From assembly GCA_910890315.1 (NCBI GenBank), contig CAJVGD010000013.1, positions 682,001 through 746,000 of the forward strand: DNA of 64,000 bases, given 5' to 3'. The stretch is from Serendipita indica DSM 11827. Lineage: Eukaryota > Basidiomycota > Agaricomycetes > Sebacinales > Serendipitaceae. The translations under genes were made by a program, and so were the position numbers. Below are positions 1 through 64,000 of the stretch, in pieces (position 1 is the first letter of the stretch; each line of letters opens with the position of its first letter). The notes beneath the pieces are model-generated. The model was given only the letters and a program-made list of their open reading frames with translations. It was not told the origin of the DNA and did not search any database.

Positions 1-3000
1 TTTGCGGAAGATGCCAACCAAAGAGCACGCATAAGGCTCTGTTCGAGTAGGTGGTACTATAAATCTTGTAAAACAACTGATGCGTCGTAGCCCCGAGGGC
101 TGTGAGGCTCTGAATCACCTGGATGTCTCCCTCAAAGCCGCACAGCTCTTGCTAGAGCAGAATGAGGTGATAGAAACCACACTCTCCGCGTCTGAATCCA
201 CTAGAGTTGGGCCGGTCAAACGGCCCCCTATTGGGGAGCTGGTAACATCGCTCTTTCGCACCACGTTGACCCCAAACGATGGTACCATCGACAAGCTCAT
301 GAGCACAACCAAGGATGTAGACATATGCCGCGGCAACTGCAACCGCTCGTTCAAGCGGGTATGGAACCTCTATCAACTCTATCAGCAGCCTCCGAACCGA
401 CAAGCGTCTATAACCAGCATTCGATCCGACGGCATCGAAGGTGCCTTGGATGATGTCGAATTGGCGTTCTATAAACGACCTTTTTCTGTATCCGCGGAGG
501 GCAGTGTCCGTGTCGCGTTCAACAGCCTGTCCATGTTGAACCGAACCAGCGAAAACTCAACGAAACACATGAAGCTGATGAAAGACATTGGTCACCGGTG
601 GGCACAGAGTGGGATGGATCGAAATGATTTCCTAGGCCAACCTGGAAAACCCATTTCCAAGATCCAAGCCCTTGGAAGGCTACAAACGTCTCTGTTCGAG
701 CTAATTTGGAGTGGTACGATCGAGCAGATGAAAAGGCCTCAAAACATCGAAATTCTGGCTCAGGAGAAGTCGGAATTCAAAACCGAGCTGTACGAGCTTG
801 AAAAGGCACTCCAAGATGCAATTTTGCGAGCCAAAAAAGAGAGATTCGCCATCGCTTTCTGTGGAATGGTCAAAGCTGGGAAGTCATTGTTCCTCAACGC
901 GCTCATTGGCGAACCTATTCTGCCATCTGATGGTGAGCATTTATATCTTCACCGCTTAATCTATCTAATGTGGTACCATAGAATTACCATCCACCGCCTG
1001 GCCGTGTCGGCTTCGCCATGTTCCAGGCCAGACGACGCCGATGCTTACTTACGACGAGGGGCCGTTTATCTCCGGCCTAAAGGCGCTGCAGAAAGCGAAA
1101 TATGGTCATCGACTTAGGAACTACCAACCTCCTTCCGAAGATACTTTCGATGCAATATTCCAGGATGAAGATGTAGCGCCACCGACAGAAGAGGAGGTCA
1201 AGCTCAGGGAACTGTACGCATCTTGGGTTGACCTTCATGCTGTGACAAGGAAGAACCTAGAAGAATTCGAGTCTCCATACTATGTCTTACCCAAGTCAGC
1301 AAAGGGACACGAGGACGTTAAGAGATTGGTGAGTGAGACGTTATTCTTTCCAGGCGTCACTTATTAGCTCTAGCTAGGGATTCTAAACGACATCATTCGA
1401 CTCTGCTTCCGCTTCAAGCTCGTTTTCAAGATGGATGATGTCGAGTGGCCATTACTGACCGTGGAATTCAACTCGCTTCGTGACCACCCAATGGACGGCA
1501 TATACGAGGTGAGGCTTTAGCTGTATGGCACGATCCCTAAGCGACTCAAATTATACCAGTTTATAGACCTCCCGGTACGAATGTTCCGCATAAATCTTCT
1601 TTTATCTTATTATCTATAGGGGGTTGGAGAGCAATTTGAAACAGTATGTCAATGATGAAATTATGAATGCGTATTCACGTCGTATATCCACAGTTCAGCT
1701 TCGAGGCCATGGTTCGACTGGTAGCAAAGGACTCAAACGCAATTGTACCCATCATCTCATTCAAAGAATTGGCCCGCAGGCAAGTACTCGAAGGCTCCGT
1801 TTCCATCAGTACTCATCATTACTCAGTGATTGGAAGAAGCTACCGGACACTGTATCGAGTGGATTTGGTGCTCGAGCAAACATTGTCATCTGCACTCATC
1901 TGTAAGTTTTGCTCGCGCGTCGTCCGTAGCTAATTGAGCCCAGGGACCAAATTCACGGCGAGAACCTCAACGAACAATTATCAATCGTTAGCAAGGTCTT
2001 TTGGCCCGGTAATGTTAAGGGAGCAGCGTCCAACAACATCATTCCTTGCTCTTCGTTAATGGGTCTGAGCGCGCGAGCCCTTTTGGACTTATCAAAGGGG
2101 AAATCAAAACCAAACTTTACGTCTTTCTGGGACCCGAAGCGCAAGAAAGTCAGCCACCCGGTACGAAGCCTCCTCCCCGACTGCTGGACGTTCTCTCACC
2201 ACCTTCTAGTGCGCTGAAAAAATCCTTGGCGTCAGCCGGCCTAAGGAGAACTATGAGAGGATGCCGACCGAATTTTGGAAAGCCGAGCTCGAACGGGAGA
2301 TGAAAGAGAGCGGCTTGCCAGACGCAATCCAAAAGCTGGCCCGAGAAATGGTCGATCAAGCCAAACAACGGGCTCTCATTCAGGAATGCCAGGCTGTGTG
2401 TAAACAGCTTCGCAAGATGATTACCGCCCAAGAGTATGTCTCCATCGATAATAGGTCTGCTCTATTCATCATGTCTACAGACGCAAGCTCCTCGAAGCCA
2501 GACGCACGGTTTGTCTCTGCTCCATCTGTCTCACTTGACCTGACAGGTATAGAAACGAGACTTTGATGCCGCAAAAAAGGAATTTGAAGATGCCCGAGCG
2601 AAGTTCTATGCACTGATCAATACATGGAGTCTTAGCAAAACCACCCAGGAGCAGATTTATAAAGACAAGCTGGACAGAGGGATCAAGGCACTCTCCCAGA
2701 AAGCCGAATCCTTCATACCCCTCGCCATAAAGAAGACGCTCAACGATTGGTCCCTCGGATCCGTCAAACAAGAGACGGATATTGAGTCCAGTAGAGCCCC
2801 GGAAAAAGCAAGAGCCACAGAGCAACATGGAACTACTGTACTCACTGTCAAAAGTGTGGCACATGCAGAGGAATTCCTCCGTCACAGTCAAGCTGAACTC
2901 ACAAAGTCGTTGAACGAGCTCAGACGGGACTTTGTGATCAGTGTTCGGAAGATGGCAGAGGAGGCGCGAGCAAAGCGCTTTCAAGATCTGAAAGACAAAA

Positions 3001-3895
3001 TCAAAGATCTCGATCCAAAGATGCAGCCAGAGCTCCGTGAAGAAATCATCGAGGATCTGAGCAATCAATCTGTCAATATTCGTCAAGTTGCTTTCAACCA
3101 GATCAAAAACAAGGTATAAATATACACATAATGCGTTTAACTGGTTCTCATTTTCTTCAGATCAAGACAACCAAGACGCGACATAGCGCAAGCACCGCTT
3201 TCAGAGCGATAGAGGAACAGCTAGCAAAACCTTTGCTCACGCAGAAACAGGAGGGGCAATCGGGAGATGCAGCCGAGCAGCAAGCCCGACAGGTTAGTCC
3301 GTGTTCTATTCAACCTGAATTGATCCTGACGGGATGCATTGAATCAGGCTGTAGAGGATCTTGGATTTGTGAGTTTGGGACTACTCGAGGAGTGTTTACT
3401 CAACCCTCCAAAGATACTTCGGGCCCCTATCACCGCCGTCGCAACAATCCCTTTCGTATTTGGGCTGCCCATCTGGCCTTGGATTATACACTCTCAATCT
3501 TTTCACCTTGCGATGGATGTTATCGAAGGTCGCTATCGGGAGGAAATCGTCAAACCGTGGATCAAGGATCTGGCGAGAGAGAGTGAAAAGTCGCTGACCG
3601 GAACAATCACAGCTAGTTCCCAGGTCGGGAAGACAGCGGTAGAGAACGCATTGGCACGTGAAGATGCACGATACAAGCGGGAAAGTGAAGAGCGAAACCA
3701 GAACAAGTATGGAATGGTACCGAACATGGTGCGTAAGTATGATGTTGGGATGACTGGCTCTGATCTTCATAGGTGGCACTCAACAGCTCTCTATGGGCGG
3801 CAGAGAGTGCGCTTCAAACGATCTGGAAAGAGCTCCGTGAATCACTGAACAGTGTGGGCGAGACAGCCCTCAATGCCAATGATGGGCTGCATTAA
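1..3895 (+). CDS. Dynamin-like large GTPase, copy A (5' end outside window)
   Basis: Multi-exon gene whose first exons lie left of the window. Spliced reading gives a dynamin-type G domain. G1 is GMVKAGKS (Lys codon 881-883). A G2-like LPSTAWP follows an intron (about 932-980). G3 is FIDLPG, split by an intron near 1575, and G4 is VICTHLD, split near 1900. Charged helical, probably coiled-coil, sequence follows (about 2570-3110). A hydrophobic segment (APITAVATIPFVFGLPIWPW) lies near 3420-3480, then another helical stretch ending at TAA 3893-3895. Dynamin-family GTPases hydrolyse GTP to remodel or tether membranes; the hydrophobic segment suggests membrane contact here (inference). An almost identical copy lies at 23.1-26.9 kb. 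The first visible intron appears to use GTGGTA as donor near 51, because the GTAAGT of the other copy is altered. The exact subfamily is not recognised. Confidence 0.75.
1..3895 (+). repeat. Segmental duplication, copy A
   Basis: Positions 1-3895 match 23321-26880 in the same orientation. Identity is patchy. The first 480 nt are visibly diverged, about 490-1950 is almost identical including introns, 1960-2250 is diverged again, and 2255-2570 is almost identical. Copy A contains about 300 extra nt (within 3161-3510) that copy B lacks. The left border lies outside the window. Confidence 0.85.
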
Positions 3896-3941
3896 ACATA
3901 TATCAACAATTATGGAGACGATTATGAACCACTGTGGTCAC

Positions 3942-4812
3942 TTAGAACAATGGAGTGATTGAACGCTTGCGAATCACGCGCCCGACGCCGATCCCAGGAG
4001 AATATGTACTATCGAATTTGCTCTGCGCACCGACCCGAGTTCGACGATTCTCAGGGGTCTTGAGTTCATGCGTCGACTGAGTGAACTGTGCTCGAGAGTC
4101 GCCCAGAGGCTCCAGAAATCCGCCATAGTTGGGACGAAACGCACTAGAGGGATCTGGAGACGCTGGGCAAGACAGCAGGTCTCTTTCACCATCACTTGCA
4201 TTTGCATTCTCTTCCTTCAACTCCGTCCTGTAGCCCTGCAAGCTCACGGCTGGCAATAAAAAGGGCCTTGGCTTGCGAGTGATTGGCCGTGTCAACTGCT
4301 CCCTTTGTGCTTCGCGGATGCCATTTGTGAACTGCCGAGTGTGTTCCTCCTGTTCTCTAGGTGAGGCAAAATCCAACCTGCGCCGTTGGGCATTTGTTCC
4401 TTCGTCGGCAAATATGTGCGGTGGTAGTGATATATCATACGCTAGAATAGTATATCGCAATCTTCCTTGGAGAGCTTGTTTTTCTTCTTTGGTCTTGCGC
4501 GATATGAACGAGGCGCTGGTGCAGACTTGGGAGTGGGCGGTCTTCGAGGCTCGAGATGAGCCCCATAGAAGTTTATCATGACATTTGGGTCATGGTATAC
4601 CCTGATTTGGTCTTTGCGTGCTACAGCCGGGATCCCCTCAAAGGGGTTCTTGTGCGGCGTCGAATCCGCCGAGCGGCACCTTTTAACTGTTCAAGGTATT
4701 AGCAAACACTAAAGTATTAGCTCAGATCCGTACCCGAATCCAGCTCGAGCAAAGTGCGCGGCGAGAGATTGGGGCTGAGAGATGCAACAACTTGCTTGAA
4801 AGACGAAGTCAT
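3942..4812 (-). CDS. Unknown, largely disordered protein (two exons)
   Basis: Not recognised. The only reading that joins cleanly starts at ATG 4812 (MTSSFKQVVASLSPNLSPRT), uses a 47-nt GT-AG intron at 4687-4733 and continues in one frame to TAA at 3942. The product is about 270 residues, rich in Pro, Arg, Ser and Glu, with no membrane segment and no catalytic motif I can identify. A more ordered stretch (DQIRVYHDPNVMINFYGAHL) follows the splice junction, and a possible helix with many Lys and Glu lies before residue 100. It is convergent with the GTPase gene, 46 nt away. The coding call rests on the long open frame after splicing and on the coherent composition; function is unknown. Confidence 0.5.
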
Positions 4813-5303
4813 GGGTGACGCGCAACGTTGTTCGTAGGCTTTGGTGATCCTTTTTCTCGACTTTGTGCTCTCCTTTTATACTCGCGATGGCGCCGAGTTT
4901 CTGTAGGTGGCGAGCCAGACATTGAGCCACTCCGGCGCCCTTTGTGTCGGCGCACAAGGGGCCACTGTCAGGGAGGCCTACGGCGAGTATAGCAAGAAAG
5001 ATACAACCTATCAGTATCCTGTCGACTGCTCGTTCAAAATGTAACTAATCAGAGAAACAACCTTTCAAGCCGCGCTTCCACAAGGTTTTAGATAAACGGT
5101 CGCAGTGTCCTGTCGTTTGGTGCTCAATCAAGATGAGAATGTAATTCCTATTTAGCATTAGTATGCCTCGTAGAACCAAATTGGTAGTTGTTTCTTCAGG
5201 CTGAACGACCCAGATGGAATACGAGGTATACTTCCCACTGACTGCGCAACATCACCTACAGGACGAAAGGGTCTATAGGTGTAATCGGTATTCTCCATGA
5301 ATA
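4813..5303. other. Intergenic, 491 nt, no gene seen
   Basis: This stretch lies upstream of the 3942-4812 gene and downstream of COG7. A minus-strand open frame here encodes a hydrophobic stretch (RILIGCIFLAILAVGL), but it has no usable ATG and overlaps the true first exon of the neighbour in another frame. Confidence 0.4.
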
Positions 5304-8300
5304 CTATGTACTCCATCCACGCAATCTGGCTACTAATCTGAAAATAGCATCCGCATCGACGATAGACTGAGCTTGTGCGTTGCTGACGCCCTGAGCAAAC
5401 GCCGATGCACCCTGGACGGTCAGCCACCGTCTCTTTCCTTCATCGTTACTCAGCTCGCAACATTCTCGCCACCGGTCTAGGTCCTCCCAATAGGCATTGA
5501 GCATACTCGCCACGTTGGCTAGATCGCCCAAATCGTATGCCAGTTGCGCGGCTCCGAGTGTCGTCAGCATGCGAATTGATGGGAGCACAGAGGTCGTCAG
5601 GTGTGAGAGGAGGGAGAATGTGATTGAACTCAACCACGCCGACTGAATCGTCTCGGATGCGAGCTGTGGAGGGCGAGTTGACGTAGAAGCTGGTGGGAGT
5701 TGGAGCGCAGCCGTAGCGCTGGAAAAGGAAAGTCGCCTAGCGGATGGTGAAGATAAGGACAGTCTGTTCATCCGCGGCGAGCCCGTCGCGTTTCGGTCTG
5801 GATGTGGGATGTTGATAATCTGGGCTGCGACCCACTCCCGGTACTCCTTGAGCGCTTCATTGCGCTCGGAAAAGGGCAGCATGTCGATCTCAAATGCCAA
5901 TGCGTCGTCATCACCCGCATAGTCGACGAGCATTCTCGGTAATGCCATGAGGCCGTCTCTAACTTTGCGCATCGTGGGTGTGGCACTAAGCGAGAAAGTT
6001 GGTACGTTGAAACCGTATGAATTGGCTTGGGCTGCGGCCTGCTGTTGCTCGGTGAGTGACCAAGAAGGTTGCGAGGCATAGGTAGAGAGTGCGGTGAAGA
6101 ATGGCCTGAGGATGAGCTGTTGAAGGAACGCTTGGGTGGCTTTGGTAAAGTCGCTCAGAGCGTTGAAAGACCCCCGAAGGACAGGTGAAATGCGAATCGG
6201 CGCCGTTGGTTCCGAACGCATACTTGACGACAACTGCCCTCCTATGGATGCTGTCATAGGTGTTGGAGGAACACTGCCTGATGTTCCAGAGGAGGCGGAC
6301 GTGAAGACAGGTACGGTCGGCGGCGGATCTATAGTGTCTAAAAGCGTATTCAACTCCATAGAGTTCATCGCGGACTGCGCGAGTAGCTCTGCCTCTCCCT
6401 TTGCGGCATTCGGTAAGGAATGGCCATTAGGGAACGACTGAGACATCCGTAGAGCATGCGAAACTGAGACGAGCTCGCTTTTGGTGCGCGAGTCCAAGTG
6501 TTTAAGCTGCTCCTTGAGGGCTCGTTGCGTATTGAGTAGGTTCAGAGCAAGTTGGAAAGCAGCGAGTTCGGATGTCGTAAGCAGTTCCTCATCGAACCGG
6601 TCGATGGAGCTTGAATCCGAGTTGGCAGTTAAATCCGCTGGGGATCGCAGAAAATCTGCTTTAGCGGTGGCAAAGAACTGCTCGAAAAGGTGGTCGATGG
6701 CCTCGAGACCCCCAACGGCGCCATAGCCGTGCGTGAAGCTGAGACATCTCGCAAACGACTCCTCGGCAAGACCGAAGACGTCGACCGCTTTTTCTCTCAG
6801 TACACGTGCTTTGACTTCTGCGTCGTCCACGTTGACGAGTTGCTTTCTGTACGAGGAATCGAGCTTGGAGAGCGCGTCATCAAGCAGCCGCTTTTCTAGC
6901 GTGGCGTGTTCCGTCTGGAGGTCGATAAATGGTTCAAAAAGTGCGTGCTGCCACGTAGTGTCGATGGCCTCTGGGCTCAGTCCCAGGCTGAGCATTTGCT
7001 TTTGATTGCTTGGAATCCGTCGCGACATAGATAGTCGTTTGGACTTGTTTCGCGAGTGACCTTTTGCGTCCTCCTTTGGGGGCGAGGTAGGCCCTAGCCC
7101 TCCGGACCTTGCGATGGCTGCTTTCTCCATCACTTTTTCAACTTTGATGGCAAACTCTTCGACGAGTTTGAACGATTTGAGAAGCTCAACCAAGGCTGAG
7201 GTGCCGTACCACGCCACCATTCCAGACAGCCGTTGGGAGAATGATGGTGTAAGGGCTTCGACGGTTGATTGAATAAAGAGGGAGAGTATAGTGACGGGAT
7301 CAGAAGTGGTGGAGAAGATGGTAGGAATGGAGGATCTTTCCTCGTTGATGAGTGTGAGCAATTCGGCGAGGAAACGGGCCAGGAGTTCGGAGAACATGAG
7401 AGCGTGAGGTGACATATCCCCAAGTCCTCCATCTCCTTGGACATCCGACAAGGAGGCCTTGCTCCACATCTCGACAATGGCCAACCTTCGTGCTCCAAAG
7501 TAGTAGTTTTTGAACTCGCCTTCACGCTCAATCTTGTGGAAGATGTCGTGAAAGTTTTTGCAGGCGGCAATATCCTGCATGTTGATTGCCGCTACTAATG
7601 CCGCGCTCAACGCTGCTTCGGTTTGGTTTTGTAGGTTGATCATCAGAGTCCTTCGTGCCTCATACTCTGGTGTGTGTGCGAAGACGGACATTGATTTTGC
7701 TGCTTCAGAGAGACGAGATGCAGCTTTTGCATAGGAGGCCTCTTTGAGTAGACTGGTAATCTCTGATTCGAGCGTGCTCCAGTTTTCAGCTTCTTGTAGG
7801 ACTGCTCGAGCAGCCTCCATGCCTCGCTTGACGGCGTCTAGATACTGGATCTGTTCCAGTGCCTTTGTTGTACCCTCCTCTTCGGTCGAATGAGAGGCGG
7901 ATGTGCCCATCGTCGTGCGATGAATCGAACCGAGTTCACGCTGGAGTGCAAGGGCGCTCTCGCGCATGATTTGGAGATCAAAGTTGAGTCTTGGGACATT
8001 TCTTGAAATGTCCTCGATGGTTTGCTCGAGTTGGCTAGATGTTTCCTGACAGGTGACTTCGAGCCTTGTCGCGAGTTGCGTGACACGGCTGTCGAGCTCG
8101 GTGAGATCGACTGGACGTTTGAGCGTGCCATCTTGTTCGAACGATCCATCCAAAGTGTCTCCCTCGATGAGTTCATTGATCCAGTCGGCCAACTCGCCGG
8201 GATATGCGTCGAGCGAGGAAGCGATATCGGCGCTCGTCAGAGCACCTAATGACAGAGAAGACGCATGATGTTCCTAGATACCCAATGTCAAAGGAATGCA

Positions 8301-8324
8301 AAGCGCTGGTTGTTGAATTACCAT
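5304..8324 (-). CDS. COG7: Conserved oligomeric Golgi complex subunit 7
   Basis: Subunit of the COG tether, which guides retrograde vesicles within the Golgi. The protein is about 970 residues (human COG7 is 770). The N-terminus carries the family pattern: a short acidic segment with LADWINELIEG, then a long helical coiled-coil (about residues 50-200). The C-terminal third has QLILRPFFTALSTYASQPSW and a segment near AQLAYDLGDLANVASMLNAY, resembling the family's QLATDxxYLxNV region. Ser/Thr-rich insertions near residues 390 and 660-690 account for the extra length. The long frame has no ATG at its 5' end. The best fit is ATG 8322-8324 followed directly by a 48-nt GT-AG intron (8274-8321), so exon 1 would contribute only Met. 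Divergent from the K+ transporter. Family call good, start tentative. Confidence 0.75.
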
Positions 8325-8799
8325 CAGAGCCGGGAGAGGGTCACGGTCCAAGTTTGCTCTAGCGTCCCGAGCTTCTGAACTGAGGGCGACTGCGCGAGCC
8401 AATCGTGTTTGGAATCTCGGAAGCTCTTGCTCATTTCATGTGTTTGCTTTGTGCACCTCTCTCGCGCGTCCCCGAGCGTGGAGCTTTAGAGTTTGGCCTA
8501 GTAGCGTCTCTCAAGAAATCTCATGAAATTCTGAGGAATATAAAGGAGCCTTATCAGTCACATGATCCCTATTTTCTACCAATTTTGTGGATTTTGGCCA
8601 TGATCCGCCATTGGTTTTCGACAAGTGTGACTGATTATAGCACAACCTCTCAGGGCCTTGACGGGATCCCAACGGGCTATTTTCCTTTGTACCGGGTTGT
8701 TCCTTCGACACACGAACGTTTGCATGTGCTCTCGGTGGGATATAAGCCGGTCGAAACTCGTTCACCTGTGGCTTTCAGTCCTTGTCCCCGTCCACATCC
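8325..8799. promoter_or_regulatory. Shared upstream region of COG7 and HAK1, TATA-like box at 8742-8747
   Basis: A 475-nt divergent intergenic region. TATAAG at 8742-8747 lies 53 nt before the HAK1 ATG, a normal distance for a fungal TATA box. Minus-strand open frames just upstream of the COG7 ATG look partly coding in composition, so another COG7 first exon cannot be excluded. Confidence 0.35.
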
Positions 8800-11788
8800 A
8801 TGAGCCCTCAGCATTTGCACTGGGATATCGAGGAAAAGCGCCAACGACGGGCACTCACTGTGCATGGAACTGCCCTCCTTGCTCTCTCCTTCCAAACCCT
8901 CGGTTGGTCATTTCGCTTCTCCGCTCAAGCGTGAGGAACTGACCCCTCAGGGCAGGGATCATCTACTCTGACATTGGCACGTCACCGCTTTACGTGCTGA
9001 ATGGTATCTTCCCTTCAAGCCAGCCCGCTCCCAATGAGCAGGACATCGTCGGCGCCATCTCTGCCATCGTTTGGTCCTTGACGCTCCTCCCATTGCTCAA
9101 GTATGTCGTCTTGGGTCTACGATTCGGTACCCAAGAGGGCGAGGGTGGCACTTTTGCCTTGTTTCATGGCATCTTCCCTCCAAAGGCGATTGATTGGGAC
9201 GAGGACCGCACTTTGACAGCTGAATTTGGACTCAAGACTCCTTCGACGTCCACCTCATCTTCGATCCGGAATGCACTTGATCGATTCAAATGGGTTCTCC
9301 TTGCTTGGGTTCGTCTCTGGCCGACGATACCATGACCTGCGCGACTCATTTTTCGCGTAGAGTCTCTTTGGAACTGCGTTGACCTTTGCGGACGGTATGC
9401 TAACCCCAGCCGTCTCGGTCACTTCGGCAGTTTCTGGTATCGCATTGGTCGCTCCAAAGCTCAATGACAATATTGGTCCGATTTCCATCGCCATTATCGT
9501 CGCTCTCTTCCTCATCCAGAGGTTTGGAACCGCCAAAGTTTCTGCTGTCTTCTCTCCAGGTACGAGACTCCTCTAGCCGCACAAGGGATGAAGAATTGAT
9601 GAGACATAGTTACTGCGGTCTGGCTCACTCTTCTGTTCACGACTGGCATCTACAATGTCACGTCATACCCGGCAATATTCCGCGCTTTTGATCCCTCGCG
9701 AGCCGTCCTTTGTAAGAGCTCATCCACTTTTGCTCCAAACTCTGACGATGCCAAAGGGTTCGTGAGAACGAAGGAATATGACAACCTTTCCGGAGTTTTG
9801 CTCGCCGTGACCGGTTGTGAAGCCATGTTCGCAAAGTACGTTGCTCTCGACCAAGTTTGCAGGGCCTGATTTTATAATTCCAGCCTCGGGCAGTTCAACA
9901 GACAGTCCATTCAGGTTCGTGAGGTTCTATGAGAGTGTTAACTGAGCTTACAATACCACAGATTTCCTTTGCTTTCGTTACGTATCCAGCTCTCATCCTT
10001 GCCTACCTCGGCCAAGGCGCGCGCCTTGTCAAAGATGGAGAAGACGTGATCCAGAACGTCTTCTACGCGTCGATTCCAGGAGGTGCCGGCAAGCCGCTTT
10101 ATTGGTGAGTTTGATTCGTGGTGACTTGCCAGATCCCTGACACGCCTCTAGGATCATGTACGTCTTTGCTATCCTTGCGACTGTAAGTGGCATTCATCAC
10201 TCATGGCTACTGTCTCATTGCCATTGTAGCTCGTCGCCTCGCAAGCCACCATCACCGCGACGTTTTCCCTTTTTCAACAAGTCATCAACTTGCGAAGTTT
10301 GCCACCGTATGTTCTTTTCCAGCAAAATTTTGACTACATGCTCATCTACCATAGGGTTCGCATGCGATATACGTCAGAGACGGTTCAGGGTCAGATTTAC
10401 ATCCCATCTGTCAACTGGGTCCTCTGCGTCGGCACGGTCATCTTTGTCCTCATCTTCAAGGATCTAGCCAAGTTGACGTATGCATACGGGTAAGTCCTCC
10501 TAAAATTACGCGGCGTCTTGCCTAACTGAGTTCAGATTCGCTGTCGCCACCGTCATGCTTGTGACGACAACGTTAATCACCATCCAAATCCCAGTCGTCA
10601 AGAAACTCCCGTGGATCGTCGGAGTGGCATGGTTGCTCTTCTTTGGCTTCTTTGACGGCCTCTTCTGGGGTGCTGCGCTTCGCAAAGTTCCTCATGGCGC
10701 ATGGGTTCCTCTGCTCATCGGATGTATCCTGTCCGTTTTTTTCCCATACCATATCGACAAGGGCGCTGACTCTAAGTAGCACGGCATTCATGGTCTTCTG
10801 GACCTGGGCAAAGGGACTCGAAGACAAGTTTGACGGCGCCAACCGACGGAGTCTGCGCCACTTTATCTCCAAAGAGATTACCGAAAAGATCAACTACTCC
10901 CCCGTTGTCCGCAGACTCGTGCTCGGCAGTGTCACACCCCAAGCAGAGGACACGATTGTCGAAACGCCAAACGAAGATGCAGGCATTTCGACGGCAGTGA
11001 ACACGCAATTACAAGCCAATCTCGACTCGGAACCGCATTTCCTCGAGGAGACGAAGCTCTACTTGTCCGTCGGCGATCGCAAGACGTTGTTGCCGCGCAT
11101 GTCGACCATGGCCATCTTCCACAAGCTCTCTTCTGGCAAGGGTGTCCCGCATACGTTCTCCGGGTTCCTAGAACAATGGCCTGCACTCCCTCGCGTCGTC
11201 ATCTTCCTCTCTGTCCGGATCATGCCCATCGCGCACGTTCCAACGGAGAACCAGTACCGTGTGACCAAAGTCCGCAGCTTACCTGGTACAGTTCTTTCTT
11301 TCTCATATGAAAGCAACTTGCTGACTCATGTCAGGATTCTACGGCGCGACGTACATGCTCGGATTCCGAGACAAGTTTAGCGTCGACACGCATGCGCTCC
11401 TCGAACTCATCCTCTCACTCGAACTCCGCGCGACCGACTCGAAGAAGCATGCAGACGAGATTGTCGAAGAGATTAAAGAGGCAGCTAAAACGGTGACACA
11501 CGTGTACGTCTTTCCTCTCCATCTTTCTATCGTATAACTAAGTCTTTCCTTAGTGTACCGCATTACCACGTCATGGCGCGTAAGATTATCATCTGGGGTG
11601 CACCCGTCGTCAACTGGATACGAAAATGGCTGATCGAAGACATTTACCGGAGTGTCGGTACGTTCCCTTTTTGTCTCTAGCAAAAACATCGACTGACGAA
11701 TATCGCAGCGTACGTCTTCCCTGAGACGGCCACGTGGAAAATGAAGGCCGACGATATCATTCACGTCGGCGTCACTGCGGAGATCTAG
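8800..11788 (+). CDS. HAK1: High-affinity K+ transporter, HAK/KUP/KT family
   Basis: Plasma-membrane K+ uptake system of the KUP/HAK/KT family, about 790 residues after removal of roughly ten introns. ATG 8800 gives MSPQHLHWDIEEKRQRRALT, and an intron follows. The next exon opens with the family signature GIIYSDIGTSPLYVLNG. Other hallmarks follow in order: EGEGGTFALFHGIFP, ADGMLTPAVSVTSAVSG, GCEAMFANLGQFNRQSIQIS (split by an intron), and FGFFDGLFWGAALRKVPHG. About 12 hydrophobic segments precede a soluble C-terminal domain that ends with HVGVTAEI, a typical fungal HAK ending. The spliced frame appears intact. HAK transporters are usually induced by K+ starvation; I see no specific site for that here. 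Confidence 0.93.
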
Positions 11789-12129
11789 GCGGCGTCGGCA
11801 ATGTCGATCCACGCCGCCTTGGGCTCGGCACCGAGACGATAGAATTCAAGGGTCAAAAAGCAGATAGACTAGCTTTAGGAATCGTGTACAAGAAGTCGAT
11901 CCAAAATCAAACAATGCTTACAGGCAGCGCCAAATGAGGCAACAATCAAGTATATTTTGTTTCCTTGACAAACAAAAAAAGCACTACTGTTGGACGAGAG
12001 CACTGGTCAAGAAGGAATTAGGGCCGATGCTCCTTGTACACGGAGAAAGTATACGATTATTATGTCCTTTGAACATTCTTTGTTTCTTGGGTAAACCGAG
12101 AAAACACTACGGCGCGTGTCCCCGAGGGT
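11789..12129. other. Intergenic between convergent HAK1 and PalI-like genes
   Basis: This 341-nt, A/T-richer 3' region separates two convergent genes. Two loosely similar stretches, each with TTTGTTTC.TTG followed by ACACTAC or GCACTAC (about 11958-11992 and 12074-12110), may be a small diverged repeat. No gene seen. Confidence 0.3.
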
Positions 12130-13192
12130 TTAATAACGGCTCCTCCTGAAGCGGTGGTACCATGGCTTCTTGGTCTCGACAGTGTACGCCGCATCCTTGG
12201 ACTTGTGGCGACGACGTCCAAAGCAGACGACGCAGCCGGCGACCGCAGTGAGGACGAGGACGACGAGCGTCATCCAAAACGCCGGACCGGGCTTTGTGCT
12301 TCCGCCGATATTGTCCATCTTGTTCTTGACATTGACAAAGAGAGCAATGTCGATGGCGAATACGATGAGGGTGAGGACGCAGCCGAGGAAGGAGACGAGC
12401 GAGGCGATGAGTGCGACGGTCAAGTGCGCGGAAAAGCTAAGAGGGAACAGAGTTAGATGTACTCTAAAGGAATGAATGAAGCTTCACCTGAGGAGCCAGG
12501 CGACCAAAATTGCCGCAGTGGCAATGGGATGGATGACGAGACCGCGTGTCCAAGACTTTCCAACGACTTGTCCACCAATTTCCGAGTTGTATGCATAGCC
12601 CTATTAGGTGGACAATAGTCAGAACCCAACGAAAACATCCGTCGAACAGACGAGCGCTGCGCTTAAACGGCGTGTTTGTGCACGTCAAACGCCGTGGCGC
12701 CCTGGTGGCTGGTGGTTCGAGAAGTACGTACGGTGGAAGTGCATTCCCAGTTACCAGATCCCGAGCCCTGAGGGTGAGGTATCAGGAAATTCCATAGTCT
12801 AGATCCATTATGCATACCTCGAGACAGTATCCCCAGATGCCCCACTAGATAGAAAATAGGGTCAGTGGCTATGTTGGACAAAGGTCGAAATCAGTCGATG
12901 GCGAGAACTGGACGTACACGCGCAGAGACGATTGGGTCATTGCCGGCGGAAACGGCAGAGCCATAGGACGAACGGACGATGTCGAATGCTCGTACGTATG
13001 GGACGGAAATAGACACCTGCGTCAGATACCAAAAAAACATGACGGAGGGCGCGATGTTGGAGCACGGGCGCGTTTCAAGCAAAGTCAGCGATTGAGGGCA
13101 GCAGCAACGGAGATGAAACAACGTACGAGGATGGAGAGGATGAATGCAATGCCCAGGATGACGGCCCCAGGGATCAAATGATGGCGGGCCAT
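12130..13192 (-). CDS. SUR7/PalI (Rim9)-type four-helix membrane protein
   Basis: Starts at ATG 13192 with MARHHLIPGAVILGIAFILS, a first membrane segment typical of PalI/Rim9 and SUR7 proteins. Spliced exons then give an extracellular loop ending in WGIWGYCLE, the family's conserved loop motif. GQVVGKSWTRGLVIHPIATA and a second membrane helix follow. The last exon carries two further helices (LIASLVSFLGCVLTLIVFAI and FWMTLVVLVLTAVAGCVVCF) and a short basic tail to TAA at 12130. Family members sit in the plasma membrane; PalI/Rim9 supports alkaline-pH sensing upstream of PacC, while SUR7 members mark eisosomes. The short tail, without a long disordered region, does not settle which role applies. 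Convergent with HAK1. Confidence 0.75.
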
Positions 13193-13550
13193 GGAGGATA
13201 ATCTAGATTTGTTGAGAGTGATCTAGTCGTTATGAAGACGTGGATGAGCAGAGGCAGCTCGCAGTCGTCGACGAGGAGCAGGTCGATGAGGAGCGGTCCA
13301 AGTTTCAAACATGCCCAAAAGATGATGTCAGGTCGGTCATGGCGCACACTCCGCGAGGATCGAGGCAGCTCCTTCGGACTTACTTCTCCTTTTAAATTCC
13401 GTATTTATCATGTGCTTATATCCCTCAACCGGCGCTCTACCACCATTAGACTATCGACGGCCGCCGCGCTCCTTGTCCTGACCGCGACTCTATGATGAGC
13501 CTAACAATCTAATATGCCATAAACTGCCCATTCTTTCAGATTATGTCTTC
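13193..13550. other. Divergent intergenic region with a tRNA-like 5' half on the minus strand
   Basis: The minus strand at about 13425-13475 reads like a tRNA acceptor-D arm (GATAGTCTAATGGTGGTAGA, then GCGCCGG). No matching 3' half or proper B box follows, so it is not called as a tRNA. The rest is presumably the upstream region of the PalI-like gene and of the first membrane-protein paralogue. Confidence 0.25.
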
Positions 13551-14809
13551 ATGGCTCTCCAACAGAACACCCCCGCCGTCTCCTACCCCGCCTTTTACCA
13601 GCAAAATGGACTGCTAGCTCGTAACGGCGGCGTATGGAACGTACATTCCCCTCCTGGTATCGACTGTACGTTATCCTAGACTCTTCATTACTGAGCCTCT
13701 TTTGCTGACCAGGCGCAGGCTCCAGTCTCAAAGCCTCGGATCCGTACATTGGCGACGTCTGTCTGTCCACTGGATGCATCGTCTGTCGGGGCGTCCAAAC
13801 TTCACAAGGTACCAACAAGGGGATACGCTTCCACGCCAATATCACCCTCGACTTTGAACAGTTCGAGAATCCAAGGACGTTTGATTAGTATGTTTGGACT
13901 CTACTTCAAACTATTCTTAATCATTCGAATAGTTCTCTCGTATTAGACGTCTATTGGAACGATAGATCCAGGCGCAACCCTTATGAGTGCTGAAAACCAC
14001 TGCGTCGGTCGGTGAAGATTCCATCTCTGTGCAATCTTATCAAGTCGGCCACGATATATTCAATCCAAATACAGGTACGTCTCCCCTTTTGTCAATGACG
14101 ACTTACTCACGTCCTATAGAAAATACGAGGGTTGAGCGACATGGAACGACGTTAATCGACTATGTCACTCGCTGTGGCTCTACGGCGCTGCTCTTCGTGG
14201 AGATTGAGATGCGCGTACCTGCCTACCACGACATGGGTTACATCTCAGTCATGCAATTTCGATCCTTCCGTATCACTCGACCCTCGCTCCCAGCTACGCT
14301 TCCACCTCCATCTATTCCGGTGCCCCTTCGTGACGATACATTTGGTCCTCTCGTTGGCAAGGTAGTATTTCTTCTCTGCCTCGCTTTGGTCGGGTACTGG
14401 ATATACATTGCCGGAAAGGCCTCTCAACGGAGGCAAGTCCTAGTCGACGAAGGAACGAGCACCGATAATCCCACCCGTCTCCTTGATACAAGAGATGCAA
14501 GGGGCAAACTATGGCACGATAGCAAATCTTCTTAGTTCTTCGCCATCTACGTTGGGCACGGAAGACCAGACGACTCAGGAGCGTCCTACTTCTCTCCCTG
14601 TCGATGCGCTCCACGAGTGGGCCACTAAATATCGTGATCTCATTCCGGAGACTCTCGAAGCCAAACTCTTACGTGCTGGGTATTTGCCTCGTGATGATCC
14701 CAAGAGGTACACCGAGGACGAGTGGTATACTGTATGGGACGTGACTCGCTTTGAGTTCGACAGACTCATCGAGGCCTATAATAATACTGTCCGGGCAAAT
14801 CCCTTGTGA
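13551..14809 (+). CDS. Unknown membrane protein, tandem paralogue 1
   Basis: Unrecognised family. ATG 13551 gives MALQQNTPAVSYPAFYQQNG. After an intron (about 13670-13721) comes DPYIGDVCLSTGCIVCRGVQ, the best-conserved block among the three paralogues. HANITLDF, LDVYWNDR, a SVGEDSI block and LLFVEIEMRVPAYHDMG...SVMQFRSF follow, each shared with the neighbours. A short Pro-rich stalk leads to one membrane helix (VVFLLCLALVGYWIYIAG, about 14362-14415). The C-terminal module (WATKYRDLIPETLEAKL...TEDEWYTVWDVTRFEF) is in another frame from about 14490. Either an intron with a poor donor (GTCCTA near 14436) or a one-base shift joins it to the helix exon. No signal peptide is evident, so topology is unclear. 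Confidence 0.6.
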
Positions 14810-14967
14810 CCAATCGTTTGGTTCAGGTGGTGCTCCTATATGAACCCTAATCAGGCCAAGTGTCTTCTCTTCCTGATAAATAAACCTGGTTCTACCAATT
14901 CGACCTACCTGTCTCACTGTCAGATTCAAATCTGACTCTCACAGCATGGAGCCTGACTCCTGCCGGC

Positions 14968-14973
14968 TATAAG
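14968..14973 (+). promoter_or_regulatory. TATA-like box before tandem paralogue 2
   Basis: TATAAG lies 31 nt before ATG 15004 and 52 nt before ATG 15025. Position and sequence suit a fungal core promoter; this is inference from sequence alone. Confidence 0.35.
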
Positions 14974-15024
14974 TACTCGTACATTGGCGTGCCTCCGAGA
15001 GCAATGGGTGATTTACAGACAACA

Positions 15025-16419
15025 ATGGTGTCTACTACAGGTCTCAGTTACACCCCTGGTGTCCCATATCCTGCCTTTCACAGGCAGAACGGTCTCCTCG
15101 TAGACGATGGAGGTGTTTGGAGTGTTCGTGCACCAGAGAGTATTCAATGTCAGTGCTTCAAGTGCTCCTTATGAACCAGCTAATCCCAATAGGCTCCAGC
15201 TTACTAGATACGGACCCCTATATTGGCGAGCTTTGCACATTCAAGGGTTGCATCGTATGCCGCAGTACACAAGAAGCCGAAGATGTCAAGGAGCACATAC
15301 TTCTTTATGCAAACATAACGCTCGACCTCCAAAGGACAAACCGTCCTGCGACGTTTGACTAGTGGGGTTCCTTCTTTATGTCCGGGTTTCGCTTACGAGC
15401 ATACTGTAGTTCATCAATGCTCGACGTCTTTTGGAGTAATCGTCAAACGCCGTACAACTCGAGCGAGTACCTTAAAGCGTCTGTGACGGTCGGTGAAGAC
15501 ACCAAATCCAGGTGGTACTGGAGGATTGGCCACGATAAATGGACCCCATCCTATGGTGTGTCCTATTCATAGTCTTATTATTCAACATTGACTTGTTTCA
15601 GACAAGACCAGGATCGAACACCGCGGGACGAGCACGCTTCAATACACCTACGGCGGCGAGTCGACTGCGTATCTATTCGTCAAAGTCGAGATGGGCCTAC
15701 CTTCTTCGTATCCTGTTGGTCTCATCGAGGTTATGCAATTCCAGTCTTTCAGTATCGACAGACCGTCTCTCCCCACGACTCTCCCACCTCCATCGCATGA
15801 AGACCCCGAGGAATCGTCTCCACCTGACTCGCAACCTTTACCGACGCGACGGGAGCGTCATAAACCGTCCCAAGTAACCGTTACGTGGGTACCTCCGATT
15901 CACTCGCCGCGCTACCAAGAGCCTCTCCCTCCACCAACGCCAAATAATGAAGGGCTGGTCTATCTGCTGGGGTTCATCATAGTGCTCAGCAGCGCCGTTG
16001 CTATAATCCTTATCGTGCAAGAACTGTACCGGCGCGTGCAGCGGTCAGAGCACCTTCCTACCTTTGCAGATCGCGCCGCGCTGCTCGGATATGGTCCAAT
16101 CACCGCCAATCCACGAGATTATCGAACTTTTGGGGAGGAGTCACATCGTGGATGTGCATCGCATGCGGGTTCGACTGCCTGCCACGCACCGAGGGAGACT
16201 CCCAAAAAGCACGACCTTGAACAAGGGCTGTCCGCATGGGCAGCAGAGCACCGCCGTCAGATCCCGGAATCATTCGAGGCGAAGCTCAAGGCGGCTGGAT
16301 ACTTGCCATATGATGATCCGGATATCATGACCGAGGACGAGTGGCTCTCTCAGTGGAGTGTATCAAGGATGGAGCTTCAGAGACTTCGGCATTTGTATCA
16401 GCAGCGCGAAGATGCATGA
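15025..16419 (+). CDS. Unknown membrane protein, tandem paralogue 2 (best preserved)
   Basis: Same family as the genes on both sides. ATG 15025 (MVSTTGLSYTPGVPYPAFHR) matches paralogue 1 from YPAF onward; an in-frame ATG at 15004 is possible. Blocks in order: GGVWSVRAPESI, an intron, then DPYIGELCTFKGCIVCRSTQ, ANITLDL, LDVFWSNR, ASVTVGEDTKSRWYWRIGHD, LFVKVEMGLPSSYPVG and SFSIDRPSLPTTLPPPS. A Pro-rich stalk leads to one membrane helix (LVYLLGFIIVLSSAVAIILI, about 15955-16014). The cytosolic-looking tail ends in a module with SAWAAEHRRQIPESFEAKLK, GYLPYDDPDI, TEDEWLSQWSVSRMELQRL and LY. Helix and tail are in one uninterrupted frame, which makes this the reference copy. Function unknown; a cell-surface or wall-facing domain with a tail adaptor is a guess. 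Confidence 0.7.
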
Positions 16420-16771
16420 TATGTGGTCAAACTTTCAATCCTACGCATCCTTGGCAGCGCTCGTGGCCTGTGAACAAATGTTTATTCATGTCTGTTCTCG
16501 AATACTATCAATTATTAGATGCCTCGAGGCAACATCAAGGCGTATTCTAAGCCAGGTTGCAAGGTGAGACGCCTACGCCCCTTGATCAATTCCAACACCC
16601 TAAGCGGCAACGACGCCTGTGTGCAAACTGATTGCCGACAATTGATGACCAGGTTCCCTCCACAAGAAGCGCCGTTCAGATTGGCTTCATCGATTCAAAT
16701 AACCGGAGCCTGACTATATTCAATGCTAGTGTTATATACCACGAGAGACTTGAAGTTGTGACTAGCACACC

Positions 16772-17879
16772 ATGGCGCCCGTCCATTCGCTGCAAGCTCC
16801 TGCAATTCCTTATCCTCATTTTCTTCGGCAGAGGCCTGGTGTCTGGAGTTTTCATGCGCCTCCTACAATCCAATGTCGGTGATCTTGGAAGAATGTCCTC
16901 ATAATCACTAAACGATCCCTTTAGGTGCGGATTTGAAAGGATTCGACGTGTACGCTGGGGACCTCTGCTTGTTCGGAGGATGCGTTGCATGCCGCGGGGT
17001 CCAACGTCACGAAGACTCGAGTGATCACGTTTATGTCTACGCCAACATTTCGTTGGACATGAGTGGTACCAGCAAACCAAAGACGGTAGATTAGTACGCA
17101 CCCGTTTCCTGACATTTCTTTATCTGACCAGGTATACAAAGCTCAGTTATGCTCGATGTATACTGGATAGATCACTCCGTCGAGTGGTATGACCATCAGC
17201 TTACTGCCAGTGCCTCTGTCGGAGATGATACTATTTCGCACAGCTGGTGGCGGATTCATTGGGATGAGCATGAGCATAACAAGTTTACACCAGATTCAGG
17301 TATGACCATCTCGATTACTATCGTAGAGGGCTTGATAATTGATCATTCTTCGTAGACAAGACGAGGCTTGAGAGAACCGGAAGCAGTCGAGTATCCTACT
17401 CTGACGAAGACCCAAATCTCGCCTTTCTATTTGTCAAAGTGGATCTGGAACTGCCCTCAAACTATGGGTTCGGACTCCTTCAAGTGATGCAACTTCTCAA
17501 GTTTGAGATTGAGCGACCGGCAATTGCGACAACTATGCCTCCGCCCACGCACACGCAGACATCTCCCCCACTTGCCACGACAGTATTCCTTCCTCTACCC
17601 AATGGCAGATCATCTGCACCAGGACCGCTGTTGGTATCAGTGGAGGTAATGGGAATTGTGTCCATGCTGATATTAATTATGTGTATGCTGCTATACGCAT
17701 ATGAGCGCGTCAAGCGGCTTCAGAGATGGGAAGTACCGGACGAGCGTCGTCCATTGCTCCCTGGTGATCAAAATAGGGCAGAATATGAGCGAGTAACCAT
17801 GTGGAGGCAATTGAAAACGCAGATTCTTCGCACGTCCGCTAGTACTACCGAAGTCTGCCGCCCGTTGAACAGTGGGTGA
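16772..17879 (+). CDS. Unknown membrane protein, tandem paralogue 3 (no C-terminal module)
   Basis: Third member of the array, starting at ATG 16772 (MAPVHSLQAPAIPYPHFLRQ). The central blocks are conserved: DVYAGDLCLFGGCVACRGVQ, ANISLDM, LDVYWIDH, ASVGDDTISHSWWRIHWDEH, LFVKVDLELPSNYGFG and a Pro/Thr stalk. The membrane helix is VMGIVSMLILIMCMLLYAY (about 17648-17704). After KRL the tail is short and ends at TGA 17877-17879 without the TEDEW-type module of paralogues 1 and 2. The last residues, with several Arg and Thr, show no similarity to the other tails. Loss of the tail module would change partners or signalling (inference). Confidence 0.62.
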
Positions 17880-18935
17880 GGGTTGTCTGGATGCGATTTC
17901 TGTATCTAAAGCCACGTAGAGACGACACGTACATTCACTCCTCTTGACCTGATTCGTCGCCTCCAATCATAGATACCATGTGGCTTACGGTTCCAAGAGC
18001 ATCGCGATTACTGCTCATTACATTGATAATTCAGGGGTGTTTTCTGAGAGCCGGGGTTGACTCGAGTATGCGTCTCGGAAACGCTAAAGGATTTCCCTCG
18101 AACAACCGAACGAACTGCCACCCCTTCTTGGAGTGGAGATTCTATCTTGTGACGACGACTTGTCTATTGAGCGAAATTCCGTATAAACATAGAGCAAACT
18201 CTTCTGCATAACATTTATCGCGAGTCTACAGAATGCCCGCTGAGAACGGGCGGCGGGGATAGAGATGTGGCAGAAGAAACAACGCTCTCGCGACCGTTAG
18301 AAAGCTATGAAGTCGTGTAGAGTTTAGCACAAGGAACTATTAGGACTGCAGAACGACTGGCCGAGCGAGCATGGCGCGTAACTTCCCTTTGAACGACCGA
18401 CTTGAGCGTCGTGGGGATCCGACTATGCGACTGGATTGCATAAACGCGCGTGGAATCAGTTGATATTCATCGTTGGACATGATTAGAGATGGTTCAACGC
18501 GAGACGAATCCAGCGTCGCGACGTGGTTGGGAGGACGAGTTGTGCCACATTTTGATCCAAGAATGTGGCAGACCAAAATCAAGTCATATAAAATCTTCTA
18601 AAATGAATAAAAACAATACGAAATCAGTTTCGTGTCGCAGTGATGCGCGTCCACATACCAGCCGTGGAGGACCGTCCGTCCAGCGACTTGCGACGCGCTC
18701 GTGATCACGTGCAGAGATTAGAGTTTTAAGCCCCGACACGCCTCGCCACTATAAGAGGCCTGTACTAGTCCCAGCCCGAACTGCCCACTTTCCCTCCTCC
18801 CCGGACGCGTCGTCCATCGTCCCGCCAGCGCGCCAACACGTGCTTTGGATATACCAGGCTCAGAAACGCCCTAACTTGAACCGAGAATCCACCCTTTTTG
18901 TTCAACCTTGACCGGAAGGACACAGCCCATTCGCA
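17880..18935. other. Intergenic, about 1.05 kb, with TATA-like box at 18750-18755
   Basis: No convincing gene. Several short open frames on both strands lack ATG context and coding character. TATAAG at 18750-18755 could serve the zinc-finger gene that starts at 18936, although the distance (about 180 nt) would imply a long 5' leader. Confidence 0.35.
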
Positions 18936-20677
18936 ATGGCCGAGAGCAATCCCGACATGGCGTGAGTATGCGAGCGAGGTTACTCGTGAGACGTTTGTTG
19001 ATGCTCTTCGTGTTCAGGTCCCTACTCAACGAAGACATATTCCTACCCCTCGACCTCGAACTGCTCGGGAATATCGAGCTACCCACCGAGCTCGACCTCG
19101 CCGCCGAGTTGTTCTCACTCGGCAATACCAGCCTAGCTGGTGAAAAGCTCCCTGGCCAGCATCGAGTCACCCAGCGACAGCCACCTCCCTGGGGACCTCT
19201 ACCTCCCCGACTTGTCCTATGGGCAAGATTTCTCTTTCCTAATGTAAGTACGAAGCATGCTATCCTGGGATCTTGCTCAAATGTTCGAATAGACCCGGCG
19301 ACTGGAACAGCATCGCCGGGGACCAGCAACCCACGGGATTTACCGCAGACGACAACAGCTCGGTCTGCCCAACCGATCTCAATGGATACTCGGTACCTCC
19401 ATCAGAGGTCGGTGAAGATGAGTTGGAAGCGTATGAAAACGACGTTGTCGAGAATGGAGTAGAGGAATCCGACGAGGAAGAGCTTGAACAGGACGACGAG
19501 TGAGTGTTATCTATGGCAAGCTGGATCAAATTGGGGCTAATGAGATTCGCAGACCCGTAAGGCCTCGCAGTATCATACCGCTACCACGTAGAGCGGCAGA
19601 GGTCCGGTGAGTACCCTTCTACCATACAGGTAAATATTCTGACATGCAACTAGTGACAACGCGCTACAGCTTGTATGGGGTCTACGGCCCCGAAGGGGCC
19701 ATCCCGCCGTCGAGACGGCAGACGAGGTACCTGCGCATTCGAACGTGCCCCTCAAATCGAGACATGCCTCATTTTCCGGCGAGGCCGACCCAACATCCGC
19801 CTCGCACTCGGCATCCACTTCCGCTAGCGCAGCTCGCCTCGCCAGCGGAATTAATCTTCAAGACAACAGTCACGGTCCCCGCAAGGTGGGAGATCGTGAC
19901 ATAGCCATCAAGAACAATCCCACTGCCAAAGGTGCGTCTTCATCTGCGGTCATGGGCAATCCTAACTAGGCTGTCTAGGAAAGGGGAAAGCCAACCAGAC
20001 TCGTGCGCCTAAGGCGCGTGGCTCCCAAGGTACGTTTCTTTGGAAATTAACCAGCTTAACTACTGACTGGATGGAAAAGTATCGGCGCCTCTTGCCAAGT
20101 CGAGTGGCACAAGAAGGTCCAAGGCCCAGGTCAAGATCGAGCCAGGTATTTCCCATCCGTAAGATGTCTTCTACTCCTAACAGTTGCATAGTGAAAGGTC
20201 CTAACGGATATGCAGATCCCACCGGGATCTTGCATCGGCTTCGAGAGGGAATTCGGGTAGGCGATATTGACGCGGCCTTTTTCCCAGCCGATCAAGCCGT
20301 AAGGATCGAGAACAATCGTTACACGTGCCAAGTAAAGGGAGACTTGACGGCTACGGGGAGGGCCGTGTGGCAGGGGACGAACAGCGCCGCCTGCGGTGTG
20401 TCGTTTACGTCAGACGAGTCGTACAAACGACACATCATTGCAAGCCACCTCGGAGTACATAGAGGCTCGGGCGAGCTAAAGGAACGAATCGGCAAGTTTG
20501 TGGTCTTGCTCACAATATGTCGCTGACGAATCATCCACAGAGAAACGAATCACTGTGCACGAGGCGGCAGAGCAGAGGGGGCAGAAGAGGAAAGTGCGCG
20601 AGGAAGACGAGGAGAGCGGGGATGACTGGTACGAGCAGCCCGATAAGAGACGCAAAAAGAAAGGAGATAGTTTGTAG
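18936..20677 (+). CDS. Acidic nuclear-type protein with one atypical C2H2 zinc finger
   Basis: ATG 18936 (MAESNPDMA) is spliced to SLLNEDIFLPLDLELLGNIE. Several short exons follow: an acidic region near 19385-19500 (EESDEEELEQDDE), a Ser/Ala-rich stretch near 19780-19860, and Lys/Arg-rich linkers. The last main exon (20190-20510) carries a C2H2 finger. Its second Cys and both His fit C-x12-H-x4-H (CGVSFTSDESYKRHIIASH), but the first Cys lies 21 residues before the second instead of 2-4. The C-terminus is Lys/Arg-rich with a likely nuclear localisation signal (KRRKKK), ending at TAG 20675-20677. A DNA- or chromatin-binding role is inferred. It belongs to no subfamily I recognise. Confidence 0.62.
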
Positions 20678-21558
20678 AAGTAGCGTGATCCTGAATCCGA
20701 CTCTATCGACCGAATCTACACATTAAAATTACCTTGATGACGAGAATTGACGGTCGGCCACATAGTCGCGGGTTGATTGGAAGGGCGGACAGTAGAGATC
20801 CGCTGTTGAAATGGAAGGATACAATGAAGAGGTGCACCTCTGAGGACAGAGTTGGACGGGACCACCGATTCTGCCGTCGTGAGAGTCGATGTGGTAAGGT
20901 TCAGGTGAGATCCATAAACAGAAGTCAGCGACGGGAGAATCCTAGAAGTACGGAAAGATTATAGAATGTGGATATCACAGCTCTGGCCATTGCCCTCACA
21001 AATAGACGAATCGCTTCGGCCGCCACCATCCCCCGGTGCTTTTGGCCCACCCGTCGAGGCATCCTATAATTCATGACCGACCATTTCAGGTACAATGTAT
21101 ATATGATATACAACCATCACCACGATAACATGAACAGTTAGGCAACAAGTCCGCATAGGCGCCGCTGTGAGAGATCTATAGCTCTTCATAGCCTCGGCAT
21201 CTCCGACTATGGACAAAAGATGTAACACTCTCGCTCCACGTGGACACTCTATAACCACAGGTCCATAAAAACTCTCTGCGCCCTTGTCGCCAGTCGACTT
21301 CAACTTGCACTCCTTCGCTCCTTAGAACTTCCGTAACTTCTACTTGCTTAATAAGGTAAATGGAACTGCTCAATGGTGACCATTCACCCAAACTCTCTCG
21401 TTGGTCTCCCGAGCTCATCAACCTGGAGATCGTTTATGACCCGTTCATCTTGTATTGGGCTCAGAGCTTTGTATTGGAGGGCGTACAGTCTCTAGAACTA
21501 TTTGAATAGCAGCGTTCAGGCCTAGCGCCGCTTTCAGTGCTTCGTCCTCGTTCACACC
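20678..21558. other. Intergenic, about 880 nt, no clear gene
   Basis: Two overlapping minus-strand open frames (21064-21421) look weakly coding, one with a hydrophobic stretch (TVHVIVVMVVYHIYIV), but neither joins to a longer gene through clear splice sites. Nothing else seen. Confidence 0.35.
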
Positions 21559-22488
21559 ATGTCCAATGCCGGCGCAGCATTTTTCGCTCCACCAGCATCT
21601 TACTCGGGTTCTTAGCACCATTCTGCATTATCGGGAGCACCTAATGGATCCTGGTCTAGCTACGCGCCCCAAAATATGAATCGTATGTTCTATGCAGCAT
21701 TTAGAGTGAAACTAAATGGATGTAGATACAAGCACAAATGGCGCATATTCATGATGGTTGCTTCATGTTCGGGTCGTGCATTAGACGCGTATTTCTTGCC
21801 GTCCGATGACATTTTGAGCGACTTGGAACTTCCCCCAGCAAACTCTTCATACTGGAATACATACCAGAACAGTCAATGGATGGCCACAATCTCGTCCCAA
21901 CTCTACCCTCAGAGCTCATATTACACCACTGTCAGCCAATATGCACCGAGTTCTGCCTACACCGATAGCTTGAAGACGAATTCGAGTGCCTATCTGTATC
22001 ATCCCTCGGGTAGCGCTATACGACCACTCCCGCCTTCAGTCGCGCCGACGAGGGTGCGGCCTGCGAGGACAACAAACGCAAATACGGTTGCACTGGGCCC
22101 TTCTACCGCAGCTATTCAACCTCATCTCACAGGAGCAACGACATCAAGCGCTGTCGGCAGGAACCCCGTCCAACCAACGGCAGCTAGCCCACCCACAGCA
22201 AGAATCAAAGCCCAACCGGTGCCAGTTTATCCACAGCTTGCGTCGTGGGCTGCACAAATCGACGCCAAATCTCTGAGAAACTTGAAGGAAAGCTAGGTCA
22301 GTTGTCTCCCTTGGCAGGACCCGGATGGCATGGGCTTGACGGAGGACCAATGGAAGAGCAATGTGGGTGTGACGAAGAAGGAGTTGGGACTACTGAGGGG
22401 TATGTACCGGCGAAGAGGCATTGTTCCTGGTGTGACAGCCCGCGGAGTTGCGCCTGGGATGGTAGACTTGACGCCGGCGAACCTGTAG
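21559..22488 (+). pseudogene. Broken gene: Ser/Tyr/Pro-rich protein with TEDxW-type C-terminal module
   Basis: ATG 21559 opens MSNAGAAFFAPPASYSGS, then an in-frame TAG (21613-21615) interrupts a sequence that continues coherently (HHSALSGAPNGSWSSYAPQN). After about 21800 a long open stretch, rich in Ser, Tyr, Pro and Thr, runs to LASWAAQIDAKSLRNLKES and a second in-frame TAG (22294-22296). The same frame continues with CLPWQDPDGMG and TEDQWKSNVGVTKKELGLLR to TAG 22486-22488. This end matches the C-terminal module of membrane-protein paralogues 1 and 2 (LPYDDPD, TEDEW, V[ST]R.E..RL). No intron explains either stop. A pseudogene is most likely; assembly error or read-through are alternatives. 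Confidence 0.55.
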
Positions 22489-23082
22489 TCCATGAGGAGG
22501 AAATTGCCGGAGGGAAGCGGTGTACACCTTTAAAGTGAATGCATAATATAGTTTGCTGATACCATCAGCGTCTGGATGGGGTCATCAGCCCCCTACAGAC
22601 ATGGCGGGCAATCTACTGATTGGGACGACTTTGACATTACAAAAGGTAGAAGAATGTGGTTGATATTGGCGCCTTGCTTTTCGCCGAAAGAAGAGAGGAA
22701 CTAATTTGGACGTGTTTGCGCCTGCGCCTTTTGGTCAAGACGAGACCTAGCTAAAGCGTTACGGTGGTTCACCTACTCTTCTGTACGTTACCGACTTATA
22801 TCAAGTAGTAACGAGGATCTCACTGCTGCAGAGGCCAACAGCGGATCATGCATAAAGCATATGTGGAAAACCGTTGTCATACACCTTGGACATGAAGGAC
22901 GGGCACAGGCTAAACTAGGATTGTTCGCGTAGCCATCATATGATTCAGACTGAGAATCGCTACTTTCGAATTTGACAGGGGGCATGAGGCTTTGGGCTAT
23001 TCCACGGGCCTGTTTATCATTTCGGCATACAACAAGGCGCAATGCCGTCCTCTAAACTTGGAGCAGTCTAGCACGTACCAGA
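22489..23082. other. Intergenic, about 590 nt upstream of GTPase copy B
   Basis: No gene seen. This region presumably holds the promoter of the GTPase-kinase locus; no TATA box stands out. Confidence 0.35.
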
Positions 23083-26000
23083 ATGGCAGATCCAATCAGG
23101 ATAACGATTACAGCGGTTACAGCGGTAAGATTCTGTCTCCTCGTTCGTCAAGGAAACTCAGTGTCTCTAGGTGCTCGGCGCCGCCAAAGCCATCGTCGCC
23201 ATGATCGACAAAGAGGAGCGCCAGAAACATCAGAAGAATGCATCAGTTACCGATCTTGAAGCATCTGTCAACGCCCTCAAGGAGGACATGAGCATCTATG
23301 GCCGTTTCCTGAACACGATGTTTGCGGAAGATGCCAATCAAAGAGCACGCGTAAGGCTCTGTTCCGGGTAAGTGATGCTATAAATCTTGTAAAACAACTG
23401 ACGCGTCGTAGCCCCGAGGGCTGTGAGGCTCTGAATCAACTAGATGTCTCCCTCGAGGGCGCGCGGCGCTGCTTGGAACAGACAGAGGTGGTGGAGACCG
23501 CACTCTCTGCCTCTGAATCCAATAGAGTGTGGCCGGCCAAACGGCCTCCTATCGGAGAGCTGGTAAAGTCGCTCTTTCAAACCAACTTTGCTCCAAACGA
23601 CGATACCATCGACAAGCTCTTGAGTGCAACCAAGGATGTGGATATATATCGTGGCAATTGCAAGTGCTCGTTCAAGCGGGTATGGTATCTATATCAACTC
23701 TATCAGCAGCCTCCGAATCAACAAGTATCTATGGAAAGCATTCAATCCGATGGCATTGAGAGTGCCTTGAATGACGTCGAAATGGCTTTCTACCAGCGGC
23801 CATTTACTGTATCCGCGGAGGGCAGTGTCCGTGTCGCGTTCAACAACCTGTCCATGCTGAACCGAACCAGCGAAAACTCAACAAAACACATGAAGCTGAT
23901 GAAAGACATTGGTCACCGGTGGGCACAGAGTGGGATGGATCGAAATGATTTCCTAGGCCAACCTGGAAAACCCATTTCCAAGATCCAAGCCCTTGGAAGG
24001 CTACAAACGTCTCTGTTCGAGCTACTTTGGAGTGGTACGATCGAGCAGATGAAAAGGCCTCAAAACATCGAAATTCTGGCTCAGGAGAAGTCGGAATTCA
24101 AAACCGAGCTGTACGAGCTTGAAAAGGCACTCCAAGATGCAATTTTTCGAGCCAAAAAAGAGAGATTCGCCATCGCTTTCTGTGGAATGGTCAAAGCTGG
24201 GACGTCATTGTTCCTCAACGCGCTCATTGGCGAACCTATTCTGCCATCTAATGGTGAGCATTTATATCTTTACCGCTTAATCTATCTAATGTGGTACCAT
24301 AGAATTACCATCCACCGCCTGGCCGTGTCGGCTTCGCCATGTTCCAGGCCAGACGACGCCGATGCTTACTTACGACGAGGGGCCGTTTATCTCCGGCCTA
24401 AAGGCGCTGCAGAAAGCGAAATATGGTCACCGACTCAGGAACTACCAACCTCCTTCCGAAGATATTTTCGATGCAATATTCCAGGATGAAGACGTAGCGA
24501 CACCGACAGAAGAAGAGATCAAGCTCAGGGAACTGTACGCACCTTGGGTTGACCTTCATGCTGTGACAAGGAAGAACCTAGAAGAATTCGAGTCTCCATA
24601 CTATGTCTTACCCAAGTCAGCAAAGGGACACGAGGACGTTAAGAGATTGGTGAGTGAGACGTTATTCTTTCCAGGCGTCACTTATTAGCTCTAGCTAGGG
24701 ATTCTAAACGACATCATTCGACTCTGCTTCCGCTTCAAGCTCGTTTTCAAGATGGATGATGTCGAGTGGCCATTACTGACCGTGGAATTCAACTCGCTTG
24801 GTGACCACCCAATGGACGGCATATACGAGGTGAGGCTTTAGCTGTACGGCACAATCCCTAAGCGACTCAAATTATACCAGTTTATAGACCTCCCGGTACG
24901 AATGTTCCGCATAAATCTTCTTTTATCTTATTATCTATAGGGGTTGGGAGAGCAATTTGAAACAGTATGTCAATGATGAAATTATGAATGCGTATTCACG
25001 TCGTATATCCACAGTTCAGCTTCGAGGCCATGGTTCGACTGGTAGCAAAGGACTCAAACGCAATTGTACCCATCATCTCATTCAAAGAATTGGCCCGCAG
25101 GCAAGTACTCGAAGGCTCCGTTTCCATCAGTACTCATCATTACTCAGTGATTGGAAGAAGCTACCGGACACTGTATCGAGTGGATTTGGTGCTCGAGCAA
25201 ACATTGTCATCTGCACTCATCTGTAAGTGTTGCCCGCGCGTCGTCCGTAGCTGATTGAGCCCAGGGATCAAATTCACGGCGAGAACCTCAATGAACAATT
25301 ATCAATCGTTAGCAAGGTCTTTTGGCCCGGTAATCTCAAGGGAGTGGCGTCTAACGACATCATTCCCTGCTCGTCGTTGATGGGTCTGAGCGCGCGAGCC
25401 CTTTTGGACTTGTCAAGAGGGAAATCAAAGCCACAATTTACGTCATTCTGGGATCCGAAGCGGAAGAAAGTCAGCCACCCGGTACAAAGCCTCATCCCCG
25501 ACTGCCGGATGTTCTCTCACCACCTTCTAGTGTGCTGAAAAAATCCTCGGCGTCAGCCAGCCTGAGCAGAACTATGAGAGGATGCCGACCGAATTTTGGA
25601 ATGCCGAGCTCGAACGGGAGATGAAAGAGAGCGGCTTGCCAGACGCAATCCAAAAGCTGGCCCGAGAAATGGTCGATCAAGCCAAACAACGGGCTCTCAT
25701 TCAGGAATGCCAGGCTGTGTGTAAACAGCTTCGCAAGATGATTACCGCCCAAGAGTATGTCTCCATCGATAATAGGTCTGCTCTATTCATCATGTCTACA
25801 GACGCAAGCTCCTCGAAGCCAGACGCACGGTTTGTCTCTGCTCCATCTGTCTCACTTGACCTGACAGGTATAGAAACGAGACTTTGATGCCGCAAAAAAG
25901 GAATTCGAAGATGCCCGAGCGAATTTATATGCACTGATCAATACATGGAATCTTAGCAAAACCACCCAGGAGCAGATCTATAAAGACAAGCTGGACAGAG

Positions 26001-26933
26001 TAATCAAGGCGCTCTCACAGAAAGCCGAATCCTTCATACCCCTCGCCATAGAAAACACGCTCAACGATTGGTCCCTCGGATCCGTCAAACAAGAGAAAGA
26101 TATCGAGTCGAGTAGAGCCCCGGAAACAACAAAAGCAACAATGCAACATAGTACTACTGTACTGATCCTCGAAAGTGCGGCGCACGCAGAAGAATTCCTT
26201 TGCCTCAGTCAAACCGAGCTCACAAAGTCGTTGAACGAGCTCAGACGGGACTTTGTGATCAGTGTTCGGAAGATGGCAGAGGAGGCGCGAGCAAAGCATT
26301 TTCAAGATCTGAAAGACAAAATCAAATATCTCGATCCAAAGATGCAGCCAGAGTTCCGTAAAGAAATCATCGAGGATCTGAACGATCAATCTGTCAATAT
26401 TCGTCAAGTTGCATTCAAACAGATCAGAAATAAGGTATGTATACACGTGTCTCGCCATTGACTGAGCCTTATCCTTTCCATTAGATCAAGATAATCAAGA
26501 CTTGGGGACGAAACAAGCAAACGATCTATCTCGCCATGGATGTCATTGAAGGCCACTACCGGGAGGAAATCGTCAAGCCGTGGATCAAGGATCTGGCGAG
26601 AGAGAGCGAAAAGTCGCTGATTGGAACAATCACAGCTAGTTCCCAGGTCGCGAGGACGGCGGTAGAGAACGCATTGGCACGTGAAGATGCACGATACAAG
26701 CGGGAAAGTGAAGAGCGAATCCCGAACAAGTACGGAGTGGTACAGAACATGGTGCGTAAGCACGTTGTTGGGGTGACTGGTTCTCACCTTCATAGGTGGC
26801 ACTCAACAGCTCGCTATGGGCGGCAGAGAGTGCTCTTCAAACGATTTGGAAAGAACTCCTTGAATCACTGAACGTCATGGGCAAGGCACCTCTCAATACC
26901 ACTGAATCTATTGTGGAGGAAACCCTTGTGAGA
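23083..26933 (+). CDS. Dynamin-like GTPase, copy B, with altered P-loop (possible N-terminal part of a GTPase-kinase fusion)
   Basis: ATG 23083 opens MADPIRITITAVTA; an intron follows, then VLGAAKAIVAMID, a mildly hydrophobic N-terminus. Exons match copy A. The G1 loop reads GMVKAGTS: codon 24202-24204 is ACG (Thr) where copy A has AAG (Lys). G2-like LPSTAWP, FIDLPG (G3) and VICTHLD (G4) remain. Loss of the invariant P-loop Lys normally abolishes nucleotide binding or hydrolysis in P-loop GTPases (established for the fold), so this may be a pseudo-GTPase. The hydrophobic segment of copy A is absent (26485-26537 replaces about 350 nt). Where copy A stops, this copy stays open (LNTTESIVEETLVR to 26933). 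A 38-nt GT-AG intron (26934-26971) would join it in frame to the kinase downstream. Confidence 0.72.
23321..26880 (+). repeat. Segmental duplication, copy B
   Basis: Same-orientation partner of 1-3895, offset about 23.32 kb. Similarity ends just after the shared codons for ESLN near 26873, close to where the two proteins begin to differ. Upstream of 23321 comparison is impossible because copy A runs out of the window. Confidence 0.85.
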
Positions 26934-26977
26934 GTATGTAAAACTTGTCGCTGCAAACTTATGATGTGCAGGACACG

Positions 26978-28576
26978 ATGCATACAGGCACAGAGAGTGT
27001 ATTGATCCAGGGAGAATCGAGAGAGGGGGAGCGAACAGTGATGCCGTTTCCACAAGCAGAACAAATGGAAGGTAGATCCTCTGAAGCAAGCATTTTGCGA
27101 GGCAAGAACTCAGAGGTTTTGGGAAGTGGCTCTGAATCACCAGGTTCTGCGCTCGAGGGTATCAAAACGTCCGTGCAACAGTATACCCACGCTGCAACTC
27201 AAACATTGGCCGAAGGATCTGACAAGGAATCCGATTCTTCTTCATCTGATCCATCGTCAACTTATGGGCGCGTTAATGGTGTCGACGTACCGCTCAAATA
27301 TGCTCACGCTGCAATCCAAACCCAAGTCGAGGCAGTTCTCGAAGAATCATATCCCTTTCATCCAGGGCATTTAGCAACCGTCAAAGAGGACCCTGACCCG
27401 CTGATTCCGATGTTGCAGGATTTATTGCATCAGCGGCGTCCAGTTGAGCTGTACAACGTAACCAACATCAGCAATCATCCCTTTGCCTACGGCGGATATG
27501 CCCAAATTTACGCTGGCGAATTTCAGGGACGCCAAGTATGTGTGCTCGACGACTTGATCGCGCGGTGTAATATTTCGATAGGTGGCTGTGAAGTGCATCA
27601 CCCCTCGGAGAAACCGGACTAGGCCCGCGCCATGGGAACAATCGATGAGTAGGGTAAGTGGGATTGAGTTTGCCTGACTTGTGATGAATCCTGCATTTAG
27701 AGAGTTGATAGAGAAATCGAAGTATGGAGCGCGCTTTCTCATCCTAATATTCTCGATTGCCTCGGGTACTATTGTAACACCAAACTCGCCGACTTCCCTT
27801 GTATTGTTTCTCCAGTACGTGTTCATATTTCGACTAATCGAAACTTACGAGCTGTAGCTGTGCGTTCATGGATCGTTGGATATCTATCTACGGGAGTCTC
27901 CCAACATTACAGACGCCGAGCGCCTGCGATTGGTTCGCCAACAGCTCACTCTTGCTATAGGTTTGACGTATTGTATTCAGGTTTCCCAAACATCTCTGGG
28001 AATAGCGTATTTGCATGATCTCGGCATCATTCACGGTGATCTAAAACCAGTGAGTATGCTCGACCAACAATCCACTTTCTCAATTCTTTTTCAGCTGAAT
28101 ATACTCGTCGACGAACACTATCAAGTCCGCCTCTGTGATTTTGGCCTGGTTCGTGCCCTGGAGGGGCTCGAGCCGACCCCGACCCCATACATCGCAACGC
28201 CTCTCTACATGGCCCCAGAATTGAGTGATTATCGAGTGTCAACGTTTGCAGGGGATATCTGGGCGTTTGGTTGCATCGCATTAGAGGTATATCTCCAAAC
28301 TTGGCGTTGTCATGAATAACTGGACGTGTCTAGGTTATAGAAGGCCTTCAACCTTATGCACGACGGCAGAACGAGATGAGGACCTATGGTCGGGCATACA
28401 GAAATCAATACCCAGCTGACAAGAGCATGAGCCGTTGGCCTCAATCTGACTTTAAAGAGGCGGCCTGGGCACTCATGAAAAGCTGCTGGAATCAATTTCC
28501 CTTTCTCCGACCTCCGATTAAGAGCATGGTTTGCCAACTGCAAATGATGGAGGAAATGTTGCCCCTCGAGGAGTAG
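26978..28576 (+). CDS. TKL-like protein kinase (separate gene, or C-terminal half of the GTPase fusion)
   Basis: An N-terminal Ser/Glu-rich linker (27000-27420) holds two imperfect repeats, YTHAATQTLAE and YAHAAIQTQVE. The kinase domain follows: a Gly-rich loop FAYGGYAQIYAGEF, VAVK with the beta-3 Lys (27591-27593), the alpha-C Glu in REIEVWSALSHPNIL, catalytic-loop HGDLKP then LNILV across an intron, DFG in LCDFGLV, and APE in YMAPE. The C-lobe is complete, with W.FGC and RP near the end; stop TAG 28574-28576. Catalytic Lys, Asp and Asn are present; HRD is replaced by HGD, as in many agaricomycete TKL-type kinases. If separate, translation could start at ATG 26978. If fused, the protein would be a GTPase-linker-kinase of roughly 1,400 residues. 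Convergent with the hydrolase gene 132 nt away. Confidence 0.75.
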
Positions 28577-28708
28577 ACAGATGCTATCTTGTATTGTATT
28601 ACTCTCCTGGATTTTAACAGCTATCTTCTCTTGATACCACGTTTCTGTTGCGAGAAAGCTGGATCAAATTGGAGATAACGACAAGTAGAGGTGAATCACC
28701 TTTGTTTC

Positions 28709-30698
28709 TCACATCTGCAGTACATAAACTCCAGATGCTAGGCCATTCAATTCGACGTGCAAGTGCAGTCTATCCTCAGTGGCGGTCAGAACCAGCATGT
28801 TTGCACCAGTATTGAAAAGCGCTTGTGTGGTCGATACCATAAACGGCAGAGGACCAAAGCGGATTGAAACGTTTCGAGGAGCGGTGTCCAAGTTGGCGAA
28901 TATGAGTAGTATCCCACTCTCGGCGGTGTATGTGACGGCGACAATCTGCTCGTGATTTCGAGTCGGCTCCATCACCGACGATAGGTCCTCGTCATCTGGT
29001 ATCGACATGAGCGGGAGCTGTTGTCCGTCGGTGAGAGCTCGCCCGTAGAGTTGTTCCTGATTGAATGGACATATGTGGCCACCGAGAGTACGTACAACTG
29101 GGCGATCGACTTTAACGCTCGGATGGAGCATATACTCGGCGAGCCGAGGAACCATTTTTGCTAGTTTTGTCGCCGCGTCGTCAATCTCCGGGGTAGTCGG
29201 TGCAATCCATGGCGTGATACCTAGACTCGTCAGCATATAGTGATGCTAAGCCAGACCTTTACCCGTCGCGCCGCTCGATAATGCCAGGATACTCATGAGC
29301 GCAAACTCGCGTCCAGTGGGATACCGACTCCAAAAGCTATATCCATCAGCTTCATACGAAATGATCAAGTAGAACCCACCTCTGCTCTCCAAACGCCTGC
29401 ACGACGCTCCAAAGCACCTTGCGTTCGCCCATCCACTCCAATCTCCTCGCATATTCCTCCAGTACAATTGCCACTTCACCTACCTCACTACTCTCACACT
29501 CGTCACACCCACAATCTCCAAACGTCGGGGTACATTCAGTTGAATAGACGGTACTCCACGTCGTGTTTGTGCCGATAGGATACGTGTCATGGAGGAGAAG
29601 AGGTGTGTTTGAGGTGTAAGGTGCGAAATTGTAGTCGCGGCAGTTGAGGACGAGCGAGGTTGGGTGATAGCCGTCGAGTTGGGAGATGAGCTCAGAGGCA
29701 CGTTGTGGGAGAGCTGTATCGTCTGTCCATCCGTCGGGTCTACATCATGAGCATGAGTGAATATGAGAGTGTAAAGATGGGGATTCGTACTCGTCTGCGG
29801 TGTACCAAGCGAGGAGGTTCTTTCTCTTTTTGATCGCGTCGACTTCTTCCGCTATTTGGGTTAGATTCTTGTAGCTCCTAAAGAGGATTAGATGGACCAA
29901 ATTAAGTGGGCAAGAGTCTACCATCGCATATCGTAGACGAGCCAAAGGCCAAGTTCTTCCATCCTGTCCAGCACGAGGTTGAGCGCAGTCACGTTGCCAA
30001 ACGTAGGTACAGGATGGACAAGATTGTATCTGGTCATGGTATTAGATATTGGTAGATGTAGTATCAGATACGTACCCTCTATCAACAAAGTCGTCTAGGA
30101 TAGATAGATTCTTGGCAAGATAGTTGTCAAACGCCGTGTAGAATCCAAATCCGATAAACGGTTTCCACTCGTCATGTGAACGGACGAGAAGTGTTGAGCG
30201 TTTGTAGTCAGTCTTGACGACGGAACCGTCGTATGGGTTTGGTGGGAGGTAAAAGAGCTCTGTTGAGACAGGTACCTCGGTGCTGTGGATAGAGCACTGA
30301 AGGGCGTACGGTTGTTGACTTGGCTCAAAGTGTTTGAGTGGTAGAACAACTTCCTGCTTCAAGCCGAGTTGAAGCGTCGCGTTGACAAGGGAGCCATGTT
30401 CTTCATTGCCAATCTGCACTTTAAACGACGTCGGATCGTCATGGAGTGGAAAAGTGCTTTTCTTTGCTACGTGTGTGACCTCCAAGTCGATAATAATTGT
30501 CGCAGTGTCGTCTTCTCCATGTATATAGGGTGATATGGCTGTATAACATCGAAAGAGGAGCAGAGGAGAGTCTGAATGTTGAGGGACTGGATAACGACCG
30601 CCTGGATGTATAACAGGCTGTCCTTGTTTGTAATGTTTACCACACCATTTGTCCTGTGCGAGTGCTGAGGCTGCTAGAAGAACAAGGCCCAACAGCAT
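28709..30698 (-). CDS. Secreted TIM-barrel glycoside-hydrolase-like protein
   Basis: ATG 30698 starts a clear signal peptide (MLLGLVLLAASALAQ). An N-terminal beta-sandwich-like region follows, then a barrel-like region with PFIGFGFYTAF, LDRMEELGLWLVYDMR, KNLLAWYTADEPDGW and LLHDTYPIGTN, and a C-terminal beta-rich region ending GLASGVYVLQM. The order resembles GH2/GH5-like retaining hydrolases; WYTADEPDGW could hold a catalytic Glu, but I cannot assign a CAZy family. Several short introns interrupt the gene. Potential N-glycosylation sites (NLS, NVT) suit secretion. Divergent from the Ish1-like gene with about 210 nt between starts. Its natural substrate is unknown; a cell-wall or plant polysaccharide is a reasonable guess for a filamentous fungus. 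Confidence 0.6.
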
Positions 30699-30908
30699 GG
30701 ACGGGGGTCAAAGGCGGAGTGAATTCGAATGATGTATGACACGTGTCACCGTGTAAAATGACGTTTTGTTTGTTGGAATTGCACAGCGCCAATCAAGTCC
30801 GAGTGGGGACTCTGACGACATTGGCAAAACGGGGACACTTAAAGGCCTCGACTTTGTGGGTTTGCTCCCGTCTCCAATTTCAGTCCCATTTTCCTCACTT
30901 AAACAAAA

Positions 30909-32398
30909 ATGCGTCTGACTGCCCTCTCGCTCCTCTTCTTGTCCTCGACGGCCATCGCGTCCAGTTGGTTTGGATCCGACGAGCCCGAGCCCAAGCAATG
31001 GTCGCAGGAACAACTCGACAAGGCCCAAAAGGCGTATGCATCTGTTCATGACAGTGCAATGCAGTCCTGGACAGACAGCCAACTCCGCCAATTCCTCATG
31101 GACCAGGGCGTCATCGAGCCAAAGGGCACAAAGGAACAAGCTCCTCCAGATGGCACGCAGCCAGTATGTGTACAAGTATATCTTTTATAAATACAACTAA
31201 CTCTCCCAGTCGCAAGTCGTTTAGCTCGGCACTCTCCAGCGCATCCGCCAGTGCCTCGACGGCCGTGTACGGCGATAGCTACTACCAGGCAACCCAATCT
31301 GCCTCTTCCATCGCCTCTCAAGCCTCGAGAACTGCCTCTTCGTACATTACCAGCGCCACCGAGGCTGTCATGGACGCCATGGACGACACCAAAGATTATG
31401 TCTACTCGTCGGTCAGACAACCAACTCCGCACCTATCTCGAGGAAAAGGGTGTCATCCGCACAAAGGCTCAAGTCTCTCGCGACGAGATGCTCAAAAAGA
31501 TGCGCGAAACGTATGCCGCCGCCGCCAACCCAGTCTATGACGCCTGGAGCGACAGCTACATGCGCCACTGGCTCATCCGCAACAATATCATTGCAGAACC
31601 CCCGACTACGCGTGAAAAGCTGCTCGCGGCTATGAACTCATATTACTATAACACAAAGGTACGTCATCCCTTGCGTATTTGCTTCTCCCACTCACACTTT
31701 CTCACAGGACTATGTCTGGTCTTCTTGGTCTGATAGCGACCTCAAGGCATGGCTCGTCCAGCACAACATTATCAAATCCGACGCCCAGCTCAAGCGTGAA
31801 AAGATGGAAAAACTCGTGCAGGACAACTACCTCTCGGCTTCGAATGCCATATGGGATGCTTGGACAGAATCTGAAATCCGCGCCTGGCTCATCGAACACG
31901 GCTATCTCCGCAGCGACGCCCAAGTGAAAAAGGACGAACTCGTCTCGCTCATCAACTCCAAGTGCGTACCCACTTTTTGTTTGCTTTTGTAAAGTCATTG
32001 ACTCAACGTCTAGGTACACCGACGCGGCCAACAGATCTGCAGAGTACCTCACCTGGCCAGACGCACGTCTTAGAGCCTATCTCCGCATGCACGGTCTCCC
32101 CGAATCCCAACTCCCGACATCCCGTCCAGGTCTCCTTCACGAAGTCCGCATCCGCTACGTCATTGCCCAGACACGCATCGACCAAATGATTCAAAAGATT
32201 CGCGATGTCGTCTATGGGTCGATTGAGACGGCCGAAGAGAAACTCGGGAGCGTGTTGAGTGCGCTTGGAGGTGCAAGGGACGAGGCAGAAGTTAAGCGTC
32301 GCGAGGCGGTCAAAGAGGCTGAACGCCTCGCAAAGGAGGCTGAGAAAAAGGCAGAACAGCTCAAGGCTGAAGCTATCCGGAAGAAGAATGAGCTCTAA
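30909..32398 (+). CDS. Ish1/Msc1-like stress protein with six helix-extended-loop-helix repeats
   Basis: Signal peptide MRLTALSLLFLSSTAIASSW at ATG 30909. Six repeats of the pattern W-[STP]-[DE]-x(2)-[LMI]-[RK]-x-[WFY]-L follow: SWTDSQLRQFL, WSDNQLRTYL, WSDSYMRHWL, WSDSDLKAWL, WTESEIRAWL and WPDARLRAYL, each about 40-50 residues apart and spread over several exons. A Ser/Ala-rich segment separates repeats 1 and 2. The C-terminus is a charged helix (EAERLAKEAEKKAEQLKAEA). These features define the Ish1 repeat family; S. pombe Ish1 is a stress-induced nuclear-envelope protein and S. cerevisiae Msc1 a related ER/mitochondrial protein. The frame looks intact across about five introns. Which membrane it reaches cannot be told from sequence. 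Confidence 0.82.
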
Positions 32399-32834
32399 AG
32401 TATGGCTATGATGACTCTTTTATCGTAAAAGGCGACTGTCCTAGTTTTTGCATGTTCAGCACGAGAGATGTACGAGTAGATGCCAATGTTATCTTGCCCA
32501 TTTTTTCTCTTGCTGATGTGAGCAGGAGGAGAAGAAGCGCGACGCGTGGGGCCAAACAAATACGATTTGGACGTGACCACGACCGGGGATTGCGCCCAGA
32601 GGCGATCACTGCACATCACATCAAGTACAACAGACGTGTATACGCGTAGATTGGCATTTATACGTCGATATTATAACAGCCAGTCTCCCCGCGCCTTTCT
32701 GCATATCCAGGAATCTCCCATCTGCGATACTTTCTTACTCCCTTTGATCCATTCTTGATATTTCCTGCTCCATTTTCCTCAAAGACTCGACTTCGAGGTC
32801 ATACCCCATCTAAGCGACTCCTAGATTTGGAGAA
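32399..32834. other. Intergenic, 436 nt, between the Ish1-like gene and ASF1
   Basis: Short open frames occur on both strands but none has coding character or conserved motifs. Pyrimidine-rich sequence just before 32835 is typical of a fungal promoter. Confidence 0.4.
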
Positions 32835-33592
32835 ATGATTGCCATCAAAGAAATCGTGTTTACGAGCCCACCTCGGGCACGGTTCAACGAGAATTACAAG
32901 TTCAAGATTACATTCGAGTGCATGTCGCTGCTAGAAGACGGTACGTCTCCGCGTCCATACCCGACAAAGACGTTAACAGTATATTTTTTTTTTCCCTCCA
33001 AACCATCATACGTCACATACAGACGTCGAATGGAAGCTCATCTTTGTTGCCTCGCCCGACAATCTCGACCTAGACCAAGAACTCGACGACTGTCTAGTCG
33101 GACCCATCCCCGTCGGCGTCAATTCGTTTGAATTCGACGCAAACCCACCAGACCCAACGCGTATCCCCAAGCAGGACATACTCGGCGTCGCCGCCATCAT
33201 CCTCACGGGCTCCTACCGCGACCAAGAGTTTGTGCGCGTGGGTTACTACCAGAATACAGAGTACGATAATGAAGAAATGAATGAGAATCCACCACCCACT
33301 CCACGATATGACCGCTTGGTCCGCGAGCTAGCGGACAAACCCCGCGTCACCAGGTTTAATATTCGATGGTACGTTTGTTACTACTCTTATGATTAAATCC
33401 CTCTGATTTCGAACGTACAGGGATGGAGGAATGATTGGAGGATCCGCCCCATCTGCGCCCGCGCCCAATCAACCTCAACAGCCGTTCAACTCGCCCGTTC
33501 CAGGCGCTGCGTTCCCACGAGAGTACTCTGGAGGACCAATCAACTCGGCATTTGTGCCCAGTGCAAACGGAAACTCGATGGCGATTGGCTGA
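32835..33592 (+). CDS. ASF1: Histone H3-H4 chaperone ASF1
   Basis: Binds H3-H4 dimers and passes them to CAF-1 and HIR for nucleosome assembly in the nucleus. ATG 32835 opens MIAIKEIVFTSPPRARFNEN, close to the family's N-terminus. An intron (about 32941-33022) splits LLED/DVEWKLIFVASPD. Further signatures: LDDCLVGPIPVGVNSFEFDA, DILGVAAIILTGSYRDQEFV, RVGYYQNTEY and PRVTRFNIRW. These cover the whole Ig-like core (about 155 residues). A Pro/Ser/Asn-rich tail of about 50 residues follows, instead of the long acidic tail of yeast Asf1. A second intron splits RW/DGG. Stop TGA 33590-33592. Highly confident. Confidence 0.96.
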
Positions 33593-33875
33593 AATCAATC
33601 AATCAACACGAGAAAGTCTCAAATCACTCGTGGATCGTCCTTTATGGTAATTGTATGTATCTCCCCAACTGGTGTCACTATCTAAGAAAAGCTTGCTACA
33701 ATCGAGTCGAATTTCAAAACGCTTGACGCGCAGTACAATTGGATAAGAAACGCAACAGTGCACGCATGCACGGTAAATAGAGAAATCGAGCCCAGAGGAA
33801 GAAGAAACGGGCAGTAAAACACACCTGGTTTTATAATCAGAGTTGAGAAAGGTGGCGAGTAGTGAACATACCGAA

Positions 33876-36800
33876 TCAAGAATCAGTCGCCCACGTCGTC
33901 TCCAATCCAGCCTTGCTGACCCTCCGGACCGGCTGGAGCGTCAACTCGTCGACAGGAGCGCGCCTCGCATGTCGGTACCGACCTTCTGCATCGCGCACTT
34001 CCATCTCCTCGCCGACATCACGCAGAGGCACATGTCCCTTTGCGCCTCCGAGTGGACCTGCACTCATGAGTTGTCCGTTGGGCAACTCGCCTGCTCCATT
34101 CGGACCGAGTCCACCATTTGTAGGATACTTTCCACTCAGCCCTCCTGAAAACGTATCGTGCTCGCCGACGGCTGCAGCTGCACTGTAGCTTTGCACAATC
34201 GGTGGCATGCTCTCGCGGAGGTGGGCAGGACGTCGTCGGGCCGTCGAGCTCCCATCGTTTTTACTGGCTTGTCGGTGGTGACGATGGTTGATTCGTCGCC
34301 CAACTGGTCCAGCAACTTGACCAGCCGCTCCTACAACGCCTACAGACTTTCCGCCGAGCTCGTCTTCCTCAAAGTTCATCAACTCGGAGACAAAGCCGAT
34401 ATTGGGTGAAATGCCCTTCCGTCGGTCGAGAACAAATGCGTATGCCCGAGAGAGTGTCCAGTGATTGGCATGGATGAGGTACGCCATAACAGCAGTGACT
34501 GAACGCGATTTCCCCGCCTTGCAGTGTACATATGTCGGTGCAGAATGAAGACGAGCGTCATCTATAACCCAATTAGATACGGAAAACGCACTAGGATAGG
34601 GTCACGTACCAATGATGTCGCATACTTCTTTCATAGCCTTCATCACGTTGACCTCTTCGACCGTGTCCCTCATCGGTATGCGTACGTATTTGAACCGGTC
34701 TTTCAGATTCAGCCCAGCGTCATCATCGCACTCAATGGCGAGATTGAGAATCCGGCGAACCCCAAGACTCTCGAGCTCAGCGGCATGCTCTTCCTTGACG
34801 AGCTCGGGACCCAAGAACAAGAAACCAGGCAAAATTGTCGAGATGGTAAACACTGGCGTGGGCGAGGTTGGGTCGGGATCGTTTGGTCGGGCAGTCATGG
34901 GCGATGGAGGGAGAAGAGGTGTCAGCGGACTCTTTGGAGTCCGGGGTCTAGCTGGAGCTGCAGAAAGCCCACCCACACTGAATTGGGTCGAGCTCGCTCC
35001 GGGTGATGGAGGTGGCAAGTAGGCGGTCTCGCTGCGGGCGAAAGACGTCGAATTATCAGGACTAGATGGGGTGTTCACGATGAGCACATTGCTTTGGTGA
35101 TTCGTCGACACATTGAGCTTATCAAGTCGTAGTTTAGGCTTAGCAGCTGCTGCTGCATCCGTGGTCGAGAGATGATTGGTAGACATATCAGAGGCGACCG
35201 TATGTGAACGTCCTGGCAGAGTTCGGAGTTGTAATTTAGGAGGGCCACCAATGGCGAGTCCCAACGTCGGTTTCTCCGGTCGTCCCTCAATCTGAGCCAG
35301 CGTCTTTAGTCTCTCTGCACTTGTCACATCGAGCTTCGCAAGTGTCGGGCGCGTTGGCTGAAGATTCGTTTCTTGTCTTGTGTCGAGTTGGTGACCATTG
35401 GTGGAGATTTGCAGGCTCGGAGGTTTGCGTCCATCTGCATCGTACTGCTGCCATGGTCGATTGTCACCCAATTTCAGGTGAACCGCAGACGGAGGTGTCT
35501 TGACCGCCTGCGCTGCATCTCCACTGCCGCCGCTTCGAAGTCGTTGATGAGTAGGCCTTTCACCATCAAGACGCGGCTTGAATCTTTCTGAATTTGCAGC
35601 GGGAATGTTAAGGCTGAGCATCCTCGGCGTTTTGCTCGAGTCAGGCGAACTAAGGTCAAGAGCGAGTGTTTTGGCTTTTCGTGGAGAAGGCGGTGGCTTG
35701 AGGTTGACGGTGGAGGTAGTCGTATCACGAGGCACCGCGGCAAGTTCAGCAGCCTTTTGTGGCGTTGCTTCGGATGGAGCCATATCCGCGAGCTTTGGCG
35801 AGGTCGTCGGCGGCTCAATCTCCGGCAGAGGCCGGTGCTTTGCTGCGACATCTGTACGGATCATAGAGAGGCCTTGGGGCGTTCCGCGAGGATTTGGAGA
35901 CCCCAGGAGCTTGAGATTGGGAGTCGTAAGCGACTTTGCTTGAGGGGTACCGGTAGAGGGAGTATCCACCGATGGCCTGGATTTATCCCCTCCAGAATTG
36001 GATACTGAAAATGCGACACTGGATTGTGCGTCGGAACTTGCTGCAGCGTCACTACCTTCGTCGATCCCGTCACTGTCCTCTTCGTCTTCGATCTCCCATT
36101 CTCCTGACACGACAACTTCTTCGCTGCCTTCTAAACGTCGCAGGGCTGTGATACCACCCTTGAGGTAGTACAAAGGACCCGAAGTAAGAGGCCGCAAAAG
36201 CGTCAGGAGAGTCCACGCCGCAGTGGATGTTGAGGAGAGATGTGAACTTTGGAGACCTGATCCAGTGCTAGAAGGTGTTGTGCCACTCTGAGGAGACTGG
36301 GTTGGAGCGAGTGGGTCGCTTTCGTCCATTTCCTCGTCAAAGACGATGATTTCCCCGTTCCATAGGCTGGTTCCTTGGCTGTCATCGTCACCACCCATGA
36401 GTTCCACCCAGTTTCTCCGTCCAGCGTCCGTGCTCACATAGGCTTTCAGCGATTCTAAAGAGGGAAAGCCAGCACCGCCTTTTTGCAGGGACTTTCGGTG
36501 GCGCTTGAGGATCAAAGAGGGAATAGCAAGGTTGATGGAATAAATGACTCGGGAAGCGAGATAGGAACCTGCTGGACGGGTATCCAAAAGCAGTGCACGA
36601 GGCATTTGCGAGGCGGAAGGATAGTTGAGCGGCAGGAGGAGGTCCAGCAGCTGATTTGCATCGTATACTTGCGGAGGTTGATTCGACTGAGATGATGGTT
36701 GGGGCACAGTCGGCGTACGGTTCGATTGCGGTGGTGGTGGCTTTTGGATCGCGGGAGGCTACATAGCGCAAAGTCAGCTGGAAATTATGAGAACACAAGA

Positions 36801-37296
36801 CATGAATTACCATGGGTTGGTACGATTCCATGCTCTGAACGAACGGAGACTTGGGGAATGAACCAGGAGGAAGAAAAGTCGCAGAAGCGGGACTTCCGAT
36901 CGCTTGCATCTGCTGATCTCCAAAGTAATAGGAGGATACGGATGCCGAGCTGAGTGGTCTCGCGCTGTAGAACACGTCGGACCCAGTACTGGCCGCGCTC
37001 GAGGGCGGCTCCGGGTGGACAGCGGGCGTGAATGGATAACCTCCTGGCATCTGGCGTGTGGAAGATAATTCAGCAGTCTTTGAAGACGATGAGGCAGCCT
37101 CGCGCAAGTTCTGCGTAGAGATGGGCCGAAGCATCAGGTTTCTCTTGACGTTTTGGCGCAGCGCCTCGAGTTGAGCGAGTTCTTGCGCAATTCCATCATC
37201 ATCTCCAGAGTTTGGCACGACGAGCGTATCGTGGGCGTCGTGGAACATGGACGTCGTCGTCGATGTCGGCGTTGTGGGTGATGCCGTCGACTGCAT
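33876..37296 (-). CDS. Rhodanese plus dual-specificity protein phosphatase
   Basis: ATG 37296 (MQSTASPTTPTSTTTSMFHD) opens a disordered N-terminus. A rhodanese-like domain follows (ALLLDTRPAGSYLASRVIYS, then GEIIVFDEEMDESDPLAPT), without an evident active-site Cys loop. A long Ser/Thr/Pro-rich linker of about 350 residues leads to the phosphatase domain: ILPGFLFLGPELV, LGVRRILNLAIECDDD, then after an intron YVHCKAGKSRSVTAVMAYLI with the HCxxGxxR signature (Cys, Arg) and RKGISPNIGFVSELMNFE. The tail is basic and Gly/Pro-rich to a stop at 33876. This layout (inactive rhodanese plus DSP) is that of MAPK phosphatases, so it probably dephosphorylates a MAP kinase as Msg5 does in yeast (inference). 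About 1,200 residues. Convergent with ASF1. Confidence 0.85.
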
Positions 37297-37600
37297 CGCG
37301 TATGCGTTATCTCCAACGCCTTGAGGGTATTAAACGACGCAAGTGTATGACTAGTTATCCAGGCGGGTACAATGAGTAGCCAGATCGCGACAAGGTCCAA
37401 AGTGGCGGATCCACCGTTCACCAAACGGAGATTACTTGGAGACGCTCCAGCAAAGTTTGCAAATCACTAGAGTTTCATCGACACTGGCAGCTCCGGCATT
37501 TGACAACCGGCAGTGCTAGCTTGAAACAGGCCCCCCCTTGAGTAGTAAGACACATTCGATTGACATACAAACAACCCCACACACAACTTTGTCGTAACCA

Positions 37601-40600
37601 TCACAGTCTACTTTCCACTTGTCCGGCAAGCCGGTGGCCGGAATTGAGCACGCCAGGCCCAAACGCAGCCTCCAACGCTTCTTCGACTCGTGAGACGTAG
37701 ACAAACTCCATCTTGCTCATGATTTCCGCAGGCACATCGTGCTCGACGTCCTTTCGATTTGAGCGGGGCAGGATCACCTTGCAGATCCCCTCGCGGTGCG
37801 CACCGAGAACCTATGGATGACGTGAGACATTAGTCGGACAAAAAGCAACCGGTGTAGGTACCTTCTCCTTGATACCTCCGACCGCTGTGACCCGACCGCG
37901 GAGCGTGGTCTCACCCGTCATAGCAATATATTTTGAGACTGTGAGGCCCGTAAGCAGGGAGACAAAGGCACAGACAAGTGCCACGCCAGCAGAAGGCCCG
38001 TCCTTCTTGACAGCACCGCTGGGCAAGTGGAGGTGAATGTCAATCGGGTGGGGCTCTTTCATGAGATCTTGGGTTTCACTGTTGGTGATGCCTAGAGTAT
38101 ATGCATGTGCTTTTACCCAGCTAAGTGCAATCTCTCCGCTCTCGCGAATGACCTACTCCAGGGTGAGTTCTGGAGTTGTGCATTTGTACCCTCGTACCTC
38201 TCCGAGCGACCCTGTCAGCCGTAGTTTACCACTCCCACTGGTCATGATGGTTTCGACAGGAAGCACAGCTCCCTCTCCTTGCCCACTAACAACGAGGCCA
38301 TAGACAAGACCCTTCCTTTCCTCTCTTTCCCGCTCTTGCGGATCCCACCGTGGAACGCCTAGAATAGGTTCGAGATCATCAACATCCACAACAGGGTTAT
38401 AGTCCCGTTCTCCTTTAGCCCTATTCTGTTGGGAGAAGTTGGACCATTCTACCGCCTTCCAGCGAGCAATGCTGCCAATGGCTCGCTCTAAGGAGCGGAC
38501 ACCTGCTTCACGAGTGTAGTACGACGCAATATGCTCATAAGCCTTCTCCGTAATGGTAAGACGATCGGCACTGAGACCGTTCGCTTCCAATTGCTTTGGG
38601 AGCAAAAACTTGCGAGCGATTTGAATCTTCTCGTCATATGTATACCCTAGCGGAGAGATGAGATTGAGGTTCACCTCCAACACAATTCTCACCAGAGAGA
38701 CGAATGACCTCACAACGATCCAGCAGTGGCTCGCTGATACTCTCCAAGCTGTTAGCCGTCGCAATGAAGATGACTTGGCTCAGGTCCAGCGGAACATTAA
38801 TGTAATGATCCTATTCATGTCAGTAATGGAATAAAGCCAAGGAGTTGAGCTACCTTGAACGAAACATTCTGCTCCGGATCAAGAACCTCTAGCAAAGCAG
38901 ACGCAGGGTCCCCCTGGTGAGAAGCATGGCCAACTTTATCAATCTCATCTCTAAGATCGAGTCAGGTGCGCATTCAGCAGTGGAAAAAGACGAACAAGAG
39001 TATGACTGGATCGGGTCGCTGGACTTTTGACATTGCCGTCACGATAGTGCCCGGCCCACTAGCGACCTATACAAGGCCTCAATACTCCGCCACTCAAAGG
39101 GATGACACTTACGTATGTTCGTCTATGGCCACGTATCTCCGCTTCATCGCGTACCCCTCCAAGCGAGATGCGATGAAACGGTCGATTCAGGGCCTTCGCA
39201 AGCGAAGATGCGACAGAGGTTTTGCCTGAACCAGGTGGACCGACTAACAAAAGGATTGGGCCCTTGGTTCTGATCACCGGATGCTTCTTCACAACAGTCT
39301 CTTTAGGTTGTGGGTCGGTCGCACTGGTCCGAGGCGCCTCGCCAGACGCCACTATGGTTGACTCGGACGCTCTGTTGGCTTCTTCTGCTTGCTTCAAGGC
39401 TTTCAACCTGAGGACGGCCAGATACTCGATCAAGCGTCGTTTGATGGTATCCAATCCAAAATGATCAGAGTCGAGTTGTTCACGAGCCTTGGCAAGGAAT
39501 TTTGGGTCTTGAAGAACAGCGAGAGACTGAGTCTCCTTGTCATTCTCCGACTCTGGCCACGGTAAAGACGTCAACCATTCGAGCTATCAAGTCGTTAATC
39601 GCAGGAACGGGGTGGCTATTCGAGTACGTACGTATGTCCTGATCACTCCTTGTTCTACGGAACCAGCTGGGATCCGCTTGAGTCTCCGGTATTCCTTAAC
39701 TCCCATCTTGCGTTCCTCACTGCCAACAGCCATCTTTTCAATCTTGGACCGCAAGTCGGCAAAATATTCAGTTTCATCTCCTTCTTCATCAAACTCTGCG
39801 GACGTCGAGTCGTTCTCCGATTTTGAAGAGCCAACAGCGCCGGTTTTCGACTTTGCTCCAGGTCGGTTCAGTTCCGCGAGTTCCCTCTGTATAGCTTGGA
39901 GCTGCTGACGCAGATAATACTCCTTTTGCTGCTTCGTGAGGTTCTCATCAACGGCCGAACTGATCTTGTGAGAGACCTCTGCGATAGAGGCTTGCTTCGA
40001 CAGTAGGGATGTTGCGAGCTTAAGTCTGTCGGACGGTGACAGAGTGGAGAGCATTTGAATGCGGTCTTGCCATGGTATAGTTGTGATGACCGCCATCAGA
40101 ATATCTAGCACTCGTCAGTCCTGCGATGCATCGAGGCAAGGAATGCATACCTGCGACCCAAGGCGTCTTTTCTGCTTCCGAATCCTCAATTATTGCCTTT
40201 AGGCGTTTCCACTCAACCGTCCCAGCTCTCCCGCGTCTGGCCCTGGACTCTGCATCTAGCTGATCAACAAGGCGACTCGCAGCACTTCTGAAAGTTTCCG
40301 CTGCCGGTTCGGAGATACTTTTGCCGGTAGAAGGTGCCGGGTAATGGACTACGTGCAGCGGGAGTGTGTGCAACCTCGACGGGGATGGAAGTGGCTTCTC
40401 TAGCTGAACACGTGCTACACCAGCGAGAGTGACGATACAACTGTTGGGCGAGAGAGGGGTAGGTCTCACGAAACGAACAATTCTAGCAGCTGCAATGCAC
40501 TGGCGTCAGGAACACGACGACGCCAAACGGCTTGTTAGACGCACCACATGCCCATTCTGAGAGTTGAACGTCTTGATACTGAAGATTAGGGCCCGAGTTG

Positions 40601-40773
40601 AGCGCTGGAGACGCTGCGACCAAGGGCGGTTGACCGTCTTCGTTCTTGACAATCCTCGAGAGGTAGGATGCAAAGCTTCGGGGCACGGAAATAGTTACTT
40701 GACTCGCTGGGAAGACGATATCGTTTAGGAGAGCGAGAACAGGCAGCGAAGACGAGACGGCTTCAAGGGCCAT
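37601..40773 (-). CDS. Peroxisomal Lon protease
   Basis: ATP-dependent serine protease. The preferred start is ATG 40773 ([20 protein letters not shown]); the longer open frame has no ATG. The N-terminal substrate domain spans several exons, followed by a coiled-coil with [20 protein letters not shown]. The AAA+ module has Walker [10 protein letters not shown] and Walker B VILLDEID (split by an intron). The protease domain has the KDGPSAG motif with catalytic Ser and GGIKEK with the catalytic Lys. The protein ends in SRL, a PTS1-type peroxisomal signal, at TGA 37601. Together with the absence of a mitochondrial presequence, this identifies the peroxisomal (LONP2/Pln-type) form, which degrades misfolded or oxidised matrix proteins. 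Stands 224 nt from, and divergent to, the first F-box gene. Confidence 0.92.
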
Positions 40774-40997
40774 ATTGCCGGTGACGGTGGAGGGGAACAA
40801 GAAGTACGAATCACGCGGGTTGGACACCACAACGGTCCCGGTCAAGGATTCGGTCCAGTAGAAATGACGTCCATGTGGTATACAACTCTTGGATCTCCCC
40901 AATAACAACAAACCTCTGCCTCGTCACCCAACTCATCAGTGAGGCAGGTCGTTAATTTACTCTCAGAATGCTGGAATAACCCTTTAAAAGGAAATAA

Positions 40998-42305
40998 ATG
41001 GCAAAATGTCAACGTTCACTCCTGCCCACCGAGATTTGGGCCGAAATCTTTGATCAACTTCTGCATCATCCAGTACTATTCAATCCGGACCCATTGTCGG
41101 CAACCGGTAATCCACATACATCTCTAAGGCAGTGGTATAACTATCCGCTACTTGAATCCATTGAGAGGCAGCGGAGGGTTCTGCGTCTCGTGTCATCGTC
41201 ATGGAAAGCCCTGGCAGACAAAAGCCCATTTCAATATCTAGATACACGACAATCCCTGGAGACAGAGCTGAGGATGGTCAGGAGAGTGCGTTTGGGCATA
41301 AAGCGAGATGCGCCATGGGACCTCCGAACGCTCGACGATTACGAAGCGTGGATGGAAATGTCAGACGAAGAACCACCCACGGAGCGACTTTTCCCCATTG
41401 TCGAGTCCTTTGTTCATACCGGAAAAGCCCGCAACGTTGCAATCATCACCCTGACTGGCCAACGATGCCTCACCGCGCTCATAGAGGAGGCACTCACGGG
41501 GATGCTACCTGCTGTAAAGGCTATCAGCGTCGAAGGATATGTATACCCTCCGCTCAATCTTGTCAGAGCTTTCCCAAACCTCACCTTCTTGGGCATGCAA
41601 GTAGGCGTGGGCCCACCTTCGGGACCCATGTATCTCGAAAACGAGAGCGTATTTCCGGATCTGAAGATACTTCAGTTGGCATTTGAAGACGATGCCTCAA
41701 ACATCGCGCTCTTCCAACACTGGCAATTGCCCAAGCTGGAGCACCTCGAAATAACAGTAGGATGTACAGATATAGAAGCCGCGACAGACAGTATTCAATA
41801 CCTGCATGGATTTCTCAAGCGTGTTGGACCCACGCTTACAGGCCTGAAGATTTACTTCTCAGGCGAGTGGATCACACTGCCCTCTGATCTCTGGGACATA
41901 GTTCCACGAATTGTTTACCTAGGCGTGAGTACCCTCTCGCCGGGCTACCATTGTTCTCCACCTCCCCAAGCTCATCCCCTCCGCACGCTCGCGAATGTAG
42001 AGCTTGAGACAGGTACAGCTTCAGGTGTGCTGTACCGACATATAGAAGGCTGGACAGGACTTACAACTGTCATCGACTCCCATATATGGGAGAATATACC
42101 TCCATGGACGAGAGGACCATCGCAACCGGCCTTCATCCACAGACACTGCGGTGCCGACACTTTGTGTCGAGAATGCATCATCGACATGCACATCCTGTGC
42201 ACCGCACGTGGTTGGCGTTATGAGGACAAGTTGGGACGGACCTGGAAGGAGTATTGTGAGCGCGTTGAAATGGCGGCACAGAAGTTCGATGTTCAAGTAG
42301 GATAG
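40998..42305 (+). CDS. F-box-like protein, tandem copy 1 (intact)
   Basis: Single-exon gene of 435 codons. The N-terminus (LLPTEIWAEIFDQLLHHPVL) is a classic F-box helix; after a loop, LRLVSSSWKALADKSPFQYL gives the rest of the F-box. A leucine-rich, repeat-like region follows, with evenly spaced blocks such as LPKLEHLEITV and VGPTLTGLKIYF. It ends near a Cys/His-containing stretch (HRHCGADTLCRECIIDMHIL). F-box proteins recruit substrates to SCF ubiquitin ligases; the substrate is unknown. Agaricomycetes carry large expansions of such genes. A tandem paralogue follows after 149 nt. Confidence 0.78.
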   Translation: MAKCQRSLLPTEIWAEIFDQLLHHPVLFNPDPLSATGNPHTSLRQWYNYPLLESIERQRRVLRLVSSSWKALADKSPFQYLDTRQSLETELRMVRRVRLGIKRDAPWDLRTLDDYEAWMEMSDEEPPTERLFPIVESFVHTGKARNVAIITLTGQRCLTALIEEALTGMLPAVKAISVEGYVYPPLNLVRAFPNLTFLGMQVGVGPPSGPMYLENESVFPDLKILQLAFEDDASNIALFQHWQLPKLEHLEITVGCTDIEAATDSIQYLHGFLKRVGPTLTGLKIYFSGEWITLPSDLWDIVPRIVYLGVSTLSPGYHCSPPPQAHPLRTLANVELETGTASGVLYRHIEGWTGLTTVIDSHIWENIPPWTRGPSQPAFIHRHCGADTLCRECIIDMHILCTARGWRYEDKLGRTWKEYCERVEMAAQKFDVQVG

Positions 42306-42454
42306 GAGAAATACATCTATAGTGAATTGAAGGGAACCTTTTCAACGAGGCACCGTCCAATTTGGTCCCTGCCACGTCCAGCTATCAGTATCCGTTGACC
42401 GTCTAAAAGATCTATTACGCTGCCACATCTTCTGATCGATTAAATCAAGTCTAG

Positions 42455-43812
42455 ATGACATCTCGCTCAGGCGACGAGGTACCAGTGGACATCTGGGCAG
42501 AGGTATTTGACCGACTGCTTGGAGATGCATTCGTTTTCAACCCAGATCCATTCTCTGTATCCAGTAACCCCCATACGATGTTCAGACATTGGTACAACTA
42601 TGACAGACTGGCCGATATTGAACGTCAGCGTCTCTCTTACGCTTGGTTTCCTCTACATGGAAAGCCCTGGCAGATAATCATCCAAATTAATTCTACGACG
42701 CGGATAGATATCCAGGACTGGTCCCAAAAATGCTGAAAAGAGCTCGCCTTGGGCTAAACTATTCCGTCCCGAGCCAGCAAAGGGTAGATTTATATGACGA
42801 CTGGATGAGCCCACAACTCCCAGCTCCTGTTGAATATTGGCTTTCCTTTATCACCTCCTTTGTGAGGACCGGGGCTATGCGCAATCTTTCGATAATCACG
42901 ATCGACGACGAGGACTGTCTGGGTATGCTCATAGAGGAAGGTATAGCAGGGAATCTTCCCTCATTGAGAACTCTTTGTGTTGAGGGTGGAGTCTCTCCGT
43001 CTCCGAAGATCTCAACAGCATTCCCCCGCCTTACATTGCTAGCATTGCAAGTCTGGGACGACGAAACAAGAATACCACTATCTCCGGAGGAAGATATAAT
43101 ATTTGAAACACTCAAAGGCTTTCAGTTGGCCGTCGTAGGGCGACCAAGCAACCTCTCATTATTTCACCGATGGCAGCTCTCCCAACTTCGGCACCTTGAA
43201 ATCGCAATTGGGGATATAGACCAAGAGAATCATGCCACATGTCTTACCACTAAACACCTGTGTCATTTCCTGCGCACGGCTGGATACACACAATTGACGA
43301 GCCTCAAATTTTCCGCTGAAGTGCGCCTTATGCTCTCTACAGACCTCTGGGAGGTCCTACCTCGTTTAAAGTACCTCGGAGTGGGCATCTTCTCCCCTAA
43401 TGAAGGCAGTCCATCAATTGCGCCACCAAGCAAGCATCCACTACGTACATTAGCACATTTTGACAACCGGAATATCTATGGTATTCATATTCGAAGTGAA
43501 ATTTGGAGGGAAATAAAACATTGGAATAATCTTCACACAGTTGCCGACTCGCATGAGTGGGTGACCATTGCACCTCGTGAAAGAAACCCAAACAAGGCGC
43601 CATTTTCTCATGGGTATACCAGGCGTAGGAACATTGGCACCTCCCTACTGTGCGAGGGATGCATCTGGGACTTGCTTTTTGTCTGCACGCAGCGAGGGCT
43701 ACGATACGAGGATAGATGGGGCCAGAGTTGGAAGAGTATCAGCAGCAGGTTGAAAAGAGACAAAGTTGCTCCACTTCCAAATAAGAATGAAGATAATATA
43801 CGTGTATCCTAG
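42455..43812 (+). pseudogene. F-box-like protein, tandem copy 2 (frame disrupted, or gained an intron)
   Basis: Paralogue of the preceding gene. It opens MTSRSGDEVPVDIWAEVFDR at 42455 and matches copy 1 through HWYNYDRLADIERQR. The matching continuation (LLRLVSSTWKALAD) is then in another frame and meets a TAA after NHPN. From 42730 the frame is open again (LKRARLGLNYSV) to TAG 43810-43812 and matches copy 1 throughout, including the Cys-rich end (TSLLCEGCIWDLLFV). Two lesions in a normally intronless gene suggest decay. Alternatively, a 93-nt GT-AG segment (42624-42716, weak donor GTCAGC) would restore the frame but remove the second half of the F-box. Confidence 0.6.
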
Positions 43813-44131
43813 ATGAATTCGAGATTCACCTTCCAACAGAAACATGCTCCTCAACGATCTCATTCAGCATTGACAAGGTGTAAGTCTGCATACAGTGTTA
43901 TCGAAAGTTGCAATCCACCCAATCCGGCACAAATACAACGTGGCAGTGATATTTCCGAGTTGAAATGACGGACTGCTATTTTCGCATGGAAATGAAGCTA
44001 GTATACACGTGTGCTAGATGGGAACATATGAGTGATTGAGATGCGGTATTCCCATCGTCGTCGAAGAATGTTCTTAGGGTTGACCTATGCAGAGAGAAAT
44101 GGAGAAGATAGAAAAGGGGGAAGTGAAACCA
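43813..44131. other. Intergenic, 319 nt, no gene seen
   Basis: Convergent 3' regions of the F-box pseudogene and the Nudix gene. Nothing else recognised. Confidence 0.4.
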
Positions 44132-45672
44132 TCATGGTCGGAAGAAGAGCCACCAGCCACTGAAACCGAGAACGGCGAGGATGCCTAGGGCACGCAACAC
44201 AATGACGACTATTAGAGCCTTTCTTACTGCCGCGTAGAACGCCTGCAGTGCCGATCCAGTCCAGTTAATCCTGAAAAACCTATGAGCGTGGTCGAAAAGT
44301 GGCTATAAGGGGTGGCATACCTTCGGTCGTTTGCTCCTGCCTGGTTACTCTCTTCCCATCCACGAATAATCTCCCGATATCTCTTTCCAAAGACCCAGAT
44401 CCAAAAGTTGACGTCCGGATACGAAAACCGGGGGAAGACAGAACTGGAATACGTTGAGTACGCAAACGAAGAAATGAAGCAAAATTACGCACGTCATACT
44501 CGCTGCCATGGTCGCCACCTCGCCGCTCATAATGGCATCCGGGCTCAATCTACCCGGTGTCTGGAACGGCATCTTCATGTGGCTCATGAGATCCATGGTC
44601 ATGCCCAACGTAAGTCCCCAAAGTCGCAGTTCTTCTCCTGTGGGTGTACGACGCGCTTTGAATGGATCATACTTTTCATTGGCGGGCTCCAATGTGACGA
44701 AGTTGTATCCATCTCGCTTCTTCTTCCGGTTCCCATTCTGTCCGAGTCCCCATCCTGACTTGGGTTGGTCTTCCTCGTTGAGGAGAATGGCGTCAAACTT
44801 CATTGTGCCGACAAGGACTTGAACGAGGGATCGCAGGATCGAGTCCTTGGGAGCGAGACGAGAAGAAATGTCGACGGTTACAGTCGACCATGCTGGTCTC
44901 GTTGAGACGAGGGTCGACAAGGGTGTCCAGTGTAGCGTCGTTTCCGGGGGAGGGTCGGTAGGTTGAGTATGGGGCACGAGCTGAAGAAAGACGTAGGGCG
45001 AGAGAACCATTAGAAGTCGTTTTCCAAGCGATGTCGTAATTTCGCGATCGTCGAGTTGACCAATGCAAGTAAAAGACCGCTCTGCGAGGTCAAGGCCGAT
45101 TTCCTCCCATGTCTGCCTCATTGCTTGGGCCCAGTCAGCTTTGAATAACCGTAGAGGTGAGAAGCATACCAGTATAAAGTCCATCTTCGTCGCCATCTTC
45201 CATTCTTCCACCGGGGAATGCGACGTGAGTCTCGCTCGAGTTTCCCCTCTTTTCGACCCGCTGTTTGCCATGAGCAGTGCCGTTTGCCCTGCGCAGATAG
45301 AGAAGTTCGGGACGAGCGCCGGGAGCGTTTACCCAGTCGAGTTCGAAAAAGTCTTGAACAGAGATTGGTTGCGGGGGGACTGTCGCTTGCAGAGGGAAGA
45401 GGATAGTTTGCAGGTGGTACAATGCGCAAAACGAGTGCAACGGCAGCGCGGCGTGGTTCTTAAAACAAAGAGTAAACATTGTGCATCACTGACAAAGGCT
45501 TAGACGTACGAGTTGGGGGTGAAGCAATGATCCGTGGTGGTGTAGTGCGAATACTATGAATCGCACTTGCGAGGAGAGGAACGAGCGACGAATCTGGATT
45601 GCTAGCGTCAGCGACCGGGACAACAGCACACGAGCGAGCAAAGGGTCCATGGGATTCACCTGTACGACTCAT
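44132..45672 (-). CDS. Nudix hydrolase with C-terminal membrane anchor
   Basis: ATG 45672 opens MSRTGESHGPFARSCAVVPV. An N-terminal Nudix beta-sheet region with PELLYLRRANGTAHGKQRVE leads to the Nudix box AFPGGRMEDGDEDGLY/TAMRQTWEEIGLDL, split by a 46-nt intron near 45168. The core R-x-x-x-E-E-x-G-L is present; the first Glu of the usual REUXEE is Gln. A long domain follows (STLVSTRPAW, then EELRLWGLTLGMTMDLMSHM, as in fungal CoA- or ADP-ribose-type Nudix proteins). The C-terminus carries a hydrophobic helix (ALIVVIVLRALGILAVLGFS) and ends WWLFFRP at TGA 44132. It probably hydrolyses a nucleoside-diphosphate derivative such as CoA or NADH; the anchor suggests work at a membrane surface. Substrate unresolved. 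Confidence 0.78.
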
Positions 45673-46089
45673 TATTTCACGCGCAGTGTCGCCTTTGCCG
45701 GCTCAAAATTCGCTAAAAGTCGAGAATAATTCGCAACTAATTTTCAACGCGTAGTTGGAGGCGTCCAAGAGCTTGGACGTCCGTCTGGGGTTGTAAACGG
45801 CTGTTCCCCCAAGAATGAAGAGACCGGGTCTATAATTCCTGAGAAAATATAAAAGAGTATGGACTATGCCCGCTTTCACGCTCCGTTGATCCCGAATCAC
45901 ATTGGCAGCGGAACGCCGCAGTCAGCGTCCATTGCGGGATGCCGAACGGTCCTAAATACTCTCTCGAAACATTCCTAGCGTCGATTCCCGAAATATGGCC
46001 ACTTTTTAAGAGATGGACGGGCCGGCAAAAGGCGAGCCCATTACGCCCTCCAAACTTGGCCATTCGCCACTCTCCTCGACTTTATCCAG
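45673..46089. promoter_or_regulatory. Shared upstream region of the Nudix and MDH genes
   Basis: A 417-nt divergent region. Short open frames in the last 150 nt are in other frames than MDH, so they do not supply a presequence without an additional exon. Confidence 0.35.
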
Positions 46090-47534
46090 ATGGTCCACGC
46101 AGTCGTCCTCGGTGCCGCTGGTAGCTATAAATCACCTTTATTATTCGTTGTATACTCATAGCAACATCCAGGCGGTATTGGCCAGCCCGTCTCGCTTCTC
46201 CTCAAGACGAACCCACTCATCACAAAGGTTGGTAGACCCTTGATGCGCTAAAACTAGTCTGTTTACAATCTCTATATAGCTCTCTTTGTTTGATATCGTC
46301 AACACACCAGGCGTTGCCGCCGATCTGTCCCACATCTCGACACCCGCAAAGGTCGCCGGGTACCTCCCACCCGACGATGGCCTCAAAAAGGCACTCGAGG
46401 GTGCAGAGATCGTTGTTATTCCGGCTGGTGTACCGAGAAAGCCAGGAGTATGTGTTTCTTACTCAGACTTGTGGCTGCTTGCTGATACTCGACTTGTAGA
46501 TGACCCGGTAAGCCGCCAAGCTGAGCTGTGACTTTGCATAATCTGACCACTTGCCATCTTTGTCAGAGATGATCTTTTCAAGGTATGTGCACGTTTCACA
46601 TGAGACTGAACCGGAACCGTCTCCTAAATCCTCCATACTATCTCCGACAGATCAATGCGGGAATTGTTCGTGACCTCGCTACGGCAATTGCGACAACAGC
46701 TCCCAACGCATTCGTCCTCGTCATCTCGAATCCGGTCAACTCGACTGTGCCCATCGTCGCAGAGGTCTTTAAGAAGCACAACGTCTACAACCCAAAGAGG
46801 TACGAACGCTTGTTCTCATCTCCTTCAAGAGTTGACCTAACATCTGCGTAGAATATTTGGTGTGACCACCCTCGACGTTGTGCGTGCATCGACCTTCCTC
46901 GCTGAAGTCAACGGCGATGTTTCCGCTGCACCAAATGTGACCGTCCCCGTACTTGGAGGTCACTCTGGCGTGACAATCCTCCCCATTCTCTCCCAAGCCA
47001 AACCCTCTCTCTCCGCCAACCTCGCACAAACCGACGTCGAGGCACTCACCAAGCGCATCCAATTCGGTGGTGACGAAGTCGTAAAGGCCAAGGATGGTGC
47101 TGGATCCGCTACGCTCTCCATGGCCTATGCCGGCGCAGAATTTGCTTCCAAGATTCTCAATGCCGTCAAGGGCTCTGGCGAGGAAATCGTCACTCAGACG
47201 TACATTTCCCTCGAGGCAGATCCAGAGGGTGCCAAAAAGGTCACCGAGGAGATTGGCACATCGCTAGAATACTTCTCCGTCTCTGTCAAACTCGGCGTAC
47301 GTCCTTCCTAAGTTACATCATTTTCATTCCTCTCACCTTGCCTTTTTCTAGCCCAATGGTGTCGAGAAGATTTTGCCCATTGGCGACCTCAACGACTTTG
47401 AAAAGGGTCTCCTCAAGGCTGCCATTCCCGAGCTGCAAGATAACATTGCCAAGGTCGGTTTTACCACAAATCAGTTCTGACGCTGTCTAATCTGGTTTCA
47501 GGGATGCAACTTCATCACGGCACCAAAGCTCTAG
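46090..47534 (+). CDS. NAD-dependent malate dehydrogenase
   Basis: Interconverts malate and oxaloacetate with NAD. ATG 46090 gives [10 protein letters not shown], spliced to [19 protein letters not shown]; together they form the NAD-binding Gly-rich loop. Then come [40 protein letters not shown] (substrate-loop Arg spread over tiny exons), [28 protein letters not shown] (catalytic Asp region), [12 protein letters not shown] (catalytic His) and [15 protein letters not shown]. About eight introns, two of them around very short exons near 46502-46580. There is no mitochondrial presequence at this start, and the end APKL is not PTS1, so the cytosolic form is most likely; an unseen upstream exon could add a presequence. 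Stop TAG 47532-47534, convergent with eIF2-gamma (95 nt). Confidence 0.93.
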
Positions 47535-47629
47535 ATGCGTAATGCAGCTGCAGTATACCTAGATGTGTTGAGCTCTCTTTGAAATGACAAATATGTGGTC
47601 ATCAAATGTATTAGATGGGTCGGCATAGA

Positions 47630-49508
47630 CTACACGTTGAGAACGGTTCCACGAGTCACCGTTCCCCATCCTATTTACTGCATAAGCCTCAGGGTGAGAT
47701 GCGGAAAGGGTATACGTACCAACGAGACGCCAATGCTTGTCGATACGTCTTGAAAGAGCGACCTTTTCTCCAATATCTGTGCAAGCCGGCTGCGTCAATT
47801 GGATCTTTGCCAGAGTTTTCGGGCCGTCTTTTGTATCGCTCGTCTTGACCGAAATGACACGTCCACCACACGATGTGGAACCAATGTTGACGAGAAGAAT
47901 CTCGCCTTTTGCGAGTTTTTGGACCTGGATCACTTGATTAGCGAGATGGACATTCATAAGGTCGGCCGCTGACTTTTGTCTGCTTTTTGTCTTCGGTCTT
48001 TACTCCAAGAAGTCGACGGAGAAGGAAGAGGTTGATTTCGAGTTCTATGGCCGGTTAGAGGCGAGAAAGACTAACGGGGGTACGCACCCGTGTATACGTC
48101 GGGCAGCCGACCTGGTGCACCAAGAACGTGTCCGACCAGTCGATCTGCTCTGCAAAGTGTCGGGTCAATGAGCGTGCCGACACCAATCAACCCTCCCGGA
48201 ACAGCAAACTGCAAATGGTTTTGTTCTGCGTGGAGGGAGACGATTCTGCTGATAATAGGCGAGCATCGATGGTTCCCGCTCGAATCTTTCGTCACAATAC
48301 CAGGACGAATCTCGACCTCTTGGCCGACACGGAGAACACCAGTGAGGATGGAGCCACCGGCGACGCCCCCTCGTAAGTCGTCCACTTCGGATCCAGGCTT
48401 GTTGACGTCAAAGGATCGGATAATGATAAGTCGAGGATCGGCAGTAAAGTCGCGTTCAGGAATAGGGATCGTCTTAACAATGTATTCGTTTACGGCGTCG
48501 ATATTGTACTTTAGCTGAGCCGAAATTGGGACGATTGGTGATCGGTCCGCAACGGTGCCTGTAGACATAAGTAGAGAACTTAACACTCCTTGCTGTACTC
48601 ACCCTTGACAAACTGTGTGATACTCTTGTGATGCTCTTCGGCAGCGGCTTGCTTGATCAGGTCAACCTTGTTCTGCAAGATAATAATGTGTTTGAGTCTC
48701 ATGATTTCGACGGCAGCAAGATGCTCTGATGTCTGGGGTTGAGGGCAGGTTTCGTTTCCGGCGACGAGGAGGAGAGCGGCATCCATCACAGCGGCACCGT
48801 TCAACATGGTAGCCATCAAAATGTCGTGTCCTGGACAATCTACAAAGGAGACGTGTCTATATCTAGTCAGTCGTCTGAGCAGCAAAAAGGGAACCATCGA
48901 CTTGCCGAACCAAACTCATTCTGTGGTTGCACCCAGGTCTTTCACAAAGAGGTCGGTCCTCTTTGTTCGAGCTGTATGATTTATAATTTCCTGGGCGAGG
49001 GCATTTAGGGTTGTCGCATTTGTAAATCTAGTCAGAGGTGTGAGGCTAGGATGATGCTTATCGAGCGCTGCATCACCTTGGCATTTGCGTATCCGAGTTT
49101 GATGGTAATGTTCCGGACGAGTTCGTTCTTGAAACGTACAGTGTGTACGCCAGAGATCGCTTTGACGAGCGTGCTCTGCCACCCAAGATTAGCCATCGCG
49201 AGTGCATATAGGCACCAGCATGCCCACCTTTCCGTGTGCGACGTGACCAATAGTACTAAGGAAAAAGAGAAAAGAGGATTAGCAACCGCCATGACTGTAC
49301 ATCAAGATACAAGGCCATAAACACACCCGAGATTGATAGTAGCCTGATACCAACGGTAAGCATTTCATAGTCAAAGTAATATGGAATGACTTGTTACCTG
49401 TTTCGAGATGACCTCGGGCGAGAGAGGCGTCAGCTTTGTTACATCGACCTCAAAGACTTCGTGCTGAGGCTCTGGTGCGCGTTCATGATCAGATTCAGAG
49501 TCGGACAT
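47630..49508 (-). CDS. GCD11: Translation initiation factor eIF2 gamma subunit
   Basis: GTPase subunit of eIF2, which delivers initiator Met-tRNA to the 40S ribosome. ATG 49508 opens an acidic N-terminus ([20 protein letters not shown]). G1 is [15 protein letters not shown], split by an intron. [20 protein letters not shown] (G3 DCPGH) and ILQNKVDLI (G4 NKVD) follow, then domain II with [20 protein letters not shown] and [14 protein letters not shown], and domain III with [10 protein letters not shown] and [10 protein letters not shown]-type sequence. The last intron is best placed so that RLVG continues to [12 protein letters not shown], the family's usual ending, at TAG 47630-47632. The gene has many short introns. 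Divergent from the PP28-like gene with 106 nt between start codons. Confidence 0.95.
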
Positions 49509-49614
49509 TGTTTTCGCGTTGTTATGGGCAGTGATGGAGTCGAGACGACGCGAAATATGTCGGAGTGGCTAAGGCCAAGTTTCCTTGACTCGAGCCACAT
49601 CTGACCGTTTACCA

Positions 49615-50390
49615 ATGCGACAACCAGGAAAATACAAGCAAAAACGTGGAGGGGGTAGAATGTTCTCTCGAGACCTCGTCGTCAACGAGGACGGCATCGC
49701 AGTGTCTGCAGATCAGGCGTGAGTGGCCACATACGGCTCGGCGCCAGACAGATGTTGACCGGATACGCGCAGGAGACGGCCAAGGAAGAAGAAAGTGGAA
49801 GAGAGCAGTGAAGAGGAGGAAGAGGAGGAAGAAGAGGAAGAGGAGAGCGGGGAAGAGGAAAGTGAAGAGGAAGTTGTCGCTGGATCGTCTAGCAGTCCAG
49901 TGGAACTGTCTCGTGCAGAAAGAAAGGCACAGAAGAAGGCAAAGAAACAGCAAGAGACTGTTGATGAAGAGGACAAAGATCTCGTCAATCCCAACCGCCT
50001 TCCAGTAAAGAATCTCAAGATATCCGATGTCGGTGCTCCAAGAGAGCTTTCTCGGCGCGAGAGGTATGTCATCCAGACGTTTATACAACTTCTCTTACGT
50101 CGCGAACAGGGAGGCAAAGGAGGCTGCAGAAGCAAAGGAGAGGTACTGGAAGTAAGCGTTCTTGCACAATAACGAGACACTCTCTGAACCAAATCTATCA
50201 AGGCTCCATCAAGCAGGCAAGACGGACCAAGCAAAGGCTGATATGGCCCGTCTGAGAAAGATTCGAGAGGAGCGAGAGGCGGCGGCAGCTGCACGCAAGG
50301 CAGAGGCCGAGGGTAAGCTATCCTCTTATTCCAACTCTAATCCATCATAATCACATATTTATAGCCGCCAATGAGCCCAAAGAGCGGTAA
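49615..50390 (+). CDS. PP28/PDAP1-type casein kinase substrate phosphoprotein
   Basis: ATG 49615 opens MRQPGKYKQKRGGGRMFSRD. After an intron comes a Lys/Arg cluster and a striking acidic run of Glu and Ser (49796-49875), a typical CK2 target. The conserved PP28 domain follows: NPNRLPVKNLKISDVGAPRE, LSRREREAKEAAEAKERYWK (over an intron), then LHQAGKTDQAKADMARLRKI and REEREAAAAARKAE. The last tiny exon ends in ANEPKER at TAA 50388-50390. Human PDAP1, the homologue, is a heat- and acid-stable RNA-associated phosphoprotein; the fungal role is not established. About 190 residues. Confidence 0.88.
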
Positions 50391-50521
50391 GGGGTTGAGA
50401 CCAAGGCCTTTCCGACTGTGAGTTCGTCGGATTATGTCTATAAATGAGATATAGATCTGGCTTTTTAAATTATTCTTGCCTGTGTGCATGACTTTAGTGG
50501 TGACTGGTTGCTCGGACCAGC

Positions 50522-51939
50522 ATGGCCCAGGTCACAACAGCACGACCACGTCGGAGTCACCGGGTTCCGACTATTAGTGACATTCGGGTCAAGAAATGTT
50601 GGATATGTTTAGAAGTAGAGGTCTACGGAGAATCAGAGGCTTCGGCGGACTGGTGTCATCCATGCAAATGTTCGTTAATGTGCCACGGAAAGGTATAGCC
50701 ATCGATGCCGCTCTTTGTTCGTTTGATACTCATCTTTATCTAGTGTTTACTTGATTGGATCGCATCCCAGGAACAAAACACTACGCGAGCTGGCGGTCCG
50801 ATCAAATGCCCTCAATGCGGCACAGAATACACTGTCGTCAGCTACCAACCCACTCTTTTGAAAGTATTCGACGCTATCCATACGCGGATAGTCCTCCTTG
50901 GTGCTGCATGGGGCATCACCGGACTCGTCGTCACCGCGGCTGGCACCGTCGTCCTCCTAGGCTGCTTCTACGGTTCTGAAGCATTCTCTGCATTCGTCGG
51001 TAAACAGTGCTACGACCTGATGGTCGGCGACGATTCGAGTAAATGGCCTGTCTGGCTCTGGTTTGACTTTGGCGCCATCCCATGGACATTGTACAACGTC
51101 GGATACAACCGTTCCTTTCTCTTCAATTTTTCCAGCATCATATGCGCGTTCCCATTCTCTGTCGCCGCCCCACATGGCGAACCAGAGGGACCATTCATCT
51201 TCCCTCCATCTCCATTCGCCAGCCTTGCCATTCTCCCATTCCTCATTAGCGCAAGAAACGCTATTTACGACCGATTATCTGCATGGGTTACGCTCAAAGC
51301 CGCACGACCCATCCACGACCGGTCGCTCCACAAAGAGATCAAGCCCGGCTCACGAAACGTCTCTTTACACTTTCTCAATTTCCGACGCCGAAGGGTACGG
51401 AATGTAGAAGGACAACAAGCACCCGTCATTCGTGCGGGCCAAGTCGCTGCAGCCGCCGCCCAACAAGGTCGTATGGCAGGTCCAGTGGGGGACAATATCA
51501 ATCGTGTTTTGCGTGGTAGTCGGATAGGGTCAGCGTTTATCAAGCCATTGCTAACGCCATGGATCGCAAAGTACATGGGCTCGATACTGCTCAGTCTATC
51601 CGATCGTTTCCCATTTCTCAAGCCGATGCTAGGCCTACGAAGTCGCTCGATGCCAATCATTCTGTACAAAGGTCTACGAACGGTCGGGTTGCAGCAAACC
51701 TGGCGATGGAATGACTTGGACCCTGTCTGGTAAGTCGATATGTCTTGTCTCTACTTGTAACTCAAATGGATTTCAGGTGGAGGAATACGCTCGGATTGTC
51801 GGTATTTAGCGTTTGCTACGACGGTCTCCAGCTGTGGTACACCTATCTCATTGAACGCGAACGACTGAGCAGACGCATCGTTTCTCGCTCCTTTGAAGGT
51901 ATCGATATCAACGAGCTGGACCTCATCTCTGATTCCTAA
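50522..51939 (+). CDS. RING-CH (MARCH-type) membrane E3 ubiquitin ligase
   Basis: ATG 50522 opens a basic N-terminus. A RINGv finger follows: CWICLEVEV, then WCHPCKCSLMCHGK, and after an intron CLLDWIAS and IKCPQCGTEYTV, fitting C4HC3 spacing with His in the fourth position. At least four hydrophobic segments follow, such as VLLGAAWGITGLVVTAAGTV and FPSPFASLAILPFLISARN-type helices, and the C-terminus is soluble. The layout resembles MARCH5 (mitochondrial outer membrane) and related fungal proteins, though location cannot be read from sequence. Presumably ubiquitinates membrane proteins. Stop TAA 51937-51939; convergent with carbonic anhydrase. Confidence 0.85.
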
Positions 51940-52055
51940 TCTACGTCGCGCATCATGTTACCCATAATGTATTCTGCTATAGACGCATCCTGCTCTATAA
52001 CCTAGTTACTTCTATTGACACCACTTCTTTGTTGATAGTCTCATACTGTCATACA

Positions 52056-52917
52056 CTATGCTTCCGACTCGGTGGGCTTTGGTGGCTCGACGTCGATACC
52101 CAAGTCTTCAAGTTTGCCGGTCTCGAGATGGTAGACCCATCCATGGATAGAGAGGGGAATACCCTTTGCCCACGTATCCTTTACCACGTTTGTGGATGCA
52201 ATGTTCTTCACCTGTTGGGTGACAGAGGCGACAGTCTGGGGCAATGTTAAGACAGAAGACAGTGTAAAATGGGATACATACGAGCTTTGGTAATCCCTGC
52301 TCTTCTCCGAGCGCTGGGATTCCCTCCGAAGCGGCGAGGTCGACGAGGGGTGTGAGCCATCGACCCAGAGGTGATTCGCCGAGGGCTGGGCCTGGATGAT
52401 TGCATGCAAGGCCATAAGCACCCCTTACACCGCCGCATTGGGTGTGTCCGACGACGACGACTAGAGCGCGGGGGGTTCAGCCCATCAGAAGGTCTTTTGG
52501 GGAACGCTTACACACCATGCTGAACACCCAAGTTTTGGACGGCAAAAGTCAAGACGGAGAGAGCACTATCGTCGTGGAGATGAAATTGACTTTTTTAGAG
52601 TGTCAGCTTCGAAATAAAAAAGGGCAGGAGAAATCGGCCCGTTCTAGATCGACCGTCTAGACTGCTGGTCGTGGGGGCGGGGCCAATTCGACAGACTCAA
52701 CTCACTTTGCGATATTCCGATGGACAAATACTTCTCCTGGCTTGACCGCAAGCACGACGCTCTCTGGGACGCGTGAATCTGCGCAACCAAACCAGAGAAC
52801 CTTTGGTGTCTGACGCTTTGCGCTCTCCTGGAAGAAATCTGGCTCGACGCTGGAAACCTTTTCGGCCCACTGGCGGTTTGTGTGGAAGAATCTGGCGAGC
52901 TCTGCGTGTGCGGGCAT
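52056..52917 (-). CDS. NCE103: Beta-type carbonic anhydrase
   Basis: Converts CO2 and water to bicarbonate for biosynthesis and CO2 sensing. ATG 52917 opens MPAHAELARFFHTNRQWAEK. The zinc site is complete: first Cys and Asp in WFGCADSRVPE, His and second Cys in VVVVGHTQCGGVRGAYG. FVHRNIAK and the DDSAL segment (ALSVLTFAVQNLGV) are also typical. The C-terminal part (GWVYHLETGKLEDLGIDVEP) is the conserved beta-CA ending. About 225 residues over four exons. The open frame extends upstream to about 53001 without an ATG, so a mitochondrial leader would need another exon. Divergent from the HAL2 gene, about 220 nt between starts. Confidence 0.93.
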
Positions 52918-53139
52918 GGTACGTTGTTCAGACGTAGAGGTGACGCGGGCAAACAGAGATGATGGCTGGCTGTCGTGGTTGGATCCAAGATTACACGGCA
53001 CTCTCGCCTCTTTGAATGGCGTTTGAGCGGTAGTCGGAGACGGGACTGGGCGTCGGTAGACTGTTGGAGGCCCTTAACTTCTTCTCCCCACAAAATCCAC
53101 GGCAAGACTCACAAGAAATACCAAGAAATCGTCGATAAA
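52918..53139. promoter_or_regulatory. Compact divergent promoter of carbonic anhydrase and HAL2 genes
   Basis: Only 222 nt lie between the two ATGs, so the promoters must overlap or be shared. No canonical TATA box is visible. Confidence 0.4.
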
Positions 53140-54509
53140 ATGTCGCTGGCATTCGCACTCGAGAAACGCGTCGCAATCTCGGCTGTCGTCCGTGCTTGCT
53201 CGCTGACGTCTGCCGTCTTCCAGCGATTGGTCAAAAACGAGACACTGACAAAAGGTGACAAGTCTCCTGTGACCGGTATGTAACTTGTAGTATTCGCTTT
53301 TGGCTGCTCTTGTGGCTCACGCGCAAGCTTGGCCTCAATCCGTGGATCCGGTTCAAATCAAACAGTGGCAGACTTTTCCGCCCAAGCCGTCGTAAACTCG
53401 ATCCTTGCAAACGCATTCCCTGCGGATCCCATCGTCGGTGCGGATCTTTGATTGTCCAGTCTCTGCGACGGTCTCTGACTCCACTTAACCCCCCCTAGGC
53501 GAAGAAGACTCGGCCGATCTGCGAGTTTCTACAGCTGAACAATTGCGAACGCACTTGACAAGTCTTGCAAATGATGCCCTTCATCTCCCGATTCGAACCG
53601 GAGAAGACGCCGCCTGGGGTATCGGTCCCGACGCCCCTGTTCGCTCAACAGACGAGCTCCTGTCCATCATTGACAGAGGAAACCATGTAGGAGGACCCAG
53701 TGGACGTATGTCATTGCATTTACTCTGTCTCCTTCTCTCTAATGATCACTCAGGCATGTGGGCTTTGGATCCAATCGATGGTACCAAGGGATTCCTGAGA
53801 GGCGGTCAATACGCCGTATGCTTGGCCCTCATCGTTGACTCGGTCGTCCAAGTTGGCGTCATGGGCTGCCCAAATCTCCCCATCTCGAGTGCAAACCCCG
53901 ATGGTGAAAGAGGATGCATATTTGTTGCTGTACGCGGCCAAGGTGCAGAACAGGTACTTTTTACTCTCAATCAGAATCACACCAGATTTTCTCATCATCT
54001 ACCTAATAGCGATCGTTAAGTGACCTGTCGATTCGCACACCACTCATCCATGCACCCGTACTGCCCCCACTCTCGTCAATTGCATTGCTCGAATCACTAG
54101 AAGCCGCCCACTCGTCCCACTCCTTCTCGGACAGACTCTCAAAACACCTTGGCCTCACAGCCTCACCACTACGAATGGACAGTCAAGCAAAATATGCTTG
54201 TCTCGCTCGCGGCGAGGGTGGCATTTATTTCCGTATGCCCGTCAAAGGCAGCGGATACAGGGAGAAAATCTGGGTACGATTGATTCTCTTCTCACTTTCT
54301 CATGAGCTGACCACGAACAGGATCACGCGTCTGGCACAGTCCTCGTCGAAGAAGCCGGCGCCATCGTCTCCGACTCGCGTGGAGAACCGCTCAACTTTGG
54401 CTTGGGAATAACACTAGGAGAAAACAATGGCATTGTTGCCTGTTTCAAAGGAATTCACCAGCGAGTCCTCGATGCGGTCACAAAGGCACAGGCAGAAGAG
54501 CAAGACTAA
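53140..54509 (+). CDS. HAL2: 3'(2'),5'-bisphosphate nucleotidase (HAL2/Met22)
   Basis: Removes the 3'-phosphate from PAP, the by-product of sulfate assimilation, and is a known target of Na+ and Li+ toxicity. ATG 53140 opens MSLAFALEKRVAISAVVRAC. Metal-site motifs are intact: DKSPVT then VADFSAQA, GEEDSADL (E-E), WALDPIDGTKGFLRGGQYAV (DPxDGT) and, near the end, DHASGTVLVEEAGAIVSDSR (second Asp site). About seven short introns. Length about 360 residues, as in the yeast enzyme. Stop TAA 54507-54509; the next gene ends only 41 nt away on the other strand. Confidence 0.94.
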
Positions 54510-54550
54510 TGTACTCTCTAATGTCGTATACTAAAAAGAGGCATGAGCCC

Positions 54551-57079
54551 TCAAAGTGCTCCATACTGAACGGCCCCATCCACTACAGTCGCCAAAACGT
54601 TGGTCTGGAGAATGTCCTGCGCGTCCACTGTCATGATATCTCTGTCCAAGACGACAAAGTCTGCTTTCTTGCCCGGCACTAGCTCACCCACTTCGTTTTC
54701 AGAAAACGAAGCATAAGCTGCATCCGTAGTCATGCCTAATAACAGATGAACCTAGACTCCAGAGGTCCAAGAATCTCACCTCTTAGTGCTTGCATTCTAG
54801 TAAGTTTCTCATCCGGGTACCATCCGTCGGGTCCGTGAGGAGAACCTCCCGTCGCATTGACTCGAGCAATGGCGGCATGGAAGGTGACAAGCGGGTTTGG
54901 ACTCTCCACCGGCATGTCTGACCCTAGGGCTATCCTCGCACCTGTCCTAAGGGATATGTGAGAAGTGGTCTCCATCAGACGATCGACCAACTTGAGAAGG
55001 GTTTGATACGCGTAGGCGGATTTGACTCTTTCACCCTAAAATTTCATGAGATGGCGTCTTCGTCTGGAGCAATCACGAACCAGACGTGCGTCTGCGTAGA
55101 CCTATACCGTTTCAGCACAGCGTATGTCTCTTTCTCGGTTGACATACCATGTCGCTCGTTGCTTGCTTTGGTTGCACGCTCGCAATGACTGCCTCCTGTC
55201 AACCATACTCTAGACGTATATGAAGACTCACTGCCCAACTTTGCCATACGCAGGATATCATTTGGGCGTAGTATTTGTGCGTGTTCGATGCGCAGGCGAA
55301 CCTTGTGCGCATTATGCCCTCGCAAGGCACTTTCCATAATATCCAACACTTCGCCATTTGCGCGATCGCCTATACAATGAACGTTGACTTGCCAACCTTC
55401 TTCGAGGTATCGCGGTATAAAGTCCTTGAGGTCTTGCTCAGAGACGACGAAAAAGCCAGAGGTCGACGGATTGTCCGTGTACGGTTCATACATTGCCGCA
55501 CCCCACGAGCCTATGGCACCTGCATAGGAATGAGTAGAAGAATCAAGCATAGTTTTATCCTACCATCTGCAACCATCTTGATGCTACGGAGATGTAGACG
55601 CTGGTGTGGGCCATAATGATCAAAGCGCTCTGTGCCGTTCCAGTATCCAACATCCATGTAGCCCATGAGATGCATCCTAATCTATTTGTAACCTCAGCAT
55701 AATTCAGTGAATGGCAGTGCTCATACTGGAAGTTCTCCTTGGTCCGCCAGCCTGCATCACGGTCAATGATAGTACTGAATGATTACAGAAACACTCACAT
55801 TCGATAAAACTTGACCGCAATATCGCGAGTCATTGCGTCGTGTACAGCGGTAACTCCATACTTCAGCACATCCTTGAACCCCTTTTGGACAAACTCTCTC
55901 ATCTGAGCTTGTGACCATTGTGGCCTAGGTACGAGAAGCTGTGCATTATCGAGGAATACACCAGTGGGTTTCCCAGTCGCTCCGTTGCGAATGATTTCGC
56001 CGCCTTCGGCCTTGTCAGGTAACTTGCCGCACAACTCGAGTGCACGACCATTGATCCACATCGCATGGAGATCAATACGGAACAGAATGATAGGCTTCCC
56101 TCGTAGAACGGGATCGGCGTCCAATATCTCCTGTCCCAGCAGGTCAGTCGATACAAGGACGAGTCGCTGAGGAACATACGTGGGTCGGGAATCCCCCAGG
56201 CCAGTTTTCCCAAAGATTTTGATCCCATCCTACTCCCTCAATCCACTCTTCGTCGTGTACCAGAGGTCGTGCGAGGATATAGTCGCGCACGCGCTGCACG
56301 ACCTCATCTACGCTCTTGGTTCCCTCTAGGTTCAGAGACCTGCTCCAGCCGTATTCCATCAGATGTACATGACTATCCACCAAGCCAGGTACAACCGTCG
56401 AACCTGAAGGCAGGAACCTCGGTCGTAGTTGCGGATGCGTCGTCTTGATTTCATCTACAAAAGAAATTTTGTGAGAAACTCTAAGAGCAGTAATGTACGC
56501 CGTACCTATACTTCCAGTCGCTGCAATGGTCCCATGCTTATCGACGACGAGACACTGTGTCCGTTCAGCCCACTCTGGATCATTCCCCCGCTCTTCTAGG
56601 GTGTATATCCCGCCCTTTGTTCGTGTACATATGGCATAGTCGCGGCTCAAGTGACCGGTACGTGATGGTGCGCCTGTCCTATACACTTGAAGATGATCTT
56701 CTGCTCCTAACACTCGGACAAGGACCTCATCAAGTTCGTATCGCTTCACCAGAAAGACGAGGAACGCAGCTGCAAGCGCAACCAGGAATGTTCCAAGACG
56801 AGTGATGAAACTGCTGTTGGTGGCCCGACTACGTCGATAAGTACGTCGAAAAGGGAGATAATTCTGCGTTTCTAGTGGCTTGCTCTTCTCTGGAGCCAAT
56901 TTCAGGCCACCATCGTCGTGTAGTGGCTCCTGCCGCGTCGAAGAGAGGTCGTTGTCGTGTTCAAGAGACATACACTGCAGCCCGCCTAGAGATGGAGCGA
57001 ATCGTGAAAAGACCAGGCGGTGGCCAGGAACAAGCCACTTCAAAGGACGAAATAATGCAGAGCGGCAACAACATGACAT
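54551..57079 (-). CDS. Membrane-anchored amidohydrolase (amidohydrolase_3, YtcJ-like)
   Basis: Metal-dependent hydrolase family related to bacterial YtcJ. Two in-frame starts exist, ATG 57079 and ATG 56971 (MSLEHDNDLSST). One membrane helix (LGTFLVALAAAFLVFLV) lies near 56750-56800, so the catalytic part is probably lumenal or extracellular. Then come VVDKHGTIAATGSIGT, the metal-binding HxH in VVPGLVDSHVHLMEYGWS, EEWIEGVGWDQNLWE, ILFRIDLHAMWINGRALELC and YGVTAVHDAM. Further exons carry VNVHCIGDRANGEVLD and LRIEHAQIL (metal-site His residues) and GARIALGSDMPVESPNPL (catalytic Asp). It ends with DILQTNVLATVVDGAVQYGA, the family's usual last strand. About ten introns. Substrate unknown; an amide or lactam is likely. 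Confidence 0.85.
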
Positions 57080-57303
57080 GCAAAGATCGCTACGCGGCTA
57101 AATACACATCGATGTCCCACTTGTCCTATCTTTTTTTGGGGGGCGGGAAAGGGGGTAGACTGATCATGGGAAGAACAAGATCCCGAAAACCATGTGGAGG
57201 AAGGAGCGAGCAGGTGATAGATTATACTAGAGAGGATCGTATCTATGAAATATAATCAGGTTGTGTAGAAGAAAGTATGCTTGTCACGTACAATGTATCC
57301 AGC

Positions 57304-58004
57304 CTACTTGTTACCAGCGGCCTCCTTGAAGGACATGGCCTGCTCTTCACCCATGGCGGAGACGATTGTCACGAGAAGATCCTTTCCGTCGTCGAAAGCG
57401 GCCTGGATATCCTTGCCCAAATCACCCTCAGGTACCTTGACGTCGTCCTTGGCCTGTCCATCCGAAGTCATGAGATTGAGGAAGCCATCGTCGATGTTCA
57501 CGAAGCTGCAATTCAACACGGTTGACATTGGGGACATCCATGTTGTGGGTAGAGGGGGAGATATCTTCGAGCTTCTTGCCGGTGAAGATCTGGTAAAGGG
57601 ATCAGTGAGACACCACGCAAAACACGAAAATGGAAAAGGGGCTTACATCGATGGCCACGAGATGGACTTTTGCGTGACCGTGCTTGCCAGTCTTCGAGGT
57701 GGACATGTCCACGATCTTGCACGGGCGGCCCTTGATCACGACGTGACTAGCGTCCAAATCATCGTATAGACATTTTATATATTGTAGGTAAGTTTTTGGC
57801 AGATGCGCAAGCAGGAGAATCAAGCGCCACAGGTGAGCGATGGACCGAAAAAAAGAGGCATCAGCGGCTCGATCCGGGTTTTTTAAGTGTGAAAATGACG
57901 AACCCGTTCTTCCTAAGTGCAGAGCACTGCATAGGATAGGTCAAGCTGGCGCCAGAGGCTGCCTGCTCGAAGTGATGTTCGTGGTTTTCCTCGTTGTCAG
58001 ACAT
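57304..58004 (-). CDS. Translation factor eIF5A
   Basis: Hypusine-containing factor that relieves ribosome stalling at Pro-rich and other difficult sequences. ATG 58004 opens [20 protein letters not shown], then [16 protein letters not shown]. After an intron [20 protein letters not shown] carries the hypusination loop; the modified Lys is the one before [23 protein letters not shown] and the OB-fold half ([20 protein letters not shown]) follow, with the end [10 protein letters not shown] at TAG 57304. About 160 residues over four exons, normal for the family. Confidence 0.95.
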
Positions 58005-58223
58005 GATCGCGGGCTAATCGTCTACTGGAGGTTTGATGGAAGATCTGAGACGATCTAGCAGAGTATATTGTCAGTGCTGCTCGTCCAAACAAGGCTTGAA
58101 ATCAGTAAGCTCACCGATGGAGGAAAGAGGGAAGCGAGCGCTAGAGTAAACCACACGTGAACCATTGCTCGAATAGCAAAAAGAAAATGGATTCAAGTAT
58201 CATAAAATTATCGTAACAATTGC

Positions 58224-60284
58224 TTAATGCTTCTCTTCGACCTTTACCGTCTTCTTCCTGTACGCTACAACCCGGTAGACGAGGCCAATAGACGCAAAGA
58301 GGACGACGACGCCCCAGATTCCGATGAAAAGCCCAAATAAGATTCTTTCTTTCCGCAATCCAGCCTCATATGCCTCGACGACATGCTCGAGGATGGACTT
58401 TGCCCCGTCAATTGCTGCGTCCCCTCCAGACACAGCAGCTTGCTGCACGGTACGTGCAATATCAGCCACGTCAGATGCAGCCAACTGAATCTTGGATGCA
58501 TCAAGATGCGGCAGTCGAATGTGAATGTTGCCCTTCATCCACACAATTGCATCGTCAATCTTGTACAATTGGTTCCCCAACACACGCTGGATGAGGTCGT
58601 TTGCAACCGACTCGAACATGGTCCCCTTGAACGTGCTGCGGACACCATTCTCGATATTGCCATACAACTGGATGACCGTTTGGTTCACGTCCCCGGCTGC
58701 GACAAAGGCTGAACGGAGAACCTTGTCGTTAATATCCACGGATACACCCTCCATCCAGACATTCATAGTTGCAGCATACTTTTTGCTATCAGAGCTGACA
58801 GCCTCTTCAATCTCGGTCGTAATCTTTTGCGTCCAATTGCCCACTGATCCGAGTGCTGTCGCGATTTCATCGTCTACATCATCCAGCGCACTCAAGACAC
58901 GGCGGAAGAGTGCCTCTTGGATCGCTACGGCGATGAGACCCAGAATGCCTATGAGGAGGCACAGAAGAGCCGGTGGGTAGGTGATGTAGGAGAAGAACCA
59001 GGAGATGTTACTCGCTCCATTACGGGGAAGTCGTATAGCGCGGCGGAATCTGGCCATGAAATAGGCTGTGTACCCATGATTGAGCTGATAGCGCAGGATC
59101 ATCACATTTTGCGGGGTGAGTTCGACAGACGGCACATCTAAGATATCGGAACTCATAGCATCTGGTGCTTGGGTTTCTTTGGAAGACGGTGGCTCCGTCT
59201 CCCACTCGCTCTGGATGGTCTTGACAGCCGCCTGGAGCCTGCCCCAGGTGTAAATCTCCCAGAGAATGCTACACAGGAGAAAGAGACCAAAGAGGATTGC
59301 AAAGCCGATAGCCACCCACTTGAGTGGCTTGAGCATGTCGGTGCCAAATTTGTCCACCCAGCTCAGGTCGGGAAGGGGGATGAGGTCGGCCTTGAGAATA
59401 TCATTCTTGACACTGAGAAGTGTGTTGTTGACTTCCGTCTGCGTCTTGGCAAATGGCTGTGAGACGAGGACGGAGAGTGACCTTTCGAGATCGTCGACGG
59501 TAGGCAGTGAGTTTTGAATAGCGGTGAGACGGCTTCCGATGGGATCGGGAATGTTGATGTTCCGCAAAGGAGGGGTGGTAATGAAGCCAAGCGGAGGAAT
59601 ATTGGGGAGTGCCCTCGTAAGCAAGTCAGAAAAGCCGCCGATGACTGCGTTCAGCGCGCTTTGTGCTCCGTTTACAGCAGCAACAGCCGCATCGGCGACA
59701 GAGTTGAGACCGCTGGTGATGGTTCCGGTGACCTATACCAAGGGGGTGAGCATTCAGGAAGATGATGCAGAGATGTGGCCGCACCGTAGTGATTACATTT
59801 AGACCACCAACAACGAGAACTTTGAACATTCCAACGTAGAGAGATTTGAATCGTCCGACGAAGAATGAGATTAAACCGTCCAGTGAGCTGAGGCTATTCA
59901 TTCCGGGGTAAAATTGTTAGTTGAGGGGTAAGGATGCTTCGGAGGACAGAGGGCATACCAGAGGAGAGCACCCTTTCGTGCGGCTTCCACCGTCTCTGTT
60001 GCGATTTCGACCATACCCTCGTTGAGCTGTGTGGCGAGCCAACGAACGGCGCTGACGGCCACACTTGCCGCTTTCTGAGCGGCCAAGCAACTTGCGAGGA
60101 TAAACTCTTTGGCATCCCCAATGAGACGATTGGCAGATAACCAGGTTAGATAGAGTCGGATCGAGACAAATCCTGCGGCCAATACGGGAAGAGCAAAGGG
60201 TGCGAGGCTAAGTCTGTGGCCCAACAAGAGGTATGGGACCGACGTGTGAGTGCTGGTAGCGATTTTTGCCTTGTTTTCTTCCAT
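58224..60284 (-). CDS. PRM1: PRM1-family plasma-membrane fusion protein, copy a
   Basis: Polytopic protein that supports plasma-membrane merger during cell fusion. ATG 60284 opens MEENKAKIATSTHTSVPYLL, followed by the first membrane helix. After two introns a long exon (58224-59624) carries helices near PLKWVAIGFAILFGLFLLCS, SYITYPPALLCLLIGILGLI and ILFGLFIGIWGVVVLFASIG. They frame two large extracellular loops with Asn-glycosylation sites (NNT, NWT, NQT). The loop segment GVRSTFKGTMFESVANDLIQ is a family signature, also present in the neighbour. Length about 640 residues. Divergent from a second PRM1-like gene. Confidence 0.85.
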
Positions 60285-60649
60285 GGTGTGCGCCGAGGGG
60301 TTTCGGGGAGAGAGGAGCGAGCCCTGGGCTTTAATGCTCCGATGAAGATTCTGAGCGCTTTAAAAGGTAATTTGTACATTTTCGGGCATTATAGAAGGTG
60401 GAGGAGACCAGTAAAGAGCTCTTCGGAGGGATAATGTCCACTGGCATTCATCCGTCCTCCTCAATGGTTCTTGGCCGGGCCCATACCCCACCCGAGAACA
60501 GCCAAGCCGTCAGTGTATCAGGAACGTCCACTATCGTCGATGAACGAGCGCTCCGCATCGAGCCCGGGTTTACCTTGAAAAGATCCAGCTCTCACCCAAC
60601 GAGTATCATCAACATTCCCTCGTCTCCCATCGATTCCAAAGTACACTAG
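60285..60649. promoter_or_regulatory. Region between divergent PRM1-like genes, with an upstream open frame
   Basis: If copy b starts at 60434 the gap is 149 nt; if at 60650 it is 365 nt. The frame from ATG 60434 encodes 71 residues (MSTGIHPSSSMVLGRAHTPP onward) and ends at TAG 60647-60649, immediately before the ATG at 60650 in the same frame. Confidence 0.4.
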
Positions 60650-63130
60650 ATGTCAAAGGTCACGCGCTGGGATGGTCCCCCACCATACTTGGGGATCCTA
60701 GAGCAAGTCAGCGTCGTCTGGGTCTGTCCCGTTCGGAAAGATCAATGTCCGCTTTTCTGATGCTGTTATTTGATTAGATTCGCACTTCCATCATTGCTAT
60801 ACTAATCATCGGCTTTGCACTTTGGATTGGTGCCACGACAGCCGTTTCGGGCATCAAGGATGCAAAGGGCGCGCTCGAGGAGGCATGTGCTGCCTCAGAA
60901 AAGGTGGCGACTGTGGCAGCAAATTTGCCTCACTATGTCGGAAAAATCGTCAGTGACGAGCTGAATTCGGCCATCATCGACCTTTTGCAAGCATCACGCA
61001 AGGCTCTCGAGCTACTGTAAGCACCCTCCTGTATGCCTAAAGTGTGTCTGAGTCCGTTATCTAGACTCACGGCGATGACCTCTGTCGTCCGATACTTTCT
61101 GGAGATCGTCAACAGCATCATCAAGTTCCTCGTACGTCGCTTTCGATCCTGCGCCTTTCCCTCTGAGATTCTATAGTTTCAATTCATCATTGGTGGACTT
61201 CTTGCCGTTGTCACAGACTTTACCAACGCGGTACGTTGCCGTCGCCTTCTGAGACACCGTCGATTGAGATAGAGATCTAGGCACAACAAACCCTAAACAA
61301 TGCATTGGGTGGCATCGCGGATCAAATCCAATCTGACCTCAACGCCTCGGTTTCGCCAGTCAATTCTATCCTTGGTCGTATCAAGTGTGTATGAACCAAA
61401 TCTCATTGACATTCGCTCTAACTTTCCCGTAGCAATATCATCAGGAATTTCAACCGTGACTGGGGAACAAGTTTCAGCACCATCAATACTGTGACCATCA
61501 ACTTTGACGTCTCACGAATTCGCAACTTTCGAGTGCCAAACACTGTCGCGGACACACTCTCCAATCTGAGTGGCAGGTTGCCTAACCTCGACTCGCTCGT
61601 CAACAACATCGACAATACAATTGCCGGTCCCATTCAGACCCTCACGTCTCAGATGAACTCTACCTTTTCCAACATCAACCCTCCGACGGTCGACATTGCA
61701 ATCCCACAGGTTGGAGCTGTCGAGTATTGCGACAAGCTAAACATTGGATTTCTCGACGAGCTTGGAGACGAAATTCTCTGGGCAATGCGCGTCGGTTTGG
61801 GAATCTTGGCCGCCATTGCCTTGATCATCTGGCTGAGCCATGCCTTCTTGCTCTGGCTCATCTGGCGGCTTGAACTCAAGGGTAACTCACTGGCCGGCAA
61901 GTTTTGGTCTCAAGGACACGCTAAACCACCGGCCATCTCCGCTGTAGGTGCTCATGCAATCACAGGGAAGGAAGGCGCACAAGAACCCGTGGCGAGCACC
62001 TCACACTCCCCAGCTCCAGAAAATGCCATCATTCCGCTCACACGTCATAACATACTCGCATTGGACAACCCTTTTTCGACATGGACGGCTGCGACTGTTC
62101 TCTCTCTCATCCCCTTTATCCACCCTTCCGAGGTCACTCGTGACCGCCTTGCGTGGTTCTTCGCCTATATATTCTCCATTCATCCACTGGTATGCTTCGG
62201 AATCGGTCTCTTTGGCGTCCTTGCCCTCTCATTGCAACTCATCCTCATCAACATTGTCCGACGACGGATCGATCGAGAGCTAGGCAAGCTTATAGATGAT
62301 GTCGTCGATCTGTTGGTGGTGCAGTCAACTCACTGTTGGCCACTGCGGGAGGAGAGGTTGCCACTGGGTTAAACACCGCTCTCAGTGGGATCGATACGAC
62401 AATCAACAGGGACTTAAACGGTTGGATTTCCACAGCTGTTGGAGCTTTTGGGAGTCTTTGGACTTCAGCTACCACGACGCTGCGGTCTGGGATCACTCAA
62501 ACGTTTCAAGGGACGCCTCTCCAGACGCCAATGGGCGATCTGGCGCAAACTATCACGAATGACAACCAGGTAGCTTCGAGCATATCTAATGCACAGAATT
62601 ACCTACAACAGAACCTACGTCTTGTTGTCCCGCGCATTGATCCAAAGGTGTTTGCCCTCTCCAATGCCACGCTCGACGAGATTTCGGATACCCTCGCGCG
62701 TGCAGCTATCGGTGGAAATGGAAATCAGGGAGTGTTTGGGCTCATATTTGATCGGTACACCAAGCTACTCAAGAACTTGATGACTCTCTTCGGATGCTTA
62801 CTCGCCATCTGGGGTGTCGTCGTTGTCATGGCCCTCGGTATTCTCCTCGTCGATATTATTCGACATCGAGGGCCCGCTAAAGGGGGACAAGCTTCGACAC
62901 AGCCGGGGATGAGTGAAAAGGAGAAACCGGTCGTAGAGCGAGATATCGAAGCGGCAGGTGGAGAGACGCCCGCTCCTGTCAATACGGAGAGTGACGCTGA
63001 GCACTCTGCGTCTGCGACGGGAAATGATCCGCCGGTTGCCGGAGACTCGACACAGAGGGAGAAGAAAGGCCTGCGACGCCTGCTACCTTTACTCTCTCAC
63101 AAGGAAAGGGAAAGTAGTAAAGTGTTCTAG
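60650..63130 (+). CDS. PRM1-family membrane protein, copy b (apparent frameshift)
   Basis: ATG 60650 (MSKVTRWDGPPPYLGILEQ) is spliced to IRTSIIAILIIGFALWIGAT, then through several short exons to a long one from 61432. Membrane segments lie near LGILAAIALIIWLSHAFLLW, FSIHPLVCFGIGLFGVLALS and LLAIWGVVVVMALGILLVDI, matching copy a in order. SGITQTFQGTPLQTPMGDLA corresponds to the GVRSTFKGTMFESVANDLI signature of copy a. Many NxT/S sites fit extracellular loops. Between LGKLIDDVVDLL and AVNSLLATAGGEVATGLNTA the frame changes by one base near 62315-62322, with no usable intron. A missing base in the GGTGGTG run or an assembly error is likely. An alternative N-terminus could use ATG 60434 with an intron 60641-60779. 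Confidence 0.7.
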
Positions 63131-63519
63131 GTTTAGTTGCAACCCCTTGGAGTTGGTCGATCCAGAATTGAGCGCTAACTGTTTTACGTTTATTGTAATA
63201 TTCTGCAGAACATTTTGAGAGAACATCTCCTCCTGGTCGCTGACGAATGACCAAAGATATGATTTAGAACGACCGCCGGTCGACCTGAGCGACACGAGAC
63301 TCTTGACCGCCGATGGCAGGACCGCCTTCTGATGATGAATCTCACCTAATAATATCGGTAATATTGGTCATCTCAGGGGTTACAAAAGGACGTCTAGATG
63401 GTCATTCATCGATCTGGACATCTTGCCCTCCCCCACGTCCGCAACGCACCCCTCCCCGCTCAATTTTGGGCAGTATCACCACATAAATCGCGTCCACTGC
63501 ATCTCTTAGACACTTTGAA
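63131..63519. other. Intergenic, 389 nt, upstream of the homeodomain gene
   Basis: No gene seen. The last 100 nt are pyrimidine-rich, as in many fungal promoters. Confidence 0.35.
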
Positions 63520-64000
63520 ATGCCTGTCATTCGCTCGCCCACGTCTGTGACGATGCGCCGCACGATGATCGCTGCTCCCACCAGTCCTTCTTCTCATTCA
63601 CGCTACGTTACCCGTGGAAGCGCCACTAGACGTGCCTCTGCGGATGGAGGGGACTCCTGCTTCGACAACTATGTCCCTCAACTGCCCAGACAACGCGAAA
63701 TATGCACGCCAGAGCAAAAAGCCGCACTCGAAGACCTTTATGAACTGACAGCAGGATATCCTTCCACTTCACAACGCCTTGAGCTCGCGTCAAGGATTGG
63801 AAAGTACGTATATGACCCGCCGCCACAGTCCCTTTGTGCATTCGCCTTTGCTCGCTGCATCCCGCTTCGCCCGTCAACGTGTCATTATCGTGCTCCCGTA
63901 ACGTCTGAGATACTAATAGATTGGTCGCAGGAGTCCCGAGTCGACGTATATCTGGTTCCAGAACAAGCGCAATTCTGCCACGGAAAAGAAGAAACGTTCT
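63520..64000 (+). CDS. Homeodomain transcription factor (5' part only)
   Basis: ATG 63520 opens MPVIRSPTSVTMRRTMIAAP. A short Ser/Thr/Arg-rich N-terminus leads to the homeodomain: helix 1 in TPEQKAALEDLYELTAGYPS, helix 2 in QRLELASRIGK, then after an intron (about 63805-63931) recognition helix STYIWFQNKRNSATEKKKR. The invariant W-F-x-N-x-R is present; loop 1 is one residue longer than usual. The gene runs off the window. Mating-type HD or another homeobox class cannot be decided from this fragment; no partner HD gene lies next to it inside the window. Confidence 0.8.
   Translation, partial: MPVIRSPTSVTMRRTMIAAPTSPSSHSRYVTRGSATRRASADGGDSCFDNYVPQLPRQREICTPEQKAALEDLYELTAGYPSTSQRLELASRIGKYVYDPPPQSLCAFAFARCIPLRPSTCHYRAPVTSEILIDWSQESRVDVYLVPEQAQFCHGKEETF

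What the first reader, a model, noticed from the sequence alone, without database searches (positions are those of the whole stretch)
23083..28576. Possible fusion of a dynamin-like GTPase and a TKL-like kinase
Copy A of the GTPase ends at a stop codon, while copy B stays open past that point (ESIVEETLVR). It can be joined in phase 0 by a 38-nt GTATGT...GCAG intron (26934-26971) to a linker and a complete kinase domain on the same strand. Without splicing, the GTPase frame ends at 27003-27005. A G domain plus coiled coil plus kinase in one polypeptide would be an unusual architecture, reminiscent of multidomain fungal innate-recognition proteins. That role is speculation.
Basis: partly seen in the sequence, partly recalled or inferred. 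Interest (0 to 1): 0.78.

Follow-up and report, generated by a model that had tools for sequence, protein, structure and literature searches.

The report
Dynamin-kinase fusion gene in fungus
In the genome of a root-dwelling fungus, a duplicated membrane-shaping (dynamin-like) gene appears to have lost its GTP-gripping lysine and its membrane-contacting tip and to have been joined to a protein kinase, which would turn a membrane machine into a signalling protein.

Summary
Window 23083-28576 reads as one 22-exon, 1508-codon gene: a dynamin-like protein (DLP) followed by a kinase with intact motifs. The proposed 38-nt intron (26934-26971) has a GTATGT donor, a CTTAT branch-like site 10 nt from the end and CAG, and keeps frame. 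A frame-blind intron scan returns it with nine other modelled introns and no candidate lying wholly in an exon. The codon signal favours the kinase frame from the junction through the linker, leaving little room for a separate kinase promoter. Copy A, 23 kb upstream, ends as a DLP. None of 27 DLP-profile hits carries a kinase family. Best reading: a real fusion gene in which a DLP, unlikely to bind GTP or insert in membrane, serves as assembly or sensor module for a kinase. No transcript evidence exists here; function is inferred and an immune role untested.

The parts
23083..28576 (+). copy B: predicted 22-exon fusion gene, 1508 aa, stop at 28574-28576
   Evidence: gene model with 21 introns of 38-51 nt, open throughout
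24172..25175 (+). dynamin-type G domain (residues 334-572; introns included in the span)
   Evidence: Pfam Dynamin_N E 5.9e-9; FIDLPG and CTHLD motifs kept
24202..24204 (+). codon 344, Thr (ACG) where copy A and 24 of 26 relatives have the P-loop Lys
   Evidence: single difference A to C at 24203 between copies; alignment and motif search
26485..26530 (+). junction where B lacks 67 residues (A residues 939-1005) that include a hydrophobic stretch
   Evidence: alignment; hydropathy of A segment; tip position in the model of a relative
26536..26882 (+). GED-like return helix (residues 949-1049; one intron included in the span)
   Evidence: maps to helix 1012-1112 of the P0001 model
26934..26971 (+). 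proposed 38-nt fusion intron GTATGT...CTTAT...GTGCAG, phase 0
26972..27409 (+). coding linker of about 146 codons, containing YTHAATQT and YAHAAIQT
   Evidence: codon score best of six frames, z 2.9 over 26972-27403; open in 9 of 2000 shuffles; no second copy in the genome at E 0.001
27491..28534 (+). protein kinase domain (residues 1240-1495; introns included in the span) with VAVK, HGDLKPLN, CDFG, MAPE, DIWAFG
   Evidence: Pfam Pkinase E 4.4e-42; motif positions
1..3895 (+). copy A, the DLP paralogue without kinase; its first 239 bases lie before the window (model of 1128 aa)
   Evidence: gene model, 93% DNA identity to B; AGKS P-loop and paddle-position segment present

Best explanation
Copy B is a chimeric gene. 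A BDLP/mitofusin-like gene (ancestral to copies A and B) was duplicated so that its coding part, without the stop codon, came to lie upstream of a kinase gene, with a short intron joining the frames. The product would be one chain: N-terminal helical domain, dynamin-type G domain, helical trunk, GED-like helix, linker, kinase. Since the G domain lacks the P-loop lysine and the trunk lacks the segment at the paddle position, it should not bind and hydrolyse GTP normally or insert in membrane. I propose that the DLP part now works as an assembly or sensor module: it joins assemblies of its intact paralogue A through trunk, GED and G-domain surfaces and brings kinase domains together when A assembles, so that they activate one another. 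Shown by sequence: the open fused frame, intact kinase motifs, the two losses in B and their absence in A. Inferred: splicing in vivo (about 0.72), loss of normal GTP binding (about 0.65), co-assembly with A and kinase clustering (about 0.3). The confidence given is for a fused protein with a degenerate DLP part.
For: Open 1508-codon model. Junction intron has donor, branch-like site and acceptor like its neighbours, is one of 10 modelled introns that a frame-blind scan returns, with 12 candidates on the + strand of the gene, all on modelled introns or sharing an end with one, 2 candidates on the minus strand of the gene and 0 on the minus strand of window 1-3895. All five GTATGT on the + strand of the gene are modelled donors. 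12 of 2000 shuffles give a joinable intron. Linker codon score z 2.9; kinase frame positive in windows starting 26942-27302. No stop of the kinase frame after 26939. A/B homology ends about 10 nt before A's stop codon. P-loop lysine in A and in 24 of 26 relatives. B lacks A residues 939-1005. 23 B-only against 3 A-only changes at 496 conserved columns. dN/dS 0.32 overall.
Against: No RNA or protein evidence. 38 nt is shorter than the other 20 introns of the model. No fused relative was found in the rows listed, and no S. indica protein for this locus was listed, so no annotation backs the model. Codon scores are slightly negative in the kinase exon itself (windows 27347-27482), so the measure is noisy. 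Pairwise dN/dS cannot say whether B is still constrained since its losses. Co-assembly with A and clustering rest on analogy alone.
Confidence: 0.6

Rival explanations
1. Two genes: the GTPase of copy B ends at 27003-27005 and a separate kinase gene starts downstream, for example at ATG 27410, with its promoter in the stretch called the linker.
For: ATG 27410 (MLQDLL...) lies where standalone S. indica kinase P0124 starts, about 30 residues before the glycine loop. Relatives of the GTPase and of the kinase occur as separate proteins. The junction intron is unusually short.
Against: The stretch 26972-27403 is open and scores as coding in the kinase frame, which would leave no non-coding room after 27005. 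The canonical intron with frame-restoring ends is rare by chance (12 of 2000).
Confidence: 0.17
2. One gene with two products: use of 26971 gives the GTPase-kinase fusion, while retention of the intron, or an acceptor 16 nt further (26934-26987, 54 nt), gives a GTPase-only protein that stops at 27003-27005.
For: Read from the sequence: both alternatives keep the GTPase frame and reach the same TGA. The 54-nt form is nearer to the usual intron length than 38 nt.
Against: The 54-nt form was not returned by the scan; its CTTAT lies 26 nt from the end. No transcript evidence for any isoform. This rival is compatible with the fusion.
Confidence: 0.15
3. Copy B is a decaying duplicate. The fusion is incidental, and the lost lysine and missing segment mark its decline.
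For: 23 B-only against 3 A-only changes at conserved columns. Loss of two functional elements. A tract at 23806-25230 is 95-100% identical to A, which looks like gene conversion and could keep the G domain open without selection on B.
Against: No stop or frameshift in 1508 codons, although dS is 0.48 in codons 81-240 and 0.23 in codons 641-1060, with dN/dS 0.24 and 0.32 there (0.5 in codons 1-80). Kinase motifs are intact.
Confidence: 0.2

Closest known systems
Bacterial dynamin-like proteins (BDLP, SynDLP) and mitofusins
   Different: Copy B lacks the P-loop lysine and the paddle-position segment and carries a C-terminal kinase. It also has a long N-terminal helical part of about 330 residues.
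Agaricomycete Dynamin_N proteins (P0001-P0004, P0241-P0262)
   Same: Direct homologues over the whole DLP part; 53% identity to Serendipita sp. 401.
   Different: None of the 26 is annotated with a kinase family; 24 of 26 have the P-loop lysine.
Roco proteins such as LRRK2 (Roc-COR-kinase; recalled, not from a call)
   Same: A G domain and a kinase in one chain, the closest working analogy.
   Different: Roc is Ras-like and is followed by COR; neither was reported for copy B at E 0.001. The G domain here is of dynamin type.
Fungal NLR-like receptors with kinase signalling domains
   Same: A nucleotide-binding module plus kinase in one chain; S. indica is reported with 274 NLR-like proteins (PMC4986451, passages).
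   Different: No NACHT or NB-ARC here. In NLRs the kinases are named among N-terminal domains (PMC10197012, passages); here the kinase is C-terminal.

Membership tests
Dynamin superfamily | dynamin-type G domain with DLPG motif | tested here: met
   Dynamin_N 36.6 bits against cut-off 27; FIDLPG in B
Dynamin superfamily | P-loop GxxxxGK[ST] lysine | tested here: not met
   B reads GMVKAGTS; A and 24 of 26 relatives have GKS
Dynamin superfamily | BDLP/mitofusin-like fold with trunk and return helix | tested here: met
Dynamin superfamily | membrane-contacting element (paddle or transmembrane) between trunk and GED | tested here: not met
   A residues 939-1005 have no partner in B; that this segment is a paddle is inferred from position and hydropathy
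Dynamin superfamily | GTP hydrolysis and polymer formation | not testable with these tools
   needs protein
Eukaryotic protein kinase | catalytic motifs VAVK, HxDLKxxN, DFG, APE | tested here: met
   VAVK 1255, HGDLKPLN 1359, CDFG 1378, MAPE 1403; Pkinase 144.7 bits
TKL group of kinases | closest to TKL kinases rather than other groups | tested here: inconclusive
   PF00069 144.7 against PF07714 124.4 bits; best PDB rows mix EGFR, IRAK4 and PLK4; no tree was made
Roco (LRRK2-type) | Roc and COR domains | tested here: not met
   not among the 4 Pfam families at E 0.001
Fungal NLR-like receptors | NACHT or NB-ARC domain | tested here: not met
   not among the 4 Pfam families at E 0.001 in B, nor at E 5 in seven relatives
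FslK fungal kinases | membership of the FslK clade | not tested
   known from passages of PMC3937382 only

The most novel reading that the evidence does not exclude
A dynamin-like membrane machine has been converted into a signalling receptor: a pseudo-GTPase without its paddle that monitors or poisons assemblies of its intact neighbour A and reports through a fused kinase, comparable in logic to an integrated decoy.
Probability: 0.25. Interest if true: 0.82.

Novelty: new variant of a known kind. Interest (0 to 1): 0.62.

Why it matters
If expressed, this would be a dynamin-type G domain and a kinase in one chain, an architecture seen in none of the proteins listed. The intact paralogue lies 23 kb away, so there is a natural comparison: one copy with lysine and tip, one copy without both and with a kinase. 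That would make directly testable how an assembly-driven GTPase can be rewired into a signalling switch, in a fungus grown in laboratories.

Tried and rejected
The first structure prediction (4-row alignment) had mean pLDDT 46 and was discarded; the 21-row repeat (pLDDT 75) was used. Both are of relative P0001; copy B was not folded. I looked for a kinase beside other GTPases of this genome at C13:489-498.9 kb and C20:155.5-163.5 kb: no match to B's kinase at E 0.001. I looked for a second copy of the linker: none at E 0.001. I looked for a known N-terminal signalling domain in seven relatives down to E 5: none named. A frameshift or assembly error at the junction is not needed, since a canonical intron joins the frames, but is not excluded. 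K344T rests on one base (24203); sequencing error or allelic variation (the strain is described as a heterokaryon, 2.6 SNP per kb; PMC3192844, passages) is not excluded. Paper searches for a described dynamin-kinase fusion in fungi (listings only) showed none; at most 1, 4, 1, 10 and 1 papers were listed, and the library lacks most subscription papers. PMC12258605 (passages) names Dynamin_N only for an orthogroup excluded from its NLR set.
Full report
Identity of the genome. The window is contig C13, bases 682001-746000, of a 24.7-Mb assembly in 55 contigs. Protein P0123, named Serendipita indica DSM 11827, is listed with a contig of 1,979,259 bases. Contig C5 of this genome has exactly that length and matches P0123 exon by exon (best rows 84-100% identity, read without regard to introns). 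The published genome size is 24.97-24.98 Mb (PMC3192844, passages). I take the organism to be S. indica DSM 11827, a root endophyte.

The gene. From ATG 23083 I built by hand a 22-exon model to the stop ending at 28576, 1508 aa, with 21 introns of 38-51 nt. One intron is of GC-AG type (25101-25147), and copy A has the same one. Pfam at E 0.001 gives Pkinase (residues 1240-1495, E 4.4e-42), PK_Tyr_Ser-Thr, Dynamin_N (334-572, E 5.9e-9) and a sub-threshold ABC1 match.

The junction. The 38-nt intron has donor GTATGT, a branch-like CTTAT whose A lies 10 nt before the end, and CAG. Introns 24650-24694 and 24896-24940 have CTTAT at the same spacing. A scan that knows nothing of reading frames (GTRNGY donor, YTNAY 9-16 nt from YAG, 36-60 nt) returns 12 candidates on the + strand of the gene. 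Ten are modelled introns, this one included; the other two share a donor or an acceptor with one. It recovers 10 of 21 introns, so it is strict. It returns 2 hits on the minus strand of the gene and 0 on the minus strand of window 1-3895. In 12 of 2000 shuffles of 26906-27040 such an intron joined the two frames. The linker 26972-27403 scores 0.068 per codon in the claimed frame and below zero in the other five, z 2.9 against 300 shuffles; 9 of 2000 shuffles stay open. In 150-nt windows the kinase frame is positive in those starting from 26942 to 27302; before that all three frames are negative, the GTPase frame being best at 26852. From 27347 on the kinase frame is slightly negative, though still the best of the three forward frames, so the measure is noisy. 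The nearest upstream stop in the kinase frame is at 26939, inside the intron, and in-frame ATGs lie at 26978, 27041, 27065 and 27410.

Origin. Copies A and B share 93% of their DNA over about 3.2 kb. The match starts 25 nt before the ATG and ends at 26905, which in A is about 10 nt before the stop codon. The copied unit is thus the gene body with almost no upstream sequence and without the stop codon. The genome-wide kinase searches list nothing between C13:678.3 and 709.4 kb, so no kinase was found next to copy A on its 3' side; a kinase of another type lies 3.5 kb upstream of A, at C13:677.6-678.3 kb. Between 23806 and 25230 the copies are 95-100% alike, against 79-86% just upstream and 89-93% just downstream, with a further near-identical stretch at about 25606-25830; the first 300 nt are 84-96% alike. 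This looks like gene conversion. dS is 0.06 in codons 241-640, 0.48 in 81-240 and 0.23 in 641-1060; dN/dS is 0.28, 0.24 and 0.32 there, 0.5 in codons 1-80 and 0.32 overall.

What B has lost. Of the 26 relatives P0001-P0004 and P0241-P0262, 24 carry GxxK[AS]GKS, as copy A does. P0249 lacks the region and P0262 reads GMVKAGYV; the two weak hits P0263 and P0264 were left out of this count. Copy B reads GMVKAGTS by one base difference at 24203. B also lacks 67 residues (A 939-1005) that include LRAPITAVATIPFVFGLPIWPW. That segment is visible in P0001-P0004 and P0241-P0250 but not in P0251-P0262, some of which are short models. At 496 columns where three Serendipita relatives agree, A alone differs at 3, B alone at 23 and both at 58; a sign test on 23 against 3 gives 9e-5, taking columns as independent.

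Is the architecture known? The fused query found 383 proteins; of the 120 listed, 0 carry both PF00350 and a kinase family. The profile of four DLPs, with a candidate range of 612-1948 aa by the tool's length rule, found 27, of which 0 carry a kinase family. The kinase alone was searched in a length range that excludes such fusions (842 found, 120 listed) and is no test. No S. indica protein for this locus appears in the rows listed.

The kinase. Its nearest relatives in the genome are partial matches, such as 56% over 85 residues on C5 and 43% over 93 on C40. The genome has 131 PF07714 matches, counted exon by exon. Three kinase genes stand in tandem at about C13:661.5-668.5 kb, some 13-20 kb before copy A. 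An expanded kinase lineage is reported in Agaricomycetes (FslK; PMC3937382, passages); whether this kinase belongs to it was not tested.

Mechanism. My best guess is a pseudo-GTPase scaffold: the DLP part joins assemblies of copy A and clusters the kinase. Rivals are two genes, two isoforms and a decaying copy; their odds overlap, since the isoform reading is compatible with the fusion and decay can follow a fusion.

Noticed in passing
window 5304-8270 (-) and 10577-11377 (+): Neighbouring genes: a COG7 Golgi-complex subunit (Pfam E 1.8e-43) and a K+ transporter C-terminal domain (E 1.8e-9); both ordinary.
   Followed up: no
window 25101-25147 and 1780-1826: A GC-AG intron (GCAAGT donor) conserved in both copies of the GTPase.
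   Followed up: partly
window 23806-25230 against copy A: Tract of 95-100% identity, introns included, between flanks of 79-93%: a likely gene-conversion tract covering the G domain, inside which the P-loop lysine differs.
   Followed up: partly
L051 (C13:661501-671500), positions 1-7000: Three related kinase genes in tandem on the same strand, 13-20 kb upstream of copy A.
   Followed up: partly
L014 (C13:489000-498900) and L015 (C20:155500-163500): Further dynamin-like GTPase genes with ordinary GKS P-loops, among them two about 4 kb apart on C13; not related closely to copies A and B.
   Followed up: no
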